Below, piece by piece: positions 1 to 64,000 of a DNA stretch of 64,000 bases (the first letter of the stretch is position 1; every line of letters starts with the position of its first letter). Below the pieces are notes generated by a model that worked only from the letters and a program-made list of their open reading frames with translations, was not told where the DNA came from and made no database searches. The stretch lies in assembly GCA_913055695.1 (NCBI GenBank), contig CAJXKF010000009.1, forward strand, positions 1-64,000, written 5' to 3'. Source of the DNA: an uncultured Methylophaga sp. Lineage in GTDB: Bacteria > Pseudomonadota > Gammaproteobacteria > Nitrosococcales > Methylophagaceae. The translations under genes and the position numbers were made by a program.

Positions 1-23
1 GTTGATGCTCATGATTAAAACAA

Positions 24-62
24 TGTGTTACCTATGTATCTGAACTTTTGTGTCACCTATGT
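24..62. repeat. Two tandem 25-bp repeats, insertion-sequence-end-like
   Basis: TGTGTTACCTATGT at 24-37 recurs as TGTGTCACCTATGT at 49-62, with 13 of 14 bases identical and a period of exactly 25. Similarity continues weakly after each copy (TCTGAAC against TCTTGAT). Spaced repeats of this kind lie at the ends of some DDE-transposase insertion sequences (IS21/IS481 type), where the transposase binds, and the following ...TACA at 73-76 could be the element's terminal CA. Only the possible end is in the window, so no transposase is visible. The identification is inference from resemblance. A pair of unrelated regulatory repeats is the alternative. Confidence 0.45.
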
Positions 63-132
63 TCTTGATTCGTACAGAGCTTAATACTTTGTGCGCAATT
101 TTGCGAAGAAAAAAACACGGCCGGGCAGCCAT

Positions 133-160
133 AAAAAAAGCGGATAAATATCCGCCTTTT
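133..160 (-). terminator. Rho-independent terminator after dnaN
   Basis: The inverted repeat GCGGATA-AA-TATCCGC (140-155) is flanked by seven A on one side and four T on the other. It sits 12 bases beyond the dnaN stop codon. Read on the minus strand the hairpin is followed by a run of U, so it should end the dnaA-dnaN transcript. Confidence 0.8.
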
Positions 161-171
161 CAATATCAGTA

Positions 172-1275
172 TTACAGCCGCATCGGCATGACCACATACT
201 GCCGTTCATACTGAGGATCGGCCGGTGTCACCAGTGCGCTGCTGGTTTCATCGGTAAAGGTGATTTTGACCTTGTCATCCGGAATTGCATTGAGCAGATC
301 CAGCAGATAGGCATTATTAAAGGCGATCTCCAGCGGACTGCCTTTGTAATCAACACTGATTTCCTCTTCCGCCGATTCCTGTTCCTGGTTGGTCACAGTG
401 GCTTTGAGCTGATCGGTATCAAGATTAATCCGCACGCTGCGATGCTTGTCATTGGACAGAATGGCGGCACGGGACAAGGCCTGTTTCAGTTCATCACGGT
501 CTGCCAGCACTTCCTTGTCACCACCCAGCGGCAACACCCGTTCGTAGTTGGGGAACTGACCGTCAATCAGCTTGGAAGTGAAGTGGATGTCGGGCAGTTC
601 AACCTTGATCTGCTGATTACTGAAGGCCAGTTTGACCTCATCATCAGTGTCATTAAGCAAGCGCCCCAGTTCGATAATCGCCTTACGCGGCACGATGACA
701 CTGTTTTTTTCTTCTACCGGATTGGCGGTAGTCAGGCTGCCCAGGGCCAGGCGGTGGCCGTCGGTCGCAACGGCGCGAAGGGTGGTGCCATCGCGTTCCA
801 GTAGCAGACCGTTCAGGTAGTAACGCACGTCCTGGCTGGCCATGGCAAAGCTGGTCTCATCAATCAGGGCTTTCAATGCGGTCTGTGGCAATGCAATTTC
901 ATCAACGTAATTGGCACCTTCACTATCGGGGAAGTCATCACTGGAGAGTGTGGCCAGCGAGAAACGGCTCTTACCGGCTTTGACCAGAGCCTTGTTGTCA
1001 GTGGCATTGAAGCTGATAGTGGCATTACCGGGCAGGGCGCGGACAATGTCGAGCAGTTTGCGTGCGGAGACGGTGGTCTTGCCTTCGGCTTCGACCGAGA
1101 CCGGCAGGGTCGCAATCATTTCCAGTTCCATATCGGTACTGGTCATCGACAGCTGATTGCCATGCGTCCGCAGCAGCACATTGGACAGAATTGGCAGGGT
1201 GGCACGCCGCTCAACAATACTGCACACCAGCTGTAGTGGCCGGACGAGGGTTTCTTGGCTGACTGTGAATTCCAT
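172..1275 (-). CDS. dnaN: DNA polymerase III sliding clamp (beta subunit)
   Basis: This is the ring-shaped processivity clamp that tethers DNA polymerase III to DNA at the replication fork. The 367 residues match the family length. The start MEFTVSQETLVRPLQLV and the end YVVMPMRL are typical, the latter being the conserved C-terminal peptide-binding strand. The three topologically similar clamp domains fill the whole length. The gene follows dnaA by 27 bases on the same strand, so the two are very probably one transcript. In most relatives recF and gyrB come next. Here the dnaN stop is followed by a terminator and then by IS-like repeats at the window edge, so that order may be broken. Confidence 0.97.
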   Translation of the reverse strand: MEFTVSQETLVRPLQLVCSIVERRATLPILSNVLLRTHGNQLSMTSTDMELEMIATLPVSVEAEGKTTVSARKLLDIVRALPGNATISFNATDNKALVKAGKSRFSLATLSSDDFPDSEGANYVDEIALPQTALKALIDETSFAMASQDVRYYLNGLLLERDGTTLRAVATDGHRLALGSLTTANPVEEKNSVIVPRKAIIELGRLLNDTDDEVKLAFSNQQIKVELPDIHFTSKLIDGQFPNYERVLPLGGDKEVLADRDELKQALSRAAILSNDKHRSVRINLDTDQLKATVTNQEQESAEEEISVDYKGSPLEIAFNNAYLLDLLNAIPDDKVKITFTDETSSALVTPADPQYERQYVVMPMRL

Positions 1276-1302
1276 GATGATTCTCTCAGGGTCCGTGATT
1301 GA

Positions 1303-2670
1303 TTAACTCGACAGGGTTCGTAAAAGATTACGGTAATCTTCCTCGACGCGGTTATCTGTTTCGCGCAGTTCCGCCACTTTACGGGTAGCGTGAAGCACCG
1401 TGGTGTGATCACGACCGCCAAACGAGTCGCCGATTTCCGGCAGACTGTGGCTGGTCAGTTCCTTGGCCAGCGCCATCGCGATCTGACGCGGACGCGCAAT
1501 CGAACGGGTACGTTTCTTGGACAGCAAATCAGAGACGCGTACTTTGAAATATTCGGCGACTGTTTTCTGAATGCTTTCCAGTGTCACCAGTTTCTGGTGC
1601 AGTGCCAGCAAATCCTTGAGCGCTTCCTGCGCCATATCAATCGACAATGGCTGGTTGGTAAAGCGTGAGAAAGCGAGCACACGCTGCAGCGCGCCTTCCA
1701 GGTCACGGACATTGGATTTGATGCGCTTGGCAATAAAGAAGGCGACATCTTCCGGCAGGGTAATGAGGTTCTGATGCGCTTTTTTAATCAGAATGGCGAC
1801 GCGGGTTTCCAGTTCCGGTGGTTCGATGGCGACAGTGAGGCCCCAGCCCAGCCGTGACTGCAGACGTTCATCCAGGTTTTCTACTTCCTTGGGAAAACGG
1901 TCACAGGTCAGAATAATCTGACGCTGCCCTTCCAGCAGGCTGTTGAAAGTGTAGAAAAACTCTTCCTGTGAGCGTTCTTTTTTGGCAAAAAACTGAATAT
2001 CGTCAATCAATAGCGCATCGGCACTGCGGTAATGCGCTTTGAACTGATCGATGGCGTTATTACGCAGCGCTGTGATCATATCCTGCACAAAGCGCTCGGA
2101 GGAAAGATAAATCACCCTGGCCTTGGGATTGTTCTGTTTGATTTTGTTACCGACGGCCAGCATCAGGTGCGTTTTACCCAGGCCGGTGCCGCCATAGAGG
2201 AACAGTGGGTTGTAGCCACTGGTACCGGGCGCTTCAGCCACATGCAGGGAGGCGGCGCGGGCAATCTGGTTGGATTTACCTTCGACATAATTGTCAAAGG
2301 TGAACAGTGGATTCATCGGGCTGCCGATCGCGGGCTCGGTTTTTGCCGGCTCTTTGTTTTCCGCTGGTGGTGTCACGATTTCGCTGACCGGTGCGGTTTG
2401 GCGGCGGGGTTTGATTTCTTCAGCCGGCACCGTGCCGACCTCGATGGCGACCTTCGCAATCAAACCCTGGCTCAGGCTATGGATGAGACTGTTGATTTGC
2501 TGTTCCAGCTGTTCCTGCACCCAGGCTTTTACGTAGGGGTTGGGCGCAAGTAAGCGCAAACTATTTTCGGTTTCGATCGCCTGCAGAGGCCGGAGCCATG
2601 TGTTCAGCTGTTGTGCCGAAAGATCACCTTCGAGATGGGACAGGCATTTTTCCCAAAGGGGTGAGGACAC
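1303..2670 (-). CDS. dnaA: Chromosomal replication initiator DnaA
   Basis: DnaA binds DnaA boxes at oriC, opens the duplex and loads the DnaB helicase. The 455 residues show all four domains: an N-terminal interaction domain (1-85, starting [15 protein letters not shown]), a Pro/Glu-rich linker (about 90-125), an AAA+ core with Walker [10 protein letters not shown] (about 161-169) and Walker B LLIDDIQF, and a C-terminal helix-turn-helix with the box-reading motif [15 protein letters not shown]. It is the first gene of the dnaA-dnaN unit and is divergent from rpmH, as in other gammaproteobacteria. The 269-base gap upstream holds the rpmH promoter but no DnaA box I can recognise. Confidence 0.98.
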
Positions 2671-2827
2671 ATGAACTCCTTGATTATCAATCGCTTAATT
2701 AAAAATACAGAGGCGCAGCCGACCTAAGTCTGCTATAGTATAGCGTCCAGCGCAGGACCACTAAAGTTATCTTTCTGCGCCCTGTTTGGCAAGTGAAATC
2801 ACAGAGACATTAACAAGTGATTCTGGT

Positions 2828-2857
2828 TTGACTTGATCACCTTCTAAACTTTATAAT
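2828..2857 (+). promoter_or_regulatory. Sigma-70 promoter of rpmH
   Basis: TTGACT (2828-2833) and TATAAT (2852-2857) are separated by 18 bases, close to the sigma-70 consensus. They lie 82 bases before the rpmH start codon. The same 269-base gap (2671-2939) must hold the dnaA promoter on the other strand. A TATACT there near 2737 is a weak candidate without a convincing -35. Confidence 0.7.
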
Positions 2858-2939
2858 CCCGTGTCTTTTTGCCTGGCCGGTTTTAACGCTTGATAAAGCC
2901 ACAGGCAGCGAAATAAACACTAGTTCTGGAGTTGGTGAA

Positions 2940-3074
2940 ATGAAACGTACTTTTCAACCTAGCAATCTGAAGCGCAAGCGCACTCACGGTTTCCGTGCCC
3001 GCATGAAAACTGTCGGTGGTCGCCGCGTTATCAACGCCCGTCGCGCCAAAGGCCGCGCAAAACTGTCAGTTTAA
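2940..3074 (+). CDS. rpmH: Ribosomal protein L34 (bL34)
   Basis: This is a 44-residue, strongly basic protein of the large ribosomal subunit. It starts [20 protein letters not shown] and ends KGRAKLSV, the near-invariant L34 pattern. A GGAG ribosome-binding site lies about ten bases upstream of the ATG. It heads the conserved series rpmH-rnpA-yidD-yidC-mnmE and is preceded by a strong promoter. The gene is short enough to be missed by length-filtered gene calls. Confidence 0.97.
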
Positions 3075-3103
3075 TCCCTCTGACCTCTCCAGGAGGGCAT
3101 GAC

Positions 3104-3457
3104 TTGGCCTCATTCAGCCGAGCCATGAGAATGAATCGCCCGGGAGACTTTTCTCGGGTTTTCCGTCAGGGGCAACGCATCGGAGGGGGCGGCCTGACGG
3201 TACTTACGGTTGAAAATTCAGTCGGGCATCCCCGGCTGGGGCTGGCCATAGCCAAGAAACATGTCAAGCTTGCCAGCCGCCGCAACCGCTTGAAGCGGAT
3301 TATTCGCGAGTCATTCCGGCAGCATCAATCCGCATTCGCCAACATCGACATTGTGGTGTTGTCACGGCCTGGCCTCGACCAGCGCGACAGCACACAAATT
3401 TGGGCAACATTGGAGCGACATTGGTTAACAGTGGTGGCGCAATGGCAAAAATCCTGA
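3104..3457 (+). CDS. rnpA: Ribonuclease P protein component
   Basis: RnpA is the basic protein subunit of RNase P, which trims the 5' leader from pre-tRNA. The 117-residue product carries the signature region [29 protein letters not shown] (about 46-73; key residues K, R, N, R, K, R), which contacts the RNA. The chosen start is TTG at 3104, because AGGAGG at 3091-3096 sits seven bases ahead and the resulting N-terminus fits the family. An ATG at 3099 lies too close to that site and opens only a nine-codon frame. It overlaps yidD by 16 bases. Confidence 0.93.
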
Positions 3458-3678
3458 TCAGCCTCGTTCGCGGCTACAAGCTTTTGTTGAGCCCGTTTGT
3501 CGGTATGCACTGTCGCTTCCAGCCTACCTGTTCACAGTATATGATTGATGCCATCGAGCGTTATGGTGCCCTCCGTGGTGTCTGGCTCGGTTTGCGTCGC
3601 CTGTCACGTTGTCACCCCTGGCATGCGGGTGGTGTGGATCCCGTTCCCGAATTAAAAACAAAGAATCATAATGGATAA
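3442..3678 (+). CDS. yidD: Membrane protein insertion efficiency factor YidD
   Basis: YidD is a small membrane-associated protein thought to assist YidC-dependent insertion of inner-membrane proteins. The 78-residue product has the family core [20 protein letters not shown], then [10 protein letters not shown] and [17 protein letters not shown], including the three conserved cysteines. The ATG at 3442 is preferred over upstream frames because it gives the usual [13 protein letters not shown] start. The gene begins inside the end of rnpA and ends eight bases inside yidC, so translation is probably coupled through all three. Confidence 0.92.
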
Positions 3679-5308
3679 TCTCAGAACGCTATTTATTTTC
3701 GGCCTGCTTATCGTCTCCCTGCTGCTATGGGAAGCCTGGCAGAATGATTATGTCCGTCCTCAGCAGCAAGCGGCCGAACAAGCGGCTGAAACTGTTAACG
3801 GGACTCCCGCCGACACTGAAGCGGATTTGCCGGATCTGCCGTCACAGAACACCGACGCCCTGCCGGATGTACCGACTACACCGGAAGCCACTGCTGTCAC
3901 TGAAAAGGTTCATGTCAAAACCGATGTGATGGACTTGAAAATCAGTACCCAGGGTGGTGATATCCGTGAACTGGCCCTGCTTGAGTATGCCGTCAGTTCT
4001 GAACAGCCCAATACCCCGGTACAGTTTCTGAATGATACCGCCAGCCATTTCTTTGTGACCCAGTCAGGTTTGCGTGCTGAAGGCGATGCGCCGACTCACT
4101 ATGCGGAGTACCGCGCAGAAAACAATCAATATGTGCTGCAGGAAGGCCAGGATGAAATCAAAGTCCCGCTGTACTGGCAAAATGACGCCGGTCTGGAGGT
4201 TATCAAAACTTATACTTTCAAACGTGACAGCTATGTAGTTGCTGTCGACTACCAGGTCATCAACCGGTCAGCCGAGGGGTTCTCGGCTTACCCTTACGCC
4301 CAGTTGAACCGCAACCGCAGTGATGATGATTCCATGTTCATTTACACCTACACCGGTGCGGTTTTCTCCAGCGAAGGTAATGAGTATCAGAAAGTTGATT
4401 TCGAGGAACTGGAAGAGTCTGCATATCACCGCAGTGTGAATAACGGCTGGGCAGCGATGATCCAGCATTACTTTGTCGGTGCGATTGTTCCGCCACAGGA
4501 AGCCGACCTCGGTTTTTACGGTCGTGCCATCAATAACAGTAACTATATTGCCGGTGTACGCATGCCGGTGATCACTGCCGAAGCCGGCCAGCAGGCACAG
4601 GCTGATTATGAGCTTTACCTGGGGCCGAAAAAACATGAACGGCTGGCAGATGTCGCTGAAAATCTGCCTCTGACCGTCGATTACGGCATGCTGACCATTA
4701 TTTCCGAACCGCTTTTCTGGGTGATGGAATGGTTGCACAAGCTGACTGGTAACTGGGGTTGGTCGATTGTGCTGCTGACCGTGCTGATCAAACTGGCCTT
4801 TTTTAAACTGTCGGCGAAGAGTTACCGCTCCATGGCTGGCATGCGTAAGCTGACACCAAAGCTGGCACAGCTGAAAGAACGCTATGGTGATGACAAGCAG
4901 AAGTTCAATCAGGCGATGATGGATCTCTATCGTACCGAGAAGATCAATCCGCTCGGCGGCTGTCTGCCGATCCTGGTGCAGATGCCGGTATTCCTCGCTT
5001 TCTACTGGGTACTGGTTGAAAGTATCGAACTGCGTCAGGCGGATTTTATTCTCTGGATCAATGATTTGACGGCGATGGATCCTTACTTCGTGCTGCCGGT
5101 GCTGTTTGGTCTGTCGATGTGGTTCCAGCAGAAACTCAATCCGGCACCCCAGGATCCGGCGCAGGCGATGATGATGAAGATCTTCCCGCTGGTCTTCACC
5201 GTATTCTTTGCCTTCTTCCCGGCCGGTCTGGTGCTGTACTGGCTGGTCAATAACCTGCTGTCGATTGCCCAGCAGTGGTATATCACCCGCAAAATGGGCG
5301 CACTCTAA
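3671..5308 (+). CDS. yidC: Membrane protein insertase YidC
   Basis: YidC inserts and folds inner-membrane proteins, alone or with SecYEG. The 545 residues follow the gram-negative plan: TM1 at residues 4-20, a large periplasmic beta domain (about 60-335), then the conserved five-helix insertase core from about 350 on, with [30 protein letters not shown] and [20 protein letters not shown]. The linker after TM1 is rich in Ala, Glu and Asp. The ATG overlaps the end of yidD. mnmE follows after six bases. Confidence 0.97.
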
Positions 5309-5314
5309 GCCGGT

Positions 5315-6658
5315 ATGGAAACGATTGTCGCAGTCGCCACCGCGCCCGGCCGCGGTGGCGTGGGCGTGGTCAGGATTTCAGGCAAACAGGCCGCGGAAAT
5401 CGCCCGGGCCATCTGTGGCAAACTTCCCCGGCCGCGCTATGCGCAATTCACCCACTTCCGTGACAAGGCCGGTGAGCTAATTGATAGCGGCATCGCTTTA
5501 TATTTTCCCGGACCGGCTTCTTTTACCGGTGAGGATGTGGTTGAGCTGCAGGGGCACGGGAGTCCGCTGGTCATGGATCAGCTCTGCCAACGCGCCATTG
5601 AACTCGGCGCGCGTATGGCCCGGCCTGGCGAATTCTCTGAACGGGCGTTTCTCAATAACAAAATGGATCTGGCACAGGCGGAAGCCGTCGCCGACCTGAT
5701 TGAAAGCTCCACCGAACAGGCTGCACGCAGCGCGGTGCGCTCGCTGCAGGGCGACTTTTCCAGGCGCATCAATGCCTTTCTGGAAGAACTCACGCATCTG
5801 CGCATGTATGTCGAAGCCTCGATCGATTTTGCCGATGAGGAAATCGATTTTCTGGCTGAAGCCCAAGTTGATCAACAGTTACAGGATTTGCTTACAACGC
5901 TGGATGGCATTACCGGCAGTGCCCGCCAGGGCCGCCTGCTGCGGGAAGGCATCAGCGTGGTGCTGGCCGGCCAGCCCAATGCCGGTAAATCCAGTTTGCA
6001 TAATCAGTTGGCAGGACACGATGCGGCCATCGTCACCGATGTCGCCGGTACCACCCGCGACGTGTTGCGTGAGCAAATTCATCTGCAGGGCATGCCGCTT
6101 CGTATTTCAGATACCGCCGGTCTGCATGAAGCCACTAACGATGTGGTCGAACTGGAAGGCATCCGTCGTACCCAGAGTGAACTGGCACAGGCCGACCATA
6201 TTCTGCTGATTATCGACGACAACCATGGCATGACCCGGCAGGATCGCAAAATTCTGGGAGAGATGCCCGCCGACAAACCGCTGACCGTGATTCGCAATAA
6301 GATTGACCGCAGCGGTCATCAGGCCAGCGAAACGGTGGAAGATGGCAAGCAGACTATTTTCCTTTCTGCCAAAACCGGCGAAGGGATGGAGCTGCTCAGA
6401 CAACATCTGTTTAAAGCTGTTGGTTTTCATCCCGAAGAAGAGGGTGTGTTTATCGCCCGGCGCCGCCATCTGGATGCGCTGTCACGCGCCCGCCAGGCGA
6501 TTGTCAATGGCTATGACTGCCTGGCTGGTATGGGCGCCGGTGAACTGCTGGCAGAAGAGCTGCGTCAGGCGCAGAATGCATTGGGTGAAATCACCGGTAC
6601 TTTTACCACTGAAGACCTGCTGGATCATATATTCTCCAGCTTCTGCATCGGCAAGTAA
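5315..6658 (+). CDS. mnmE: tRNA uridine-5-carboxymethylaminomethyl GTPase MnmE
   Basis: With MnmG, MnmE modifies the wobble uridine of several tRNAs. The 447 residues show the N-terminal formyl-THF-binding domain (METIVAVATAPGRGGVGVVR), a helical domain, an inserted G domain with P-loop GQPNAGKSS (about 222-230), DVAGTTRD, the DTAG motif and NKID, and the C-terminal CIGK whose cysteine is essential in the family. The P-loop is followed by His where most members have Leu or Asn, which is a minor change. It lies six bases after yidC, closing the rpmH operon. Confidence 0.97.
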   Translation: METIVAVATAPGRGGVGVVRISGKQAAEIARAICGKLPRPRYAQFTHFRDKAGELIDSGIALYFPGPASFTGEDVVELQGHGSPLVMDQLCQRAIELGARMARPGEFSERAFLNNKMDLAQAEAVADLIESSTEQAARSAVRSLQGDFSRRINAFLEELTHLRMYVEASIDFADEEIDFLAEAQVDQQLQDLLTTLDGITGSARQGRLLREGISVVLAGQPNAGKSSLHNQLAGHDAAIVTDVAGTTRDVLREQIHLQGMPLRISDTAGLHEATNDVVELEGIRRTQSELAQADHILLIIDDNHGMTRQDRKILGEMPADKPLTVIRNKIDRSGHQASETVEDGKQTIFLSAKTGEGMELLRQHLFKAVGFHPEEEGVFIARRRHLDALSRARQAIVNGYDCLAGMGAGELLAEELRQAQNALGEITGTFTTEDLLDHIFSSFCIGK

Positions 6659-6688
6659 GTCTGCTGCTACAGTCGAAGCCGCCCTGGT

Positions 6689-6717
6689 TTGACACTGCCT
6701 GCCAACTGACATAAGTT
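6689..6717 (+). promoter_or_regulatory. Possible promoter of the symporter gene
   Basis: TTGACA (6689-6694) and TAAGTT (6712-6717) are 17 bases apart in the 87-base gap after mnmE. The -35 is perfect and the -10 is poor, so this is a moderate candidate only. Confidence 0.35.
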
Positions 6718-6745
6718 CAGTCAGTACTCGCTTTAGGAAAACACT

Positions 6746-8098
6746 ATGGAAACGCTGTCGCATTGGGTCTCCACCCTGTCTGGCTGGGTCTGGGGACCGC
6801 CGATGTTGATCCTGCTGGTCGGCACCGGCGTTTATCTCACCATTATTCTCAAAGGCTTGCAGTTCCGAGCTTTGGGGCATGCTTTTCGACTGGTGTTTGA
6901 TAAAGACCTCAAAGGGCATGGCGATATCAGTCATTTCGCCGCATTGACCACGGCGCTCGCGGCTACCGTCGGTATCGGCAATATTGTCGGGGTGGCGACA
7001 GCGATTACCCTGGGCGGCCCCGGCGCTGTCTTCTGGATGTGGGTGACCGGTCTGGTGGGTATGGCAACCAAGTACGCCGAGGCTTTGCTGGCCGTGAAAT
7101 ACCGGGAGCAGGGTGAGAACGGCATGCGCGGCGGCCCGATGTATTATATTTCCAAGGGCGCCGGCCTGCCCTGGCTGGGCTGGTTGTTTGCCGTATTTAC
7201 CGCCTGTGCGGCTTTCGGCATCGGTAATATGACCCAGGCCAATTCGGCAGCAGCAGTGCTCAATGAAGTCTTCGGCATGGCCGACTGGTTGAGTGGCGCG
7301 ATATTGATGGTCTTGACCGGTTTGGTGCTGATTGGCGGCATTCGTTCGATAGGCCGTTTCACCTCGATGCTGGTGCCGTTCATGATCGTGGCCTATCTGG
7401 GGGCTGCATTGATCGTTATTGTCATGAATGCCAGTGAGGTGCCAGAGGCTTTCGGTCTGATTTTCTGGCATGCCTTTAATCCGATTGCCGCCGGTGGCGG
7501 TTTCGCCGGGGCTGCAGTGGCTGCGGCGATTCGCTACGGGGTTGCACGGGGCGTGTTTTCCAATGAATCCGGTCTGGGTTCAGCGCCGATAGCGGCGGCA
7601 GCGGCCAGAACCGCTGATCCGGTCAAACAGGCGCTGGTATCCATGACTCAGACTTTTATTGATACCCTGGTGGTCTGCACCGCGACAGCGCTGGTGATTC
7701 TCACCGCCGATGTCTGGCGTGAAGGCGTCAGTGCCGGCATTCTGACCAGCCTCAGTTTTGCCCAGACCCTCGGTGAGGCGGGCACGATCATCGTCGCTGT
7801 GGCGACCGCTTTGTTCGCTTTTTCCACGCTGATCGGCTGGAGCTATTACGGTGAGAAAGCGATTGAATATCTGATTAATGAGCGCGCCATTATCGTCTTC
7901 CGGCTGGTGTTTGTGCTGATGGTGATGGTCGGTGCCACCCGCGAACTCAGTTTTGTCTGGAATTTTTCTGATTTGATGAACGGGCTCATGGCTATCCCCA
8001 ACCTGATTGGTATTCTGTTGCTATCCGGCGTGGTCAGACAGGAGAGCCGCCGTTATTTTTCAGTGTCGCCGGTCGGGGATCGTCAAAACATCACATAA
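6746..8098 (+). CDS. Sodium:alanine/glycine symporter family protein (AGCS)
   Basis: This is a polytopic inner-membrane protein of 450 residues that should import alanine or glycine with sodium. Family hallmarks are LTTALAATVGIGNIVGVATA near residues 66-85, GGPGAVFWMWVTGLVGMATK, MRGGPMYYI, and SNESGLGSAPIAAAAARTADP near 272-292. About ten hydrophobic segments are spread over the chain. The exact substrate cannot be read from sequence. Its neighbours (mnmE, corA) suggest no pathway, so it is probably transcribed alone or with corA, 41 bases downstream. Confidence 0.92.
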   Translation: METLSHWVSTLSGWVWGPPMLILLVGTGVYLTIILKGLQFRALGHAFRLVFDKDLKGHGDISHFAALTTALAATVGIGNIVGVATAITLGGPGAVFWMWVTGLVGMATKYAEALLAVKYREQGENGMRGGPMYYISKGAGLPWLGWLFAVFTACAAFGIGNMTQANSAAAVLNEVFGMADWLSGAILMVLTGLVLIGGIRSIGRFTSMLVPFMIVAYLGAALIVIVMNASEVPEAFGLIFWHAFNPIAAGGGFAGAAVAAAIRYGVARGVFSNESGLGSAPIAAAAARTADPVKQALVSMTQTFIDTLVVCTATALVILTADVWREGVSAGILTSLSFAQTLGEAGTIIVAVATALFAFSTLIGWSYYGEKAIEYLINERAIIVFRLVFVLMVMVGATRELSFVWNFSDLMNGLMAIPNLIGILLLSGVVRQESRRYFSVSPVGDRQNIT

Positions 8099-8139
8099 GC
8101 GGCCTATGCTGAAGGTTTTTCAAGACGACAGGAGATGTA

Positions 8140-9093
8140 ATGTTACGTCTGTATCAGATTGAACATGGCTTGATTCAGGAAATACCGCTGGATGAGTCGC
8201 GGCTGGAGAGCCAGCTGCTGGAAGCAGACTGGATCGATGCACTGGAACCGGATGAGCAGGAGCGGGCTTTGCTGGAAAAATTATTCAGTGACGAGCTGCC
8301 TGATGTTGATGATGTCGAGGAAATCGAGGCTTCGGCCCGCTGTTTTACCGATCAGGATGGGCTGCATCTGCATACCCTGTTTCTGGCCATGGCCGAAGGT
8401 CGGCATCATACCGTTTCAGTCGCCTTTGTATTGCAACCCGAGCGCTTGATTGCTATTCGTGACGGTGAGCTCAGTGACTTTCGGCTGCTGCGGATGCGCG
8501 CGCGGCGTGGCCAGGTCAGTTGTGAGACCCCGACCGAACTCCTGGTGACGCTGTTTGAGCAGAAAGTCGAAAATCACGCCGATAATATCGAGGATATTCA
8601 TCACCAGCTGGAGCGGGTCAGTCACACGGTGCTGGAAGATGAAGCTGCCGATCTTGAAGCCGCCATCAGTCAGCTGGCAAGACTGGAAGACAGTAACGGC
8701 AAAATCCGTCTGTGTCTGATGGATACCCAGCGCGATATTTCCTTCATGCTGCGGCATTTGCGCGACCCGTCACAGCAGCGCGATACCCTCTATGAGATTG
8801 GCCGTGACCTGGAAACGTTGATGACCCATACCAGTTTTTTGTTCGATAAAATCAACTTTCTGATGGACTCAACTCAGGGCTTTATTAATATCCGTCAGGC
8901 GCAGATCATCAAAATTTTTTCCATCGCTGCGGTGGTATTCCTGCCGCCGACTTTGATTGCCAGTATTTATGGGATGAATTTCGAGTTTATGCCCGAGCTC
9001 AACTGGCAATATGGTTATCCGCTGGCTATCGGGTTGATGGTTGCTGCCGGCATGGCCCCGTATTTCTATTTCAAGCGAAAAGGCTGGCTGTGA
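8140..9093 (+). CDS. corA: CorA-family divalent cation transporter
   Basis: CorA proteins are pentameric channels for Mg2+ (also Co2+ and Ni2+); some relatives (ZntB) move zinc. The 317 residues have a long acidic cytoplasmic alpha/beta and coiled domain, then two C-terminal membrane helices. The first helix ends in the diagnostic GMN motif (IASIYGMNFEFMPE, near residue 280), and a basic tail KRKGWL follows the second. A clear AGGAG ribosome-binding site precedes the ATG. Whether it carries Mg2+ or another metal is not decided by the sequence. Confidence 0.9.
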   Translation: MLRLYQIEHGLIQEIPLDESRLESQLLEADWIDALEPDEQERALLEKLFSDELPDVDDVEEIEASARCFTDQDGLHLHTLFLAMAEGRHHTVSVAFVLQPERLIAIRDGELSDFRLLRMRARRGQVSCETPTELLVTLFEQKVENHADNIEDIHHQLERVSHTVLEDEAADLEAAISQLARLEDSNGKIRLCLMDTQRDISFMLRHLRDPSQQRDTLYEIGRDLETLMTHTSFLFDKINFLMDSTQGFINIRQAQIIKIFSIAAVVFLPPTLIASIYGMNFEFMPELNWQYGYPLAIGLMVAAGMAPYFYFKRKGWL

Positions 9094-9142
9094 CTATGGC
9101 TCCTGTCATCGCTGAAGCATTAAATCAAAAAAGGAGAGAAGT

Positions 9143-9697
9143 ATGAGCAGACATTTTGATGAGGCGAAAGGGCTGAGCGAAACGCACGACCCGGCCACCC
9201 ATGATTTTGTATTTAACCAGACCATGTTCCGGATCAAAGACCCGGAGCGTACCCTGAAGTTTTATAGCGAAGTGATGGGCATGACCCTGGTCAAACGCTT
9301 TGATTTCCCGGCGATGGAGTTCACATTGTATTTTATGGCAGCACTGTCACCGGAACAGGCTAAAGCCATCTCAGAGGATAATGAAGAAAGGATCAAACAG
9401 ACTTTTGCCATGCCGGCCATGCTGGAGCTGACCCATAACTGGGGCGACGAAAACAAGGACGAAGTCAGCTATCACAACGGCAATAGTGAACCGCGCGGTT
9501 TCGGTCATATCGGTTTTGCCGTGCCGGATATTGATGCAGCCTGCGCGCGTTTCGAGAAAATGGACGTACCCTTTGTCAAAAAGCCCAATGACGGCAAAAT
9601 GAAAGGTATTGCCTTTATTCAGGATCCGGATGGATACTGGATTGAAATCTTTACACCGGAGCGTCAACCCGGTCTGTTAAAAGAACATCTGGCCTGA
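9143..9697 (+). CDS. gloA: Lactoylglutathione lyase (glyoxalase I, long form)
   Basis: Glyoxalase I isomerises the methylglyoxal-glutathione hemithioacetal to S-lactoylglutathione, the first step of methylglyoxal detoxification. The 184 residues contain two glyoxalase modules with the four metal ligands in place: Gln in [11 protein letters not shown], Glu in MLELTHNW, His in [12 protein letters not shown] and Glu in YWIEIF. The length and the extra N-terminal and loop segments match the human and Pseudomonas GloA3 type, which use zinc, rather than the 135-residue nickel-type E. coli enzyme. Zinc dependence is therefore an inference. A strong AAGGAG site precedes the ATG. Confidence 0.95.
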
Positions 9698-9710
9698 TTG
9701 ACAGGCAATA

Positions 9711-9737
9711 AAAAAGGGGCTTTGAGCCCCTTTTTTT
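9711..9737. terminator. Bidirectional terminator between gloA and a small membrane gene
   Basis: A run of A, then AGGGGCT-TTG-AGCCCCT, then seven T forms a hairpin usable in both directions. It lies between two convergent genes: gloA ending at 9697 and the 59-residue membrane protein ending at 9749. Confidence 0.85.
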
Positions 9738-9748
9738 ATGCTTTCAAT

Positions 9749-9928
9749 TTATTTGGGACCGAGGAAGAACCAGATAATTAAGCCGACTACAGGGAATAAC
9801 AGAATAATGAGTATCCATAAAGCTTTTGAGCCAGCGCCAGCCGGGCTGCCTGCGACCTGGATAATGGCCCAAATGACGATGATCAGCCAGATAAGACCCA
9901 GTAAACCTCCTCCAATACCTAATTCCAT
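9749..9928 (-). CDS. Small PLDc_N-type membrane protein
   Basis: A 59-residue frame on the minus strand starts MELGIGGGLLGLIWLIIVIW and ends IIWFFLGPK. It has two hydrophobic helices (about 7-24 and 37-55) joined by a short Gly/Ser/Ala loop. The pattern, with the closing FFLGPK, matches the phospholipase-D-nuclease N-terminal domain that occurs alone or ahead of cardiolipin synthases. No catalytic HKD motif is present, so it is not an enzyme. AAGGAG lies six bases before the ATG and a terminator follows the stop, both supporting a real gene. Its function is unknown. It is too short for common length cut-offs. Confidence 0.85.
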   Translation of the reverse strand: MELGIGGGLLGLIWLIIVIWAIIQVAGSPAGAGSKALWILIILLFPVVGLIIWFFLGPK

Positions 9929-10000
9929 TTTTCTCTCCTTGTCGTTGTGAAGTTCAAAATCACCTTAAAGGAAATTTGCTATTAAAACAAACCATTGAGT

Positions 10001-11413
10001 TCACATTTCAGGAGAATCAGCATAGAGACCACCGCCAAGCGCTTTAAACAGTGTTAACTGGTTGCGCAGACGCTGCAGATCGAGACTGATAAGGCTCAAC
10101 TGACTGTTTATACTGCTGCGTTGTGCATCAAGCACATCCAGATAGCTGTCCACACCGGCATTAAAACGGGAGCGAGCCAGCGCCAGGCTGCGCTGAGTGG
10201 CCTGGGTCAGATCCTGCTGCGCCTGTAACTGCTGATCGAGGGTAATCCTGGCCTGCATCTCATCACGGACTTCTTTAAAGGCCTGCAGAATAACCTGTTG
10301 GTAATTGGCGATATTAATATCTTTCTGTAATTCGGCCACTTCCAGATTGGCCTGGTTCACGCCCCAGTCCAGCAAAGGCAGACTGAACTGCGGTGCAATC
10401 TGCCACTGCCTGCTACCGCTGTCAGTCAACTGCGCCGGGGTCGTGCCGGCCAGGCCCAGGCCTGCGGTCAAACTGATCCGCGGGAAAAATGCGGCACGGG
10501 CGGCGCCAATATCTGCATTGGCGGATTTGATCTGATATTCCGCCTGCAATACATCGGGACGTTGCAACAGCACGTCAGAACTCAGACCGACCGGCAAGTC
10601 CCGCAACTGGCCAATCTGTTCCCAGTCAGCCTGCCATTGCGATTTGTCCAGCTCCTGCCCGGTTAGAAGCTGCAGGCTGGTGAAGAATTCATTTGCCTGT
10701 TGCTGATATTGGGCTTGCAGAATCCGGGCTTCATGCACGGCAGTTTCGGCTTGACGCAGATCCAGTTCCGAGGCCAGCCCGTTATCAAAACGTTTACGGA
10801 TGAGCTGATAGGTTTCCTCGCGCGCCTGATAGGTCTCCGCCGCAAGTTCAGCCTGGGCTTCAGCAGCCTGCCAGCTGAACCAGCTGTCGGCAACTTCAGC
10901 AATCAGACTGAGCTGGGCACTGTCACGCGCTGCCTGACTGGCAAAATACTGCTGCAGGGCAGCCTGCGACAGACTGTCGATGCGGCCGAAAAAGTCGATC
11001 TCCCAACTGGTGATACCGAGACCTACGCGGTACTGCTCATTGATGCCGCTTCTGCCTGCAAAACTCAGTGATTCCGGTGTCCGGCTGCGACTGGCTTCCC
11101 CCTCAGCATCGACAGCAGGTAGTTGTGCGGCGCGCTGAATCTGATATTGCTGTTGCAGTTGCTGCACACTCAATGAAGCAATCTTCAGTTCCTGATTATG
11201 CGACAGTGCTTTATCAATCAGCTGCTGCAGAGCGGGATCACGGTAGAATTCCTGCCATCCCAGTTCGGCGACGGGCAGGGTTTCTGTCTCAGCCGCTGTC
11301 TCAGTGTCGAGTTCAATGACCGGCTCCGGTCGTTGATAATCGGGAATCATTGAACAGGCAGAAACGGTCAGCAACAGGCTGACCGTCAGGGCTTGTCTGA
11401 GTCGCTGGCTCAT
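10001..11413 (-). CDS. RND efflux outer-membrane lipoprotein (OprM/NodT family)
   Basis: This is a TolC-like outer-membrane channel that completes a tripartite drug-efflux pump. The 470 residues begin with a lipoprotein signal peptide whose lipobox ends SAC at about residue 20. The mature protein has two homologous outer-membrane-efflux repeats with long helices rich in Gln, Ala and Leu. Motifs such as PDYQRPEP and [16 protein letters not shown] are typical of the NodT branch. It overlaps the acrB-like gene by four bases (ATGA), so it is the last gene of the tetR-acrA-acrB-oprM operon. The substrate range cannot be read from sequence. Confidence 0.93.
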
Positions 11414-14400
11414 GCCTTCGCCTCCTCTGAACGGTTGCGGTTTTTATTATGACCACTGATGCGCTCGGCCAGGCTGAAGACCACAACAAAAAATACCGGA
11501 ATAAAGAACACCGCCAGTACCGTCGCAGTAAATATCCCGCCAAAGACACCGGTACCAATCGCGTTCTGACTGGCCGAGCCGGCACCGGAAGCCAGCATCA
11601 GTGGCGTGACGCCGAGCATAAAGGCCAGTGACGTCATCAGAATAGGCCGTAACCGCATTCTGACCGCTTCCAATGTCGCTTTGCGGAGGCTCATGCCGTC
11701 TTCATAAAGCGATTTGGCAAACTCGACAATCAAGATGGCATTCTTGGACGACAGCCCTATCGTCGTTAACAGCCCGACCTGGAAAAAGACATCATTGGAG
11801 AGGCCTCTCAAGATTGCAAAAATAACAGCGCCAAGCACCCCCAGCGGCACCACCAGCATCACTGAAAACGGTACCGACCAGCTTTCATAGAGTGCTGCCA
11901 GACATAAAAACACCACCAGAATCGACAAGGCGTAGAGTAGCGGTGCCTGGTCGCCGGACTGCCGTTCCTGCAATGACAGGCCGGTCCACTGAAAACCGAT
12001 ACCATCCGGTAGTTTTGCCACCAGGTTTTCCATGATCTGCATGGCTTCACCGGAGCTGACACCAGGCGCACCTTCCCCCTGAATATTGACCGAAGATACG
12101 CCGTTGTAACGCTCCAGTCGGGGGGAGCCGTAAATCCAGCGACCCTCGGTCAGTGATGCCAGCGAGACCATTTCATTGTCGTCATTACGGACGTACCATT
12201 CAGCGACATCCTCGGGCATCATCCGGTATGGGGCATCACCCTGAACATAAACCCGTTTGATGCGGCCATCATCAATAAAGTCATTGACATAGCTCGAGGC
12301 CCAGGCGGTACTAAAGGTACTGTTGATATCGCTCAGATTGACACCGAAAGCCGCTGCCTTGGTGTGATCGACATCCAGTTTGAATTGGGGGGTATCGTCC
12401 TGGCCGTTGTGACGTACCCCGGTCAGTGCCGGTTCCTGGGCTGCCATTTGCAGTAATTGATCGCGCGCATTCATCAGAGCTTTGTGGCCGAGTCCGCCCA
12501 GGTCCTGCAGTTGCATATCAAAACCACTGGCATTACCCAGTTCACGAATGGGCGGCGGCGCAATCGCAAACGCCACCGCTCTTTTCAGGGTGGCGAAGTA
12601 GGCATTGGCCCGCGCCGCCACCTGCTGCACATGCTGTTCCGGTTCAGTGCGCTCTTCCCAGTCTTTCATATTGATAAAGGCCAGGCCGTTATTCTGGCCG
12701 CGACCGCCGAAGCTGAAACCGATCACTGAAAAAACGGATTCGACATTTTCTTTTTCCTGTTCCAGATAATAGTTCTCTATCTTGTCCATGACTTCAATCG
12801 AACGCGACATGGAGGCATTGGGTGGCAAAATCATCTGGGTGAACATCAGACCCTGATCCTCATCCGGCAAGAAAGAGCCGGGCAGACGCGTGAACAGCAC
12901 GGCCAGCAGGCCGACAATCAGGACATAAATCAGCATATAGCGGCCTTTGCGGCCAATCATATGCTCAACACTGTTCTGGTAACGATTTGTTGCCTTGTTG
13001 AAATTGCGGTTAAACCAGCCAAAAAAACCTTTACGCTCGTAATGCTCTTCATCCGTCGGTTTGAGAAAAGCGGCACATAGCGCCGGGGTCAGCGTCAATG
13101 CAATCAGCACCGACAGAGCCATGGCAGAGACCACGGCAATGGAGAACTGCCGGTATATAACACCGGTAGAACCGCCGAAAAAGGCCATCGGAATAAAGAC
13201 GGCAGACAGCACCAGTGCGATACCAATCAGAGCGCCGGTGATCTGATCTATAGACTTGCGTGTCGCCTCTCTGGGGGACAAGCGATCCTCGTGCATGACC
13301 CGTTCAACGTTCTCCACGACCACGATGGCATCATCGACCAGCAGACCGATGGCCAGCACCATCGCGAACATGGTGAGAGTGTTGATAGAAAAGCCGAAGG
13401 CATAGAGCACGGCAAAGGTACCGAGCAGCACGATAGGCACGGTAATGGTCGGAATGATGGTAGCCCGGAAGTTCTGTAAGAACAGATACATGACCAGGAA
13501 CACGAGTATGATCGCTTCGACCAGGGTATGTACCACGCCTTCAATCGATAATTTGACAAAAGGGGTGGTGTCGTAGGGATAGACTACTTCCAGCCCGGCC
13601 GGGAAGAAATCATCCAGCTCTGCAATGCGTTCGCGGACATTCTCCGCCGTCTCCAGCGCATTGGCGCCGGAAGCGAGCGTGATACCGATACCGGCTGCAG
13701 GTTGTTTGTTGTATTCGGTCTCGTACTGGTAGCTCTCCCCCCCCAGTTCAACCCGCGCAACATCACCCAATCGGACGCGGGAACCGTCCTGATTCACCCG
13801 CAGGATGATATTGCTGAATTCCTCCGGTGTTTCCAGCCGGGTCTGTACCACGATATTGGCATTAAACTGCTGATCATCAACGGCAGGGGCGCCGCCCAGT
13901 TCGCCGGCAGCGATCTGAGCGTTCTGGGCCCGGATCGCGCGCACCACATCACCGGTAGTCAGATTGTAGTGATTGAGTCGCTCCGGATTAAGCCAGATCC
14001 GCATCGCATACTGGGAACCGAAGATCTGAATACGACCGACCCCGTTCACCCGGCTCAGCGGATCCTGGATGTTGGCACCGACATAGTCGGAAATATCGTA
14101 GCGGTCCATACTGCCATCGGCAGATACAAAACCCAGCACCATTAAAAAACCGGTACTGGATTTGGTCACCGTTATCCCCTGTTCCTGCACTTCCTGTGGC
14201 AGCAGTGGCATGGCTGACTGCAGCTTGTTCTGCACCTGAACCTGGGCAATATCCGGATCGGTGCCGGCTTCAAAGGTGATAGTGAGCTGACCGATGCCGG
14301 TGGAGTCACTGGTCGCCGACATATACAGCACATTATCGATACCGGTGAGATTCTGCTCCAGCACCTGGATCACCGAGTCTTCTACCGTTTTAGCAGAAGC

Positions 14401-14553
14401 ACCGGGGTAGGTAGTGCGGATTTCCACCGAAGGTGGCGCGACTTCAGGATATTGTGACACCGGCAACTGAAAAATCGACAGTACGCCGGCCAGCATGATC
14501 AGGATCGCAATGACCCAGGCAAAAACGGGACGATCAATAAAAAAACGCGCCAT
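11410..14553 (-). CDS. RND multidrug efflux transporter, AcrB/MexB (HAE1) type
   Basis: This is the inner-membrane proton/drug antiporter of the pump. The 1047 residues have the usual 12-helix plan with two large periplasmic loops. The start [17 protein letters not shown] is characteristic. The proton-relay aspartate pair lies in [20 protein letters not shown] near residue 405, and the partner lysine in [15 protein letters not shown] near residue 940. The HAE1 class exports hydrophobic or amphiphilic compounds. The gene sits between its adaptor (2-base gap) and its outer-membrane channel (4-base overlap), a complete pump in one operon. Confidence 0.96.
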
Positions 14554-14555
14554 AA

Positions 14556-15716
14556 TCAGTCTCCGCCAGTCTTAGTCTGTTCAAGCTTTTTATCAATGCT
14601 GACTTTGGCGCCCGGGGCCACTTTCTGCAGCCCGGCCACGATCAGCTGATCGCCCGCATTGAGTCCGGATTTCACCAGCCAGTGGCCGTCGATAGCCTGG
14701 CCTACTGAGAGTTCGCGCGGCTCAACCTCATTGTTGTCATTCACAACCAGAGCGGTGGCATCACCTTCACGGTTGAAACTGATGGCTTTCTGTGGCGCCA
14801 GAATCGCTGCGTCGATCTTGCCTTCGGTAATTTCAGCGCGGACAAACATGCCGGGCAACAGTAGTTGATCAGGGTTTGGCATCAGCGCACGCAGAACCAC
14901 ATCACCGGTGGAGGGATCGACATCAACCTCGGCAAACTGCAATTTCCCCTGATGGGCATATTCGCTGCCATCTTCCAGGGTCAAAGTGACTGTGGGGGCC
15001 TGCTGCTGATTTATTTCGCGCTGAATGATTTTTCTGCGCAGGTCCAGTAATGCCCGGGAAGGCTGGGCGATATCGATATAGATCGGATCCAGCTGATGGA
15101 TGGTGGACAGTTCGGCTTCCTGTTGGGCAGTGACCAGTGCCCCTTCGGTGACATTGGACTTGCCAATGCGGCCCGAAATCGGTGCGTTGACATGGGTATA
15201 GTCCAGATTGGTCTGCGCCGTCTTCACCATCGCTTTGCGGACTTGGATTTCAGCCTGCGCCTGTTGAAAGGTTGCCAGCGCATCATCGTATTCCTGGCGA
15301 CTGATGGCATTGTCATCGAGCAGATTCTGATATCGTTGTTCTCTCGCTCTGGCGGTTTTCAGCGCCGCCTCGGCACGAGCAAGCTCAGCCTTGGCATTAG
15401 CCAGTTCGGCCTCATAGATGGCGGGGTCAATCTGATACAGCTGTTGGCCGGCTTCGATTTGTGAACCCTCTTCGAACAGACGTTGTTCGATAATACCGCT
15501 CACCTGCGGTCTGACATCGGCTTTACGGTAGGCCACGGTCCTGGCGGGCAGAGAGCTGGTCAGAGTGATCGCCTGTGGCGCCAGAGTCATGATATTGACC
15601 GCGGCCGGGGGCAGTCCCTGCTGGCTAGCCTGATCTTCAGCTTTTTGTTCGCAGCCGGACAGCAGCAGTGCGGCGAAAAATGTCACTAACAAGGGCAATC
15701 TGAAAGAAAAAGTCAT
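14556..15716 (-). CDS. RND efflux periplasmic adaptor, AcrA/MexA type
   Basis: This membrane-fusion protein bridges the RND pump and the outer-membrane channel. Its 386 residues start with a lipoprotein signal peptide ending LLSGC at about residue 22. Then come a biotinyl-lipoyl half-motif ([19 protein letters not shown]), a helical hairpin of about residues 105-170 rich in Ala, Glu and Gln, the second lipoyl half ([18 protein letters not shown]), and beta-barrel and membrane-proximal domains. It lies 12 bases after tetR and 2 before the transporter gene, so all four genes should be co-transcribed. Confidence 0.95.
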
Positions 15717-15728
15717 TGTGTTCTCCTA

Positions 15729-16325
15729 TCACCGGGCCTGTGTGGCACCGGTGGCAATGGCATCCCAGGATGCATCCATAATCTGATTCAGCTGTGCCTG
15801 ATCGACCTGTATCACGCCTAACAGTTGCTGACTGGCCAGATACATATAAGGTTCAAAACTGAGGCTGCCCAGCACATCATCAGGCAAATCTTTAATCAAT
15901 TTCTGTCGACGCCCTTCAGCAAACAGCGCTCGCAAGGGTTGGAACTGTTGCCAGGCATCCTTGCGCTGACTGCGTAAAACCTCGGTGGGCAGGTGATCAA
16001 ACTGGGCCTTGCTGAGCGTGATAGCACGGTTGTTAATACAGAAGTGCCAGATATTGGCGCAGATCCGCTGGTAACGCTGTTTTAAAGACAGCGAACCATC
16101 ATGATCGGTAAAAGCAGCCTCGGCAAAAGCCTCAATGATGCGGCTGTGCAGTTCAGCGATTAATGCTTCGCGGTCTTTGAAATAAAGGTAAATGGTCCCG
16201 GTCGCTACGCCGGCGCGGCCGGCCAGCTGTTTCATCGAAAAACCGTGAAAACCACTGCTGGAGAGCAGTTCCAAAGTGGCCTGAAGAATCAATTGTTGTT
16301 TGTCTTTGGCTTTTGTCTCAGTCAT
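15729..16325 (-). CDS. TetR/AcrR-family repressor of the efflux operon
   Basis: This is a 198-residue regulator with an N-terminal helix-turn-helix: LSSSGFHGFSMKQLAGRAG then VATGTIYLYFKDREALIAEL (about 18-57). The remaining helical part would bind ligand and dimerise. Unlike classical acrR, which is divergent from acrAB, it is the first gene of the operon it should control. A perfect 24-bp palindrome overlaps the -10 of its promoter ten bases upstream of the start codon, which strongly suggests autorepression relieved by a pump substrate. The inducer is unknown. Confidence 0.92.
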   Translation of the reverse strand: MTETKAKDKQQLILQATLELLSSSGFHGFSMKQLAGRAGVATGTIYLYFKDREALIAELHSRIIEAFAEAAFTDHDGSLSLKQRYQRICANIWHFCINNRAITLSKAQFDHLPTEVLRSQRKDAWQQFQPLRALFAEGRRQKLIKDLPDDVLGSLSFEPYMYLASQQLLGVIQVDQAQLNQIMDASWDAIATGATQAR

Positions 16326-16335
16326 GGTGGTTTAG

Positions 16336-16359
16336 AAATGAATGAACGTTCATTCATTT
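16336..16359. promoter_or_regulatory. Perfect 24-bp palindromic TetR operator
   Basis: The half site AAATGAATGAAC is followed directly by its exact reverse complement. It lies just ahead of the tetR start codon and covers the last four bases of the -10 hexamer. Palindromes containing GAATGAACGTTCATTC are typical TetR/AcrR operators. Binding here would block the whole efflux operon. Confidence 0.85.
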
Positions 16360-16384
16360 TAGAGACTCAATGTATAAATGTAAA
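16356..16384 (-). promoter_or_regulatory. Promoter of the tetR-acrAB-oprM operon
   Basis: On the minus strand TTTACA (16384-16379) and TAAAAT (16361-16356) are separated by exactly 17 bases. The -10 runs into the 24-bp palindrome, as expected for a repressor-controlled promoter. Confidence 0.65.
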
Positions 16385-16408
16385 TGCATGTGTTTGAAAC
16401 CATGTAAT

Positions 16409-17674
16409 TTAACTTTGCTGAATTTTGTCGACGATCTGTTTCAGCCGCGTTAAGTCAGCATCCAGATTGAGGGCCTGTTCGGCGCGTTGGTAGGCCATTT
16501 CTGAGTGAAGTTCAACCTGCTCGGCAAAGCACTCAGGGCACAGCCGTTTCAGTGCCAGTAAGGTTTTTTGTAACCTGAGCTGGATTTCAATCATCCCGGC
16601 ACCATCGCGGGCAATCGGCATGAACACATCTTCAAATAAATCATCCAACTGCAGTTCCGAAATCCGCACATGCGGATAGACAATGTTTTCATTGTTATCA
16701 TCAATACTGATGTGTTCACGCCAGGGCAATAACAGACGCACAGCCCGGCTGATAATGTCTATCGCCGTGCCCGGGTCATTGACGGCGGGTGACAGGGCGC
16801 GGGAGGCAATTTCAGCCAGTACCGTGAGACCAAAGCGTGGATCCTGATCAAAAGATCGCTCATTGCCGACGGTAAAGGCTGTACGAATCGCATTTTCTAC
16901 TTCTTCGCTGAGCTCACCGGCAAAACTGGCAATCGCTTCTGCAGGATGAATAAACTGGCCGGGCTCGGTCAGTACCGAGATTTCTGATTCATACTGTTCA
17001 GCGTAATGGTTGAGCTTACTGATATCGATATGCTGCACATAACCGGTCTGCTCAGGGTAGATTTGATTATCGAAATAGTCAGGCAGATTATCCCAGTCGA
17101 GCCGCCGCGCACCGAGACAGGGATAATCAATACGTTGCTGTATCGCCTGACTGGCGGCTTCTTCAACCCGGTTGGTGGTTTCTCCCAGTCGTCCCAGCAT
17201 GGAGAGGTGCTCAATCCAGCGCAGCATGGTGACGACAATGATTACCACCACCCCGAGGGTGACCGCGAACAGAATCAGGCGACCATTTTCACCGTATAAA
17301 TCGGTTCTGAGCGCAATAATGCCGACCAGGCTGAACAGGAAGGAACCGATGAAAGTAGCCAGCACATTCTGGGTGGTCGAGTCCTGCCGGACCAGTTTGG
17401 TGGCTCGCGGCGTCGCGCTGGAACTGGCGGCAGTATAGGCTGAGACCATCACACTCAGTGAAAAGGTGGTCACGGCCAGCATGCTTGAAGCCAGGATATT
17501 GAGGATCTGGCCCACCGATTCGGCACCGATACTGAAGGGGAAAGGTGCTTTAATGAAGATTTCAACAGGAATGGCAATCAGGGCGGTAAATACTGCCAAC
17601 AGAGCAAACAGCGCGGAGCGCAGCCATAATTTTCGCCCCAGCTGGGTTAGAAGCCATTGCCATTTGGAAAACAT
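16409..17674 (-). CDS. DUF2254 family membrane protein
   Basis: This is a 421-residue protein of a conserved but uncharacterised family. The N-terminal third has four hydrophobic segments (about 18-40, 58-80, 105-125 and 132-152), with MLAVTTFSLSVMVSAYTAAS between the second and third as a family hallmark. The C-terminal two thirds are soluble and contain DPRFGLTVLAEIASRALSPA and NDPGTAIDIISRAVRLL, also conserved in DUF2254. No enzymatic motif is visible. It has its own promoter and lies between the efflux repressor and erpA with no obvious functional link. Confidence 0.88.
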   Translation of the reverse strand: MFSKWQWLLTQLGRKLWLRSALFALLAVFTALIAIPVEIFIKAPFPFSIGAESVGQILNILASSMLAVTTFSLSVMVSAYTAASSSATPRATKLVRQDSTTQNVLATFIGSFLFSLVGIIALRTDLYGENGRLILFAVTLGVVVIIVVTMLRWIEHLSMLGRLGETTNRVEEAASQAIQQRIDYPCLGARRLDWDNLPDYFDNQIYPEQTGYVQHIDISKLNHYAEQYESEISVLTEPGQFIHPAEAIASFAGELSEEVENAIRTAFTVGNERSFDQDPRFGLTVLAEIASRALSPAVNDPGTAIDIISRAVRLLLPWREHISIDDNNENIVYPHVRISELQLDDLFEDVFMPIARDGAGMIEIQLRLQKTLLALKRLCPECFAEQVELHSEMAYQRAEQALNLDADLTRLKQIVDKIQQS

Positions 17675-17701
17675 CCGTCTCTCCTTGTCCGCCCTGTATC
17701 A

Positions 17702-17730
17702 AGCATAACCAACCTTGAAGGTACAGACAA
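17702..17730 (-). promoter_or_regulatory. Promoter of the DUF2254 gene
   Basis: On the minus strand TTGTCT (17730-17725) and TATGCT (17707-17702) are spaced by 17 bases, 28 bases before the ATG at 17674. The ribosome-binding site GGAGAG lies between them and the start. Confidence 0.55.
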
Positions 17731-17748
17731 TTCAGTGGCGACAGGCAC

Positions 17749-17785
17749 AAAAAAACCGGTGAGGTCAGACCGCACCGGTTTTTGT
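17749..17785 (-). terminator. Rho-independent terminator after erpA
   Basis: AAACCGGTG (17753-17761) pairs with CACCGGTTT (17773-17781) around an 11-base loop. Poly-A lies on one side and poly-T on the other, so the hairpin terminates erpA on the minus strand and could also act the other way. Confidence 0.85.
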
Positions 17786-17802
17786 TTAAATTTCAGCCCG
17801 GA

Positions 17803-18147
17803 TCAGGGCGAGAATGATGAACCACAGCCGCAGGTGGTGGTGGCATTGGGGTTACGGATCACAAACTGTGAGCCTTCGATGCCATCGGTGTAATCAATTT
17901 CAGCACCCACCAGATATTGATAACTGGCCGGGTCAATCAGCAGGGTGACACCGCCTTTTTCAACCTGGGTGTCTTCTTCGCTGATGTCTTCTTCAAAGGT
18001 GAATCCATACTGGAAGCCTGAACAGCCGCCACCGGTGATGAATACACGCAGTTTCAGTTGATCGTTGCCTTCTTCAGCGATCAATTCGCTGACCTTAGCT
18101 GCCGCTGCCTCGGTAAAAATAATAGGGCTGGGCATTTCGCTGGTCAT
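17803..18147 (-). CDS. erpA: Iron-sulfur cluster insertion protein ErpA
   Basis: ErpA is an A-type carrier that delivers Fe-S clusters to apo-enzymes. In E. coli it is required for isoprenoid synthesis. The 114 residues have the three conserved cysteines: one in [11 protein letters not shown] (about 42) and two in TTCGCGSSF near the C-terminus (about 106 and 108). The start follows a GGAG site. Although it follows the bactofilin gene on the same strand, it has its own promoter in an 82-base gap, overlapped by an IscR-type site, so it should respond to Fe-S demand. Its terminator follows directly. Confidence 0.96.
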
Positions 18148-18183
18148 AAATTACTCCACAATTAGCTTAGATACTGGTTAAAT

Positions 18184-18212
18184 ATTATCCAAATTCTGAC
18201 TAAATTAGTCAA
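18184..18212 (-). promoter_or_regulatory. erpA promoter
   Basis: On the minus strand TTGACT (18212-18207) and GATAAT (18189-18184) are spaced by 17 bases, about 36 bases before the erpA ATG. The -35 is part of the IscR-type palindrome. Confidence 0.7.
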
Positions 18213-18216
18213 GATT
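18192..18216 (-). promoter_or_regulatory. IscR type 1-like operator at erpA
   Basis: The core GACTAATTTAGTC (18210-18198 on the minus strand) is an inverted repeat, flanked by TT before and AG after. This agrees with the known type 1 IscR consensus YYGACTRWWWYAGTCRR at every position; only the outer ATAS/STAT flanks diverge. It covers the erpA -35. In E. coli erpA is also an IscR target, so [2Fe-2S]-IscR repression is a well-supported inference. iscR itself is not in the window. Confidence 0.75.
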
Positions 18217-18229
18217 TAAGCACAATCTT

Positions 18230-18682
18230 TCAGGATTCTGCTTTCTGCTCCAGATGAAACTGGGCACCATCTTCAAAGACTTCATGTTCCAGCTGCAGGA
18301 TATCGGTATCTTCTTCCTGGGCGCGGATTAACTGACCGTTGACTTCACTGCCCATGGCCATTTCCAGCAGACGGTAATAGAGATTGCCGTTAATGCGGGC
18401 CTTGGGGGCCAGTTCCACATGATTGGAGACAAACACATTGCCGTTGACCTGGCCGTTAATGATCACATTGGGCACGCGGATTTCACCATCAATACTGCCA
18501 TGGTCACTGAGCGTCAGTACGGCAGTGTCATCGCCGGTCGCATTGATGTTGCCTTCAATGCTGCCATCAACCCGCAGACCGCCACTGAAACTGATATCAC
18601 CTTTTATATGAGTATGCCGGCCAATCAGCGTATCAATGCGGCTGGTCGACTTCTTTTTCTTGGCTTTGTTTTTTTTGAACAT
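18230..18682 (-). CDS. Bactofilin (polymer-forming cytoskeletal protein)
   Basis: Bactofilins polymerise without nucleotide into filaments that help place cell-wall enzymes or polar structures. The 150 residues have a basic N-terminus (KKNKAKKKKS), then a repetitive beta-helix core of about residues 18-120 with the period seen in GDISFSGGLRVDGSIEGNI and VIINGQVNGNVFVSNHVEL, and an acidic tail. It lies eight bases after the DUF6776 gene and shares the order argC-DUF6776-bactofilin-erpA with Pseudomonas. The function in this organism is not shown by the sequence. Confidence 0.93.
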   Translation of the reverse strand: MFKKNKAKKKKSTSRIDTLIGRHTHIKGDISFSGGLRVDGSIEGNINATGDDTAVLTLSDHGSIDGEIRVPNVIINGQVNGNVFVSNHVELAPKARINGNLYYRLLEMAMGSEVNGQLIRAQEEDTDILQLEHEVFEDGAQFHLEQKAES

Positions 18683-18690
18683 GATTTACC

Positions 18691-19389
18691 TCATGATGCC
18701 GGGGAGGGGCTGACTTCCCACTTGAAGGTCCGTTCGGTCAGGGTTTTACCGGACTGTCTCAGCATGACCCGAATACTTTCCGGTTGTTCATTCTCTGCTA
18801 ATTTCACTGTGCCTTCAAGCACTTGCACATGGCGAATATTCAGCGCCTGGGTTTCTACCAGTCTTGACTGGCCCTCACCGTTACCTGTCAGATTCAGCGT
18901 AATCAGCACATCGCCTTTAATCGACTTGGTAATACGCTTACCCTGGGTCAGCACAATCCGATACAGATAGGATGACGCATCCTCGCTGACTGGTCGCAGA
19001 TGCAGTTCACGAACCTGTAATTCACTACTGGCATTCCCCTGGGTGATGTTCTGATAGAACAGCAGTTCTTTATTGAGATCAATGACCCTATCCTGTAACA
19101 GCTGTAATTCCGTTTGCAGTTTGGAATCGGTGGCCTGCTGCAGCGCCTGCATCTGATTGATGCCCATCAGCTGTTCCTGCAGTTGCCGGTTTTCCTCGGT
19201 GAGGCGCTGATTTTCTGCCAGCATCTGAGTATGCTGAGATTGCAGACCGGACAACTTTTCAAGCTGTTTCTGCTGCCATTGCTGTCCCCAGACAAAAATC
19301 GTCGCGATAGTCAGCGCAATGCCCAGCAGGATCAGTAACAGACAGCGGTATGGTCGCCGAGGATGGATAACATATGGACGATCAAGCAT
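18691..19389 (-). CDS. DUF6776-type membrane-anchored coiled-coil protein
   Basis: The 232 residues comprise a short cytoplasmic start, one membrane helix (about 14-34, CLLLILLGIALTIATIFVWG), a coiled coil rich in Gln, Leu and Glu (about 35-115), and a C-terminal beta-rich domain ending in FKWEVSPSPAS. The layout and position, directly between argC and a bactofilin gene, match the uncharacterised family found there in Pseudomonas. Its start overlaps the argC stop by one base (TGATG on the minus strand), so translation is coupled. It may anchor or organise the bactofilin, which is inference only. Confidence 0.75.
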   Translation of the reverse strand: MLDRPYVIHPRRPYRCLLLILLGIALTIATIFVWGQQWQQKQLEKLSGLQSQHTQMLAENQRLTEENRQLQEQLMGINQMQALQQATDSKLQTELQLLQDRVIDLNKELLFYQNITQGNASSELQVRELHLRPVSEDASSYLYRIVLTQGKRITKSIKGDVLITLNLTGNGEGQSRLVETQALNIRHVQVLEGTVKLAENEQPESIRVMLRQSGKTLTERTFKWEVSPSPAS

Positions 19390-20417
19390 CAGGGCATGGT
19401 CGCGATTACATTGATGCCGGTGGTTTCCGCGAGGCCGAACATGATGTTCATGTTATGAATCGCCTGACCTGAGGCGCCTTTCACCAGGTTATCGATAACC
19501 GACAGAACCACCACGGTATCGCTGCCCTGTGGCTGATGCACGGCAAGGCGACAGACATTGGATCCGGACACGCTGCGGGTTTCGGGCATACTGCCGGCTG
19601 GCATCACATCGACAAAGGGTTCATCGCGGTAGCGGTTTTCAAACAACGCCTGCAGATCAGTTTCTTTATTCAGTCTGCCATACAGTGTGGCATGAATACC
19701 GCGCACCATTGGCGCGAGATGCGGGATAAAAGTGAGGTCTACCGCTTCACCACAATGGCTGGATAAAATTTCTCTGATTTCCGGCAGGTGACGGTGGCCA
19801 CTGACACCATAGGCTTTGAAGCTGCCACTGGTTTCGGCCATCAGCATCGGGATCGCGGCTTTACGGCCAGCTCCGCTCACACCCGTTTTGGCGTCAGCGA
19901 TGAGATGTTTTGGATCAATCAGGCCCGCTTCCAGCAGGGGCAGAAAGCCCAGCTCGGTGGCAGTGGGATAACAGCCGGGCACCGCGACCAGCTGGGCCGA
20001 GCGGATGTGCTCTCGATTGATTTCCGGCAGGCCGTAAACAGCGAGATCGAAAAGTTCGGGACAGGTATGCGGTGTGTTGTACCAGTGTTCCCAGACTGCC
20101 TGATCCTTGAGACGGAAATCCGCTGACAGATCAATGACCCGGGTGTTGCGCTTGATGAGTTCGGGAACCAGCGCCATCGCCACGGTATGCGGCGTCGCAA
20201 AAAACACAACATCGCATTGTGCCAGCACCTCGGGATCGGGTTCGCTGAAGCTCAGATCGAGGTGGCCGCGCAGGTTGGGAAATAACTCACTGACAGCCAT
20301 GCCAGCTTCACTGCGTGAAGTGATGACTTCCAGCGACACTTCAGGATGGTTGGCCAATAGCCTCAGCAATTCCACACCGGTGTAACCGGTGCCGCCAACA
20401 ATACCGACTTTGATCAT
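19389..20417 (-). CDS. argC: N-acetyl-gamma-glutamyl-phosphate reductase
   Basis: ArgC reduces N-acetylglutamyl phosphate to the semialdehyde with NADPH in arginine synthesis. The start at 20417 gives [20 protein letters not shown], the canonical N-terminal Rossmann motif, and 342 residues. A frame open 22 codons further upstream gives no family similarity there. The catalytic cysteine lies in [12 protein letters not shown] (about 150), and the C-terminal HNMNIMFGL is conserved. It is 85 bases downstream of the adenylate cyclase homologue and is followed with overlap by the DUF6776 gene. No other arg gene is in the window. Confidence 0.96.
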
Positions 20418-20502
20418 GCTTTGCTCTGTCGTTGCTGTTAAAACAGACAGTATACCCAAATTAGTCCGGCCTGAAGACAGCAAAAAGCCGGTTCAGATAG
20501 TT

Positions 20503-23124
20503 TCAGGCCGGATTGAAAAGCTGTTCCAGGCGCTGTTTATGTTGCATATAGACCGCCGTGGGGGTGTAGCCATTATCAGTAAATTTAAGGCTGTTGAGGT
20601 AGACCGGGTACCGGAGCTGCCGGCCTCGCAGGCTGAGCACCAGTTGCTGAACCTGCGCAAACAGGGCCGGATCATCGGCGCGGCCCTCAAACCACTGCTG
20701 CCCGCAGACAATAGTGCAGTCAGCATCAAGAGCACTGTTAGTCATGCTGACTTTGACCGGCAGATAGCTGCTGTTTTGTTTGGTCACGGCCACTGGGGTG
20801 GCCCGCCACTGATGTTGCTGACGGCTCAGATGATAAAACCGCAGTTGCGGGATCTGGTTACGTTGACGTATTTCGGACAGAAACAACTGCAGATGAGCAA
20901 TTAAAGTGGCTTCTGTCAGATGCTGATACTGCTGCCTGATAAGATTAGCGAACTCATCCAGCAGGTAGCAGACAATGGTATTTTTCTCAAGATAAATGAA
21001 GACATTGATCCGCTCTGCCGACTGGTATTGCAGTAGCGTGTTGAACAGGCCGTCCTTATCCAGATAGCGATCCAGTCTCAGTGCTTCAAATTGCCGGTTC
21101 TGACTGGCAAGGTTGTGCCACAGATCCTGAGACAGAGGCTGCTTTACCATGCTTAGCTGTTGCTGCTGCCAGTGCAGGCTGTAAAGGCGGTCGGCCATGG
21201 TCAGTAAAAACCGGCCCGAGCCGGGAAAACGGCGGTAATGGTTAATCATTTGCTCAAGCAAGTCATCCATTCGCTGGCTGATGGTCTGACCGAAAACCGG
21301 TGTCGGACACCAGCTTTGCCAGCTTGTTTGCGAGCCGGGCTGCCAGGCCAGAATATGTTCTGATAATGCCAGTACCGCCTGCGGACCCCGGAAACGAAAG
21401 CTATGGCAGAGGCCATGACTGGTAAATACCAGACCCTCAATCGAACTCACCAGACTCTGGTGGAAAGAACTGTAATTCAGCGGATCATTGAGCCGACTCG
21501 ACAGTTGCAGGCCCTGCTGAGACAGTCTGTCGCCAAGCTCGGACTCCAGGTTGATAAACAACCTGATATCGACCGGCGTTTCCACTTGAGCAGTGTGGAT
21601 AGCCTGAAAATTCAGATCGAGTTCAGGCAGTGCACTGCGAAACAGTCGCTGACATGCTTCCACCACCACAGCGGTGCTGACTTTGCCATGTTGATCGTTG
21701 ACACTGAGCCAGTTGCTGCGGCTCAGCAGGTGGTTGCCGATAGCATAGGCCAGCACCTGCAAGAGATGCTCGTGCCGGACCAGACTCTGCTCGCCCGGCC
21801 GATTCAATGGCTGACGGCTCAAGCACCACTGTGAATCATCGCGAAAACGCGTCAGAAACAGGCGCTCACTACCTTGGGCCGGTCTCAGCGCCCGGGGCAG
21901 CAGGGTCGCCTGGTTAACAGCAGGGGCATAACGCAGGCGCTGCAGTGTTTTCAGCTGCTGCAAATCTTCAGCGGCATTCAGATTATGCTGACGGGCAAAC
22001 TCAGCAAGCTCATTGATAAGCTCAGCGCTGAACCGACCCAGCGCCTGGTAATCATTTTCGATAACGGCGATATCATCCAGGCCATGATCCAGCTGTTTCA
22101 GTTTGTCTGTGTCCCAGCCCCATTCACGGGCAAGCTTATCGACAAACTGGCGACGCCAGGGCAGCGGGGCCTGTATGACAGTTTTGCTGAGTCTTTCCGG
22201 TATGTTCAGGTAAAAATCGCGCTGTAAGTCGCTCCAGTTAGCTTGCTGTCGCAGGCTGAGCAATTTGAGGTAGGGCGGATCAATTCGGCAGGCATCATGA
22301 TGTTGCTGATACAGCTGCTGCTTTAATAAAGGTGAAAGCGCAGACGTGGCAGGGGCCGACAGGCTGTGACGGAGATAAGCCAGTGACAGCAGGGCATCAC
22401 CCTGTTGCAGGCTGTCAGTCAACGCAGTGAGGTTTTGATGAAACAGCGTGTCGGGGTTAAAACGACCCACTTCACCAAAGTCAACCAGGCTCACCGGATT
22501 CAGCAGACGCTGGGACCGCATCTGAGTGACGCTTGCAGCGTAATTCTGATCCTCTTCAGGACTGGTCAGCCACCAGTAAGGCTGGCTGCCGGCCAGTACC
22601 AGTCCGGCAGTATAGAACTGATCGCGCTCCCAGGCCGACAATACACCGCGGGCCAAGTCTGCTTCTGATAGCAGCTGGCTATCGAGTTCGATACCATTTT
22701 CAGCTGCCCAGGCACAAACTGCCTCGACTTTTTGTTGCAACTGGGTACGCTGGGTTTCTTTGAGCAGATTGCTGTAAAGCAGCCAGAGTTCAAAGCGGGG
22801 ACGTTCAGGATAACTCAGCAGGCCATTGGGATTGATGAGATAGAGACCGCGTATGGGGTAACGGCGCAAGGCCTTCTGCCGGTAGCGGAAGTTGCTTTCC
22901 AGTTGTCTGGCCCGGTCCAGCGCGGATCTGGTCGGACGATAATCAATCAGACCTGCCGGGGTTTCATCACTGATATACCCCGGCAGCAGTTTGGCATTAA
23001 TATGAAACAGGAACGGCAGCAGCTCAATAATCAGACTGTGTCGTGCCGGCGCCAGCTGAAGCAGTCTCTGGATGCGTTCATGGTTATGCGTTTGGAAGAA
23101 ACGCTGTGCCTGAACCCTGTCCAT
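20503..23124 (-). CDS. Class I adenylate cyclase homologue, catalytic signature lost
   Basis: This 873-residue protein is collinear with class I (CyaA-type) adenylate cyclases: FHINAKLLPGYISDETPAGL (about 40-59), IRGLYL (91-96), DQFYTAGLVLAGSQPYWWL (168-186), VDFGEV, REWGWD and a long C-terminal part. In active enzymes YLxGS is followed by SDLDxW, whose aspartates bind the metal. Here the aligned residues are YLINP (95-99) and PRFELW (109-114), so Gly-Ser has become Asn-Pro and Asp-Leu-Asp has become Arg-Phe-Glu. The family GEDCG-QH segment before DEFYR is missing and the SPYKS region reads QQGDA. The frame is intact and lies 15 bases after purH, so it is expressed rather than decayed. I predict no cyclase activity; the role is unknown. 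Confidence 0.8.
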   Translation of the reverse strand: MDRVQAQRFFQTHNHERIQRLLQLAPARHSLIIELLPFLFHINAKLLPGYISDETPAGLIDYRPTRSALDRARQLESNFRYRQKALRRYPIRGLYLINPNGLLSYPERPRFELWLLYSNLLKETQRTQLQQKVEAVCAWAAENGIELDSQLLSEADLARGVLSAWERDQFYTAGLVLAGSQPYWWLTSPEEDQNYAASVTQMRSQRLLNPVSLVDFGEVGRFNPDTLFHQNLTALTDSLQQGDALLSLAYLRHSLSAPATSALSPLLKQQLYQQHHDACRIDPPYLKLLSLRQQANWSDLQRDFYLNIPERLSKTVIQAPLPWRRQFVDKLAREWGWDTDKLKQLDHGLDDIAVIENDYQALGRFSAELINELAEFARQHNLNAAEDLQQLKTLQRLRYAPAVNQATLLPRALRPAQGSERLFLTRFRDDSQWCLSRQPLNRPGEQSLVRHEHLLQVLAYAIGNHLLSRSNWLSVNDQHGKVSTAVVVEACQRLFRSALPELDLNFQAIHTAQVETPVDIRLFINLESELGDRLSQQGLQLSSRLNDPLNYSSFHQSLVSSIEGLVFTSHGLCHSFRFRGPQAVLALSEHILAWQPGSQTSWQSWCPTPVFGQTISQRMDDLLEQMINHYRRFPGSGRFLLTMADRLYSLHWQQQQLSMVKQPLSQDLWHNLASQNRQFEALRLDRYLDKDGLFNTLLQYQSAERINVFIYLEKNTIVCYLLDEFANLIRQQYQHLTEATLIAHLQLFLSEIRQRNQIPQLRFYHLSRQQHQWRATPVAVTKQNSSYLPVKVSMTNSALDADCTIVCGQQWFEGRADDPALFAQVQQLVLSLRGRQLRYPVYLNSLKFTDNGYTPTAVYMQHKQRLEQLFNPA

Positions 23125-23139
23125 TGACTGCTGGGCCTG

Positions 23140-24705
23140 TTAATGTCTGAAATGGCGCATGCCTGTGAAGACCATGGCGATACCGTGCTCATTGGCAGCG
23201 GCAATAACCTCATCATCACGCATTGAACCGCCCGGTTGAATTACGGCTTTGATGCCGGCTTCAGCAGCGGCATCGAGACCGTCACGGAACGGGAAGAAGG
23301 CATCGGAAGCCATTACCGCACCGGGAACCACCAGACCGGCATCCTCTGCTTTGATACCGGCAATACGGCTGCTGACCACACGGCTCATCTGACCGGCACC
23401 GATGCCGACCGTCTGTTGGTTTTTGGCATAAACAATGGCATTGGATTTCACAAACTTGGCCACCCGCCAGGCAAACAACAGATCCTGCATCTGTTCATCG
23501 CTCGGTGCAGTGTCGGTCACGACTTTAAGTTCATCGGTCTGAACCAGTGCGTCATCACGATCCTGGACCAAAAGACCACCGTTGACACGTTTGAAGTCGA
23601 GGCTGTCAGCCGGTTTTTTAACAAACTCGCCGCAGGCAAGCAGGCGTACATTGGCTTTCTGAGCGACCGCGGCGCGCGCCTCATCAGAGACTTTTGGCGC
23701 GATAATCACTTCAACAAACTGACGCTCGATAATGGCTTTGGCAGTCTCGGCATCCAGCTCGCGGTTGAAGGCGATAATGCCGCCGAAAGCCGAGGTCGGA
23801 TCGGTCTGAAAAGCCAGATCATAGGCGGCAAGCAGGTTATCGGCTGTGGCCACACCGCAGGGATTGGCATGTTTGACAATGACGCAGGCCGGTGATTCAG
23901 GGAAGGCTTTGACGCATTCCAGTGCCGCATCGGTATCAGCGATATTGTTGTACGACAGTTCCTTGCCCTGCAATTGCACAGCAGCACTGATGGTGCCGCT
24001 TTCCAGCTGACCTTCGACATAAAAGGCCGCCTTCTGGTGGGGGTTTTCACCGTAGCGCATGTCCTGTTTCTTGTGAAACTGACTGTTGAAAGTGCGTGAA
24101 AAGGTGCTCATATCGCCGTTATCGGCACGTTTGCCCAGATAATTAGCAATCGCACCGTCGTAGTGTGCTGTGTGCTCAAAAGTTTTCACGGCGAGATCAA
24201 AGCGGGTGGCATCATCGACGCCGCCATTGGCTTCGATTTGCTCGAGCACGCGGCCGTAATCAGCAGGGTCAATCAATACCGTGACATCGGCATGGTTTTT
24301 GGCCGCGGCGCGCAGCATAGTCGGACCACCGATATCAATATTCTCAATCGCCATCGGCAGGGTGCAGTCATCACGGGCGATGGTTGCTTCAAAAGGGTAG
24401 AGGTTAACCACGACCAGATCGATAGCCGCGATATCATGCTGCTGCATGATCGCATCATCGGTGCCGCGGCGGCCCAGCAGACCACCATGAATTTTAGGAT
24501 GCAGGGTTTTAATGCGCCCAGCCATCATTTCCGGGAAGCCAGTGTGTTCGGAGACTTCTTTCACCGGCAGGCCAGCCTCACTCAACAGTTTGGCGGTACC
24601 GCCGGTAGACAGCAGTTCCACACCGAGTCGATTCAGTTCCTGTGCCAGTTCAAGCACACCAGTCTTGTCAGAGACGCTCAACAGAGCACGTTTGATCTTA
24701 TTCAT
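23140..24705 (-). CDS. purH: Bifunctional AICAR transformylase / IMP cyclohydrolase
   Basis: PurH catalyses the last two steps of IMP synthesis. The 521 residues have the N-terminal MGS-like cyclohydrolase domain ([28 protein letters not shown]) and the larger transformylase domain with the catalytic KHANPCG (about 266-272) and the C-terminal [20 protein letters not shown]. It follows fis by 35 bases, as in Pseudomonas, where purD usually comes next. Here purD is absent and the adenylate cyclase homologue follows instead. Confidence 0.98.
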
Positions 24706-24740
24706 TGAAAAAGAAATTCCAGGCTAAAGAGAATGCGTTT

Positions 24741-25031
24741 TTACAAGCCGTAGAGCTTGAGTTTTTTGCGTAAGGTGCCGCGATTGATACCGAGAATTTC
24801 AGCCGCCCGGCTTTGATTGCCATTGGTGTGTGCCAGTGTCGCTTTCAGCAGCGGCACTTCGACTTCGGTCATCAGCATTTCATAGAGATTGGCAGCAGGA
24901 TGGCCCTCGAGTTGCTCGAAGTAGTCTGCCAGCGCTTGTGACACACAGTCACTCAGCGGAGCTGTCGTGTGCTCGGCCGCTACACCCAATTCAGCGCAAG
25001 TCGATGGATCTTTGGCTAGCGGTTTAGTCAT
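24741..25031 (-). CDS. fis: Nucleoid-associated protein Fis
   Basis: Fis is a dimeric DNA-bending protein that affects rRNA transcription, recombination and nucleoid structure. The 96 residues end in the nearly invariant helix-turn-helix GNQSRAAEILGINRGTLRKK followed by LKLYGL. The N-terminal 35 residues are variable, as usual. It overlaps the dusB end by four bases (ATGA), giving the classic dusB-fis operon. Confidence 0.97.
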   Translation of the reverse strand: MTKPLAKDPSTCAELGVAAEHTTAPLSDCVSQALADYFEQLEGHPAANLYEMLMTEVEVPLLKATLAHTNGNQSRAAEILGINRGTLRKKLKLYGL

Positions 25032-26029
25032 GCGGCTTGAGTGTCCTGTTGTTGTTCTAATTGCTCAAAAAAATCGCGGGTGAATCGCATTTGCTGTTGC
25101 GGCTGTTCAAACTGGTTCATCGTCTGACGGAAAGCGTTGCCGTTGCGCAGCCCCTTGCTATACCAGGCGATATGTTTGCGTGCCATGCGAACACCGGTGT
25201 AGTCACCATAAAAATCGTACAGGTTTTGCAGGTGCTCAATCAAGACCTGTTTAATTTCAGTGACTTCAGGCTCCTGCAGCAAGTCACCATGGTCCAGAAA
25301 ATGCAGGATCTGCCGGAATATCCATGGATTACCTTGTGCGGCTCTGCCGATCATCAGGCCGTCAGCGCCGGTGTGTTGCAGTACCTTTGCCGCTTTCTCA
25401 GGCGAGCAAATATCGCCGTTGGCGATGACCGGTATCGAAATGCGTGACTTGATCTCGGCAATGGTGTCGTATTCTGCTTCGCCCTTGTAGGCATCAGCGC
25501 GGGTACGGCCATGCACGGCAAGTGCCTGGATGCCGGCCTGTTCGGCAATACGGGCAATGCTGACGCCGTTACGGTTGTCCCGGTCCCAGCCGGTGCGGAT
25601 TTTCAGTGTGACCGGTACATCGACGGCATTGACGACGGCCTCGACAATGTCTGCCACCAGTTTTTCATTCTGCAGCAGCGCCGACCCCGCCATGACATTA
25701 CAGACCTTTTTGGCCGGGCAGCCCATATTGATATCAATAATATGGGCGCCCTCGTCGACATTATGCCGCGCAGCGTCCGCCATCATTTGCGGATCGGCCC
25801 CTGCTATCTGCACACTGCGTGGTTCCGGTTCGCCTTCATGGTTGGCGCGCAGCAAGGATTTCTTGCTGGCCCAGAGGGCTTTATTGGCGGTGATCATTTC
25901 CGACACTGCCATACCGGCGCCGAGTCGACGACAGAGCTGACGGAAAGGACGATCAGTGACCCCGGCCATCGGCGCCAGAAATAATCGGTTGGGCAGTGAG
26001 TATGGACCGATCATCAGTTCAGACGGCAT
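25028..26029 (-). CDS. dusB: tRNA-dihydrouridine synthase B
   Basis: DusB is an FMN enzyme that reduces uridine to dihydrouridine in tRNA. The 333 residues form a TIM barrel plus a helical domain. Key motifs are LAPMAGVTDRPFRQLCRRLG (18-37), INMGCPAKKVCNVMAGSALL (about 100-119) with the catalytic cysteine in VCN, and GADGLMIGRAAQGNPWIF. It overlaps prmA upstream by 11 bases and fis downstream by 4. Confidence 0.96.
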   Translation of the reverse strand: MPSELMIGPYSLPNRLFLAPMAGVTDRPFRQLCRRLGAGMAVSEMITANKALWASKKSLLRANHEGEPEPRSVQIAGADPQMMADAARHNVDEGAHIIDINMGCPAKKVCNVMAGSALLQNEKLVADIVEAVVNAVDVPVTLKIRTGWDRDNRNGVSIARIAEQAGIQALAVHGRTRADAYKGEAEYDTIAEIKSRISIPVIANGDICSPEKAAKVLQHTGADGLMIGRAAQGNPWIFRQILHFLDHGDLLQEPEVTEIKQVLIEHLQNLYDFYGDYTGVRMARKHIAWYSKGLRNGNAFRQTMNQFEQPQQQMRFTRDFFEQLEQQQDTQAA

Positions 26030-26891
26030 GTCTGACTCCGGTCAGTCTGACCCAGTCCTCGCGGCTGACAGCAGGCTGCATGTTGAACCATTGCTGATAA
26101 CTGTCTGCGACCTCATCAGCCTGACTTTGCAAAATACCTGACAGCACCAATTCAGTATTAGGCTTACACAAGTTGGCAAAGCGTGGGGCCAGATTCTGTA
26201 ATGGCCCGGCCAGAATATTGGCCAGCAGCAGATCGCAGGGTTCATCCGGACAATTGCCCGGCAGATAGGCTTCAATTTCGACGCCGTTGCGGCGCGCATT
26301 TTCACGAGTGGCTTCCAGCGCCTGCGGGTCGGTATCAACACCAATCACCCGTTCGGCGCCGAGTAAAGCGGCAGCAATCGCCAGAATACCGCTGCCACAG
26401 CCATAATCGATAACGTATTTACCCTTGAGATCAGCCTGATCCAGCCAGTTGAGGCACAAAGCTGTGGTCGCATGGGTGCCGGTGCCGAAAGCCAGCCCCG
26501 GATCCAGCAGAATATTGACTGCCTGCTCATCCGGCGCCTGATGCCAGCTGGGGACAATCCAGAGCTTGTCGCCAAACTGGATCGGCTGGAAGTTCTCCAT
26601 CCACTCCCGCTCCCAGTCCTTATCCTCAACCGCTTCAACCCGGAATTTAGGCACATTATCCACCATGCCAGCCAGCATCTTGACTACATCCTGTTGTTCG
26701 GTCTCTGCGTCGAATAATGCGGTCAGCCGGGTTTCCGTCCACAGCGGCGTTTCACCAAGGTCCGGCTCGTAGATCGGTTGATCGGCATCATCTTCAAAGG
26801 TGACAGCCGCCGCACCACACTCGCTCAAAGCCTCCGATAACACTTCCGCTTTGTCCGGTGTGGTGTGACAAATGAACTGGATCCAGGCCAT
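26019..26891 (-). CDS. prmA: Ribosomal protein L11 methyltransferase
   Basis: PrmA trimethylates lysines of ribosomal protein L11 using S-adenosylmethionine. The 290 residues have an N-terminal L11-recognition domain ([18 protein letters not shown]) and a C-terminal Rossmann methyltransferase with DPGLAFGTGTHATTALCL (about 131-148), VIDYGCGSGILAIAAALLG and LLLANILAGPL. It overlaps accC by one base and dusB by eleven, so the genes are translationally coupled. Confidence 0.97.
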   Translation of the reverse strand: MAWIQFICHTTPDKAEVLSEALSECGAAAVTFEDDADQPIYEPDLGETPLWTETRLTALFDAETEQQDVVKMLAGMVDNVPKFRVEAVEDKDWEREWMENFQPIQFGDKLWIVPSWHQAPDEQAVNILLDPGLAFGTGTHATTALCLNWLDQADLKGKYVIDYGCGSGILAIAAALLGAERVIGVDTDPQALEATRENARRNGVEIEAYLPGNCPDEPCDLLLANILAGPLQNLAPRFANLCKPNTELVLSGILQSQADEVADSYQQWFNMQPAVSREDWVRLTGVRHAV

Positions 26892-28231
26892 CAGAGACCC
26901 AGTTTCTTTTCAAGATAGTGGATGTTGGTACCGCCGGTCTGGAAGTGAGTGTCATCCATAATGTCACGCTGCAGTTCGACATTGGTCTTGATACCTTCAA
27001 TGCCGATTTCTTTCAGTGCGGTCTGCATGCGGGCAATCGCCGAATCCCGGTCTTTGCCGTAAGCAATCAGTTTGCCGATCAGAGAATCATAGTTGGGTGG
27101 CACTTTATAACCACTGTAGATATGCGAATCCATGCGGATACCGGCACCACCCGGTGCATGATAATGGGTGATTTTGCCAGGACTCGGCATAAAGGTGCGG
27201 GGGTCTTCGGCATTGATACGGCACTCGATGGCATGGCCACGCATCACCACATCTTCCTGTCTAATCGACAGCGGCTCACCGGCAGCAATACGGATCTGTT
27301 CGGCAACCAGGTCGATATCGGTGACCCGTTCGGTGACCGGATGCTCAACCTGAATACGGGTATTCATCTCAATGAAATAGAATTCGCCGTCCTGGTACAG
27401 GAATTCAAAAGTACCGGCGCCACGGTAGCCGATGCGGATACAGGCTTCAGCACAGATAGCGCCCATGCGGTCACGCATTTCCTGGGTAATGCCCGGTGCC
27501 GGAGATTCTTCAACGACTTTCTGGTGACGACGTTGCATAGAGCAATCACGTTCACCCAGATGAATCGCATTGCCGTGCTGATCGGCCAATACCTGAAATT
27601 CGATATGACGCGGGTTTTCCAGGAATTTCTCCATGTAAACCATATCGTTACCGAAGGCGGCGCGGGCTTCGCTTTTGGTCAATGCAATCGCATTGAGCAG
27701 GTGGGCTTCACTGTGAACCTCACGCATACCACGACCACCACCACCGCCGGCTGCCTTGATAATAATCGGGTAACCGATTTCTCGGGCCAGACGCAGATTG
27801 GTGGCATCATCGGTGCCGAGCGGGCCGTCAGAACCGGGTACGCAGGGTACACCAGCTTCTTTCATCGCCTTGATCGCAGCGACCTTGTCACCCATGATGC
27901 GGATGGTTTCAGCGCGCGGGCCGATAAAGATAAAGCCGCTTTCCTCGACGCGTTCGGCAAAGTCGGCATTTTCAGACAGGAAACCGTAGCCGGGGTGGAT
28001 GGCGGTGGCATCAGTAATTTCAGCCGCGCTGATAATCGCCGGCACGTTCAGGTAACTCTCACTGGAGGGGGCCGGGCCGATACAGACGCTTTCGTCAGCC
28101 AGCAGGACATGTTTGAGGTCGCGATCCACACTGGAGTGAACAGCGACGGTTTTAATGCCGAGTTCCCAGCAGGCGCGCAGAATACGCAGGGCGATTTCGC
28201 CCCGGTTGGCAATAACAATTTTATCGATCAT
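26891..28231 (-). CDS. accC: Acetyl-CoA carboxylase, biotin carboxylase subunit
   Basis: AccC carboxylates biotin on AccB with ATP and bicarbonate, the first half of malonyl-CoA formation. The ATG at 28231 gives [20 protein letters not shown] and 446 residues, the usual length. A GTG 18 bases upstream in frame has no better ribosome-binding site. The ATP-grasp core shows [11 protein letters not shown] (about 160-170), [34 protein letters not shown] and [16 protein letters not shown]. It follows accB by 58 bases. Confidence 0.97.
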
Positions 28232-28289
28232 ATTAATGTTCAAATCCACAGTTCAGGATGAGCAGTTTTGCCGGTATCCGGCGCGGGCG

Positions 28290-28757
28290 TTATTCGATAA
28301 CGATCAGAGGCTCATCGAATTCAACCGGATGACCGTTCTCGACCAGAATGGCGGTAACGGTACCGCTGCGATCGGCTTCGATCTGGTTGAACATCTTCAT
28401 CGCTTCGATAATGCAGATAACATCGCCGGCAGCGACTTTCTGACCGACTTCCACAAAGGCTGCCGCTTCCGGGGAAGAAGAACGGTAGAAGGTACCGACC
28501 ATCGGTGAGCGAACCGCATTGGCTTCATTAGCTTTGGCTTCGGAGGCGGCTTGAGCAGCAGGATCAGCTGCAGCAGCGGGCGCCGGTGCGGCGGCAGGCA
28601 TTGCAACCGGCGCTGGTGCGGCAGGGGCGGCATAACTTGGCATCACGGAACTGTTACGGCTGATACGTACCGATTCTTCACCTTCGGAAATTTCAATCTC
28701 GGCGACATCGGATTCCTGAATAAGATCGATGAGTTTCTTAATTTTGCGAATATCCAT
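28290..28757 (-). CDS. accB: Biotin carboxyl carrier protein of acetyl-CoA carboxylase
   Basis: The 155-residue carrier has an N-terminal part ([20 protein letters not shown]), an Ala/Pro-rich flexible linker of about residues 40-75, and a C-terminal biotinyl domain. The lysine that receives biotin lies in [14 protein letters not shown], and the family thumb region ([19 protein letters not shown]) precedes it. It lies 20 bases after aroQ and 58 before accC, the standard aroQ-accB-accC arrangement. Confidence 0.97.
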
Positions 28758-28777
28758 GCGTTAACCTTTAATAATAG

Positions 28778-29215
28778 TTATGAGTTGAGTTGTCTGATGG
28801 CGGCTTGCAGGGCCAGTTCGTAACCCTGCGCACCCAGTCCGCATATCACGCCTCTGGCAATATCGGACAGATAGGAATGGGCTCTGAACGCCTCACGGGC
28901 GTGAATGTTGGAGATATGTACTTCGATAAACGGTATGGCCACCGCAGCCAGTGCATCACGCAGAGCCACACTGGTGTGTGTAAAAGCGGCCGGATTAATC
29001 AGAATGAAATCGGTGTCATGTCGGTTTTCGTGCAGTTTATCGACCAGCGCATGCTCGGCATTGCTCTGAAAAAAATCGAGCTGGTGGCCGGCCGCCGTGG
29101 CCATGGTCCGCAGGCGATCCTCAATATCAGCGAGGGTATCTGCACCATAGTGCTCAGGCTCGCGCGTCCCCAACAGGTTGAGATTGGGGCCGTTCAGCAC
29201 AAGAATGTTCGCCAT
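28778..29215 (-). CDS. aroQ: 3-dehydroquinate dehydratase, type II
   Basis: AroQ converts 3-dehydroquinate to 3-dehydroshikimate in the shikimate pathway. The ATG at 29215 gives [20 protein letters not shown] and 145 residues, the typical size. An upstream in-frame start would add ten unrelated residues, and AAGGAT precedes the chosen ATG. Active-site segments are [28 protein letters not shown] and [14 protein letters not shown]. It leads the run aroQ-accB-accC-prmA-dusB-fis-purH. Confidence 0.96.
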
Positions 29216-29360
29216 GACGATCCTTACAAAGCGGTCTGAATTCAATTAGGCCGAATTGTGCACCAGCAAAGGGTCAATGTCCAGTTAAGCAAGACAAAAG
29301 GCAGACTTTTGTCGCTATTTTCGTCGAAATGGCGGCTTTCTTGGGTTTTTCACCAAATCG

Positions 29361-31199
29361 TCACAAGGGCAGTCTGGACAGGTGTTCCAGCAGCTTGTCT
29401 GCGCTGACATGACCCACCAGCCGGTAGTCACGTAACTCCTGACCGGTTGGGTTGAAAAACAGCATGGTCGGCGGACCGAACACCTGCAAAGATTTGAGCA
29501 TGGCCTGGTGGGCCTCGGTGTTATCAGTCATATCCAGCTTCAACAGCAGATAGTTATCCAAGGCGGCCACCACGGCCGGATCGCGGAAGGTGGTTTTTTC
29601 CATGGTCTTGCAGTCAGTACACCAGTCGGCGTAAAAATCCAGCATGACCGGTTTCTGCGTGCTTTGCAGCCGCTCATTGAGTTCTTCAAGATTATTGATC
29701 TTGCTGAATTCAAGCTGTGGCTGTTTGGATACTGTTGATGACGAAGTGGCTGCTATCAACTGTAGTGGCTGCCACAGATTCTGACTGCCGCTGGCACCTC
29801 CAATCATCAACAGTGCGCCATAAATCAACAGAATCAGCCCCAGACCTTTGAACAACTTGCTCCAGCCACTGGCATCGATTTGCAGGCTGTTCAGCGCCCC
29901 CATGTAAACGGCGCAGACGATCAACAAACAGCCCCACAGGATCAGCGTCAGCCAGCCCGGCAGGATCCGCGCCAGCATCCAGATGGCGAGGCCCAGCAAC
30001 AACACGCCAAAGATGGCTTTGATTACATTCATCCAGTCTCCCGCCCGGGGCAGCAGCGAACCGGCAGAAGTACCGATAATCAGCAGGGGAATGCCCATGC
30101 CGATACTGAGTGCAAACAGGGCCAGCCCGCCCAGGAAGGGATCCGCATTTTGACCGATAAAAATCAGTGCCGCCGCCAGCGGTGGCGCCAGACAGGGACC
30201 GACAATCAAAGCCGACAGCAGACCCATCACGGCAACACCGATAAAACTGCCGCCTCGCTGGCGGTGAGTCAGTTGATGCAGCCGGTGCTGCAGCGTATGC
30301 GGTAGTTGCAGTTCATACAGACCGAACATTGACAGTGCGAGTAGCACAAACAGCAGGCTGAAGCTGGCAATAATCCAGGGGTTCTGAAACAGGCTCTGCA
30401 GGTTTTCACCGACCAGGCCGGTGATGATGCCGGCCGCTGTATAGGTCACAGACATCGCCAGTACATATACCAGAGACAGACTGAAAGCCCGCCGAGTAGT
30501 GATTTTTTCTCCTTCACCGACAATCACACTGGACAGGATTGGAATCATCGGCAAAACGCAGGGAGTGAAAGTCAGCAATAGCCCGAGCCCCAGAAAACCC
30601 AGGAAAATCTGGACCAGATTATCTTGGGCCAGTTTTTGTGCCAGACGATCCTGTTCGCTGAGCGGGTTATTGCCCTTAATGGTTTCAGTGGCTGCGGGAA
30701 TCGGCTCCGGCGCATCGGTGGTCGCCGCGCTGGCGACCGGCAGCGTTAAATCCACCTGCTGCACGCTGGGTGGATAACAGATCCCGAAGGTTTCAGAACA
30801 GCCTTGAAAATAGGCTTTGAGCGTGATTTGCTGCGCGGCCTGAGGACGGTTAAGTGGCAGTTTCAGTGCCAGATCATGATGATAAACTTGGACCAGCCCG
30901 AAGGTCTCGTCATTCTTATTTTCACCGGGTGGCAGGATAAAATTGCCCAGTCGAACATTGTCATTGCCGATAATCTCAAAGCGCAATTTGTCGCGATATA
31001 GATAATTTCCTTCCATCACCTGCCAGCGGGCTATCAGGGTGTTGGCATCCTCGACTTCAGCGCTGAATTGAAAGGCTTCCTCGACCAGAGGCGGCACCTC
31101 GTCAGACTGGCCCAGTCCCAGACCTTCCAGAAATCCTGTGCGCGCACTGGCGCTCGAAACCACTAACAACAGACACAAAAATAAAATTTTCTTCATCAT
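29361..31199 (-). CDS. dsbD: Thiol:disulfide interchange protein DsbD
   Basis: DsbD passes electrons from cytoplasmic thioredoxin to periplasmic DsbC and similar proteins. The 612 residues include a signal peptide (about 1-19), an N-terminal periplasmic domain with the cysteine pair in GCSETFGICYPP, an eight-helix core with the conserved cysteines in TFTPCVLPMIPIL and GPCLAPPLAAAL, and a C-terminal thioredoxin domain with WCTDCK near residue 525. All six functional cysteines are present. It lies next to aroQ-accB as in Pseudomonas but is separated from aroQ by 145 bases. It is divergent from pit. Confidence 0.96.
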   Translation of the reverse strand: MMKKILFLCLLLVVSSASARTGFLEGLGLGQSDEVPPLVEEAFQFSAEVEDANTLIARWQVMEGNYLYRDKLRFEIIGNDNVRLGNFILPPGENKNDETFGLVQVYHHDLALKLPLNRPQAAQQITLKAYFQGCSETFGICYPPSVQQVDLTLPVASAATTDAPEPIPAATETIKGNNPLSEQDRLAQKLAQDNLVQIFLGFLGLGLLLTFTPCVLPMIPILSSVIVGEGEKITTRRAFSLSLVYVLAMSVTYTAAGIITGLVGENLQSLFQNPWIIASFSLLFVLLALSMFGLYELQLPHTLQHRLHQLTHRQRGGSFIGVAVMGLLSALIVGPCLAPPLAAALIFIGQNADPFLGGLALFALSIGMGIPLLIIGTSAGSLLPRAGDWMNVIKAIFGVLLLGLAIWMLARILPGWLTLILWGCLLIVCAVYMGALNSLQIDASGWSKLFKGLGLILLIYGALLMIGGASGSQNLWQPLQLIAATSSSTVSKQPQLEFSKINNLEELNERLQSTQKPVMLDFYADWCTDCKTMEKTTFRDPAVVAALDNYLLLKLDMTDNTEAHQAMLKSLQVFGPPTMLFFNPTGQELRDYRLVGHVSADKLLEHLSRLPL

Positions 31200-31336
31200 T
31201 CTCTAAGGCTTGCCATCTCGGTATTTAGCTAGACAATCTTAGCAGTGCGAAGTTACATCCGTCTGCTCCGGGGTATTCCTGCCGACACAATGCTGTAATA
31301 ATTGCCTCATTTTGGTAAGCAACTGACGGTATTAAC

Positions 31337-32986
31337 GTGGAAATAAAAGATATCCATCAGCTAGAGAAACAGGCTTATAAGAAAAGCCATGGTGAACTTG
31401 CCCGCATTGGAATGGCCCTGCTGTTTATGGTGCTGGCACTGGTCTACAGCTACAACATCAGCGGCGATGGCACCAGCAGTCTGATCCTTGCCGTTGCCAC
31501 TGTCTTCGGCGCCTATATGGCCATGAATATCGGTGCCAATGATGTCGCCAACAATGTCGGCCCTGCCGTCGGTTCAAAAGCCTTGACCATGGGCGGCGCG
31601 ATTGTGATTGCGATGATTTTTGAAGCTGCCGGTGCCATTATTGCCGGCGGCGATGTGGTGTCCACCGTCAAGAAAGGCATCATCGATATCAATGGCTTTG
31701 GCGGTAATACCCAGGACTTCGTCTGGGCGATGATGGCCGCACTGCTGGCTGCTGCGTTATGGCTTAATCTGGCCACTTACGCACGGGCACCGGTGTCGAC
31801 AACTCATTCCATCGTCGGTGGTGTGATGGGCGCCGGTATTGCTGCCGCCGGGTTCAGCATTGTTGACTGGGGCACCATGGGGGCCATTGCCAGCTCCTGG
31901 GTTATCTCGCCGGTGATAGGGGGGCTGATTGCGATCATCTTCTTATATGCCATCAAAAAGACCATTATTTTTCAGGATGACAAAATTACCGCCTCTTCCA
32001 AATGGGTGCCGGTCTATGTCGCCATCATGGCCTGGGCCTTTGTCACTTACCTGGTGATTAAGGGCCTCAAACAGGTCTGGCCGCAATTCATTACTTTCCT
32101 CAATGAAACCCTGCTGTTCAGCCTCGAAGTCAGCAGTAAACCCAGTATTGTGGATGCCGCGATTCTGGGGCTTATTGTTGGTGTGCTGGTTTATTTTCTG
32201 GTCAGGCGCACCGTTAAACGTCGCCTGCCCCGTCTTACCAATGATCGTGCCAGCGTCAATGTGCTGTTCACGATTCCACTGATTTTTGCTGCCGCTCTGC
32301 TGAGTTTTGCTCACGGTGCCAATGACGTGGCGAATGCCATCGGGCCGCTGGCTGCGATTCATGATGCGATCATTACCGGGGGTATCACCAGCGAAGCCGG
32401 GATTCCATTCTGGGTGATGGCTGTCGGCGCTTTTGGTATTGCACTGGGGCTGGCATTGTACGGTCCTCGCCTGATTCGGACTGTGGGCGGCGAAATTACG
32501 GAACTGGATCAAATGCGGGCTTTTTCGATTGCAATGGCCGCCGCGATTACCGTTATTATCGCCAGCCAGCTGGGGCTGCCGGTGAGCACCACCCATGTGG
32601 CAATCGGTGCCGTGTTTGGTGTTGGCTTCCTGCGTGAATGGCTGGACCGGGCTGAAAGTCTGGAAGATGAGATCGAGCAGGATGAGCGCGAGATCAAGGA
32701 AGAAAAACGCCTGCTCAGCGCATTGCGTAAAGAGCTTAATGTGCTGATGGAGAAAAAAGACAAAACCGTCAGTGACTATGAGCGGATCACCGATTTGTAC
32801 CGGTCGATCGATGAAGAAAAAGGCACGCTGAAAAAAGCCAAGAAAACGCTGAAAAAAGAGAAGAAGAGCCTCTACGTCAAGCGCGATATGATGAAGAAAA
32901 TTATCACTGCCTGGCTGATCACCGTGCCCTCGGCAGCCGTATTGTCTGCCATCCTGTTCTACACCATCAGAGGCGTGATGACCTGA
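31337..32986 (+). CDS. pit: Inorganic phosphate transporter, Pit family
   Basis: Pit proteins import metal-phosphate complexes with protons at low affinity. The two family signatures GANDVANNVGPAVGSKALT (about 66-84) and GANDVANAIGPLAAI (about 330-344) mark the inverted repeat of the PiT fold. The 549 residues exceed the usual length because a charged coiled coil of about 85 residues (435-520, rich in Glu and Lys) is inserted before the last membrane helix. The start is GTG at 31337. It opens the phosphate island, but I see no Pho box directly upstream, in keeping with a constitutive low-affinity system. Confidence 0.93.
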   Translation: MEIKDIHQLEKQAYKKSHGELARIGMALLFMVLALVYSYNISGDGTSSLILAVATVFGAYMAMNIGANDVANNVGPAVGSKALTMGGAIVIAMIFEAAGAIIAGGDVVSTVKKGIIDINGFGGNTQDFVWAMMAALLAAALWLNLATYARAPVSTTHSIVGGVMGAGIAAAGFSIVDWGTMGAIASSWVISPVIGGLIAIIFLYAIKKTIIFQDDKITASSKWVPVYVAIMAWAFVTYLVIKGLKQVWPQFITFLNETLLFSLEVSSKPSIVDAAILGLIVGVLVYFLVRRTVKRRLPRLTNDRASVNVLFTIPLIFAAALLSFAHGANDVANAIGPLAAIHDAIITGGITSEAGIPFWVMAVGAFGIALGLALYGPRLIRTVGGEITELDQMRAFSIAMAAAITVIIASQLGLPVSTTHVAIGAVFGVGFLREWLDRAESLEDEIEQDEREIKEEKRLLSALRKELNVLMEKKDKTVSDYERITDLYRSIDEEKGTLKKAKKTLKKEKKSLYVKRDMMKKIITAWLITVPSAAVLSAILFYTIRGVMT

Positions 32987-33001
32987 TTGCGGCAAGTCGA
33001 A

Positions 33002-33042
33002 CTGTCATCTGTGCGTCATCAAACAGTCATCGAGGCAGTCGT
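33002..33042 (+). promoter_or_regulatory. PhoB-box array upstream of phoB
   Basis: GTCAT occurs at 33004, 33015 and 33026, exactly 11 bases apart, followed by a looser GTCGT at 33038. The 11-base period with (C)TGTCAT units is the PhoB binding pattern. The array lies 130 to 170 bases before the phoB ATG and suggests autoregulation of phoBR. Confidence 0.65.
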
Positions 33043-33171
33043 TATTAGCAGCTAAGTAGTGACTTACATTGCAATCAGAATAGGGAAATCAGCGGCTTAG
33101 CCAATTGTTATCAAACTGTAACAATTGCTTTGTATGATGCAACGGTCATTGTAACGACTGGGAAAAGCTTT

Positions 33172-33864
33172 ATGGCATCGAGTGTGTTGGTAGTCGAGGA
33201 CGACGTCGCAATTCGGGATATGTTGTCGTTCACCCTCAAGCAGTCAGGTTACTCCTGCGAGGCTGTGGGTGATGGAGAAACCGGTCTGGAGGCGCTGAAG
33301 CATCATCAGCCGGATATGATCCTGCTGGACTGGATGCTGCCCGGCATTGATGGCATCGAGTTTATCCGGCGGCTGCGCGCTAATGAGTTTCTGGCTAATA
33401 TTCCGGTCATCATGCTCACCGCCAAGGGTGAGAGCGAGGATATGGTCAAGGGGCTGGGCGTCGGTGCCGATGATTACATCAACAAACCTTTTTCACCACC
33501 TGAACTGATGGCCCGCATCAAGGCGGTATTGCGCCGTTGTCAGCCAGCTGACCCGGATGAGGCGCAGAAGCTGCAATTCGGCAACCTGGTGCTGGATACC
33601 AAAAGTCACCGTGTGACTGTCGATGACAAACGGGTGGAACTGGGACCGACCGAGTTCCGTCTGCTGCACTTCTTTATGAAAAATCCGGAACGCGCCTACG
33701 GTCGTTCACAGTTGCTGGATTATGTCTGGGGCGATACCGTCTATATTGAAGAGCGTACTGTCGATGTGCATATCCGCCGCCTGCGCAAAGCGCTGGAGAC
33801 CAGTGGACATGATCATCTGGTACAGACAGTGCGGGGAGTGGGTTATCGTTTTTCAGTTGATTAA
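33172..33864 (+). CDS. phoB: Phosphate regulon response regulator PhoB
   Basis: PhoB activates phosphate-starvation genes when phosphorylated by PhoR. The ATG at 33172 gives MASSVLVVEDDVAIRDMLSF and 230 residues, the normal length; an upstream TTG frame adds 14 unrelated residues. The receiver domain has the acidic pair in VEDD, the phospho-acceptor Asp in LLDWMLPG (about 53) and Lys in NKPFSPPEL. The C-terminal winged helix shows LGPTEFRLLHFFMKNPERA and ERTVDVHIRRLRKAL. It is followed 11 bases later by phoR. Confidence 0.97.
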   Translation: MASSVLVVEDDVAIRDMLSFTLKQSGYSCEAVGDGETGLEALKHHQPDMILLDWMLPGIDGIEFIRRLRANEFLANIPVIMLTAKGESEDMVKGLGVGADDYINKPFSPPELMARIKAVLRRCQPADPDEAQKLQFGNLVLDTKSHRVTVDDKRVELGPTEFRLLHFFMKNPERAYGRSQLLDYVWGDTVYIEERTVDVHIRRLRKALETSGHDHLVQTVRGVGYRFSVD

Positions 33865-33875
33865 CGGCGGCTTCG

Positions 33876-35165
33876 ATGCAATGGGATAACTGGCGTCTGC
33901 TGACGCTGATCAGCCTGGCCGGTTTCTGTGGTCTGCTATTCGGCCAGATGATGAGCTTTATGTTCCTGGCGGTGCTGGTTTATGCCCTGTGGCTGCAGCA
34001 TAACTGGTTCAAGCTCAGAAAGTGGCTGGAAAAACCCAAGAAAAACCGTTCTCCCAGTGCCGAAGGTGTCATAGACGACGTCTGTCGCTACATTGAACAG
34101 ATGCGTCAGCAGAACAGTAACCGCAAGAAAAAACTGACCGGCTATCTCAAGCGTTTTCAGCAGGCGACAGCGGCTTTGCCTGATGCCATCGTGGTGTTGG
34201 GTGAGTATGGCGAGGTCGACTGGGCTAATCAGTCAGCACGTGAACTACTCGGCGTACGCTGGCCGCGCGATAACAATGTCAGGATCAACAACCTTATCCG
34301 TGATCCGGCATTCCAGGCTTTACTGGAAGACCCGCTTAAGCTGGGCAATATGGTCACGGTTAAATCCCCGCATGACGAATCCATGCAGCTGGAACTCAAA
34401 GTGGTCAGTTACATGGGCGCGGGCAGGTTGCTGATAGCCCGTGATATCACCCAGACCATCAAACTGCAGCGCATGCGTCGTGACTTTGTGGCCAATGTTT
34501 CACATGAGCTGAAAACGCCGTTGACCGTGCTGCGCGGTTACCTCGAAGCGTTCACCGACGATACCGATCCGCAGCAGTGGCGCGCAGCTTTGCCGGCGAT
34601 GCGTCAGCAGAGCGAACGTATGCACCTGATGATCAAGGATCTGCTGGTTCTGTCGCAGCTGGAGACTGGTGAAAAGCCATTACGGCGGATTCCCACCGAT
34701 GTCGGCAAGCTACTGCAGTCAATTATTGAAGATGCGCGCTCACTGGAGCATTACCGCGAACATAAAATCAGTCTGGAGCTGGATAACGAGCGCTGGCTGG
34801 TCTGTGACATGGAAGAGATCCGCAGTGCAGTGTCCAATCTGGTGTTCAATGCGGTCAAGTACACGCCGGCGGGCTGTCAGATTCATATCAGCTGGCGTCT
34901 GCAGGACGAGGGGGCCTGTCTGGAAGTCGCTGATGAGGGTGAAGGCATCGCCGAACATCACCTGGAGCGGCTGACCGAGCGTTTCTATCGGGTCGACAAA
35001 GGCCGCAGCAATGATAAAGGCGGTACCGGTCTGGGACTCGCTATCGTCAAGCACGTCCTGCAGCGTCATGGCGCGCGTCTCGAGATCAGCAGTGAACTGG
35101 GTCAGGGCAGCCGCTTCAAATGCTGTTTTCCTGCCACTATCGTGGTTGAGAAAATCACCGTCTAA
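33876..35165 (+). CDS. phoR: Phosphate regulon sensor histidine kinase PhoR
   Basis: The 429 residues contain two closely spaced N-terminal membrane helices (about 6-25 and 27-43) with almost no periplasmic loop, as in E. coli PhoR. A charged linker follows, then a PAS domain (about 95-190), the histidine box FVANVSHELKTPLTVLRGYL (His near 209), the N box NLVFNAVKYTP, and the G boxes DEGEGIAEHHLERL and GGTGLGLAIVKHVL. The small periplasmic part fits a sensor that reads the Pst transporter through PhoU rather than phosphate directly. Confidence 0.97.
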   Translation: MQWDNWRLLTLISLAGFCGLLFGQMMSFMFLAVLVYALWLQHNWFKLRKWLEKPKKNRSPSAEGVIDDVCRYIEQMRQQNSNRKKKLTGYLKRFQQATAALPDAIVVLGEYGEVDWANQSARELLGVRWPRDNNVRINNLIRDPAFQALLEDPLKLGNMVTVKSPHDESMQLELKVVSYMGAGRLLIARDITQTIKLQRMRRDFVANVSHELKTPLTVLRGYLEAFTDDTDPQQWRAALPAMRQQSERMHLMIKDLLVLSQLETGEKPLRRIPTDVGKLLQSIIEDARSLEHYREHKISLELDNERWLVCDMEEIRSAVSNLVFNAVKYTPAGCQIHISWRLQDEGACLEVADEGEGIAEHHLERLTERFYRVDKGRSNDKGGTGLGLAIVKHVLQRHGARLEISSELGQGSRFKCCFPATIVVEKITV

Positions 35166-35192
35166 CAACGGCTTGCCTCCATTCTGACAATG

Positions 35193-35236
35193 CTGTCATA
35201 CAACTGTCACATTTCTTTCATATCCTTGTCACAGTC
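35193..35236 (+). promoter_or_regulatory. Tandem PhoB boxes before pstS
   Basis: Four consecutive 11-base units begin CTGTCAT (35193), CTGTCAC (35204), CTTTCAT (35215) and TTGTCAC (35226). The first two form a near-consensus Pho box and the whole array is a double box. No normal -35 is needed: a CATACT -10 at 35243-35248 follows, seven bases after the last unit. Confidence 0.88.
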
Positions 35237-35242
35237 AGAATT

Positions 35243-35248
35243 CATACT
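35243..35248 (+). promoter_or_regulatory. -10 element of the PhoB-dependent pstS promoter
   Basis: CATACT lies a few bases after the last 11-base Pho unit and about 60 bases before the pstS ATG. In PhoB-activated promoters the Pho box replaces the -35, and this spacing fits that model. Confidence 0.55.
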
Positions 35249-35307
35249 TTCCCAGCGCTAAACGTGAAATACGTTGCATTTTTCTTTTAACTTGGGAGCT
35301 GAACAAC

Positions 35308-36264
35308 ATGTTCAAGAAAAACATCGCCCTGCTGGGTGCTGCCGTCACCATGGCTTTTTCATCAGTGACTTTTGCTGATGTTGATGCCAACCTGCCTGAC
35401 TACGAAAAAGTCAGTGGTATTTCAGGTAACCTGTCGAGCGTGGGTTCTGACACGCTGGCCAACCTGATGACTTTGTGGGCAGAAGAGTTCAAACGCGAAT
35501 ATCCAAACGTCAGTATTCAGATTCAGGCTGCCGGGTCTTCAACTGCACCGCCGGCACTGACCGAAGGCACTTCTAACTTCGGGCCGATGAGCCGCCAGAT
35601 GAAAGACAAGGAGCTGGCCGCCTTTGAAGAGAAGTTCGGCTATAAACCGACCGCGATCCCCGTCGCTATCGACGCGCTGGCTGTATATGTTCACAAAGAC
35701 AACCCCATCGAAGGTCTGACGATTCCTCAGGTTGATGCGATTTTCTCAGCGACCCGTAAATGCGGTTACTCAGAAGACGTCACCAACTGGGGGCAACTGG
35801 GAGTTGAGAACCTGGGCGCGATTCAGCTTTATGGTCGTAACTCCGTGTCCGGTACTTACGGTTATTTCAAAGACAATGCGCTGTGCGAAGGTGACTTCAA
35901 GAACAGTGTCAACGAACAGCCCGGTTCTGCTTCTGTGGTTCAGGGTGTAACCAAGTCGCTGAATGGTATCGGTTACTCAGGTATCGGTTACAAAACCTCC
36001 GGTGTGAAAGCGGTGCCGCTGGCGAAAGAAGAAGGCCAGCCTTTCATCGAAGCTACGCCTGAAAACGCAGCAAGCGGCAAATTCCCGATGGCGCGTTTCC
36101 TGTGGGTCTATGTCAACAAACACCCGAACAAACCGATGTCACCGATTGACCGTGAATTCATCGAAATGGTGCTTTCAAAAACCGGTCAGCAAGTGGTTGT
36201 AAAAGATGGCTATGTGCCTCTGCCAGCCAGTGTAGCTGAAAAAGCACTGGAGAAGATTCAATAA
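35308..36264 (+). CDS. pstS: Periplasmic phosphate-binding protein PstS
   Basis: PstS captures phosphate for the high-affinity PstSCAB importer. The 318 residues start with a signal peptide, [20 protein letters not shown], cleaved after about residue 23. Phosphate-binding loops are [30 protein letters not shown] and [13 protein letters not shown]. This is the longer binding-protein type with the insertion [16 protein letters not shown] double Pho box drives the gene and a hairpin terminator follows it, which should let pstS be made in excess over the membrane subunits. Confidence 0.96.
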
Positions 36265-36288
36265 ACCCTTGTTGAAGATACAGATAAG

Positions 36289-36322
36289 ACGCCCCGTGCC
36301 TTTCACAGTACGGGGCGTTTTT
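36289..36322 (+). terminator. Hairpin terminator between pstS and pstC
   Basis: ACGCCCCGT (36289-36297) pairs with ACGGGGCGT (36310-36318) across a 12-base loop and is followed by T. As in other pst operons it probably stops most transcripts after pstS and lets some continue into pstCAB. Confidence 0.82.
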
Positions 36323-36400
36323 ACTGTTAAACAACCCTGAATCGTCTGCCATCCAGTCGCTTGAGGATTGTTTCAAATCACATAACTTTGGTAATGCTCG

Positions 36401-38677
36401 ATGCAAGAACAAACAGTTGATGATCAAGCCGTACTGCCGGCACCGGATTCTTCCATTGCCAGGCGCCGGCGTGCCTGGCGTGAGGCCAAGGATAAAGTCG
36501 CCAAGTATGGCGTTGGTGTAGGCGGTATCTCGGTCATTCTGGCGATCGTGCTGATCTTCTTCTACCTGCTTTATGTGGTTCTGCCCCTGTTTCAGGGGGC
36601 CAGTCTGGAAACCCGTAAGATCTACCAGACCGGGCAGACTGACAGCCAGTTCCTAACTTTAAACGAGTACAACGATGTGGCCCTGTCGGTGAATGACAAC
36701 GGTACGGCGCGTTTCTTTGAAGCCGACAACGGCAACACGATGCTTGAGCTTGATTTACCGGTGAATGCCGAGGCCATTACCTCGACCGCAGCCGGCGCTG
36801 CAGTGACCGGCGTTTTTGCCTACGGCATGGAAAATGGTACTGCACTGTTGTTCAATCAGGACTACAAAATTACCTATCCCAGCGGCACCCAGCGAAAAAT
36901 CATTCCGCAGATTGAATATCCGCTGGGACAGGAACCGGTGCTAGTGGATCCGGAAGGTCAGCCACTGAAGCTGCTCAGTGTTCAAAGCCACGATGAGCAG
37001 ACCACTTTTGCGGCAGTCACGCCCGACCAGCGCGTGGTGCTGAAATCGGTGATCCGTGAAGCCAGCTTCCTGGATCCTTCAGAATTCACACTCAAAGAAA
37101 AGTCAGCTTCAATCAGTCTTAGCGCTAATGCCGAGATTACTCATCTGCAGCTGGATATTGACCAGCGTGAACTCTATCTGGTCGACAACAAAGGCTTTAT
37201 CTACTACTACGATGTGCAGAAAATTGAAGCGCCGCGACTGGTACAGAAAGTCAAAGCGGTCCCGACCGGAGTCAGTGTCACTTCTCTGGAGTTCCTGACC
37301 GGTGGCATATCGGTGCTGGTGGGCCGTAGCGACGGTCAGATCGACCAGTGGTTCCCGGTGCGTGACAAGGACAACAACTATTTTCTGCACAATGTCCGCA
37401 GCTTTGATGATCAACAAGCGGCGATTGTATCGATTGCGGTAGAGCAGGCGCGCAAAGGTTTCCTGGCCCTCGACAGCAGCGGCAAAATCGGTGTCTATCA
37501 CACTACTGCTGAACGTACCCTGCTGGTGGAGCCGCAACTGGATACTGCCGATGCGGTCATGGCGCTGTCACCGCGAGCCAATGGCCTTATCAGTTTGACT
37601 GCTGATGGCAAGGCCAAATTGATCCACATTGACAATGAACATCCGGATATTTCCTGGCACTCGCTGTGGGAAAAGGTCTGGTACGAAAGCCGCAGTGAAC
37701 CCGAATATATCTGGCAGTCGTCCTCTGCCAGCAGTGACTTTGAACCCAAGTTCAGTTTGACGCCCCTGACTTTCGGTACTATCAAGGCGGCTTTCTACGC
37801 GATGCTGGTGGCGGTGCCGCTGGCGATTATGGGCGCGATCTTCACCGCTTATTTCATGTCGCCCAAGATGCGCTCGATAGTCAAGCCGACCATTGAAATC
37901 ATGGAAGCCCTGCCGACGGTGATTCTCGGCTTTCTAGCCGGTCTGTGGCTGGCACCGATTGTAGAAGACAATCTGCCCGGCGTGTTCACCATTCTGTTCA
38001 TGCTGCCGCTGATGATCATTCTCACTGCCTGGGCCTGGACCAAGCTGCCCCGGCGCTGGCGTGAAGCGATTCCGGACGGCTGGGAGGCGGCGATTCTGAT
38101 TCCGATTGTGATTGTGGTCGGTATTGTCTCGATGTCACTCAGCTCCAGCATCGAACTATGGCTGTTTGATGGCAATATGCCGCAGTTCCTCAATGACATC
38201 GGTCTCGATTTTGACCAGCGTAATTCACTGGTGGTGGGCCTTGTAATGGGCTTTGCTGTGATTCCGACGATTTTCTCGATTACTGAAGATGCCATCTTCG
38301 GTGTGCCCAAACATCTGACTATCGGCTCGCTGGCACTGGGGGCGACACCCTGGCAGACCATGACCCGTGTCGTACTGCTGACAGCCAGCCCGGGTATTTT
38401 CTCGGCGGTAATGATAGGTCTCGGCCGCGCCGTTGGTGAAACGATGATTGTGCTGATGGCGACCGGTAATACGCCGATCATGGACTTTAATATTTTCGAA
38501 GGTTTCCGTGCGCTGTCGGCCAATATCGCGGTGGAAATGCCGGAAGCTGAGGTCAACAGTTCGCATTACCGGGTACTGTTCCTGGCTGCGCTGGTGCTGT
38601 TCGTGGCCACCTTCATACTCAATACCGCCGCTGAAGTGGTCCGTCAGCGGCTGCGTAAGAAATACAGCACTCTGTAA
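36401..38677 (+). CDS. pstC: Phosphate ABC transporter permease PstC, long form
   Basis: PstC is one of the two membrane subunits of the high-affinity phosphate importer. This copy has 758 residues, over twice the roughly 320 of E. coli PstC. After a basic N-terminus and one helix (about 41-62) comes a periplasmic segment of about 390 residues with repeated beta motifs such as ALSVNDNGTARFFEADNG, YLVDNKGFIYYYDVQ and LVGRSDGQIDQWFPV, resembling propeller blades. The permease domain starts near 457 and has the ABC inner-membrane signature ALGATPWQTMTRVVLL with GIFSAVMIGLGRAVGETM. Long PstC proteins are known in Pseudomonas and relatives. It overlaps pstA by one base. Confidence 0.93.
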   Translation: MQEQTVDDQAVLPAPDSSIARRRRAWREAKDKVAKYGVGVGGISVILAIVLIFFYLLYVVLPLFQGASLETRKIYQTGQTDSQFLTLNEYNDVALSVNDNGTARFFEADNGNTMLELDLPVNAEAITSTAAGAAVTGVFAYGMENGTALLFNQDYKITYPSGTQRKIIPQIEYPLGQEPVLVDPEGQPLKLLSVQSHDEQTTFAAVTPDQRVVLKSVIREASFLDPSEFTLKEKSASISLSANAEITHLQLDIDQRELYLVDNKGFIYYYDVQKIEAPRLVQKVKAVPTGVSVTSLEFLTGGISVLVGRSDGQIDQWFPVRDKDNNYFLHNVRSFDDQQAAIVSIAVEQARKGFLALDSSGKIGVYHTTAERTLLVEPQLDTADAVMALSPRANGLISLTADGKAKLIHIDNEHPDISWHSLWEKVWYESRSEPEYIWQSSSASSDFEPKFSLTPLTFGTIKAAFYAMLVAVPLAIMGAIFTAYFMSPKMRSIVKPTIEIMEALPTVILGFLAGLWLAPIVEDNLPGVFTILFMLPLMIILTAWAWTKLPRRWREAIPDGWEAAILIPIVIVVGIVSMSLSSSIELWLFDGNMPQFLNDIGLDFDQRNSLVVGLVMGFAVIPTIFSITEDAIFGVPKHLTIGSLALGATPWQTMTRVVLLTASPGIFSAVMIGLGRAVGETMIVLMATGNTPIMDFNIFEGFRALSANIAVEMPEAEVNSSHYRVLFLAALVLFVATFILNTAAEVVRQRLRKKYSTL

Positions 38678-40362
38678 TGGATAAAACAATGTCACAGCGT
38701 TCTTCAATCAAAACCTGGTTTAACAGTGGCAAGCCCTGGGTCTGGCTCAATGCCGGTGCCGTCAGTATCAGTCTGGTCATGGTGGTGGGGCTGATAGGGC
38801 TTATTGCGGTGCGGGGACTGAGCCATTTCTGGCCTGCCGATATCATGGAGCTGACCTATCAGGAGCCGGGCCAGCCCGCCGAAGTTCTGATTGGTGAGCG
38901 GGTTGATCATGAAACTGTACCCGCTGCCAGGCTGGCACTGTCCGGTGTACAACTGCCGGAAGGTCAGGAATTTGCCCAGCGCACCTTACTTAAAGTTGGT
39001 AACCGCGACTATTTCGGCCTTGATTTCCGCTGGATTAATGACCCCTGGATCACCGATATTCGTTATCCCGACGGCATCATGGCGATCGAGCGTCGCGAAT
39101 GGGGTAATTTCTACGGCTATCTGGTCAGTGTTAAGCAGGAAGGGGAAGTCGTCGCCAGCGGTGAAGGGGCCTATCAGGAATTTCTGCAACGTCTTGAGCG
39201 CAGTAATGAACTGATGCGCCAGATTAAAGCGCTGGAAAAAGATGAAATCGGCAAGATCAACCACGGTCTGGAAGAAATCCGCCTGGAAAAACGCCGCCTG
39301 CAGATGGATGATGTGCCTGAAGGCACGCTGCCCTATCAGGAACTGGAAGAACAGAAGCAGCAACTGAATGACCGTTACGCCAAGCTGCGGGAAGAGCTGA
39401 GTGATTTGTATCAGGCGCTGAATCGTGACCAGATCATGGTGCGCATGTCAGATGGCCGTGAAGTCGAGATTCCGCTGGCCAAAATCGTGCAGGTCTACAA
39501 ACCCAATGGCATGGGCATTACTGAGAAGTTTGGCCAGTATTTCCATCACGTCTGGGAGTTTGTCTCCGGCGAGCCGCGTGAGGCCAATACCGAAGGTGGT
39601 ATCTTCCCGGCGATTTTCGGTACGGTGATGATGGTCATCATCATGTCGATTCTGGTGACGCCGTTCGGTGTGATCGCTGCTGTCTACCTGAAAGAGTATG
39701 CCAGGCAGGGCCCGGTCGTGCGGCTGATCCGCATCGCGGTCAATAACCTTGCTGGGGTGCCGTCGATTGTCTATGGCGTGTTCGGCCTCGGCTTCTTTGT
39801 TTATTTTATTGGTGGCAGCATCGATGAAATCTTTTTCCAGGCCAAACTGCCCTCACCGACCTTCGGTTCACCCGGTCTGCTGTGGGCTTCTCTGACCCTG
39901 GCGATTCTGACCGTGCCAGTCGTTATTGTGGCGACAGAAGAAGGGCTGTCGCGGATCCCGCGAGCAATCAGGGAAGGCAGTCTGGCGCTGGGCGCGACCA
40001 AGGCCGAAACCTTATGGCGTACGGTATTGCCGATGGCAGCACCGGCGATGATGACCGGTCTGATTCTGGCTGTGGCCCGCGCCGCCGGTGAAGTGGCGCC
40101 GCTGATGATGGTGGGCGTGGTGAAACTGGCACCGGCCCTGCCTGTCGATAATATTGCCCCCTACCTGCATCTGGACAGACAGTTCATGCATCTGGGCTTT
40201 CATATTTACGATGTCGGCTTCCAGAGCCCGAATGTGGAAGCCGCAAGACCACTGGTTTATGCCACCGCTTTCCTGCTGGTGCTGATCATCGTGGTCCTTA
40301 ATCTGGCAGCGATTGGCATTCGTAATCGTCTGCGTGAAACCTATAAAGCTACTGAGAGTTAA
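38677..40362 (+). CDS. pstA: Phosphate ABC transporter permease PstA, long form
   Basis: This is the partner permease of PstC. It has 561 residues instead of about 300. An N-terminal helix (about 23-48) is followed by a periplasmic region of about 250 residues that contains a charged coiled coil (about 168-248, rich in Glu, Leu, Lys and Gln). The permease core begins near 308 with GGIFPAIFGTVMMVIIMSIL and holds ALGATKAETLWRTVLPMAAP and GLILAVARAAGEVAPLM. The ATG shares its A with the pstC stop. An alternative start 12 bases downstream gives MSQRSSIKTW. The enlarged PstC and PstA occur together, so their extra domains may interact. Confidence 0.93.
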   Translation: MDKTMSQRSSIKTWFNSGKPWVWLNAGAVSISLVMVVGLIGLIAVRGLSHFWPADIMELTYQEPGQPAEVLIGERVDHETVPAARLALSGVQLPEGQEFAQRTLLKVGNRDYFGLDFRWINDPWITDIRYPDGIMAIERREWGNFYGYLVSVKQEGEVVASGEGAYQEFLQRLERSNELMRQIKALEKDEIGKINHGLEEIRLEKRRLQMDDVPEGTLPYQELEEQKQQLNDRYAKLREELSDLYQALNRDQIMVRMSDGREVEIPLAKIVQVYKPNGMGITEKFGQYFHHVWEFVSGEPREANTEGGIFPAIFGTVMMVIIMSILVTPFGVIAAVYLKEYARQGPVVRLIRIAVNNLAGVPSIVYGVFGLGFFVYFIGGSIDEIFFQAKLPSPTFGSPGLLWASLTLAILTVPVVIVATEEGLSRIPRAIREGSLALGATKAETLWRTVLPMAAPAMMTGLILAVARAAGEVAPLMMVGVVKLAPALPVDNIAPYLHLDRQFMHLGFHIYDVGFQSPNVEAARPLVYATAFLLVLIIVVLNLAAIGIRNRLRETYKATES

Positions 40363-40365
40363 GCC

Positions 40366-41208
40366 ATGCAAGCAGTCAATGAACAGAAAAACGTAGCGCG
40401 TGGAATTGATATTGAATCAATGACTCGCGGCCCGCGCGTCAGTCTGGCAGATGAAACGATCTGCCTGGAAGTGAAAGATTTCAATTTATTCTATGGTGAA
40501 AAACAGGCTTTGCATGGCATTAACATGCAGATCCCGAAAAACCGGGTCACGGCTTTTATCGGCCCCAGTGGCTGCGGCAAGTCGACCCTGCTGCGCTGTT
40601 TCAACCGGATGAATGATTTGATTGATACCGTGAAAATGGACGGTCATCTCTTGCTTGATCGCATGGAAATCAATTCGCCTTCGGTCAATGTCGCCGATCT
40701 GCGGCGTCAGGTGGGCATGGTATTCCAGAAGCCGAATCCCTTCCCAAAATCGATTTATGAAAATGTGGCTTATGGTCTGCGTCTGCAGGGTGTCAATGAC
40801 CGCGCCACGCTGGATAAAGTGGTGGAAAAATCGCTGAAAGGCGCAGCACTCTGGGATGAAGTCAAAGACCGTCTGCATGAATCAGCGATGGGCATGTCGG
40901 GTGGTCAGCAGCAGCGTCTGGTCATTGCGCGTGCGATTGCGATTGAGCCTGAAGTGCTGCTTCTGGACGAACCGGCTTCGGCGCTGGACCCGCTGTCGAC
41001 GCTCAAAATCGAGGAACTGATCTACGAGCTCAAGGAGAAGTACACCATCGTGATCGTCACCCACAACATGCAGCAGGCGGCGCGGGTATCGGATTACACT
41101 GCTTTTCTCTATATGGGTGAACTGATCGAGTTCGGTGCCACTGACGAGTTGTTTACCAACCCGGCCAAGAAGCAGACAGAAGACTATATCACCGGTCGTT
41201 ACGGTTAA
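40366..41208 (+). CDS. pstB: Phosphate ABC transporter ATPase PstB
   Basis: PstB energises phosphate import. The 280 residues include Walker [13 protein letters not shown] (about 66-77), the Q-loop [20 protein letters not shown], the signature MSGGQQQRL, Walker [15 protein letters not shown] and the H-loop [15 protein letters not shown]. The product ends DYITGRYG, the typical PstB C-terminus. It starts three bases after pstA, and phoU follows after 23 bases. Confidence 0.98.
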
Positions 41209-41231
41209 TCCGCTGCCAAGGAGACAAGAAG

Positions 41232-41954
41232 ATGGTAAGCAATAATTCCCAACATATTTCCCAGCAATTCGAAAACGAACTGCAGGATATCCGTTCGCGC
41301 GTGCTCGCCATGGGCGGCCTGGTTGAGCAGCAGGTGGCGAACGCCATGGAAGCGCTGGTGACCGGCGATACCGAAATGGCCCGTGAAGTCATCAGCTTTG
41401 ACGAGCAGGTCAATGAGATGGAAATCGCGATTGACGAGGAATGCATCCAGATCATCGCCCTGCGCCAACCGACGGCGAGCGATTTGCGTCTGGTTACCGG
41501 TATCGAAAAAACCATTACCGATCTGGAACGTATCGGCGATGAATCGGTCCGTATCGCGCGGATGGCCATCAATCTGTCGGAAAAAGACCGGCCCAAGCGT
41601 AATTACCGCGAACTGCAGAGTCTGGGTAATCACGTGCGCGGCATGCTGCGTGATGCGCTGGATGCTTTCGCCCGTTTTGATGTGGAAATGGCGCTGCGTG
41701 TGGCCAAGGAAGACCGTGAAGTTGATGCCGAATATGAAGGCATTCTGCGTCAGCTGATGACCTATATGATGGAAGACACACGTCAGGTCAGCCGTGTGGT
41801 CGATATGATGTGGTCAGCCCGTTCGCTGGAACGCATCGGTGACCATGCGCACAATGTCTGTGAACATATTATTTATCTGGTGGAAGGTAAAGATGTCCGC
41901 CATCTCAGTATTGAGAAGGCGGAAAAAGTCGTCAAGGGTGAGCCCATCGACTGA
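41232..41954 (+). CDS. phoU: Phosphate signalling protein PhoU
   Basis: PhoU links the Pst transporter to PhoR and keeps the Pho regulon off when phosphate is plentiful. The 240 residues form two three-helix bundles with the paired metal-binding motifs ERIGDESVRIARMA (about 97-110) and ERIGDHAHNVCEHIIYL (about 199-215). A rho-independent terminator 31 bases after the stop ends the pst transcript. Confidence 0.97.
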   Translation: MVSNNSQHISQQFENELQDIRSRVLAMGGLVEQQVANAMEALVTGDTEMAREVISFDEQVNEMEIAIDEECIQIIALRQPTASDLRLVTGIEKTITDLERIGDESVRIARMAINLSEKDRPKRNYRELQSLGNHVRGMLRDALDAFARFDVEMALRVAKEDREVDAEYEGILRQLMTYMMEDTRQVSRVVDMMWSARSLERIGDHAHNVCEHIIYLVEGKDVRHLSIEKAEKVVKGEPID

Positions 41955-41985
41955 TTTCATGCTTTTGGTTTCTCTCTGAGTGTTG

Positions 41986-42015
41986 GCCCGTATCATTTGA
42001 TACGGGCTTTTTTTT
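41986..42015 (+). terminator. Rho-independent terminator after phoU
   Basis: GCCCGTATCA-TT-TGATACGGGC followed by eight T forms a ten-base-pair stem with a two-base loop. It separates the pst operon from ppx. Confidence 0.92.
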
Positions 42016-42063
42016 GCCGGATGATTGTCTCCAATCAGGCTGCTGGGGCAGAATAAGCACAAC

Positions 42064-43584
42064 ATGACAGACGAAACCACGCCACAGCCGACTTCCCACG
42101 ACGTTCTCGCCGCGGTTGATCTCGGCTCCAACAGCTTTCATATGATTATCGCCCGCCTGCGCGACGGCCACTTTCAGGTGGTTGATCGACTGCGCGAAAT
42201 GGTGCAGTTGCGTGCCGGGCTGGATAAGGATAACTATCTGTCGCTGGAAGCGCAGGAACGGGCGCTGGCCTGCCTGGAACGCTTCGGTGAACGCATTCGC
42301 CACCTGCCGTTCGGCGATGTGCGGGTGGTCGGCACCAATACCCTGCGTATTGCCCATAATTCACGCCGGTTTCTGCGTCAGGCCAGGCTGGCCCTGGGCC
42401 ATCCAATTGAAATCGTCACCGGTGAGGAGGAAGCGCGGCTGATTTATCTCGGCGTCGCCCATGCGCTGGCTTTTGACAGCAATCGCCGACTGGTGATGGA
42501 TATCGGCGGCGGCAGTACCGAATTTATCATCGGCGAGGGCTTTCAGGGCCGGATGCGGGAAAGCCTGGAAATGGGCTGCGTCAGTTATTCACAAAAATAC
42601 TTTGCCGATGGCCTGACGACCGCAAGCTCGATGCAGCGGGCGATGCTGGCCGCGGCAAGACAAATCCGCACCATTCAGCGGCCTTACCGTCAGGCCGGCT
42701 GGAGCGAGGCCATTGGCGCCTCGGGCACCATCCGCTGTGTTGCCAATATCTGTAAAGAGCAGGGCTGGGCCGATGATGGCGTGATTACCGCCGACGCCTT
42801 GCAGAAAATGGTGCAGCATCTGATCGATGCCGGCAGCGTCGATGCCGCGGGATTACAGGGCCTGAGCGAAGAGCGCAGTAAAGTCATCACCGGTGGTTTA
42901 TGCATTCTCGCGGCGGCTTTTGATCGCCTCGGAATCGACAAAATGACCGTGTCCGATGGCGCGCTGCGGGAAGGTCTGCTGTATGACCTGCTGGGCCGGA
43001 TTCAGCATGATGATGAACGGGATCGCACCGTGGTCGCGCTGGCACGGCGCTATGATGTCGATGAAGCCCATGCCGAACGGGTATCAGTGATGGCGACCCA
43101 GCTGTTTGAGCAGGTGGCGCGGGAATGGAAGCTGGATTATGAAGAACTGCTGCACCGGCTGCAGTGGGCCTGCAAACTGCATGAGGTGGGGCTCGCGATT
43201 TCCCATCATCAGTTCCACAAGCACTCTGCCTATCTGGTCGGGCATTCCGATCTGCCCGGTTTTTCCCGTGAGGAACAGCAGGTGCTGTCGGTGATGGTGC
43301 GGGGGCAGCGACGCTCCTTCCCCAAAAAACATATCAAAAAACTGCCGGATGAATTACAGCTCAGCACCGAACGGCTGACGGTGTTACTGAGGCTCGCCAT
43401 GGTGTTTAACCGCGGCCGCAGTGAACGGGCTGATACCTATCTCAAGCTGCGGATTGAGGGCAAAAAACTGATTCTGACCCTGCCGCAGGACTGGTTGAAA
43501 GAACACCCGCTGACGGAGGCCGATCTGGCTCATGAAGCGGAGCATCTGAAAAAAATCGATCTCAAGCTGCTCGTGGTGGCCTAG
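42064..43584 (+). CDS. ppx: Exopolyphosphatase (Ppx/GppA family)
   Basis: Ppx removes terminal phosphates from polyphosphate; the related GppA hydrolyses pppGpp. The ATG at 42064 gives MTDETTPQPTSHDVLAAVDL and 506 residues, close to E. coli Ppx. A TTG frame upstream overlaps the phoU terminator region and is unlikely. Motifs are AAVDLGSNSFHMIIARL, IVTGEEEARLIYLGV, VMDIGGGSTEFIIGEG and GASGTIRCVANICKEQGW, plus a C-terminal HD-like region (LHEVGLAISHHQFHKHSAYL). Its place beside pst-phoU supports the polyphosphatase role. Confidence 0.92.
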   Translation: MTDETTPQPTSHDVLAAVDLGSNSFHMIIARLRDGHFQVVDRLREMVQLRAGLDKDNYLSLEAQERALACLERFGERIRHLPFGDVRVVGTNTLRIAHNSRRFLRQARLALGHPIEIVTGEEEARLIYLGVAHALAFDSNRRLVMDIGGGSTEFIIGEGFQGRMRESLEMGCVSYSQKYFADGLTTASSMQRAMLAAARQIRTIQRPYRQAGWSEAIGASGTIRCVANICKEQGWADDGVITADALQKMVQHLIDAGSVDAAGLQGLSEERSKVITGGLCILAAAFDRLGIDKMTVSDGALREGLLYDLLGRIQHDDERDRTVVALARRYDVDEAHAERVSVMATQLFEQVAREWKLDYEELLHRLQWACKLHEVGLAISHHQFHKHSAYLVGHSDLPGFSREEQQVLSVMVRGQRRSFPKKHIKKLPDELQLSTERLTVLLRLAMVFNRGRSERADTYLKLRIEGKKLILTLPQDWLKEHPLTEADLAHEAEHLKKIDLKLLVVA

Positions 43585-43635
43585 CCCGAACTCCACTGGC
43601 AATAAGCAGTCTCACTGGCATAGCGGAGGGCTGCC

Positions 43636-44202
43636 ATGAAAACGGTGATACTGACCCTGTTTCTGCTGCTGGGACCCGCTGCCCTGGCGCAAACCACAGC
43701 GATTGAAATACGCCATGAAAACGGCGATGTAATGACCATTCAGCGGCTGGCTGATGGTGAAGTCTGGGGTTCCTTGTTTTTAAGCGACCGGATGACAGCG
43801 AGCTTTGCCAGCCATGAACTGATTGTTCTGCAGGTCGACGCTCATCAGCCGATCAAGCTGGAACAGGGATTCCGCTCCTGTGGCGCGCCCGCTCCCAGGC
43901 CGCAGCAGGTGGTCTATCAGTTTGAACAGTCTGAGGCCGAGTGGGCTTTAAGCGGGACCGAGCAACCACAAAATGATGTGCTCAAACTGCTGGGCTGGGA
44001 TCGCGATCAATACCAGACCCTGCATGCCGACCGCCGGCCGGAAGTGGTTGATTTTCCGATTGATCCGGGCAAGAGTCTGAGTCAGCAGTTAGGCGCGGCC
44101 GGCCATATCAGTTTCCGTTATGTCACCGATCGCGGTGAGCAGCGCGAGTCGGTGTTCCAACTCGCGCCACATCAGCACATTCTTGAACAGCTGCTGCCCT
44201 GA
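43636..44202 (+). CDS. Secreted protein of unknown function
   Basis: I do not recognise this gene. The 188-residue product begins with a clear signal peptide (MKTVILTLFLLLGPAALAQT, cleavage after about residue 18), so it should be periplasmic. The mature part is acidic to neutral and has one cysteine (in GFRSCGAPAPRP, about 82), hence no internal disulfide. It looks mostly beta-rich at first (AIEIRHENGDVMTIQRLADG). GGAG lies seven bases before the ATG. It follows ppx by 51 bases and its stop codon touches that of the convergent receptor gene. A shared transcript with ppx is possible. Confidence 0.75.
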   Translation: MKTVILTLFLLLGPAALAQTTAIEIRHENGDVMTIQRLADGEVWGSLFLSDRMTASFASHELIVLQVDAHQPIKLEQGFRSCGAPAPRPQQVVYQFEQSEAEWALSGTEQPQNDVLKLLGWDRDQYQTLHADRRPEVVDFPIDPGKSLSQQLGAAGHISFRYVTDRGEQRESVFQLAPHQHILEQLLP

Positions 44203-46212
44203 TTACCAGTTCATATTGAGACCGACGTAGATACTGCGGCCCAGTCCCGGCAGACGTTCACCGACCGCAATATCCTCATTGCCACTGACCCGGTTGTAGC
44301 CGCCCAGATGGTTACGGTATTTGCGATCCAGCAGGTTATTAATACCGCCTTGAAGCTGTAATGACTGGCTGAGCTGATATTCACCGGAAAGATTGAAAAT
44401 GGCATAGCCCGAGGTCGCTTGTTCATCATTGACAGCAGAGACCTGGTTCTGCTCGGCCACAGTGACGGCTTCGACACCAAGGCGCCAGTCCGGTTGGATA
44501 AAGCTCAGCTGGGTGCGTGCGGTGAGCGGTGCGATGCGATACAGGTTGTCATCGCTATCACGGCGTTTGCCGCGAACATAACTCACTGTGCCGTCAAGCT
44601 GCCAGTGATCGCTCAAGGCCCATAGCCAGTTGGTATCGATACCATAGAGTTTCGCGTCCACATTGCTAAACACCAGGGAATCCATCGGTCCACCTGCAAC
44701 GCCCTGAATATAGTCATTGACATGGTGATAGAACACGCGCGGTGAAAAGGCAAAGCGGGGGCTGTGCCAGTCCAGACCGATTTCGAACTGATAGGCCGTT
44801 TCCGGATCGAGATTGACATTGCCGACATAGGTTCTGCCATCAGCCAGGCCGGAAGTGGCTTCCAGTGGTAGCCACAGGTAGCGTTCCTGATAGCTTGGGG
44901 CGCGCTCTTTACGGGCGAGACCCAATTCCAGATCCAGTGATGAGTTCAGGCTACGAGTAAAAGTCATCGCGATATCCGCCAGTGTATCGTCCTGACTGCG
45001 ATCGCTGCTGTTAAAGTTATTGGCCAGGGTTGCAGGCATACCGGTCATATTGGTACCGACATCACCCGCATCCATCCTGACATGGGTCAGGCGCAGTCCC
45101 GACTGCATCTGCCAGTCATCATTGAGGGCGCCGGTCCATTCAGCAAACGCGCTCAGGCGATCGCGTTCAACTTCATTGAAGTTTTGCACAAAAAACATCG
45201 CATTGGTCGGGTCAGAGATATCGGCATTATGCTCCGCAGAATCAGCATCAATGCCGAATTGCCAGTTGCCCTGACGATAACCGAGCTCGATGCCTTTAGC
45301 GAGGACATCCGCATCATTCTGGCGCTGCATCATCGAGTCTGGACGCAGGCTGAAGTTATCCATCCGATGGTAGACATCCTGATAGTTCAGCCGTGCAGTA
45401 ATTTCAGCGCCGTTATCGAGCTGCCGGGTGATACCTGTGTTAAAGGTCTCGCCCCGAATCGCCATAATATCCATTGGCAATGCCGGGGTGCCGGTTTCAC
45501 CGGTATTAAGATGCTTGAGGTCAAAATCGACTTCGGTATTGCCCTGGCGGAACCCATAGGCCAGTCCCAGTGTGTCACGTTCAGCCTCGCTCGGGATAAT
45601 CTCGCCGCCATCAAATTCCTGATCATGGGCACGGTCGACACTGCCTGACAGCTGCAGGCGATGATGCTGGTTGGCGAGGCTGGTGATTGCACCTAAGGAA
45701 CGCATGTCGCCATTTGTTGCATAGAGGCTGCTGAGGCTGCCTTGGAGTTCAACATCTTCACCACTGCCGTAGTCGGCCTGTTTCGATTCAGCTTTGACCG
45801 TGCCACCTATGGTTTCAATACCACTGCTGACCGGTGCAATACCGCGATAGACAGAAATGCTATCGACGAGCGTGGCTGGCAGGTAACCGAGCGGACTGTC
45901 CATCCGGTTAGGGCCGGCCGCGCTCAGTGCCATGCCGTCGATCTGAACATTCACCCGGTCGGCATACATGCCCCGGTACTGAACAATGCTGGTCAAGGGA
46001 CCGTTCTGGTTAATATCAGCGCCCGGCAGTTTCTTGAATAACTCGCCACTATCGGCCGAGCTCGGGCTGCTCTGCGGCAGGGCATAGGGCACGCGTTCAC
46101 CGGCGGTGGTGGACACCGACATACTCGGTAAGGTGACATGTTCAGCACTGGCAATAGCGGGTAACAGGGTGCTGAATAGCAGGCTCAGGGGCAGGGTTTT
46201 GCTGCGTATCAT
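44203..46212 (-). CDS. TonB-dependent outer-membrane receptor, possibly for copper
   Basis: This is an active-transport beta-barrel driven by TonB. The ATG at 46212, after a GGAGAG site, gives 669 residues with a signal peptide (MIRSKTLPLSLLFSTLLPAI, cleaved after ASA); frames further upstream have none. The plug domain (about 45-150) contains VQYRGMYADRVNVQIDGM, GPNRMDSPLGYLP and VYRGIAPVSSGIETIGGTV. The barrel ends in YVGLNMNW with a terminal aromatic. The plug motif DGM..GPNRMDxP resembles that of TonB-dependent copper receptors (OprC/NosA group), but methionines are few, so copper is only a suggestion. It is divergent from a SafE-type transporter and a regulator, with a palindrome between them. 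Confidence 0.85.
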   Translation of the reverse strand: MIRSKTLPLSLLFSTLLPAIASAEHVTLPSMSVSTTAGERVPYALPQSSPSSADSGELFKKLPGADINQNGPLTSIVQYRGMYADRVNVQIDGMALSAAGPNRMDSPLGYLPATLVDSISVYRGIAPVSSGIETIGGTVKAESKQADYGSGEDVELQGSLSSLYATNGDMRSLGAITSLANQHHRLQLSGSVDRAHDQEFDGGEIIPSEAERDTLGLAYGFRQGNTEVDFDLKHLNTGETGTPALPMDIMAIRGETFNTGITRQLDNGAEITARLNYQDVYHRMDNFSLRPDSMMQRQNDADVLAKGIELGYRQGNWQFGIDADSAEHNADISDPTNAMFFVQNFNEVERDRLSAFAEWTGALNDDWQMQSGLRLTHVRMDAGDVGTNMTGMPATLANNFNSSDRSQDDTLADIAMTFTRSLNSSLDLELGLARKERAPSYQERYLWLPLEATSGLADGRTYVGNVNLDPETAYQFEIGLDWHSPRFAFSPRVFYHHVNDYIQGVAGGPMDSLVFSNVDAKLYGIDTNWLWALSDHWQLDGTVSYVRGKRRDSDDNLYRIAPLTARTQLSFIQPDWRLGVEAVTVAEQNQVSAVNDEQATSGYAIFNLSGEYQLSQSLQLQGGINNLLDRKYRNHLGGYNRVSGNEDIAVGERLPGLGRSIYVGLNMNW

Positions 46213-46286
46213 GGAACTCTCCGTTGGCTTTTGGGCCATGCTAGAGAAAATAGGCAGACGAAAGTTGCGGGATTTGCGGATCCGGT

Positions 46287-46300
46287 GTGTGATATCACAC
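46287..46300. promoter_or_regulatory. 14-bp palindrome between the receptor and SafE genes
   Basis: GTGTGAT-ATCACAC is a perfect inverted repeat in the 147-base gap between two divergent genes. It does not have the six-base spacer of a Crp site or the FNR pattern. Its position suggests an operator for one or both transcripts. No binding protein can be named. Confidence 0.5.
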
Positions 46301-46359
46301 AATCTTTGTTTTTCTGTGCATGCTAATCTTGCCTCAATTTGCCCAAAGCCGGATTCATA

Positions 46360-47124
46360 ATGGACGCCATTACCAGTTCCTATATCACCGCCTTTCTGCT
46401 GGGACTTTTCAGCACGGTCCACTGTATTGCCATGTGCGGATCGGTGATTGGTGCCCTGACCCTGAGCCTGCCCGCTGAAGTAAGGGAGAGTCAGCGGCGG
46501 ATGCTGCCGTTTGTCTTCAATTACAACATCGGCCGCATTCTCAGTTACGGGCTGGCCGGTGTCATCGTGGGCTTGCTGAGTTCACCGCTTACCCAGCTGA
46601 ATGCCCATTGGCTTTTACGCATTCTGTCCGTGCTGGTGATGATTTCCATGGGCCTGTATCTGGCCGGCTGGTTTCCCAAGTTTGCCCGTGCTGAAAAACT
46701 GGGCGCGCCGGTGTGGCGCCTGTTGCAGCCGATAGGCCAGAAACTGCTGCCGGTGCGTTCATTTTCACAGGCTTTTCTGTTGGGCATGGTCTGGGGCTGG
46801 TTACCCTGTGGTCTGGTCTATGCGGCACTCGCTGTCGCGGCCACTGCCGGTGACCCGGTCAAAGGTGGGCTGGTGATGCTGGCCTTCGGCGCCGGCACGC
46901 TGCCGGCGGTGATGGGAGCGGGCCTGTTTACCGGTATGCTGGCGTCGCTGGCCCGCTCCAAACAGTTGCGTCAGGTGGCCGGCGTCTTGATTATTCTGAT
47001 GGCATTGGCGACATTATTCTGGCCGCTGGAAGCCGCGCATCAACATGCAAGCAACGATCTTCACCAGCATCATTCAGCGTCAGGTCTTCATGCGCCGGTC
47101 AGCGTGCTGGCAAAGGATGAATAA
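46360..47124 (+). CDS. TauE/SafE (UreH-type) membrane protein with His-rich tail
   Basis: The 254-residue inner-membrane protein has about six helices. The first helix ends in FSTVHCIAMCGSVIGAL, the HCxxMCG signature of the UreH/DsbD-like branch, and a second conserved helix reads FLLGMVWGWLPCGLVYAAL. Relatives are found with cytochrome cbb3 and copper-handling genes, but substrates are mostly unproven. The tail after the last helix (about 228-250) has eight histidines (HQHASNDLHQHHSASGLH), which suggests metal binding. The ATG at 46360 is preferred over an upstream frame. The regulator gene follows after three bases. Confidence 0.82.
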   Translation: MDAITSSYITAFLLGLFSTVHCIAMCGSVIGALTLSLPAEVRESQRRMLPFVFNYNIGRILSYGLAGVIVGLLSSPLTQLNAHWLLRILSVLVMISMGLYLAGWFPKFARAEKLGAPVWRLLQPIGQKLLPVRSFSQAFLLGMVWGWLPCGLVYAALAVAATAGDPVKGGLVMLAFGAGTLPAVMGAGLFTGMLASLARSKQLRQVAGVLIILMALATLFWPLEAAHQHASNDLHQHHSASGLHAPVSVLAKDE

Positions 47125-47127
47125 GGC

Positions 47128-48063
47128 ATGAACAAGCTTCCGCAGATATTGGGTCAGTCACCGGATATCACACATATCCTGCGCACCTTGCCGATGATTG
47201 CCCTCAGTGACGCCAGTGTGCTGATTAGCGGTGAAACCGGTACCGGCAAGGAATTGATTGCCCAGACCCTGCATGAGCAAAGCCGCCGCCGTGATAAGGA
47301 ACTGGTGACGATTAACTGTGCCGCTTTGCCTTCAGAGGAAGTCGAAATCGACTTATTCGGCCGTTGTGATGCCGAGGGCCAGGTGACTTTCCGTGGCCGC
47401 TTGCTGGCAGCGGAAGGCTCTACCGTGTTTCTGGATGAAGTTGATGCCTTGCCATTGTCAGTGCAGGCCAAGGTGCTGCGTTTTCTGGAAGCCGGCGAGT
47501 GTCAGCTGCAGGGCAGTCATCGCTTGCATGTCGCCGATGCCCGTATTCTGGCGGCCACCAGTGCGGATTTGCCGGCCGAAGTCAAAGCCGGGCGTTTTCG
47601 CGCTGATCTTTATTATCGACTGCAGGTGGTGCCGATTGATTTGCCACCCCTCCGGGCTCGGGCTGAGGATATCAGTCTATTGCTGAAACATTATCTGCGT
47701 GAGTTTGCTGCCAATAACGGGCCGGTCCGGCTTAGTCGTGAAGCCGAGCAGTGCCTGCAGGCTTATACCTGGCCCGGCAATATCCGCGAACTGGAAAACT
47801 ATTGTCAGCGCCTGACCCTGCTGAATCCAGGTCAGCTGATTCAACTTGAACAACTGCCGGCAGAGATGCGCGGTGAAAGCGCCGCGCCAGCGCATCAATT
47901 TAAATTGCCTCCCAGCGGTATCGATCTGGCCCAGGTAGAACTGGATTTGATTGAGCAGGCGCTGGAAATGGCAGCCGGAAACCGTTCCAAAGCGGCGCGC
48001 CTGCTGGGGATCAGTCGCGATACGCTGCTCTACCGGATGCAGAAATACAATCTCTCGTCGTGA
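47128..48063 (+). CDS. AAA+ transcriptional regulator of the NtrC type lacking GAFTGA
   Basis: The 311 residues consist of an AAA+ domain and a C-terminal Fis-type helix-turn-helix, with no receiver or sensor domain. Walker A is GETGTGKE (35-42), Walker B VFLDEVD (100-106), the sensor region ATSADLPAEVKAGRFRADLYYRL and the WPGNIRELENYCQRL motif near 215. The HTH is GNRSKAARLLGISRDTLLYR. In sigma-54 activators DLFG is followed by xxxGAFTGA. Here the aligned stretch is DLFGRCDAEGQVTFRGRL (75-92), so the sigma-54 contact loop is gone. It may act on sigma-70 promoters, as TyrR does. It is co-transcribed with the SafE-type gene. Confidence 0.85.
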   Translation: MNKLPQILGQSPDITHILRTLPMIALSDASVLISGETGTGKELIAQTLHEQSRRRDKELVTINCAALPSEEVEIDLFGRCDAEGQVTFRGRLLAAEGSTVFLDEVDALPLSVQAKVLRFLEAGECQLQGSHRLHVADARILAATSADLPAEVKAGRFRADLYYRLQVVPIDLPPLRARAEDISLLLKHYLREFAANNGPVRLSREAEQCLQAYTWPGNIRELENYCQRLTLLNPGQLIQLEQLPAEMRGESAAPAHQFKLPPSGIDLAQVELDLIEQALEMAAGNRSKAARLLGISRDTLLYRMQKYNLSS

Positions 48064-48133
48064 TTTTGTGGCTTGTCTGCTATCGGGGCTGATGCCAAAA
48101 TCGTCAGCAAATTGAATTAAGCGGGGAAGCTCT

Positions 48134-48985
48134 GTGAAACAGTATCTGGCTTTGTGCCAACGCATCATCGATGAAGGGGAGTGGGTAGAAAACAAACGCA
48201 CCGGCAAACGCTGCCTGACGGTCATCAATGCCGATCTGGAATATGATGTCGCCAATAATCAGTTTCCCCTGATTACCACCCGCAAAAGCTACTGGAAAGC
48301 GGCCATTGCCGAAATGCTGGGTTATCTCAGAGGCTATGACAATGCCGCTGATTTCCGTGCGATTGGCTGTAAAACCTGGGATGCCAACGCCAATGACAAT
48401 CCCGACTGGCTTAATAACCCGCACCGCAAAGGTGAAGATGATATGGGCCGGGTCTATGGCGTGCAGGGTCGTCGCTGGCAGAAACCGGATGGCAGCACGC
48501 TGGATCAGCTGCAGAAAATTGCCGATCACCTGAAACAGGGCATTGATGATCGCGGTGAAATCCTGACTTTTTATAATCCGGGTGAATTCGAGATGGGTTG
48601 CCTGCGGCCCTGTATGCATACCCATACTTTCTCGGTACTGGGCAACACCCTGTACCTGACTTCTTACCAGCGTTCCTGTGATGTTCCACTGGGCCTGAAC
48701 TTCAATCAGGTACAGGTGTTTTTCCTGCTTAAAATCATGGCGCAGATCAGCGGCCTGAAACCGGGTAAGGCTTATCACAAGATAGTGAACGCCCACATCT
48801 ATGAGGATCAGCTGGAACTGATGCGTGATGTGCAGCTAAAGCGCGAGCCTTACCCGTCACCCAAACTGCATATCAACCCGGATATCAAAACGCTTAACGA
48901 TCTGGAAACCTGGGTCACGCTGGATGACTTTGAGGTGGAAGGCTATGAATATCACCCGCCGATAGCTTATCCCTTCTCGGTATAA
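48134..48985 (+). CDS. thyA: Thymidylate synthase
   Basis: ThyA makes dTMP from dUMP with methylene-tetrahydrofolate. The 283 residues contain the nucleophile cysteine in [13 protein letters not shown] (about 160), [19 protein letters not shown] with the phosphate-binding Arg and Ser, and the late motif [11 protein letters not shown]. The start is GTG at 48134 with GGGGAA upstream. The length is slightly greater than the 264 of E. coli because of an insertion around residues 85-105. No dfrA gene follows. Confidence 0.96.
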
Positions 48986-49067
48986 ATTTAAGAAAATTTT
49001 AATCTCTGAGGATTACACTGCCTCAAAAGCTGAATTAATGCCTCTTTGACGCAGGATTAGGGAAAAT

Positions 49068-49808
49068 ATGAACACAGAAACATCGTTGCAGGAATACCGG
49101 GTCTGGGATCGCAGTATCCGTTGGTTTCACTGGATTAACGTATTGTCAGTACTGACGCTGATGGCGATTGGCCTGGTGATCATGAACAGCAAAGCATTAG
49201 GCATCACCGATGACGGCAAAATTCTGCTCAAGACCTGGCATGTGTATGTCGGTTATGTGTTTGTGCTGAACCTGCTGTGGCGGATTGTGATGGGCTTTGT
49301 CGGTAACCGCTACAGCCGCTGGTCAGCCATCCTGCCGCTCGGGCAGCGATATAAACAGCAACGCCGCGCTTTCTTCGAAAGGCTGAAGCAGGGGAAAGAA
49401 CTCGGTTTTATGGGGCATAATCCGCTGGCGCGCTGGATGGTGACGCTGCTGTTTATCATGCTCACCACCATGGCGGTCTCCGGCCTGGTGCTGGGCGGCA
49501 CCGATGTCTATAAACCGCCGTTTGGCAGCTATTTCAAATCCTGGGTGGCGGAGAGTCCTGAAACAGTAAGTCAGGTGCAACCCTATTCTGATGTTGGTGT
49601 GAACGAAACAGCCTATAAGGAAATGCGTGATTTCCGCTCACCCTTCAAGGAAGTGCATGAGATTGGTTTTTTTGTGCTGGCAGCGCTGGTGATCCTGCAT
49701 CTTTTAGGCGTCATTATCACTGAATGCCGCGAGCGTAACGGTCTGATTTCAGCGATGTTCACCGGTCGCAAGGTCTTCAGGGACAAACCCGTGGATCTGC
49801 AAGACTAG
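49068..49808 (+). CDS. Cytochrome b/b6-type membrane protein
   Basis: This is a di-heme b-type cytochrome of the Ni/Fe-hydrogenase b-subunit family, 246 residues with four membrane helices. Likely heme-ligand histidines lie in IRWFHWINVLSVLTL (about 22), KTWHVYVGYVFVL (about 57), EVHEIGFFVLAALVI and LHLLGVII near the C-terminus. Such proteins pass electrons between quinones and periplasmic partners. No hydrogenase, dehydrogenase or c-type cytochrome gene is adjacent, so the partner is unknown. Its stop codon abuts that of convergent radC. Confidence 0.88.
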   Translation: MNTETSLQEYRVWDRSIRWFHWINVLSVLTLMAIGLVIMNSKALGITDDGKILLKTWHVYVGYVFVLNLLWRIVMGFVGNRYSRWSAILPLGQRYKQQRRAFFERLKQGKELGFMGHNPLARWMVTLLFIMLTTMAVSGLVLGGTDVYKPPFGSYFKSWVAESPETVSQVQPYSDVGVNETAYKEMRDFRSPFKEVHEIGFFVLAALVILHLLGVIITECRERNGLISAMFTGRKVFRDKPVDLQD

Positions 49809-50483
49809 CTATAGCTGTCCCTGCTGTGCCAGCGAGGTGGTGTCCGCGTCGCCAACGATAATATGATCGAGCACGCGGATATCCACCAGATTCAGCGCCG
49901 ACTGAATGCGTTTGGTGATCTGAATATCGGCCTGACTGGGTTCGGCGACACCTGACGGGTGATTGTGCGCCAGAATCACTGCCGCCGCATTATGTTGCAA
50001 AGCCTGTTTCACCACCTCTCTGGGATAGACACTGGCGCCGTCAATGGTGCCGCGGAACAGTTCTTCAAAATGCAAAAGCCGATGCTGATTATCGAGATAC
50101 AGACAGGCAAACACTTCAAACGGGTAAGGCCGCAACCGCTGTTTCAGATAAAGCTGGGTGGTGGCGCAATCAGTAAAAGCATCACCGCGGCTTAAGGTCG
50201 ATTCCAGATGGCGCCGGCTCATTTCGAGGACGGCCTGTAATTGGACAAACTTGGCTTCGCCCAGGCCATGGCCCTGACAGAAACGGCTTTTGTCGGCTTC
50301 CAGTAATGCCCGCAAGCTGCCGAACTCAGCCAGTAATTGTCTTGCCAGATCCACAGCGGACAGACCGCTGACCCCAGTGCGCAGAAAGATCGCCAGCAGT
50401 TCTGCATCCGACAGGCTGGGCGCTCCTGCTTTGAGCAGCTTTTCACGCGGGCGATCATCGGCAGGCCAATCCTTGATTGCCAT
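49809..50483 (-). CDS. radC: RadC/JAMM-domain protein
   Basis: The 224 residues have an N-terminal helix-hairpin-helix part ([20 protein letters not shown]) and a C-terminal MPN/JAMM fold with the metal motif [14 protein letters not shown] near 173 and the upstream [16 protein letters not shown]. Once linked to DNA repair, the RadC role remains unclear. In many gammaproteobacteria it lies beside dfp and rpmB; here it lies between the cytochrome gene and miaB, on the opposite strand to both. Confidence 0.94.
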
Positions 50484-50608
50484 GATTCACTTCCTTGTCA
50501 TTCAACTGCTTAACACTATATTTGCTGTTGTTAGTAAAAACAAACACTTGTCTATACTAAAGCGCTGAAAAATAGTATCCTGTGCGCCCTTTGACTGTAA
50601 GCGATTTT

Positions 50609-51949
50609 ATGGCTGGCAAACTTTATATCCGGACCTTCGGCTGTCAGATGAACGAGTACGACTCGAACAAGATGGCGGAAGTGCTCGCGGCGTCGCACCA
50701 ACTGGAACCGACCGACATCGCCGAAGAGGCCGATGTACTGCTACTTAATACCTGTTCGATCCGGGAAAAGGCGCAGGAAAAAGTATTCCACCAACTGGGC
50801 CGCTGGAAGCGCTGGAAAGATAAAAAGCCCAACCTGGTCATTGGCGTGGGTGGTTGCGTCGCCAGTCAGGAAGGTGAGGCGATTCGTCAGCGTGCGCCAT
50901 ATGTTGACCTCATCTTCGGCCCGCAAACCCTGCATCGCTTACCGGCGATGCTGGAAGAAGTCAAAATCAGCCGCAAGCCCAGCATTGATATTTCCTTCCC
51001 GGAAATCGAGAAGTTCGACAATCTGCCAGCCCCACGTGCCGATGGCCCCACTGCCTTTGTCTCGGTGATGGAAGGTTGCAGTAAGTACTGCACTTTCTGC
51101 GTGGTGCCTTATACCCGTGGTGAAGAAGTCAGCCGCCCGGTCGGCCCAATCCTGCGGGAAATCCGCCAGCTGGCCGCGCAGGGCGTGCGCGAAATCAATC
51201 TGCTGGGCCAGAACGTCAATGCCTATCAGGGCATTATTGAAGGCGAGGAAACCGCCGATCTGGCGCTATTGATTCATTATGTCGCGGCGGTTGAAGGCAT
51301 TGAGCGGATCCGCTTTACCACGTCTCATCCGGTCGAGTTTTCTGACAGCCTGATTGAGGCCTTTGCCGAGGTGCCGGAACTGGTTAATCACCTGCATCTA
51401 CCGGTGCAGTCAGGCTCTGATCGCATTCTGACGATGATGAAACGTGGCCATACCGCCAAAGAGTACCTGGAGAAAATCCAGCGGATTAAGGCGATTCGTC
51501 CGGATATCAGCCTGTCCAGCGACTTTATTGTCGGCTTCCCCAACGAAACCGAGGAAGACTTCAAAGCCACCATGGACTTAATCAATGAAGTTGAATTCGA
51601 TCACTCTTTCAGCTTTATTTACAGCGCCCGTCCCGGCACGCCGGCGGCCGCATTCCACGACTCGGTGCCCGAGGATGTGAAAAAAGAACGCCTGCAGATC
51701 ATGCAGGACCGCCTGCGTGAACTGGAAGATATGCATGCCCGCTCGATGGTCGGCACCATCCAGAAAATTCTGGTGGAACGCGAAGCCCATCGCGGTGATG
51801 GCGATATGGCCGGCCGCACCGAGAACAACCGGGTGGTGAATTTCCCGGGCGATCCTTCCCTCATCGGACAGTTTGTCGATGTCCGTATCAATGAGGCGCA
51901 CAGCAACTCCTTGCGTGGTGAATTGCTAACTGATAGCGTGACTGCATAA
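50609..51949 (+). CDS. miaB: tRNA-2-methylthio-N6-dimethylallyladenosine synthase
   Basis: MiaB is a radical-SAM enzyme that methylthiolates i6A37 in tRNA. The ATG at 50609 gives [20 protein letters not shown] and 446 residues. An earlier GTG adds nine residues without similarity. The three N-terminal cluster cysteines lie in [18 protein letters not shown] and GGCVASQEG, and the radical-SAM CxxxCxxC is [18 protein letters not shown] (near 160). A C-terminal TRAM domain follows. It starts the conserved miaB-phoH-ybeY-ybeX-lnt series. Confidence 0.97.
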
Positions 51950-51966
51950 GCATTTGGAATTCCATT

Positions 51967-52944
51967 GTGACCAACTCTACTCATACGCTCGATAGCGTCA
52001 GCTTCGAACTGAGTCCCGCCGATAATCCCCGTCTTGCCAACCTCTGCGGCCATATGGATGAGCACATCAGAATGCTCGAACGTGGCTTTGGCGTCGAGAT
52101 TAATAATCGAGGGATTAAATTTCAGGTCATCGGCCCTGCCGATGTGCTGCTGCTGGTGCAGACCGTCATCCATGATCTGTATGCCGATACCGCCCAGCAT
52201 GTGCTGGTGCCGGAGCAGATTCATCTGGCTATTCGTAACAGTGGCGGTGAGGATACCTCCGCAGCCACAGCGCCGGACAAGGAAGTGATTATCAAAACCA
52301 AGCGGGGCTTGATTAAGGCACGCGGTGATAATCAGCAGGCCTATCTGCGTCGGATCATGACCCACGACATCAACTTTGGTGTAGGGCCTGCCGGTACCGG
52401 TAAAACCTATCTGGCTGTGGCCTGCGCGGTGGAAGCATTGGAGCGTGATTTCGCCCGCCGCATCGTGCTGGTCAGGCCGGCGGTGGAAGCCGGCGAACGA
52501 CTGGGCTTTCTGCCCGGCGACCTGGCACAGAAGGTCGACCCTTATCTGCGACCGCTGTTTGATGCGCTGTATGAAATGCTGGGCTTTGAACGCGTTGCCA
52601 AGCTGATGGAGCGTAATGTCATTGAAGTGGCGCCGCTTGCCTATATGCGCGGCCGTACCTTGAATGAATCCTTTATTATTCTCGATGAAGCCCAGAACAC
52701 CACTATCGAGCAGATGAAGATGTTCCTGACCCGGATGGGCTATAACTCGACCGCAGTCATTACCGGTGACATTACCCAGATTGACCTGCCTGGCAATCAG
52801 AAATCGGGTCTGCGCCATGCGATAGAAGTGCTTAAAGATGTTGAAGGTATCGGCTTTACCTTCTTCCAGGCCAAAGACGTCGTGCGGCATCAACTGGTGC
52901 AGAAAATTATCATGGCTTACGACAAGGCGGATCGTCCGTCATGA
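51967..52944 (+). CDS. ybeZ: PhoH-like ATPase (YbeZ)
   Basis: YbeZ belongs to the PhoH family of P-loop ATPases and works with the neighbouring endoribonuclease YbeY in RNA metabolism. The 325 residues contain Walker [14 protein letters not shown] (about 140-152), [20 protein letters not shown], Walker [12 protein letters not shown] and [11 protein letters not shown]. The name PhoH reflects a family link to phosphate starvation, but no Pho box is visible here. The start is GTG at 51967, 17 bases after miaB, and the end overlaps ybeY by four bases. Confidence 0.94.
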
Positions 52945-53408
52945 GCGTGCTGGTCGATCTGCAAACCGCCACGGAGGCCGAGATACCCGCTGTCGATGCT
53001 TTTCAGCGCTGGGCTGATGCCGCGCTGACTGAAGTTGAACAGGATTGTGAACTGAGTATTCGCCTGGTTGATGAGGCAGAGAGTGCAGAGCTTAACCAGC
53101 AATATCGTGGCAAAAACGGCCCGACCAATGTGCTGTCTTTCCCGTTTGAAGCCCCCATTGAACTGGACCCCAGATTGCTGGGGGATTTAGTCATCTGTGC
53201 ACCGGTAGTGGAAAAAGAAGCAGCCGAGCAGGACAAATCTGTCAATGATCACTGGGCGCATATGGTCGTGCATGGTTGTCTGCACCTGTTGGGCTACGAT
53301 CATATCGAGGATGAGGAAGCCGAACAGATGGAAGCGCTGGAAATCCGGATTTTGAGCACGTTGAATATTATCAATCCCTATTCATGGCAGGGAGAACACC
53401 ACGCATGA
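52941..53408 (+). CDS. ybeY: Endoribonuclease YbeY
   Basis: YbeY is a zinc endoribonuclease needed for 16S rRNA 3'-end maturation and ribosome quality control. The 155 residues carry the diagnostic triad in [15 protein letters not shown] (about 112-126) and [15 protein letters not shown]. It overlaps ybeZ by four bases and ybeX by four (ATGA), so the three are co-translated. Confidence 0.96.
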
Positions 53409-54262
53409 GTGAAGGTCGACCGAGTAGTCAGTCCTGGGTACGTAAATTAAGCAACCTGTTCCTGGAGCCTCAGGATCAGGAACAACTGATCGAACTGATC
53501 CGCTCCGCTTCCGAGCGGCATATTCTTGATTCCGAGGCGCTGTCTATTGTCGAAGGCGCACTCAGCGTCTCACAGATGCAGGCGCGTGACATCATGATCC
53601 CGCGCTCACAGGTGGTGATGGTATCGCGCGATGCGCCCGCTGAAGAAACCCTCAAACTGGTCACGGAAACCGCTCATTCGCGGTTTCCGGTGATTGATGA
53701 CGACCGTGATGATGTGATCGGTATTCTACTGGCGAAAGACCTGTTATCAGCCGTGGTCAGCAGTGGCGACTTCAAATTTGATCTGCGTGAACTGCTGCGT
53801 CCGGCGGTATTTATTCCGGAGAGCAAACGTCTTAATGTACTGCTGCGTGAATTTCGTGCCCGCCGCAATCATATGGCCATCGTGGTCGACGAATATGGTG
53901 GTGTCGCCGGTATCGTCACGATTGAAAACGTGCTGGAACAGATTGTCGGTGAAATCGAGGATGAGCACGATTTTGATGATGACACACCAATCCTGCAGCG
54001 CAATGAAAATACCTACACCATCAAGGCACTGACCCCGGTCGATGAGTTCAATGAACACTTCGACACCCAGTGGAGTGATGAAGACTTCGACACCGTCGGT
54101 GGTTATGTCATGAACCAGTTCGGCCACCTGCCACAGCGTGGTGAGCAGATCAGTATCGGCTCTTTCCAGTTCACAGTACTTCGGGCGGATAACCGCCGGC
54201 TGTATCTGATGAAGATGGAAGTGCTGCCGGAAGAAGCAGAGACCGACTCAGAAAACGAATAA
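53405..54262 (+). CDS. ybeX: CBS-pair transporter-associated protein (YbeX/CorC)
   Basis: The 285 residues contain two CBS domains ([20 protein letters not shown] around 60-79 and the following repeat) and a C-terminal CorC/HlyC-type domain ([18 protein letters not shown]). Homologues (YbeX, CorC) are linked to magnesium efflux and ribosome quality. The ATG at 53405 overlaps the ybeY stop. An in-frame start 21 bases upstream lies inside ybeY and is less likely. It precedes lnt by 17 bases. Confidence 0.94.
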
Positions 54263-54279
54263 CAGGGAGCGCCGCAAGC

Positions 54280-55758
54280 ATGCAGGGCTGGAAAGGAAAT
54301 GTAATGGCATTATTCGCCGGTGCCCTGATGCCACTGGCATTCGCACCGTTTTTTCTGTATCCGCTGGCGCTGCTCAGCCTGCTGTTACTGTTTCTAAGCT
54401 GGGATAACGTCACTGCCAGACAGGCCGCCTGGCGTGGCTGGCTGTTTGGCCTTGGCATGTTCGGTGTCGGCGTGTCCTGGATCTTTGTGGCGATTCACGT
54501 GTTTGGCCAGTCAGGGGTTGTTCTGGCAGGCCTGCTGACTTTTCTGTTTGTCGCTTTTCTCGCACTTTACCTGGCTGTGCTGGGCTTTGTACTTAAAAAA
54601 CTCAGTCCCGGCGCTTTGTCTGCATCAGATTATCTGTTGTTGTTACCTGCCGGCTGGCTGGGTTTCGAGCTTTTCAAAGGCTGGTTTTTAAGCGGTTTTC
54701 CCTGGCTGGAAGTCGGCGTCAGCCAGATTGAGGGGCCGCTGGCAGGCTATGTCCCTCTCATCGGTATCAGCGGTGCGTCTCTGTTACTGGCGATGACGGC
54801 CGGCACGTTGCTGGTGGTGATAAAGCAGCGTCAATGGTTGTGGCTAGTGCCAGTGTTCGCACTGTGGGTGGTTGGCCCGTTTTTAAAAAACATCGACTGG
54901 ACCCAGCCGGTGGGCGAGCCCATCAAGACTGCTATTATTCAGGGTAATATCCCGCAGCAAATAAAATGGGAGCCTGAGCAACTGGTCAATACGCTGGTTC
55001 TTTACCAGACCCTGACCCAGCAGCATTGGGATGCCGATTTGGTGGTGTGGCCGGAAAATGCCTTGCCGGCGTTTTATCATCAGCTGGAAGATTTTTATCT
55101 CAAGCCACTGGCCGAAGAAGCTCGGCAGCATCAGACTGATATTCTGTTGGGATTACCGGTCAGTGATGACGATAAGATTCGCTATTACAACAGCATGATG
55201 TCACTGGGCAGTGAGCAGGATTTCTATCACAAACGGCACCTGGTGCCTTTCGGCGATTACGTACCGTTTGAGTGGCTGCGCGGTTTGATTGCCTTTTTTG
55301 ATTTGCCGATGTCTGCCTTTGTACCGGGACCGGAGGATCAGCCGCTGCTGCAAGCGTCCGGACATAAAGTCGGCGTATCGATTTGTTATGAAGATGTATT
55401 CTCAAGCGAAGTCCTGCAGACGGTGCCGGAAGCGACACTGTTGGTGAATGCCACCAATAATGCCTGGTACGGCGATTCTTTCGCGCCGCATCAGCATCTG
55501 CAGATTTCGCGCAGCCGGGCACTGGAAACCGGCCGGCCGCTGGTGCGAGCAACCACAAACGGCATTTCCGCCTTTGTTAATTTCAAAGGTGAGATTGAGT
55601 CGCAAACGCCTCAGTTTGAGCAGGCGGCATTGACTCAGACTGTCCAGCCCAGACAGGGAGAAACGCCCTATGTCAGTCTGCAGCGCTGGCCAATCTGGCT
55701 GCTAGCGTTGTTGATGCTATGCCTGTGGGCGTATTATCGTCACAAAAAATCCGACTAA
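54280..55758 (+). CDS. lnt: Apolipoprotein N-acyltransferase
   Basis: Lnt adds the third acyl chain to lipoproteins in the inner membrane. The 492 residues have an N-terminal multi-helix region (about 1-195) and a periplasmic nitrilase-like domain with the catalytic triad in place: Glu in VVWPENALPAF, Lys in FYHKRHLVPFGDYVPFEWLR and Cys in SICYEDVFS. It closes the miaB-ybeZYX-lnt operon. Several lipoproteins encoded in this window (the pump components, the M48 protease) are likely substrates. Confidence 0.96.
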   Translation: MQGWKGNVMALFAGALMPLAFAPFFLYPLALLSLLLLFLSWDNVTARQAAWRGWLFGLGMFGVGVSWIFVAIHVFGQSGVVLAGLLTFLFVAFLALYLAVLGFVLKKLSPGALSASDYLLLLPAGWLGFELFKGWFLSGFPWLEVGVSQIEGPLAGYVPLIGISGASLLLAMTAGTLLVVIKQRQWLWLVPVFALWVVGPFLKNIDWTQPVGEPIKTAIIQGNIPQQIKWEPEQLVNTLVLYQTLTQQHWDADLVVWPENALPAFYHQLEDFYLKPLAEEARQHQTDILLGLPVSDDDKIRYYNSMMSLGSEQDFYHKRHLVPFGDYVPFEWLRGLIAFFDLPMSAFVPGPEDQPLLQASGHKVGVSICYEDVFSSEVLQTVPEATLLVNATNNAWYGDSFAPHQHLQISRSRALETGRPLVRATTNGISAFVNFKGEIESQTPQFEQAALTQTVQPRQGETPYVSLQRWPIWLLALLMLCLWAYYRHKKSD

Positions 55759-55767
55759 AGCGAATTC

Positions 55768-57219
55768 ATGCAATTTCTGACTATTCAGCGCATTCTGGGG
55801 ATCCTGCTGTCTTTATTCAGTATCACTATGCTGCCACCGGTGCTGGTGTCCTGGTTTTATGACGATGGCGCCGGTCACGCATTTCTGAAAGCTTTTTTTC
55901 TGCTGCTGACTATTGGTCTCTGTTTCTGGCTGCCGGCACGCCAGCATAAAAAAGAACTCAAAATCCGCGACGGCTTTATTGTCGTTGTCATGTTCTGGAT
56001 GGCGCTGGGTCTGTCCGGGTCTTTACCGTTCTTTCTGACTGAATATCCCAAGATGTCATTTACCGATGCGGTGTTTGAATCGATGTCGGGTCTGACCACG
56101 ACCGGGGCGACGGTGCTTACCGGTCTGGATTCATTGCCTCACGCCGTTTTGTTTTACCGTCAGTTTCTGCAATGGCTAGGCGGTATGGGGATCGTGGTTC
56201 TGGCTGTTGCTATTCTGCCGCTGTTAGGCGTGGGCGGGATGCAGCTTTATCGTGCTGAAACGCCGGGACCGATGAAGGATGCCAAATTAACGCCCCGGAT
56301 CACTGAAACCGCCAAGGCGCTCTGGTATATCTACCTGTCTCTGACCATCGCCTGTGCGCTCGCATTCCGCTGGGCTGGTATGAGCTGGTTTGATGCAATA
56401 GGGCACAGTTTTTCGACCGTTGCTATTGGTGGTTTTTCGACCCATGATGCCAGTATGGGCTTTTTCAACAGCGCCACGATTGAGATGATCACAGTGGCGT
56501 TCATGCTGGTGTCGGGGATGAATTTCTCGCTGCACTTCCTGGCCTGGCGACATCGCAGTATCAAGCATTACTGGAAAGACTCCGAGCTCCGCACTTACCT
56601 TGCGATCCTGGCCGTGATTTCAGTGGTGACATCAAGCTATCTTTACTTCAGCGAGACCTTTGACGACTTGTGGACGGCGGTGCATCAGGGTGTCTTCCAG
56701 ACGGTCTCGATCGGTACCACGGCAGGCTTTACCACTACCGACTATTACCTCTGGCCCGGTTTTTTACCGATACTGCTGCTGATGGCGAGTTATATCGGCG
56801 GCTGTGCCTTTTCCACCGGCGGCGGCATCAAGGTGATTCGTATCATGCTGCTGTTTAAACAGGGCTATCGTGAGGTGCTGAGGCTGATTCACCCCAATGC
56901 GGTGTTTGCCATTAAGGTCAATGGCAAGGCCCTGCCTGCCAAAGTGGTGGGGGCGGTGTGGGGCTTTTTCGCGATGTACGTGTTCTGCTTCAGCATCATG
57001 CACCTGTTTCTGATGTCCACCGGTCTTGATGTCGTGACCTCGTTTTCAGCAGTAACGGCCTGTCTGAATAACCTGGGTCCGGGCCTGGGAGAGGTGGGCG
57101 CCAATTTCGGTGATATCAATGCCCCCTCGAAATGGGTGCTATGCATGGCGATGTTGCTGGGACGACTGGAAATATTCACCCTGCTGGTGGTTTTGACACC
57201 GGCATTCTGGCGCCGCTGA
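55768..57219 (+). CDS. trkH: Potassium uptake protein TrkH
   Basis: TrkH is the membrane channel of the Trk potassium system, working with the NAD-binding regulator TrkA. The 483 residues have four selectivity-filter loops: SMSGLTTTGATVL (about 110), HSFSTVAIGGFSTHD, QTVSIGTTAGFTTTDY and TACLNNLGPGLGEVG, each between two membrane helices. trkA is not in the window. It lies nine bases after lnt and overlaps the methyltransferase gene by one base. Confidence 0.95.
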   Translation: MQFLTIQRILGILLSLFSITMLPPVLVSWFYDDGAGHAFLKAFFLLLTIGLCFWLPARQHKKELKIRDGFIVVVMFWMALGLSGSLPFFLTEYPKMSFTDAVFESMSGLTTTGATVLTGLDSLPHAVLFYRQFLQWLGGMGIVVLAVAILPLLGVGGMQLYRAETPGPMKDAKLTPRITETAKALWYIYLSLTIACALAFRWAGMSWFDAIGHSFSTVAIGGFSTHDASMGFFNSATIEMITVAFMLVSGMNFSLHFLAWRHRSIKHYWKDSELRTYLAILAVISVVTSSYLYFSETFDDLWTAVHQGVFQTVSIGTTAGFTTTDYYLWPGFLPILLLMASYIGGCAFSTGGGIKVIRIMLLFKQGYREVLRLIHPNAVFAIKVNGKALPAKVVGAVWGFFAMYVFCFSIMHLFLMSTGLDVVTSFSAVTACLNNLGPGLGEVGANFGDINAPSKWVLCMAMLLGRLEIFTLLVVLTPAFWRR

Positions 57220-57797
57220 TGACCGCTGCCAAGGACAAGTGGGATCGCATCTACCGCGACCGGGAGCAGGGTCCGCTTGAGGCGGCCGAAGTGTTAAAGC
57301 AAAACCAGCATTTATTGCCTGCTTCAGGCATGGCGATGGATCTGGCCTGCGGTTTGGGCGCTAACAGCCTGCTACTGGCGCAAGCCGGACTCACAGTATT
57401 GAGCTGGGATATTTCGCCGGTGGCCATCGACAAGCTGTCAGCTATCGCCGCTGAGCGTGATTTACCCATTAATGCCGAAGTGGTGGATGTTGAGAAACAG
57501 CCGCCACCAACGGATAGCCTTGATGTGCTGGTGGTGAGTCATTTCCTCAGCAGGTCATTGGCGCCAGCGCTGATAGCCGCCTTGAAACCGGGCGGGCTGT
57601 TGTTCTACCAGACCTATTGCCGGGCCAAAGTGTCACAGCGTGGGCCATCAAATCCGGATTATCTGCTTGAAGATAATGAACTCCTGACGCTGTTTTCTGG
57701 TCTCAGGCTACGAGTGTATCGGGAGGAATCCGTTTTGGGTGAGCCTGACGCGGGCTGGCGGGACCAGGCTATGCTGGTTGCCGAAAAACCGTTTTAA
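57219..57797 (+). CDS. SAM-dependent methyltransferase (class I)
   Basis: The 192-residue protein has the Rossmann motif AMDLACGLGANSLLLAQAG (about 45-63) followed by LSWDIS, the acidic residue that binds S-adenosylmethionine, then DVEKQPPPTDSLDVLVVSHF. It resembles the TehB/UbiE-like small methyltransferases, but the substrate is unknown. The ATG at 57219 shares its A with the trkH stop. An earlier in-frame start would lie inside trkH and add 29 residues of no recognisable domain. Confidence 0.85.
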   Translation: MTAAKDKWDRIYRDREQGPLEAAEVLKQNQHLLPASGMAMDLACGLGANSLLLAQAGLTVLSWDISPVAIDKLSAIAAERDLPINAEVVDVEKQPPPTDSLDVLVVSHFLSRSLAPALIAALKPGGLLFYQTYCRAKVSQRGPSNPDYLLEDNELLTLFSGLRLRVYREESVLGEPDAGWRDQAMLVAEKPF

Positions 57798-57803
57798 ACA
57801 GAC

Positions 57804-57832
57804 TTGCCTGACGGCAGGATGATCTATAGAAT
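57804..57832 (+). promoter_or_regulatory. Promoter of rpmE
   Basis: TTGCCT (57804-57809) and TAGAAT (57827-57832) are separated by 17 bases. They lie 72 bases before the rpmE ATG. No Zur-type palindrome is seen. Confidence 0.55.
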
Positions 57833-57904
57833 AACGCGGTTCAGAAGCTCATCTTAGATGATTTGAGCGAGATTTTTAGCAAACACACATTAACGAGTAC
57901 AGAT

Positions 57905-58105
57905 ATGAAAGCGGATATCCATCCAGAATACACCGAGATTAATGTTACCTGCAGCTGTGGTAACACCTTTAAAACTCGCTCAACACGCACTTCAGACTTG
58001 TCTCTGGATGTGTGTTCAGAATGCCATCCGTTCTACACCGGCAAACAGAAAATGCTGGATACGGCTGGTCGTGTAGACAAATTCCGTCAGAAATACGGTA
58101 AATAA
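57905..58105 (+). CDS. rpmE: Ribosomal protein L31 (zinc-binding type)
   Basis: This is a 66-residue large-subunit protein. The four zinc ligands are present as CSCGN (about 15-19) and [10 protein letters not shown] (about 36-45), so this is the C-plus form rather than the zinc-free paralogue. The ATG at 57905 gives [16 protein letters not shown], the canonical start. An in-frame codon 42 bases upstream adds unrelated residues. Confidence 0.97.
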
Positions 58106-58137
58106 ATCTCTGTCGGAATCAAGCTTATGGTTTGATT

Positions 58138-59631
58138 ATGAATTCAGTGTCAGTACAAGGTAGTACAACACACGACAGAATACGGAGCCTCTGCCTGCTG
58201 GTAGGGGCTTTGTTGTTTCTGGGCCTGTCTGGTTGTGCTGTTAATCCCGTCACCGGTGAACAGAATTTTGTCATGTTCGGTGAAGATACCGAACTGGAAA
58301 TGGGCCGGACCAACCACCCCAAAATCATTGCCGAGTACGGTCGCTATGAAGACGAAGCCTTGCAGGCTTACGTACAGTCAGTAGGTGAAAGGCTGGCCGC
58401 AGTCAGTCATCGCGATGATTTAGTGTATCGCTTCACTGTGCTCGATTCGCCGGTCATCAACGCATTCGCCTTGCCCGGCGGTTATATCTATATCACTCGC
58501 GGCCTGATGGCTTATCTCAACTCCGAGGCGGAACTTGCCGCAGTCCTGGGGCACGAAATCGGCCACGTCACCGCCCGTCATGGCGTGCGCCAGCAGAGCG
58601 CCGCGCAGGCAGCCAATCTGGGTTACACGCTGGGTGCCATATTGTTACCGGAGCTCCGTGGTGCCGCATCTCAGAATGTGTTCAATATTCTTGGGGGCGC
58701 GCTACTCAGTGGCTATGGCCGTGAGCATGAACTTGAGTCGGACCGTCTTGGTGCCGAATATCTTGCCAAAGCCGGTTACACGCCGGATGCGATGATCGAT
58801 GTTATCAGTGTGCTGAAAAACCAGCAGACTTTTGCCGAAGCTGAAGCCAAGAAACAGGGCAGGGAGCCGCAGGGCTATCACGGCCTGTTTGCCAGTCACC
58901 CGGACAATGACACTCGCTTGCAGCAGGTAGTGGCAGAAGCCGACAAGTATATTGATGAACGAAGCGGCATGGTCAACCGGGAAGCCTATCTGCGGCATAT
59001 TGATGGCATGACTTATGGTGACAGTGAAGAGCAGGGCATACGCTCTGAGAATGAGTTCTATCACCTGCCGATGCGCTTTGCAGTCGAATTCCCAGAAGGC
59101 TGGCATATCAACAATAATCCGAGCAGTGTGCAGGCCATCGCGCCCGGTGGTAAAGCCTTTATGGAAATGGGTGCCACTGATATCAACCGCAGGCTGACGC
59201 CGCAGCAGTTCATCCAGCAAAGACTCAAAGTGGATGATTTACGCTCAGGCCAGGCAATTAACAGTCAGGGTCTGGAGGGATATACCGGTATCACTATTCA
59301 AGAGAACAAACCGTTACGACTCGGTGTGGTTTACTTGCGTGATCAGGCCTTTATCTTTTTCGGCGCCACCGAGAACAGCCGCGAATTCAACAACTATGAT
59401 GGTCAGTTTCTCGCTACCATTAACAGCCTGCATGGGCTGAGAGAAGATGAGTTTGATAAGGCCCGTGAGCTGAAACTGCAGGTAGTGAAAGTGGATGCCG
59501 GCGACAGTTATGCCCAGTGGGCCAGAAATTCACGCATTGCCAACAGTCCGATGCAACAACTCCGTCTGTTGAATGATGATTATCCCACGGGTGAATTGCA
59601 GGCGGGCCAGTTGGCCAAGCGGGTACGCTGA
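58138..59631 (+). CDS. M48 family metalloprotease, lipoprotein
   Basis: This 497-residue protein has a lipoprotein signal ending LGLSGCAVNP (Cys near 33), with Ala at +2, predicting outer-membrane attachment facing the periplasm. The zinc motif is GHEIGHVTARHGV (about 142-154), with the third ligand in HELESDRLGAEYLAKAGY (about 200-217), the M48 (BepA/LoiP-like) pattern. The C-terminal half lacks the TPR repeats of BepA and looks like a beta domain (FAVEFPEGWHINNNPSSVQA). A role in outer-membrane protein quality control is likely by analogy. An in-frame TTG six bases upstream is the alternative start. Confidence 0.9.
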   Translation: MNSVSVQGSTTHDRIRSLCLLVGALLFLGLSGCAVNPVTGEQNFVMFGEDTELEMGRTNHPKIIAEYGRYEDEALQAYVQSVGERLAAVSHRDDLVYRFTVLDSPVINAFALPGGYIYITRGLMAYLNSEAELAAVLGHEIGHVTARHGVRQQSAAQAANLGYTLGAILLPELRGAASQNVFNILGGALLSGYGREHELESDRLGAEYLAKAGYTPDAMIDVISVLKNQQTFAEAEAKKQGREPQGYHGLFASHPDNDTRLQQVVAEADKYIDERSGMVNREAYLRHIDGMTYGDSEEQGIRSENEFYHLPMRFAVEFPEGWHINNNPSSVQAIAPGGKAFMEMGATDINRRLTPQQFIQQRLKVDDLRSGQAINSQGLEGYTGITIQENKPLRLGVVYLRDQAFIFFGATENSREFNNYDGQFLATINSLHGLREDEFDKARELKLQVVKVDAGDSYAQWARNSRIANSPMQQLRLLNDDYPTGELQAGQLAKRVR

Positions 59632-59649
59632 TGAGTTATTTTAATCACA

Positions 59650-59673
59650 AGCAGCCGGAATAGACCGGCTGCT
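59650..59673. terminator. Hairpin between convergent M48 and mrcA genes
   Basis: AGCAGCCGG-AATAGA-CCGGCTGCT gives a nine-base-pair stem in the 65-base gap between two convergent genes. The T-runs on either side are poor (TGTGATTAAAATA on the minus strand), so it may be a weak terminator for mrcA. Confidence 0.5.
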
Positions 59674-59696
59674 GGATCAATTAGAGCTTGTTGTGA

Positions 59697-62078
59697 TCAG
59701 AACAATTCAATAACCGGTGCGCTGCCGTTATCACCGGCATAGCCGCTGCCACCAGCAGGGGCAACCGTTTTAGGGACATATTCTTCCCGGAAGGTTTCAT
59801 AGATAGCATTACTGTCGCCAGGCCGCGCCAGCAGTCCGGTTTCCGGATCAATCCTGACTGTCACCATATCGACGGGTGGTTCGAGCGGGGCTTCCGGCAG
59901 ACCATCAAGGGCGACTTCCATAAAGTCGATCCACATAGGCAAAGCCGCGCGGCCACCGGTTTCGTAGCGACCCAGACTCCTTGGGCGATCAAAGCCGACC
60001 CAGCTGATTGCCACCAGCTCCGGGTGAAAGCCATTGAACCAAGCGTCCAGCTGATCATTGGTGGTGCCGGTTTTTCCGGCAAGATCATTGCGGCCCAGAC
60101 TCATTGCTTTACGACCGGTGCCATAACGTACAACATCACGCAGTAAGGAGTTCATGAGAAAATTGTTTTGTGCCGTCATTACCCGTTCAGCCACACTGAA
60201 ACTGGCATTGTCCATCGATACTTCAGCCAGTTGACAGGTTTCACAGACGGTTTTGGGTGAAGCCTGGAATACGACTTCGCCGTTGGCATTTTCCACACGC
60301 TGAATTACATAAGGTTCAATCTTAAAGCCGCCGTTGGCGAGAGCCGCATAAGCTGTGGCCATATCCCACGGTGCAGCACTGCCACTACCCAGCGCCAGCG
60401 ACAGATTTTTATGCAGCATGGTGTCATCAAAGCCGAAGCGTTTGGCATATTCCACGGCATAATCAGCGCCAATATCACGCAGCAGACGAATCGATACCAG
60501 ATTACGTGAATGGATCAGCGCCTCGCGAAGTCGGGTGGGACCGAAAAATTTGCCGCTGTAGTTTTCCGGTCGCCAGACATTTTCCAGTCCCGGATCATCA
60601 AACACGACAGGCGCATCGTTGATGATACTGGCTGCAGTGTAGCCTTTTTCCAATGCTGCGGAGTAAATGAATGGTTTGAAGCCTGAACCGGGCTGACGCC
60701 GGGACTGGGTTACACGGTTGAATTTGTTATTGAAATAATCAAAACCACCCTGCAGCGCCGTTACAGCACCATCATGAGGGGCCAGTGCGACCAGAGCGCC
60801 TTCTGCTTCCGGCAACTGAGCCAGCTGCCAGCTCTCGCCACCCATGTTTTCCACCCGGATGACATGGCCTGGCTGCATGACATCGCCGACTTTTTTAGGC
60901 ACGGCCCCACGGCTGTTGGTGCTCAGTTTTTTCTGTGCCCATTTCATTGATCCCAGCGTCAGGGTTTGGTAGCCCAGTTTTTTGATAAATATGGTGGCAG
61001 CCTCTTCACTGATGGCTGTGACTACAGCAGGCTTGAGGGGACCAATGCTGTCATAGGCCTCAAGTTTCTCGTTGAGTAGGTCCTCACTTAGATTTTCTTC
61101 CAGTTCCACCTCGGCGATGGGGCCGCGATAGCCGTGACGACGGTCATACTCGAGTAAGGCTGTCTGCAGCGCGCGGATGGCAGCCTGCTGATGCTCACCA
61201 CGAATAGTAGTGTAGACATTGAGGCCACTGGTGTAGATATCTTCGCCGTACTCCTCGATAAGCCGGGTGCGAATCATTTCGGCCACATAGGGCGCATAGA
61301 CTTCAATTTCGCGGCCGTGATAAGTTGCACTGACCGGCGCCTGACTGGCATCCAGATAATCCTGTTCGCTGATATAGCCGACTTCCCACATTCTTCTGAG
61401 GACATAGTTACGGCGAATCATCGCCCGTTCCGGGTTGGCAATCGGGTTGAAGCGTGACGGAGCCTTGGGCAGGCCGGCAATCATCGCCATTTCCGGCAAG
61501 GTCAGTTCACCGATGGGTCTGCCGTAGTAGACATTGGCAGCAGCACCGACCCCGTATGCGCGGTTGCCGAGATAGATTTTATTCAGATAGAGGGTCAGGA
61601 TTTCTTCCTTGCTCAGTACCTGTTCCATTTCCAGCGCCAGAATAATCTCATTGAGCTTACGCAGATAGGTTTTCTCGCTGGTCAGGAAGAAGTTGCGGGC
61701 GACCTGCATGGTAATCGTACTGCCACCCTGGGTTTTTTCACCTGTCGTTAATAGCGAGTAAACCGCACGAATAATGCCCTGATAGTCAACGCCGGGGTGT
61801 TGATAAAAGCGGTCATCTTCTGCGGCCAGAAAGGCATCGATCATTTGTGGCGGAATTTCCTGATATTCAACCGGTATCCGGCGTTTTTCGCCAAACTCAG
61901 CCATCAGTGCGCCCTCTGAGCTGAAAATACGCAGCGGGATCTGAAACTGGGTTTGTTTGAGCGTTTCGGTATCCGGTAATTTCGGTGCCAGAAAGAAATA
62001 AACCACAGCCGCTGCGATCATGGAAAGTATGAAAAGGGCGGCGAAAACCTTAAAAAGGGTGCTGAAAATACGGAGCAT
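59697..62078 (-). CDS. mrcA: Penicillin-binding protein 1A
   Basis: PBP1A is a bifunctional peptidoglycan synthase. The 793 residues begin with a membrane anchor (about 8-30). The glycosyltransferase domain has EDDRFYQHPGVDYQGIIRA (catalytic Glu near 87), GGSTITMQVARNFFL and LEMEQVLSKEEILTLYLNKI. An inserted OB-like domain follows, then the transpeptidase with RQPGSGFKPFIYSAAL (active Ser near 463), SRN and KTGTTNDQLDAWF (near 667). It is divergent from pilM, as in Pseudomonas and many relatives. Confidence 0.97.
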   Translation of the reverse strand: MLRIFSTLFKVFAALFILSMIAAAVVYFFLAPKLPDTETLKQTQFQIPLRIFSSEGALMAEFGEKRRIPVEYQEIPPQMIDAFLAAEDDRFYQHPGVDYQGIIRAVYSLLTTGEKTQGGSTITMQVARNFFLTSEKTYLRKLNEIILALEMEQVLSKEEILTLYLNKIYLGNRAYGVGAAANVYYGRPIGELTLPEMAMIAGLPKAPSRFNPIANPERAMIRRNYVLRRMWEVGYISEQDYLDASQAPVSATYHGREIEVYAPYVAEMIRTRLIEEYGEDIYTSGLNVYTTIRGEHQQAAIRALQTALLEYDRRHGYRGPIAEVELEENLSEDLLNEKLEAYDSIGPLKPAVVTAISEEAATIFIKKLGYQTLTLGSMKWAQKKLSTNSRGAVPKKVGDVMQPGHVIRVENMGGESWQLAQLPEAEGALVALAPHDGAVTALQGGFDYFNNKFNRVTQSRRQPGSGFKPFIYSAALEKGYTAASIINDAPVVFDDPGLENVWRPENYSGKFFGPTRLREALIHSRNLVSIRLLRDIGADYAVEYAKRFGFDDTMLHKNLSLALGSGSAAPWDMATAYAALANGGFKIEPYVIQRVENANGEVVFQASPKTVCETCQLAEVSMDNASFSVAERVMTAQNNFLMNSLLRDVVRYGTGRKAMSLGRNDLAGKTGTTNDQLDAWFNGFHPELVAISWVGFDRPRSLGRYETGGRAALPMWIDFMEVALDGLPEAPLEPPVDMVTVRIDPETGLLARPGDSNAIYETFREEYVPKTVAPAGGSGYAGDNGSAPVIELF

Positions 62079-62179
62079 GGTGATGAAAAATTCGCAATCA
62101 ATGAGTCACTAGAGTATATATAAAGGCAAGAATAAAAACAGTGCCTGAGTTCAAAGCCCTTGTTTTATTGAGATTTATG

Positions 62180-62207
62180 TTGACATTCGGATTAATCTTA
62201 ATAAACT
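62180..62207 (+). promoter_or_regulatory. Candidate promoter of the pilMNO operon
   Basis: TTGACA (62180-62185) and TAAACT (62202-62207) are 16 bases apart in the 191-base gap between mrcA and pilM. The remainder of the gap is AT-rich and must also hold the mrcA promoter, which I cannot place with confidence. Confidence 0.5.
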
Positions 62208-62269
62208 ACTTTAACTAGTGGTGCTAAGTAAGCAAATCGCGCAAGGATAAACTGGGATTGAGGCGACAG

Positions 62270-63328
62270 ATGTTTGGACGAAAAAAATCTCCGTTATTAG
62301 GGATAGACATCAGTTCATCAGTAGTGAAAATACTGGAACTTAACAAAAAAGGAGATAAGTACACCGTTGAGTCCTATGCTGTAGAGCCCCTTCCCGTTAA
62401 CGCCGTCGTCGAAAGCCGCATTGAAAACCGCGATGAAGTGGCCGGTGCTATCAGACGCGCTGTCAAACGTTCAGGAACCAAAGCTAAAGAAGCGGCTGTC
62501 GCCGTTTCAGCCAATTCCGCAATCACCAAAACTGTCTCTTTCCCCGCAGGACTTTCCGGCCGCGAGCTGGAAGAAAACGTCATCCTGGAAGCCGAGAATT
62601 ATATTCCCTATCCGCTGGAAGAAGTTCGTCTTGACTTTGAAGTTCTGGGCACCTCAGCCGCTGATGTTGAGGCTGTTGATGTTCTCTTGGCGGCATCGCG
62701 CCGTGAAAATGTGGATGCCCGTACTGAAGTCGTCGAAAAAGCGGGACTCAAACCCAAGCTGGTCGATGTTGAAGCCTATACCATGGAAAATGCCTTTGAA
62801 CTCATCGCGAGGCAATTGCCCCATCACGGTCAGGGGCTGACTGTTGCGGTGGCTGATGTCGGGGCTACCGTTACCACCTTACATGTATTGGTTGATGGCA
62901 AAATCGTATTCACCCGGGAACAGACTTTTGGTGGCCGGATGCTGACCGAAGATATTGAGCGTCATTACGGTCTGTCGTATCAGGAAGCCGGCCGCGCCAA
63001 GAAAGATGGCAGCCTGCCTGACGATTATGCAAACAAAGTGCTGGAACCGTTTAAAAGAGCGATGACCATGACAGTCACCCGCGCACTTCAGTTCTTTTTC
63101 TCAGCCTCTACGCAATACCAGTCAATTGACCACATCATCCTTGCGGGAGGCTGCGCCTCGATCAAGGGGGTAGCGGAGATGATTGAAGACGAAACAGGTA
63201 CCTCAACCTCGGTTGCCAATCCATTCTCGGATATGGTGCTGGGGCCGAGAGTAAAAATTCAAGCACTCAGTAATGATGCGCCGTCGATGATGATTGCCTG
63301 CGGGCTGGCAATGAGGAGTTTTGACTGA
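62270..63328 (+). CDS. pilM: Type IV pilus assembly protein PilM
   Basis: PilM is an actin-like ATP-binding protein that forms the cytoplasmic ring of the pilus alignment complex and binds the N-terminus of PilN. The ATG at 62270, with GAGG seven bases upstream, gives MFGRKKSPLLGIDISSSVVK and 352 residues. The TTG 12 bases earlier is less likely. Nucleotide-binding segments are GIDISSSVVKILEL, VAVADVGATVTTLHVL and IILAGGCASIKGVAEMIE. Its stop overlaps the pilN start by one base. Confidence 0.96.
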   Translation: MFGRKKSPLLGIDISSSVVKILELNKKGDKYTVESYAVEPLPVNAVVESRIENRDEVAGAIRRAVKRSGTKAKEAAVAVSANSAITKTVSFPAGLSGRELEENVILEAENYIPYPLEEVRLDFEVLGTSAADVEAVDVLLAASRRENVDARTEVVEKAGLKPKLVDVEAYTMENAFELIARQLPHHGQGLTVAVADVGATVTTLHVLVDGKIVFTREQTFGGRMLTEDIERHYGLSYQEAGRAKKDGSLPDDYANKVLEPFKRAMTMTVTRALQFFFSASTQYQSIDHIILAGGCASIKGVAEMIEDETGTSTSVANPFSDMVLGPRVKIQALSNDAPSMMIACGLAMRSFD

Positions 63329-63888
63329 TGGCTCATATCAATCTACTGCCATGGCGTGAAGAGCTGCGTGAAGAGCGTCAGAAACAGTTTTACCTGGCTT
63401 TACTGGCGGGGCTGGTGTTCGCTGCTGTCGTACTCTACCTTGTCGTAACCTATGCTGACAGCCTGATTGAAGAACAGAACCAGCGAAATGCATTTCTGCA
63501 GCAGGAAATCGCCAAAGTCGACAAGAAAATCAGAGAAATCAATGATCTGGAAAAACAGCGTGAGCGTCTGCTGGCACGCATGCAAGTGATCCAGGAACTG
63601 CAGGAAAGTCGTCCGAAGATTGTCAAAATCTTTAATTCTTTACCCAGAATCGTGCCTGAGGGCGTTAACCTTCAGAAAGTGACACGTAACGGTAATTTAT
63701 TGAATTTTGATGGTGTGGCGCAATCCAATGCTCGTGTATCGGTCTTTATGCAGAACATCGACGAACATGAAGAATATGGTGAGTCGCGGCTGAAAGTGAT
63801 CAAGCGGACCGCGAGCCGCGATGATGCCATTCGTAGCTTCACTGTTGAGGTGAATGAAGCTACCCCGAAAAATGATGGCGGAGAGTAA
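63328..63888 (+). CDS. pilN: Type IV pilus assembly protein PilN
   Basis: PilN is a bitopic inner-membrane protein that links PilM to PilO. The 186 residues begin with the PilM-binding peptide MAHINLLPWREELREER, followed by one membrane helix (about 22-42), a periplasmic coiled coil (about 46-85) and a ferredoxin-like domain. pilO starts two bases after its stop. Confidence 0.96.
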   Translation: MAHINLLPWREELREERQKQFYLALLAGLVFAAVVLYLVVTYADSLIEEQNQRNAFLQQEIAKVDKKIREINDLEKQRERLLARMQVIQELQESRPKIVKIFNSLPRIVPEGVNLQKVTRNGNLLNFDGVAQSNARVSVFMQNIDEHEEYGESRLKVIKRTASRDDAIRSFTVEVNEATPKNDGGE

Positions 63889-63890
63889 CA

Positions 63891-64000
63891 ATGGAATTGT
63901 CTTCACTAAGCGAACTGGATTTTAACGAGAGTGGTGAATGGCCACTTGTCGTTAAGATTATTGCTGTCCTCCTGGTGTGTGCGGTGGTGTGGGGCGGTGG
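63891..64000 (+). CDS. pilO: Type IV pilus assembly protein PilO (5' part only)
   Basis: The frame opens with ATG at 63891 and runs off the window end after 36 codons. The visible part, MELSSLSELDFNESGEWPLV followed by a hydrophobic stretch (VKIIAVLLVCAVVWGG), matches the short cytoplasmic start and single membrane helix of PilO. Position directly after pilN supports the call. The truncation is due to the window edge, not a mutation. Confidence 0.88.
   Translation, partial: MELSSLSELDFNESGEWPLVVKIIAVLLVCAVVWGG

Follow-up and report, generated by a model that had tools for sequence, protein, structure and literature searches.

The class I adenylate cyclase homologue encoded by an uncultured Methylophaga sp., here called pseudo-CyaA, appears from its sequence to be catalytically dead. 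The losses are not an accident of a single genome, since they run through 44 aligned copies of the family, and the cAMP pathway around the gene has been largely dismantled in the same family. Full-length homology, lost catalytic residues, and purifying selection together place the protein among pseudoenzymes, as one derived from the class I cyclases. The window analyzed is a stretch of 64,000 nucleotides from contig CAJXKF010000009.1 (assembly GCA_913055695.1), and the genome it belongs to (G000) comprises 2.6 Mb and is 99.98% complete. The family refers to f1 of the genome collection (57 genomes), which we take to be the Methylophagaceae of GTDB, and f2 refers to the other family of the order in the collection. 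In the NCBI taxonomy, Methylophaga is filed under Piscirickettsiaceae. The features considered were as follows.

20503..23124, minus strand: class I adenylate cyclase homologue predicted to be without a catalytic centre (pseudo-CyaA), 873 aa; from the open reading frame, Pfam, NCBIfam, and alignment
22540..23124, minus strand: N-terminal (former catalytic) domain, residues 1-195; from PF12633 at residues 7-185 and a low-confidence model
22828..22833, minus strand: Asn98-Pro99, replacing the canonical Gly102-Ser103 (E. coli numbering); from the alignment
22783..22800, minus strand: PRFELW (109-114), replacing SDLDIW, with Arg110 and Glu112 in place of both aspartates; from the alignment
22624..22629, minus strand: codons 166/167, approximate site of the deleted GEDCGSTQH segment (E. 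coli G175, Q178, L181, L182); from the alignment
22384..22404, minus strand: residues 241-247 (QGDALLS), aligned to the canonical SPYK..K stretch (S257, P258, K260, K264); from the alignment
23140..24705, minus strand: purH, upstream neighbour
19389..20417, minus strand: argC, downstream neighbour, with a probable ATG start at 20417

The initial annotation had described an intact frame of 873 codons located 15 bases after purH, with homology to CyaA along its whole length, and both points were borne out. The reading frame starts with ATG, contains no internal stops, and lies on the minus strand, which the annotation had not given; a gap of 15 bases separates it from the purH stop. For argC, the mechanical open reading frame has an earlier TTG start than the probable ATG. 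Two Pfam domains were found above their cut-offs, PF12633 at residues 7-185 (1.6e-29) and PF01295 at residues 255-778 (7.3e-32), and the two-domain architecture is thus present at full length. Nine NCBIfam class I models matched the protein, several of them end to end, and the equivalog cut-offs were missed by all nine (best 357 versus 1300 bits). No other gene with PF01295 or PF12633 was found in the window genome, and a search of that genome for class III cyclases returned none. Within the window, the CRP-site pattern occurred once against 2.2 expected matches, and the promoter and terminator counts were the same as in shuffled sequences. Genes for a bactofilin and a DUF6776 protein (18230-19389) stay together with purH and argC across many loci of the family, as they do in the f2 genome G058, forming a conserved neighbourhood that is uncharacterised.

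By analogy with nucleotidyltransferases and class I cyclases in general, the Gly-Ser pair, the DxD motif, and the lysines are catalytic. The alignment with class I cyclases upheld the substitutions previously reported for the window protein, together with the deletion of the GEDCG-QH stretch and the loss of SPYKS. The E. coli residues S113-D114-x-D116 correspond to P109-R110-x-E112, W118 is retained as W114, and S257-P258-x-K260 is replaced. Compared with E. coli CyaA (848 versus 873 aa), the window protein is collinear over its full length and shares PF12633 and PF01295, and it keeps the landmarks N16, R19, P58, G60, W118, K136, and Y187, as well as G195, W200, W358, W360, W464, and D723. In contrast, G102-S103, D114/D116, C120, F154, the G175-L182 segment, R188, W249, P258, K260, and K264 are missing. 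The residues expected to hold Mg-ATP are the very ones that were lost. A GS/DxD motif elsewhere in the chain was looked for and not found: a displaced G[ST]...[ST]DxD pattern was absent from the window protein and from all 47 family sequences, and it occurred once each in E. coli, G058, and G060. A looser pattern, in which GS is followed by two acidic residues at a spacing of two, was matched at residues 179-192 (LAGS..PEED), but this stretch aligned with the canonical LAGK region and was rejected as the motif.

Comparable losses were seen across the 44 family copies (excluding G005, G047, G045, and G038) when these were aligned with 32 canonical sequences, of which 29 came from genomes of the class and the others from E. 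coli, Xenorhabdus, and G058. G102 was present in 0 of 44 family copies versus 32 of 32 canonical ones, S103 was kept in two copies, and S113 in one. For the metal positions, D114 was kept in two copies and D116 in 16 of 44; both aspartates were found only in G025, which is without the Gly-Ser pair. Either Asp or Glu occupied both positions in 11 of 44 copies, so that some relatives may still bind metal or nucleotide; the window protein itself has Arg and Glu. C120, F154, R188, W249, and P258 were found in none of the 44 copies, and neither were K260 and K264 as aligned, although the region 242-264 aligns less tightly than the motifs do. The columns of G175, Q178, L181, and L182 were deleted in every copy, and W118 was kept in 38. 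The catalytic loss is common to copies from three genera, and is thus old. Beyond the motifs, 30 of the 96 columns invariant among canonical sequences were kept in at least 90% of the family copies and 66 fell below 90%; many of these 66 sit outside the catalytic site, and this wider erosion slightly lowers confidence in the pseudoenzyme reading. Additionally, the family has gained 14 conserved columns of its own (M, L, P, R, A, D, G, W, Q, and F), which are scattered and include only one acidic residue.

A pseudo-CyaA match was found in 48 of the 57 family genomes, and 39 of these encoded it in one frame of 840 aa or more. The copies of G015 and G034 end with their stretch or contig, and about seven others (G005, G016, G029, G031, G038, G045, and G047) were shortened, interrupted, or split, some perhaps through assembly error. 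The nine genomes with no match include several incomplete drafts, although the completeness rating of one of them, G002, is 100%. Across ten pairs, some sharing genomes and hence not independent, the dN/dS of the gene ranged from 0.096 to 0.195 (the pair including the window gene has a dS of 1.13 and is less reliable), and across all 30 family pairs, some with saturated dS, from 0.063 to 0.195. In the same ten pairs, purH ranged from 0.014 to 0.067 and argC from 0.019 to 0.085, indicating weaker constraint on pseudo-CyaA than on its neighbours. The canonical cyaA pair G058/G060 had a dN/dS of 0.110. Pseudo-CyaA is hence under selection in most lineages of the family and dispensable in some. 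That selection acts on something other than cAMP synthesis, as the initial annotation had proposed, is supported by the motif losses together with these ratios.

Constraint also differed along the protein. When the gene was partitioned in ten of the 30 family pairs, residues 1-190 had a lower dN/dS than residues 191-600 in all ten, and a lower one than residues 601 to the end in seven. Among all 30 pairs, the N-terminal ratio was below that of the whole gene in 26, equal in two, and above in two (G030/G042 and G042/G031). By these ratios, the former catalytic domain is not the part that is being let go.

The genomic position of the gene was highly conserved. It was adjacent to purH in 47 of 47 family loci and followed by argC in 44, while the remaining three stretches end first. 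In f2, G058 encodes a cyclase with an intact GS...SDFDIW between purH and argC, followed as in the family by DUF6776, bactofilin, and erpA, and in G060 purH precedes a canonical cyaA. Neither purH nor argC was found beside other canonical cyaA genes (0 of 29 loci, each read with at most 1.5 kb on either side). The gene for pseudo-CyaA therefore sits where the order has its purH-linked cyaA and is not an additional copy, and the simplest reading of this conserved locus is that an ancestral cyclase lost catalysis in place. However, the protein tree rejected a clade of the family and G058 (AU p 0.007), which counts against a simple loss in place, and the G058 cyclase is not the nearest branch to the family. 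Long branches may cause this rejection, and we infer a loss in place, although the cyclase may instead have been replaced. The G058 and G060 systems resemble the family in adjoining purH, but differ in the intact motif, a phosphodiesterase at the CpdA level, and a CRP with S83.

As judged by their aligned motifs, dead class I homologues are not confined to the Methylophaga family, since one further lineage or more has them too. A class I profile search matched 109 of 369 gammaproteobacterial genomes. Two of these belong to the family, and three (G246, G377, and G417) were dropped because the match fell short of the N-terminus, leaving 104 that were scored. The canonical motif was found in 101 of them, including G362 and G260. 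The three exceptions were G198 and G406, which come from one family and are without both motifs, and G149, alone in its order here, which keeps Gly-Ser and is without DxD and the 175-182 segment. The G149 homologue (L250) might represent a halfway point in such a loss. Within the order that includes G198 and G406, class I homologues were found in 10 of 54 genomes (L264-L273, L284), and the 11 copies spanning the motif had neither GS nor DxD at the aligned positions, the loop between these being shortened; G477 and G453 encode an additional, more divergent copy. All of these resemble pseudo-CyaA in being class I proteins with a lost catalytic motif. Unlike the family, however, the very divergent G198 type has a shorter inter-motif loop and partly keeps the 175-182 segment, and G149 retains the Gly-Ser pair. 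The dead copies form one side of the unrooted protein tree (support 90, with long branches). A single origin is possible on such a tree, but several independent losses are favoured by the differences between the deletions and by how far apart the lineages are taxonomically.

The remainder of the cAMP pathway was also altered in the family. Class III cyclases were found in two of 57 family genomes (one borderline) versus four of six f2 genomes. One family genome, G024 (L255), combines a dead class I homologue with a strong class III match in a frame of 737 codons, possibly a regained source of cyclic nucleotide. The CpdA phosphodiesterase model NF008359 scored 215-239 bits in four of six f2 genomes, two of them over the 225-bit cut-off, versus no match at that level in the 57 family genomes, where weak matches in 11 reached at most 41 bits. 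CRP was matched in 50 family genomes, of which 40 were read, one (G045) in part, so that residue counts refer to 39. E72, R82, and S83 are the cAMP contacts of CRP. The first two were kept in 39 of 39, and position 83 was Ser in four of 39 versus four of five in f2. Its replacements in the other 35 were Met (18), Lys (4), Thr (4), Gly (4), Gln (2), Ala (2), and Ile (1). In most of the family CRPs read, the EVAEISY of E. coli is replaced by RTEEISY-like letters. A search of the window genome for crp recovered an orthologue (L092:2395-3078, contig C2) with Met for Ser83, which passes the CRP equivalog cut-off (276 versus 266 bits); a second cNMP-domain protein matches FNR. Three f2 genomes (G061, G059, and G062; L126, L129, and L131) have no class I match and a CRP, with S83 kept in two and Asp in one. 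Given the retention of E72 and R82 in all 39 CRPs and the passing of the equivalog cut-off in the window genome, CRP may still have a cyclic-nucleotide input. Overall, cAMP control seems to have been abandoned in the family while CRP and the cyclase protein stayed.

For the CRP of the window genome, Xanthomonas Clp is a comparable CRP homologue. We take Clp likewise to be changed next to R82, with its E99 equivalent to position 83 of E. coli CRP. Given this equivalence, none of the 39 family CRPs read has the Glu of Clp at that position. Clp binds cyclic di-GMP and needs Glu E99 for this (PMC10333796).

Structural searches were limited by model quality. A full-length prediction from a three-row alignment had a mean pLDDT of 36.6 and was set aside. 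A low-confidence model of the N-terminal domain (mean pLDDT 54.3) placed strands at 91-97 and 110-117 and a helix at 123-142. This weak model was compared with known folds for a polymerase-beta-like nucleotidyltransferase fold, whose palm strands would carry the GS and DxD positions; most of the top 20 VIA rows were nucleotidyltransferases by title (Z 5.4-6.4, below the trust level), including HalB, which we take to be one, and the best Foldseek E value was 1.7e-3. A PDB sequence search with the single protein returned nothing. A profile search likewise returned no class I cyclase; its matches, a ferredoxin-like protein (E 0.85) and two sequences of the interleukin-18 receptor (E 0.002), were taken as due to chance. 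Full-text searches of the open-licence literature returned no title that deals with a catalytically dead class I cyclase or with the present protein. Although pseudoenzymes as such are familiar, a family-wide class I cyclase pseudoenzyme with a largely dismantled cAMP pathway appears to be new.

These observations are best explained by an f1 ancestor in which a normal class I cyclase would have been encoded between purH and argC. With cAMP signalling then given up, the cyclase would have lost its Gly-Ser, metal, and lysine residues along with the active-site segment, CpdA would have been lost, and CRP would mostly have lost its cAMP-contacting serine. The large cyclase protein would have been kept in most lineages for a second, non-catalytic role played by the N-terminal domain together with the C-terminal half, which in E. 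coli CyaA is the regulatory one. Most likely, these parts would bind a partner protein or a small ligand. The pseudoenzyme was thus probably kept as a non-catalytic regulator or scaffold, and a role as a nucleotide sensor or regulator is possible. A broader proposal is that the class I scaffold serves some unrecognised purpose apart from catalysis, perhaps in active enzymes too, which would have become visible since two or more gammaproteobacterial lineages kept the protein after abandoning cAMP synthesis; we consider this possible but less likely than not.

Alternatively, pseudo-CyaA may be a relic that lost its function with the cAMP pathway, decays slowly, and persists through its linkage to purH. 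The roughly seven of 48 shortened or interrupted copies, the nine of 57 genomes with no match, the constraint weaker than that of the neighbours, and the erosion of 66 of the 96 canonical-invariant columns would fit such decay. However, the low dN/dS in both sets of pairs, the 39 long intact frames, and the age of a loss common to three genera make a relic unlikely. Another enzymatic activity, either a different nucleotidyl transfer or cyclase activity at a rebuilt site, could have been kept or gained, as might be suggested by the stronger constraint on residues 1-190 than on 191-600 in every pair tested, by the 11 copies acidic at both metal positions, and by the nucleotidyltransferases heading the fold lists of the weak model. 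This is rendered rather improbable by the Gly missing from 44 of 44 copies, the metal positions that vary between copies, the replaced lysines, and the single acidic residue among the scattered, newly conserved columns.

The boldest specific form of the regulator or scaffold reading is that pseudo-CyaA has become the protein input of CRP, binding and controlling this retained regulator now that cAMP has disappeared. CRP was indeed found in 50 of 57 family genomes while S83 was replaced in 35 of the 39 read, but the two proteins did not always co-occur: CRP was without a pseudo-cyclase match in G002, G027, G048, G051, and G056, and the pseudo-cyclase was without a CRP match in the drafts G025, G034, and G040. 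We regard this form as quite doubtful. Enough cAMP might still be produced by an unrecognised mechanism, given that CRP retains E72, R82, and R123, and that any cAMP would need a source in a window genome where neither a class III cyclase nor a second one of class I was found. This is highly improbable, as Gly-Ser, DxD, the deleted segment, and the lysines are all missing from the window protein and the family is without a CpdA-level phosphodiesterase.

The preferred reading, a pseudoenzyme probably retained as a regulator or scaffold, bears on how the family is annotated and understood. The label "class I adenylate cyclase" can mislead for most of a bacterial family. Its cAMP-CRP pathway has been taken apart, with the cyclase site, the phosphodiesterase, and most CRP serines gone and CRP and the cyclase protein remaining. 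What class I cyclases are known for is the production of cAMP. The combination of family-wide catalytic death, as predicted from the motifs, and continued selection would represent a natural separation of function in a large protein, much of which is non-catalytic.
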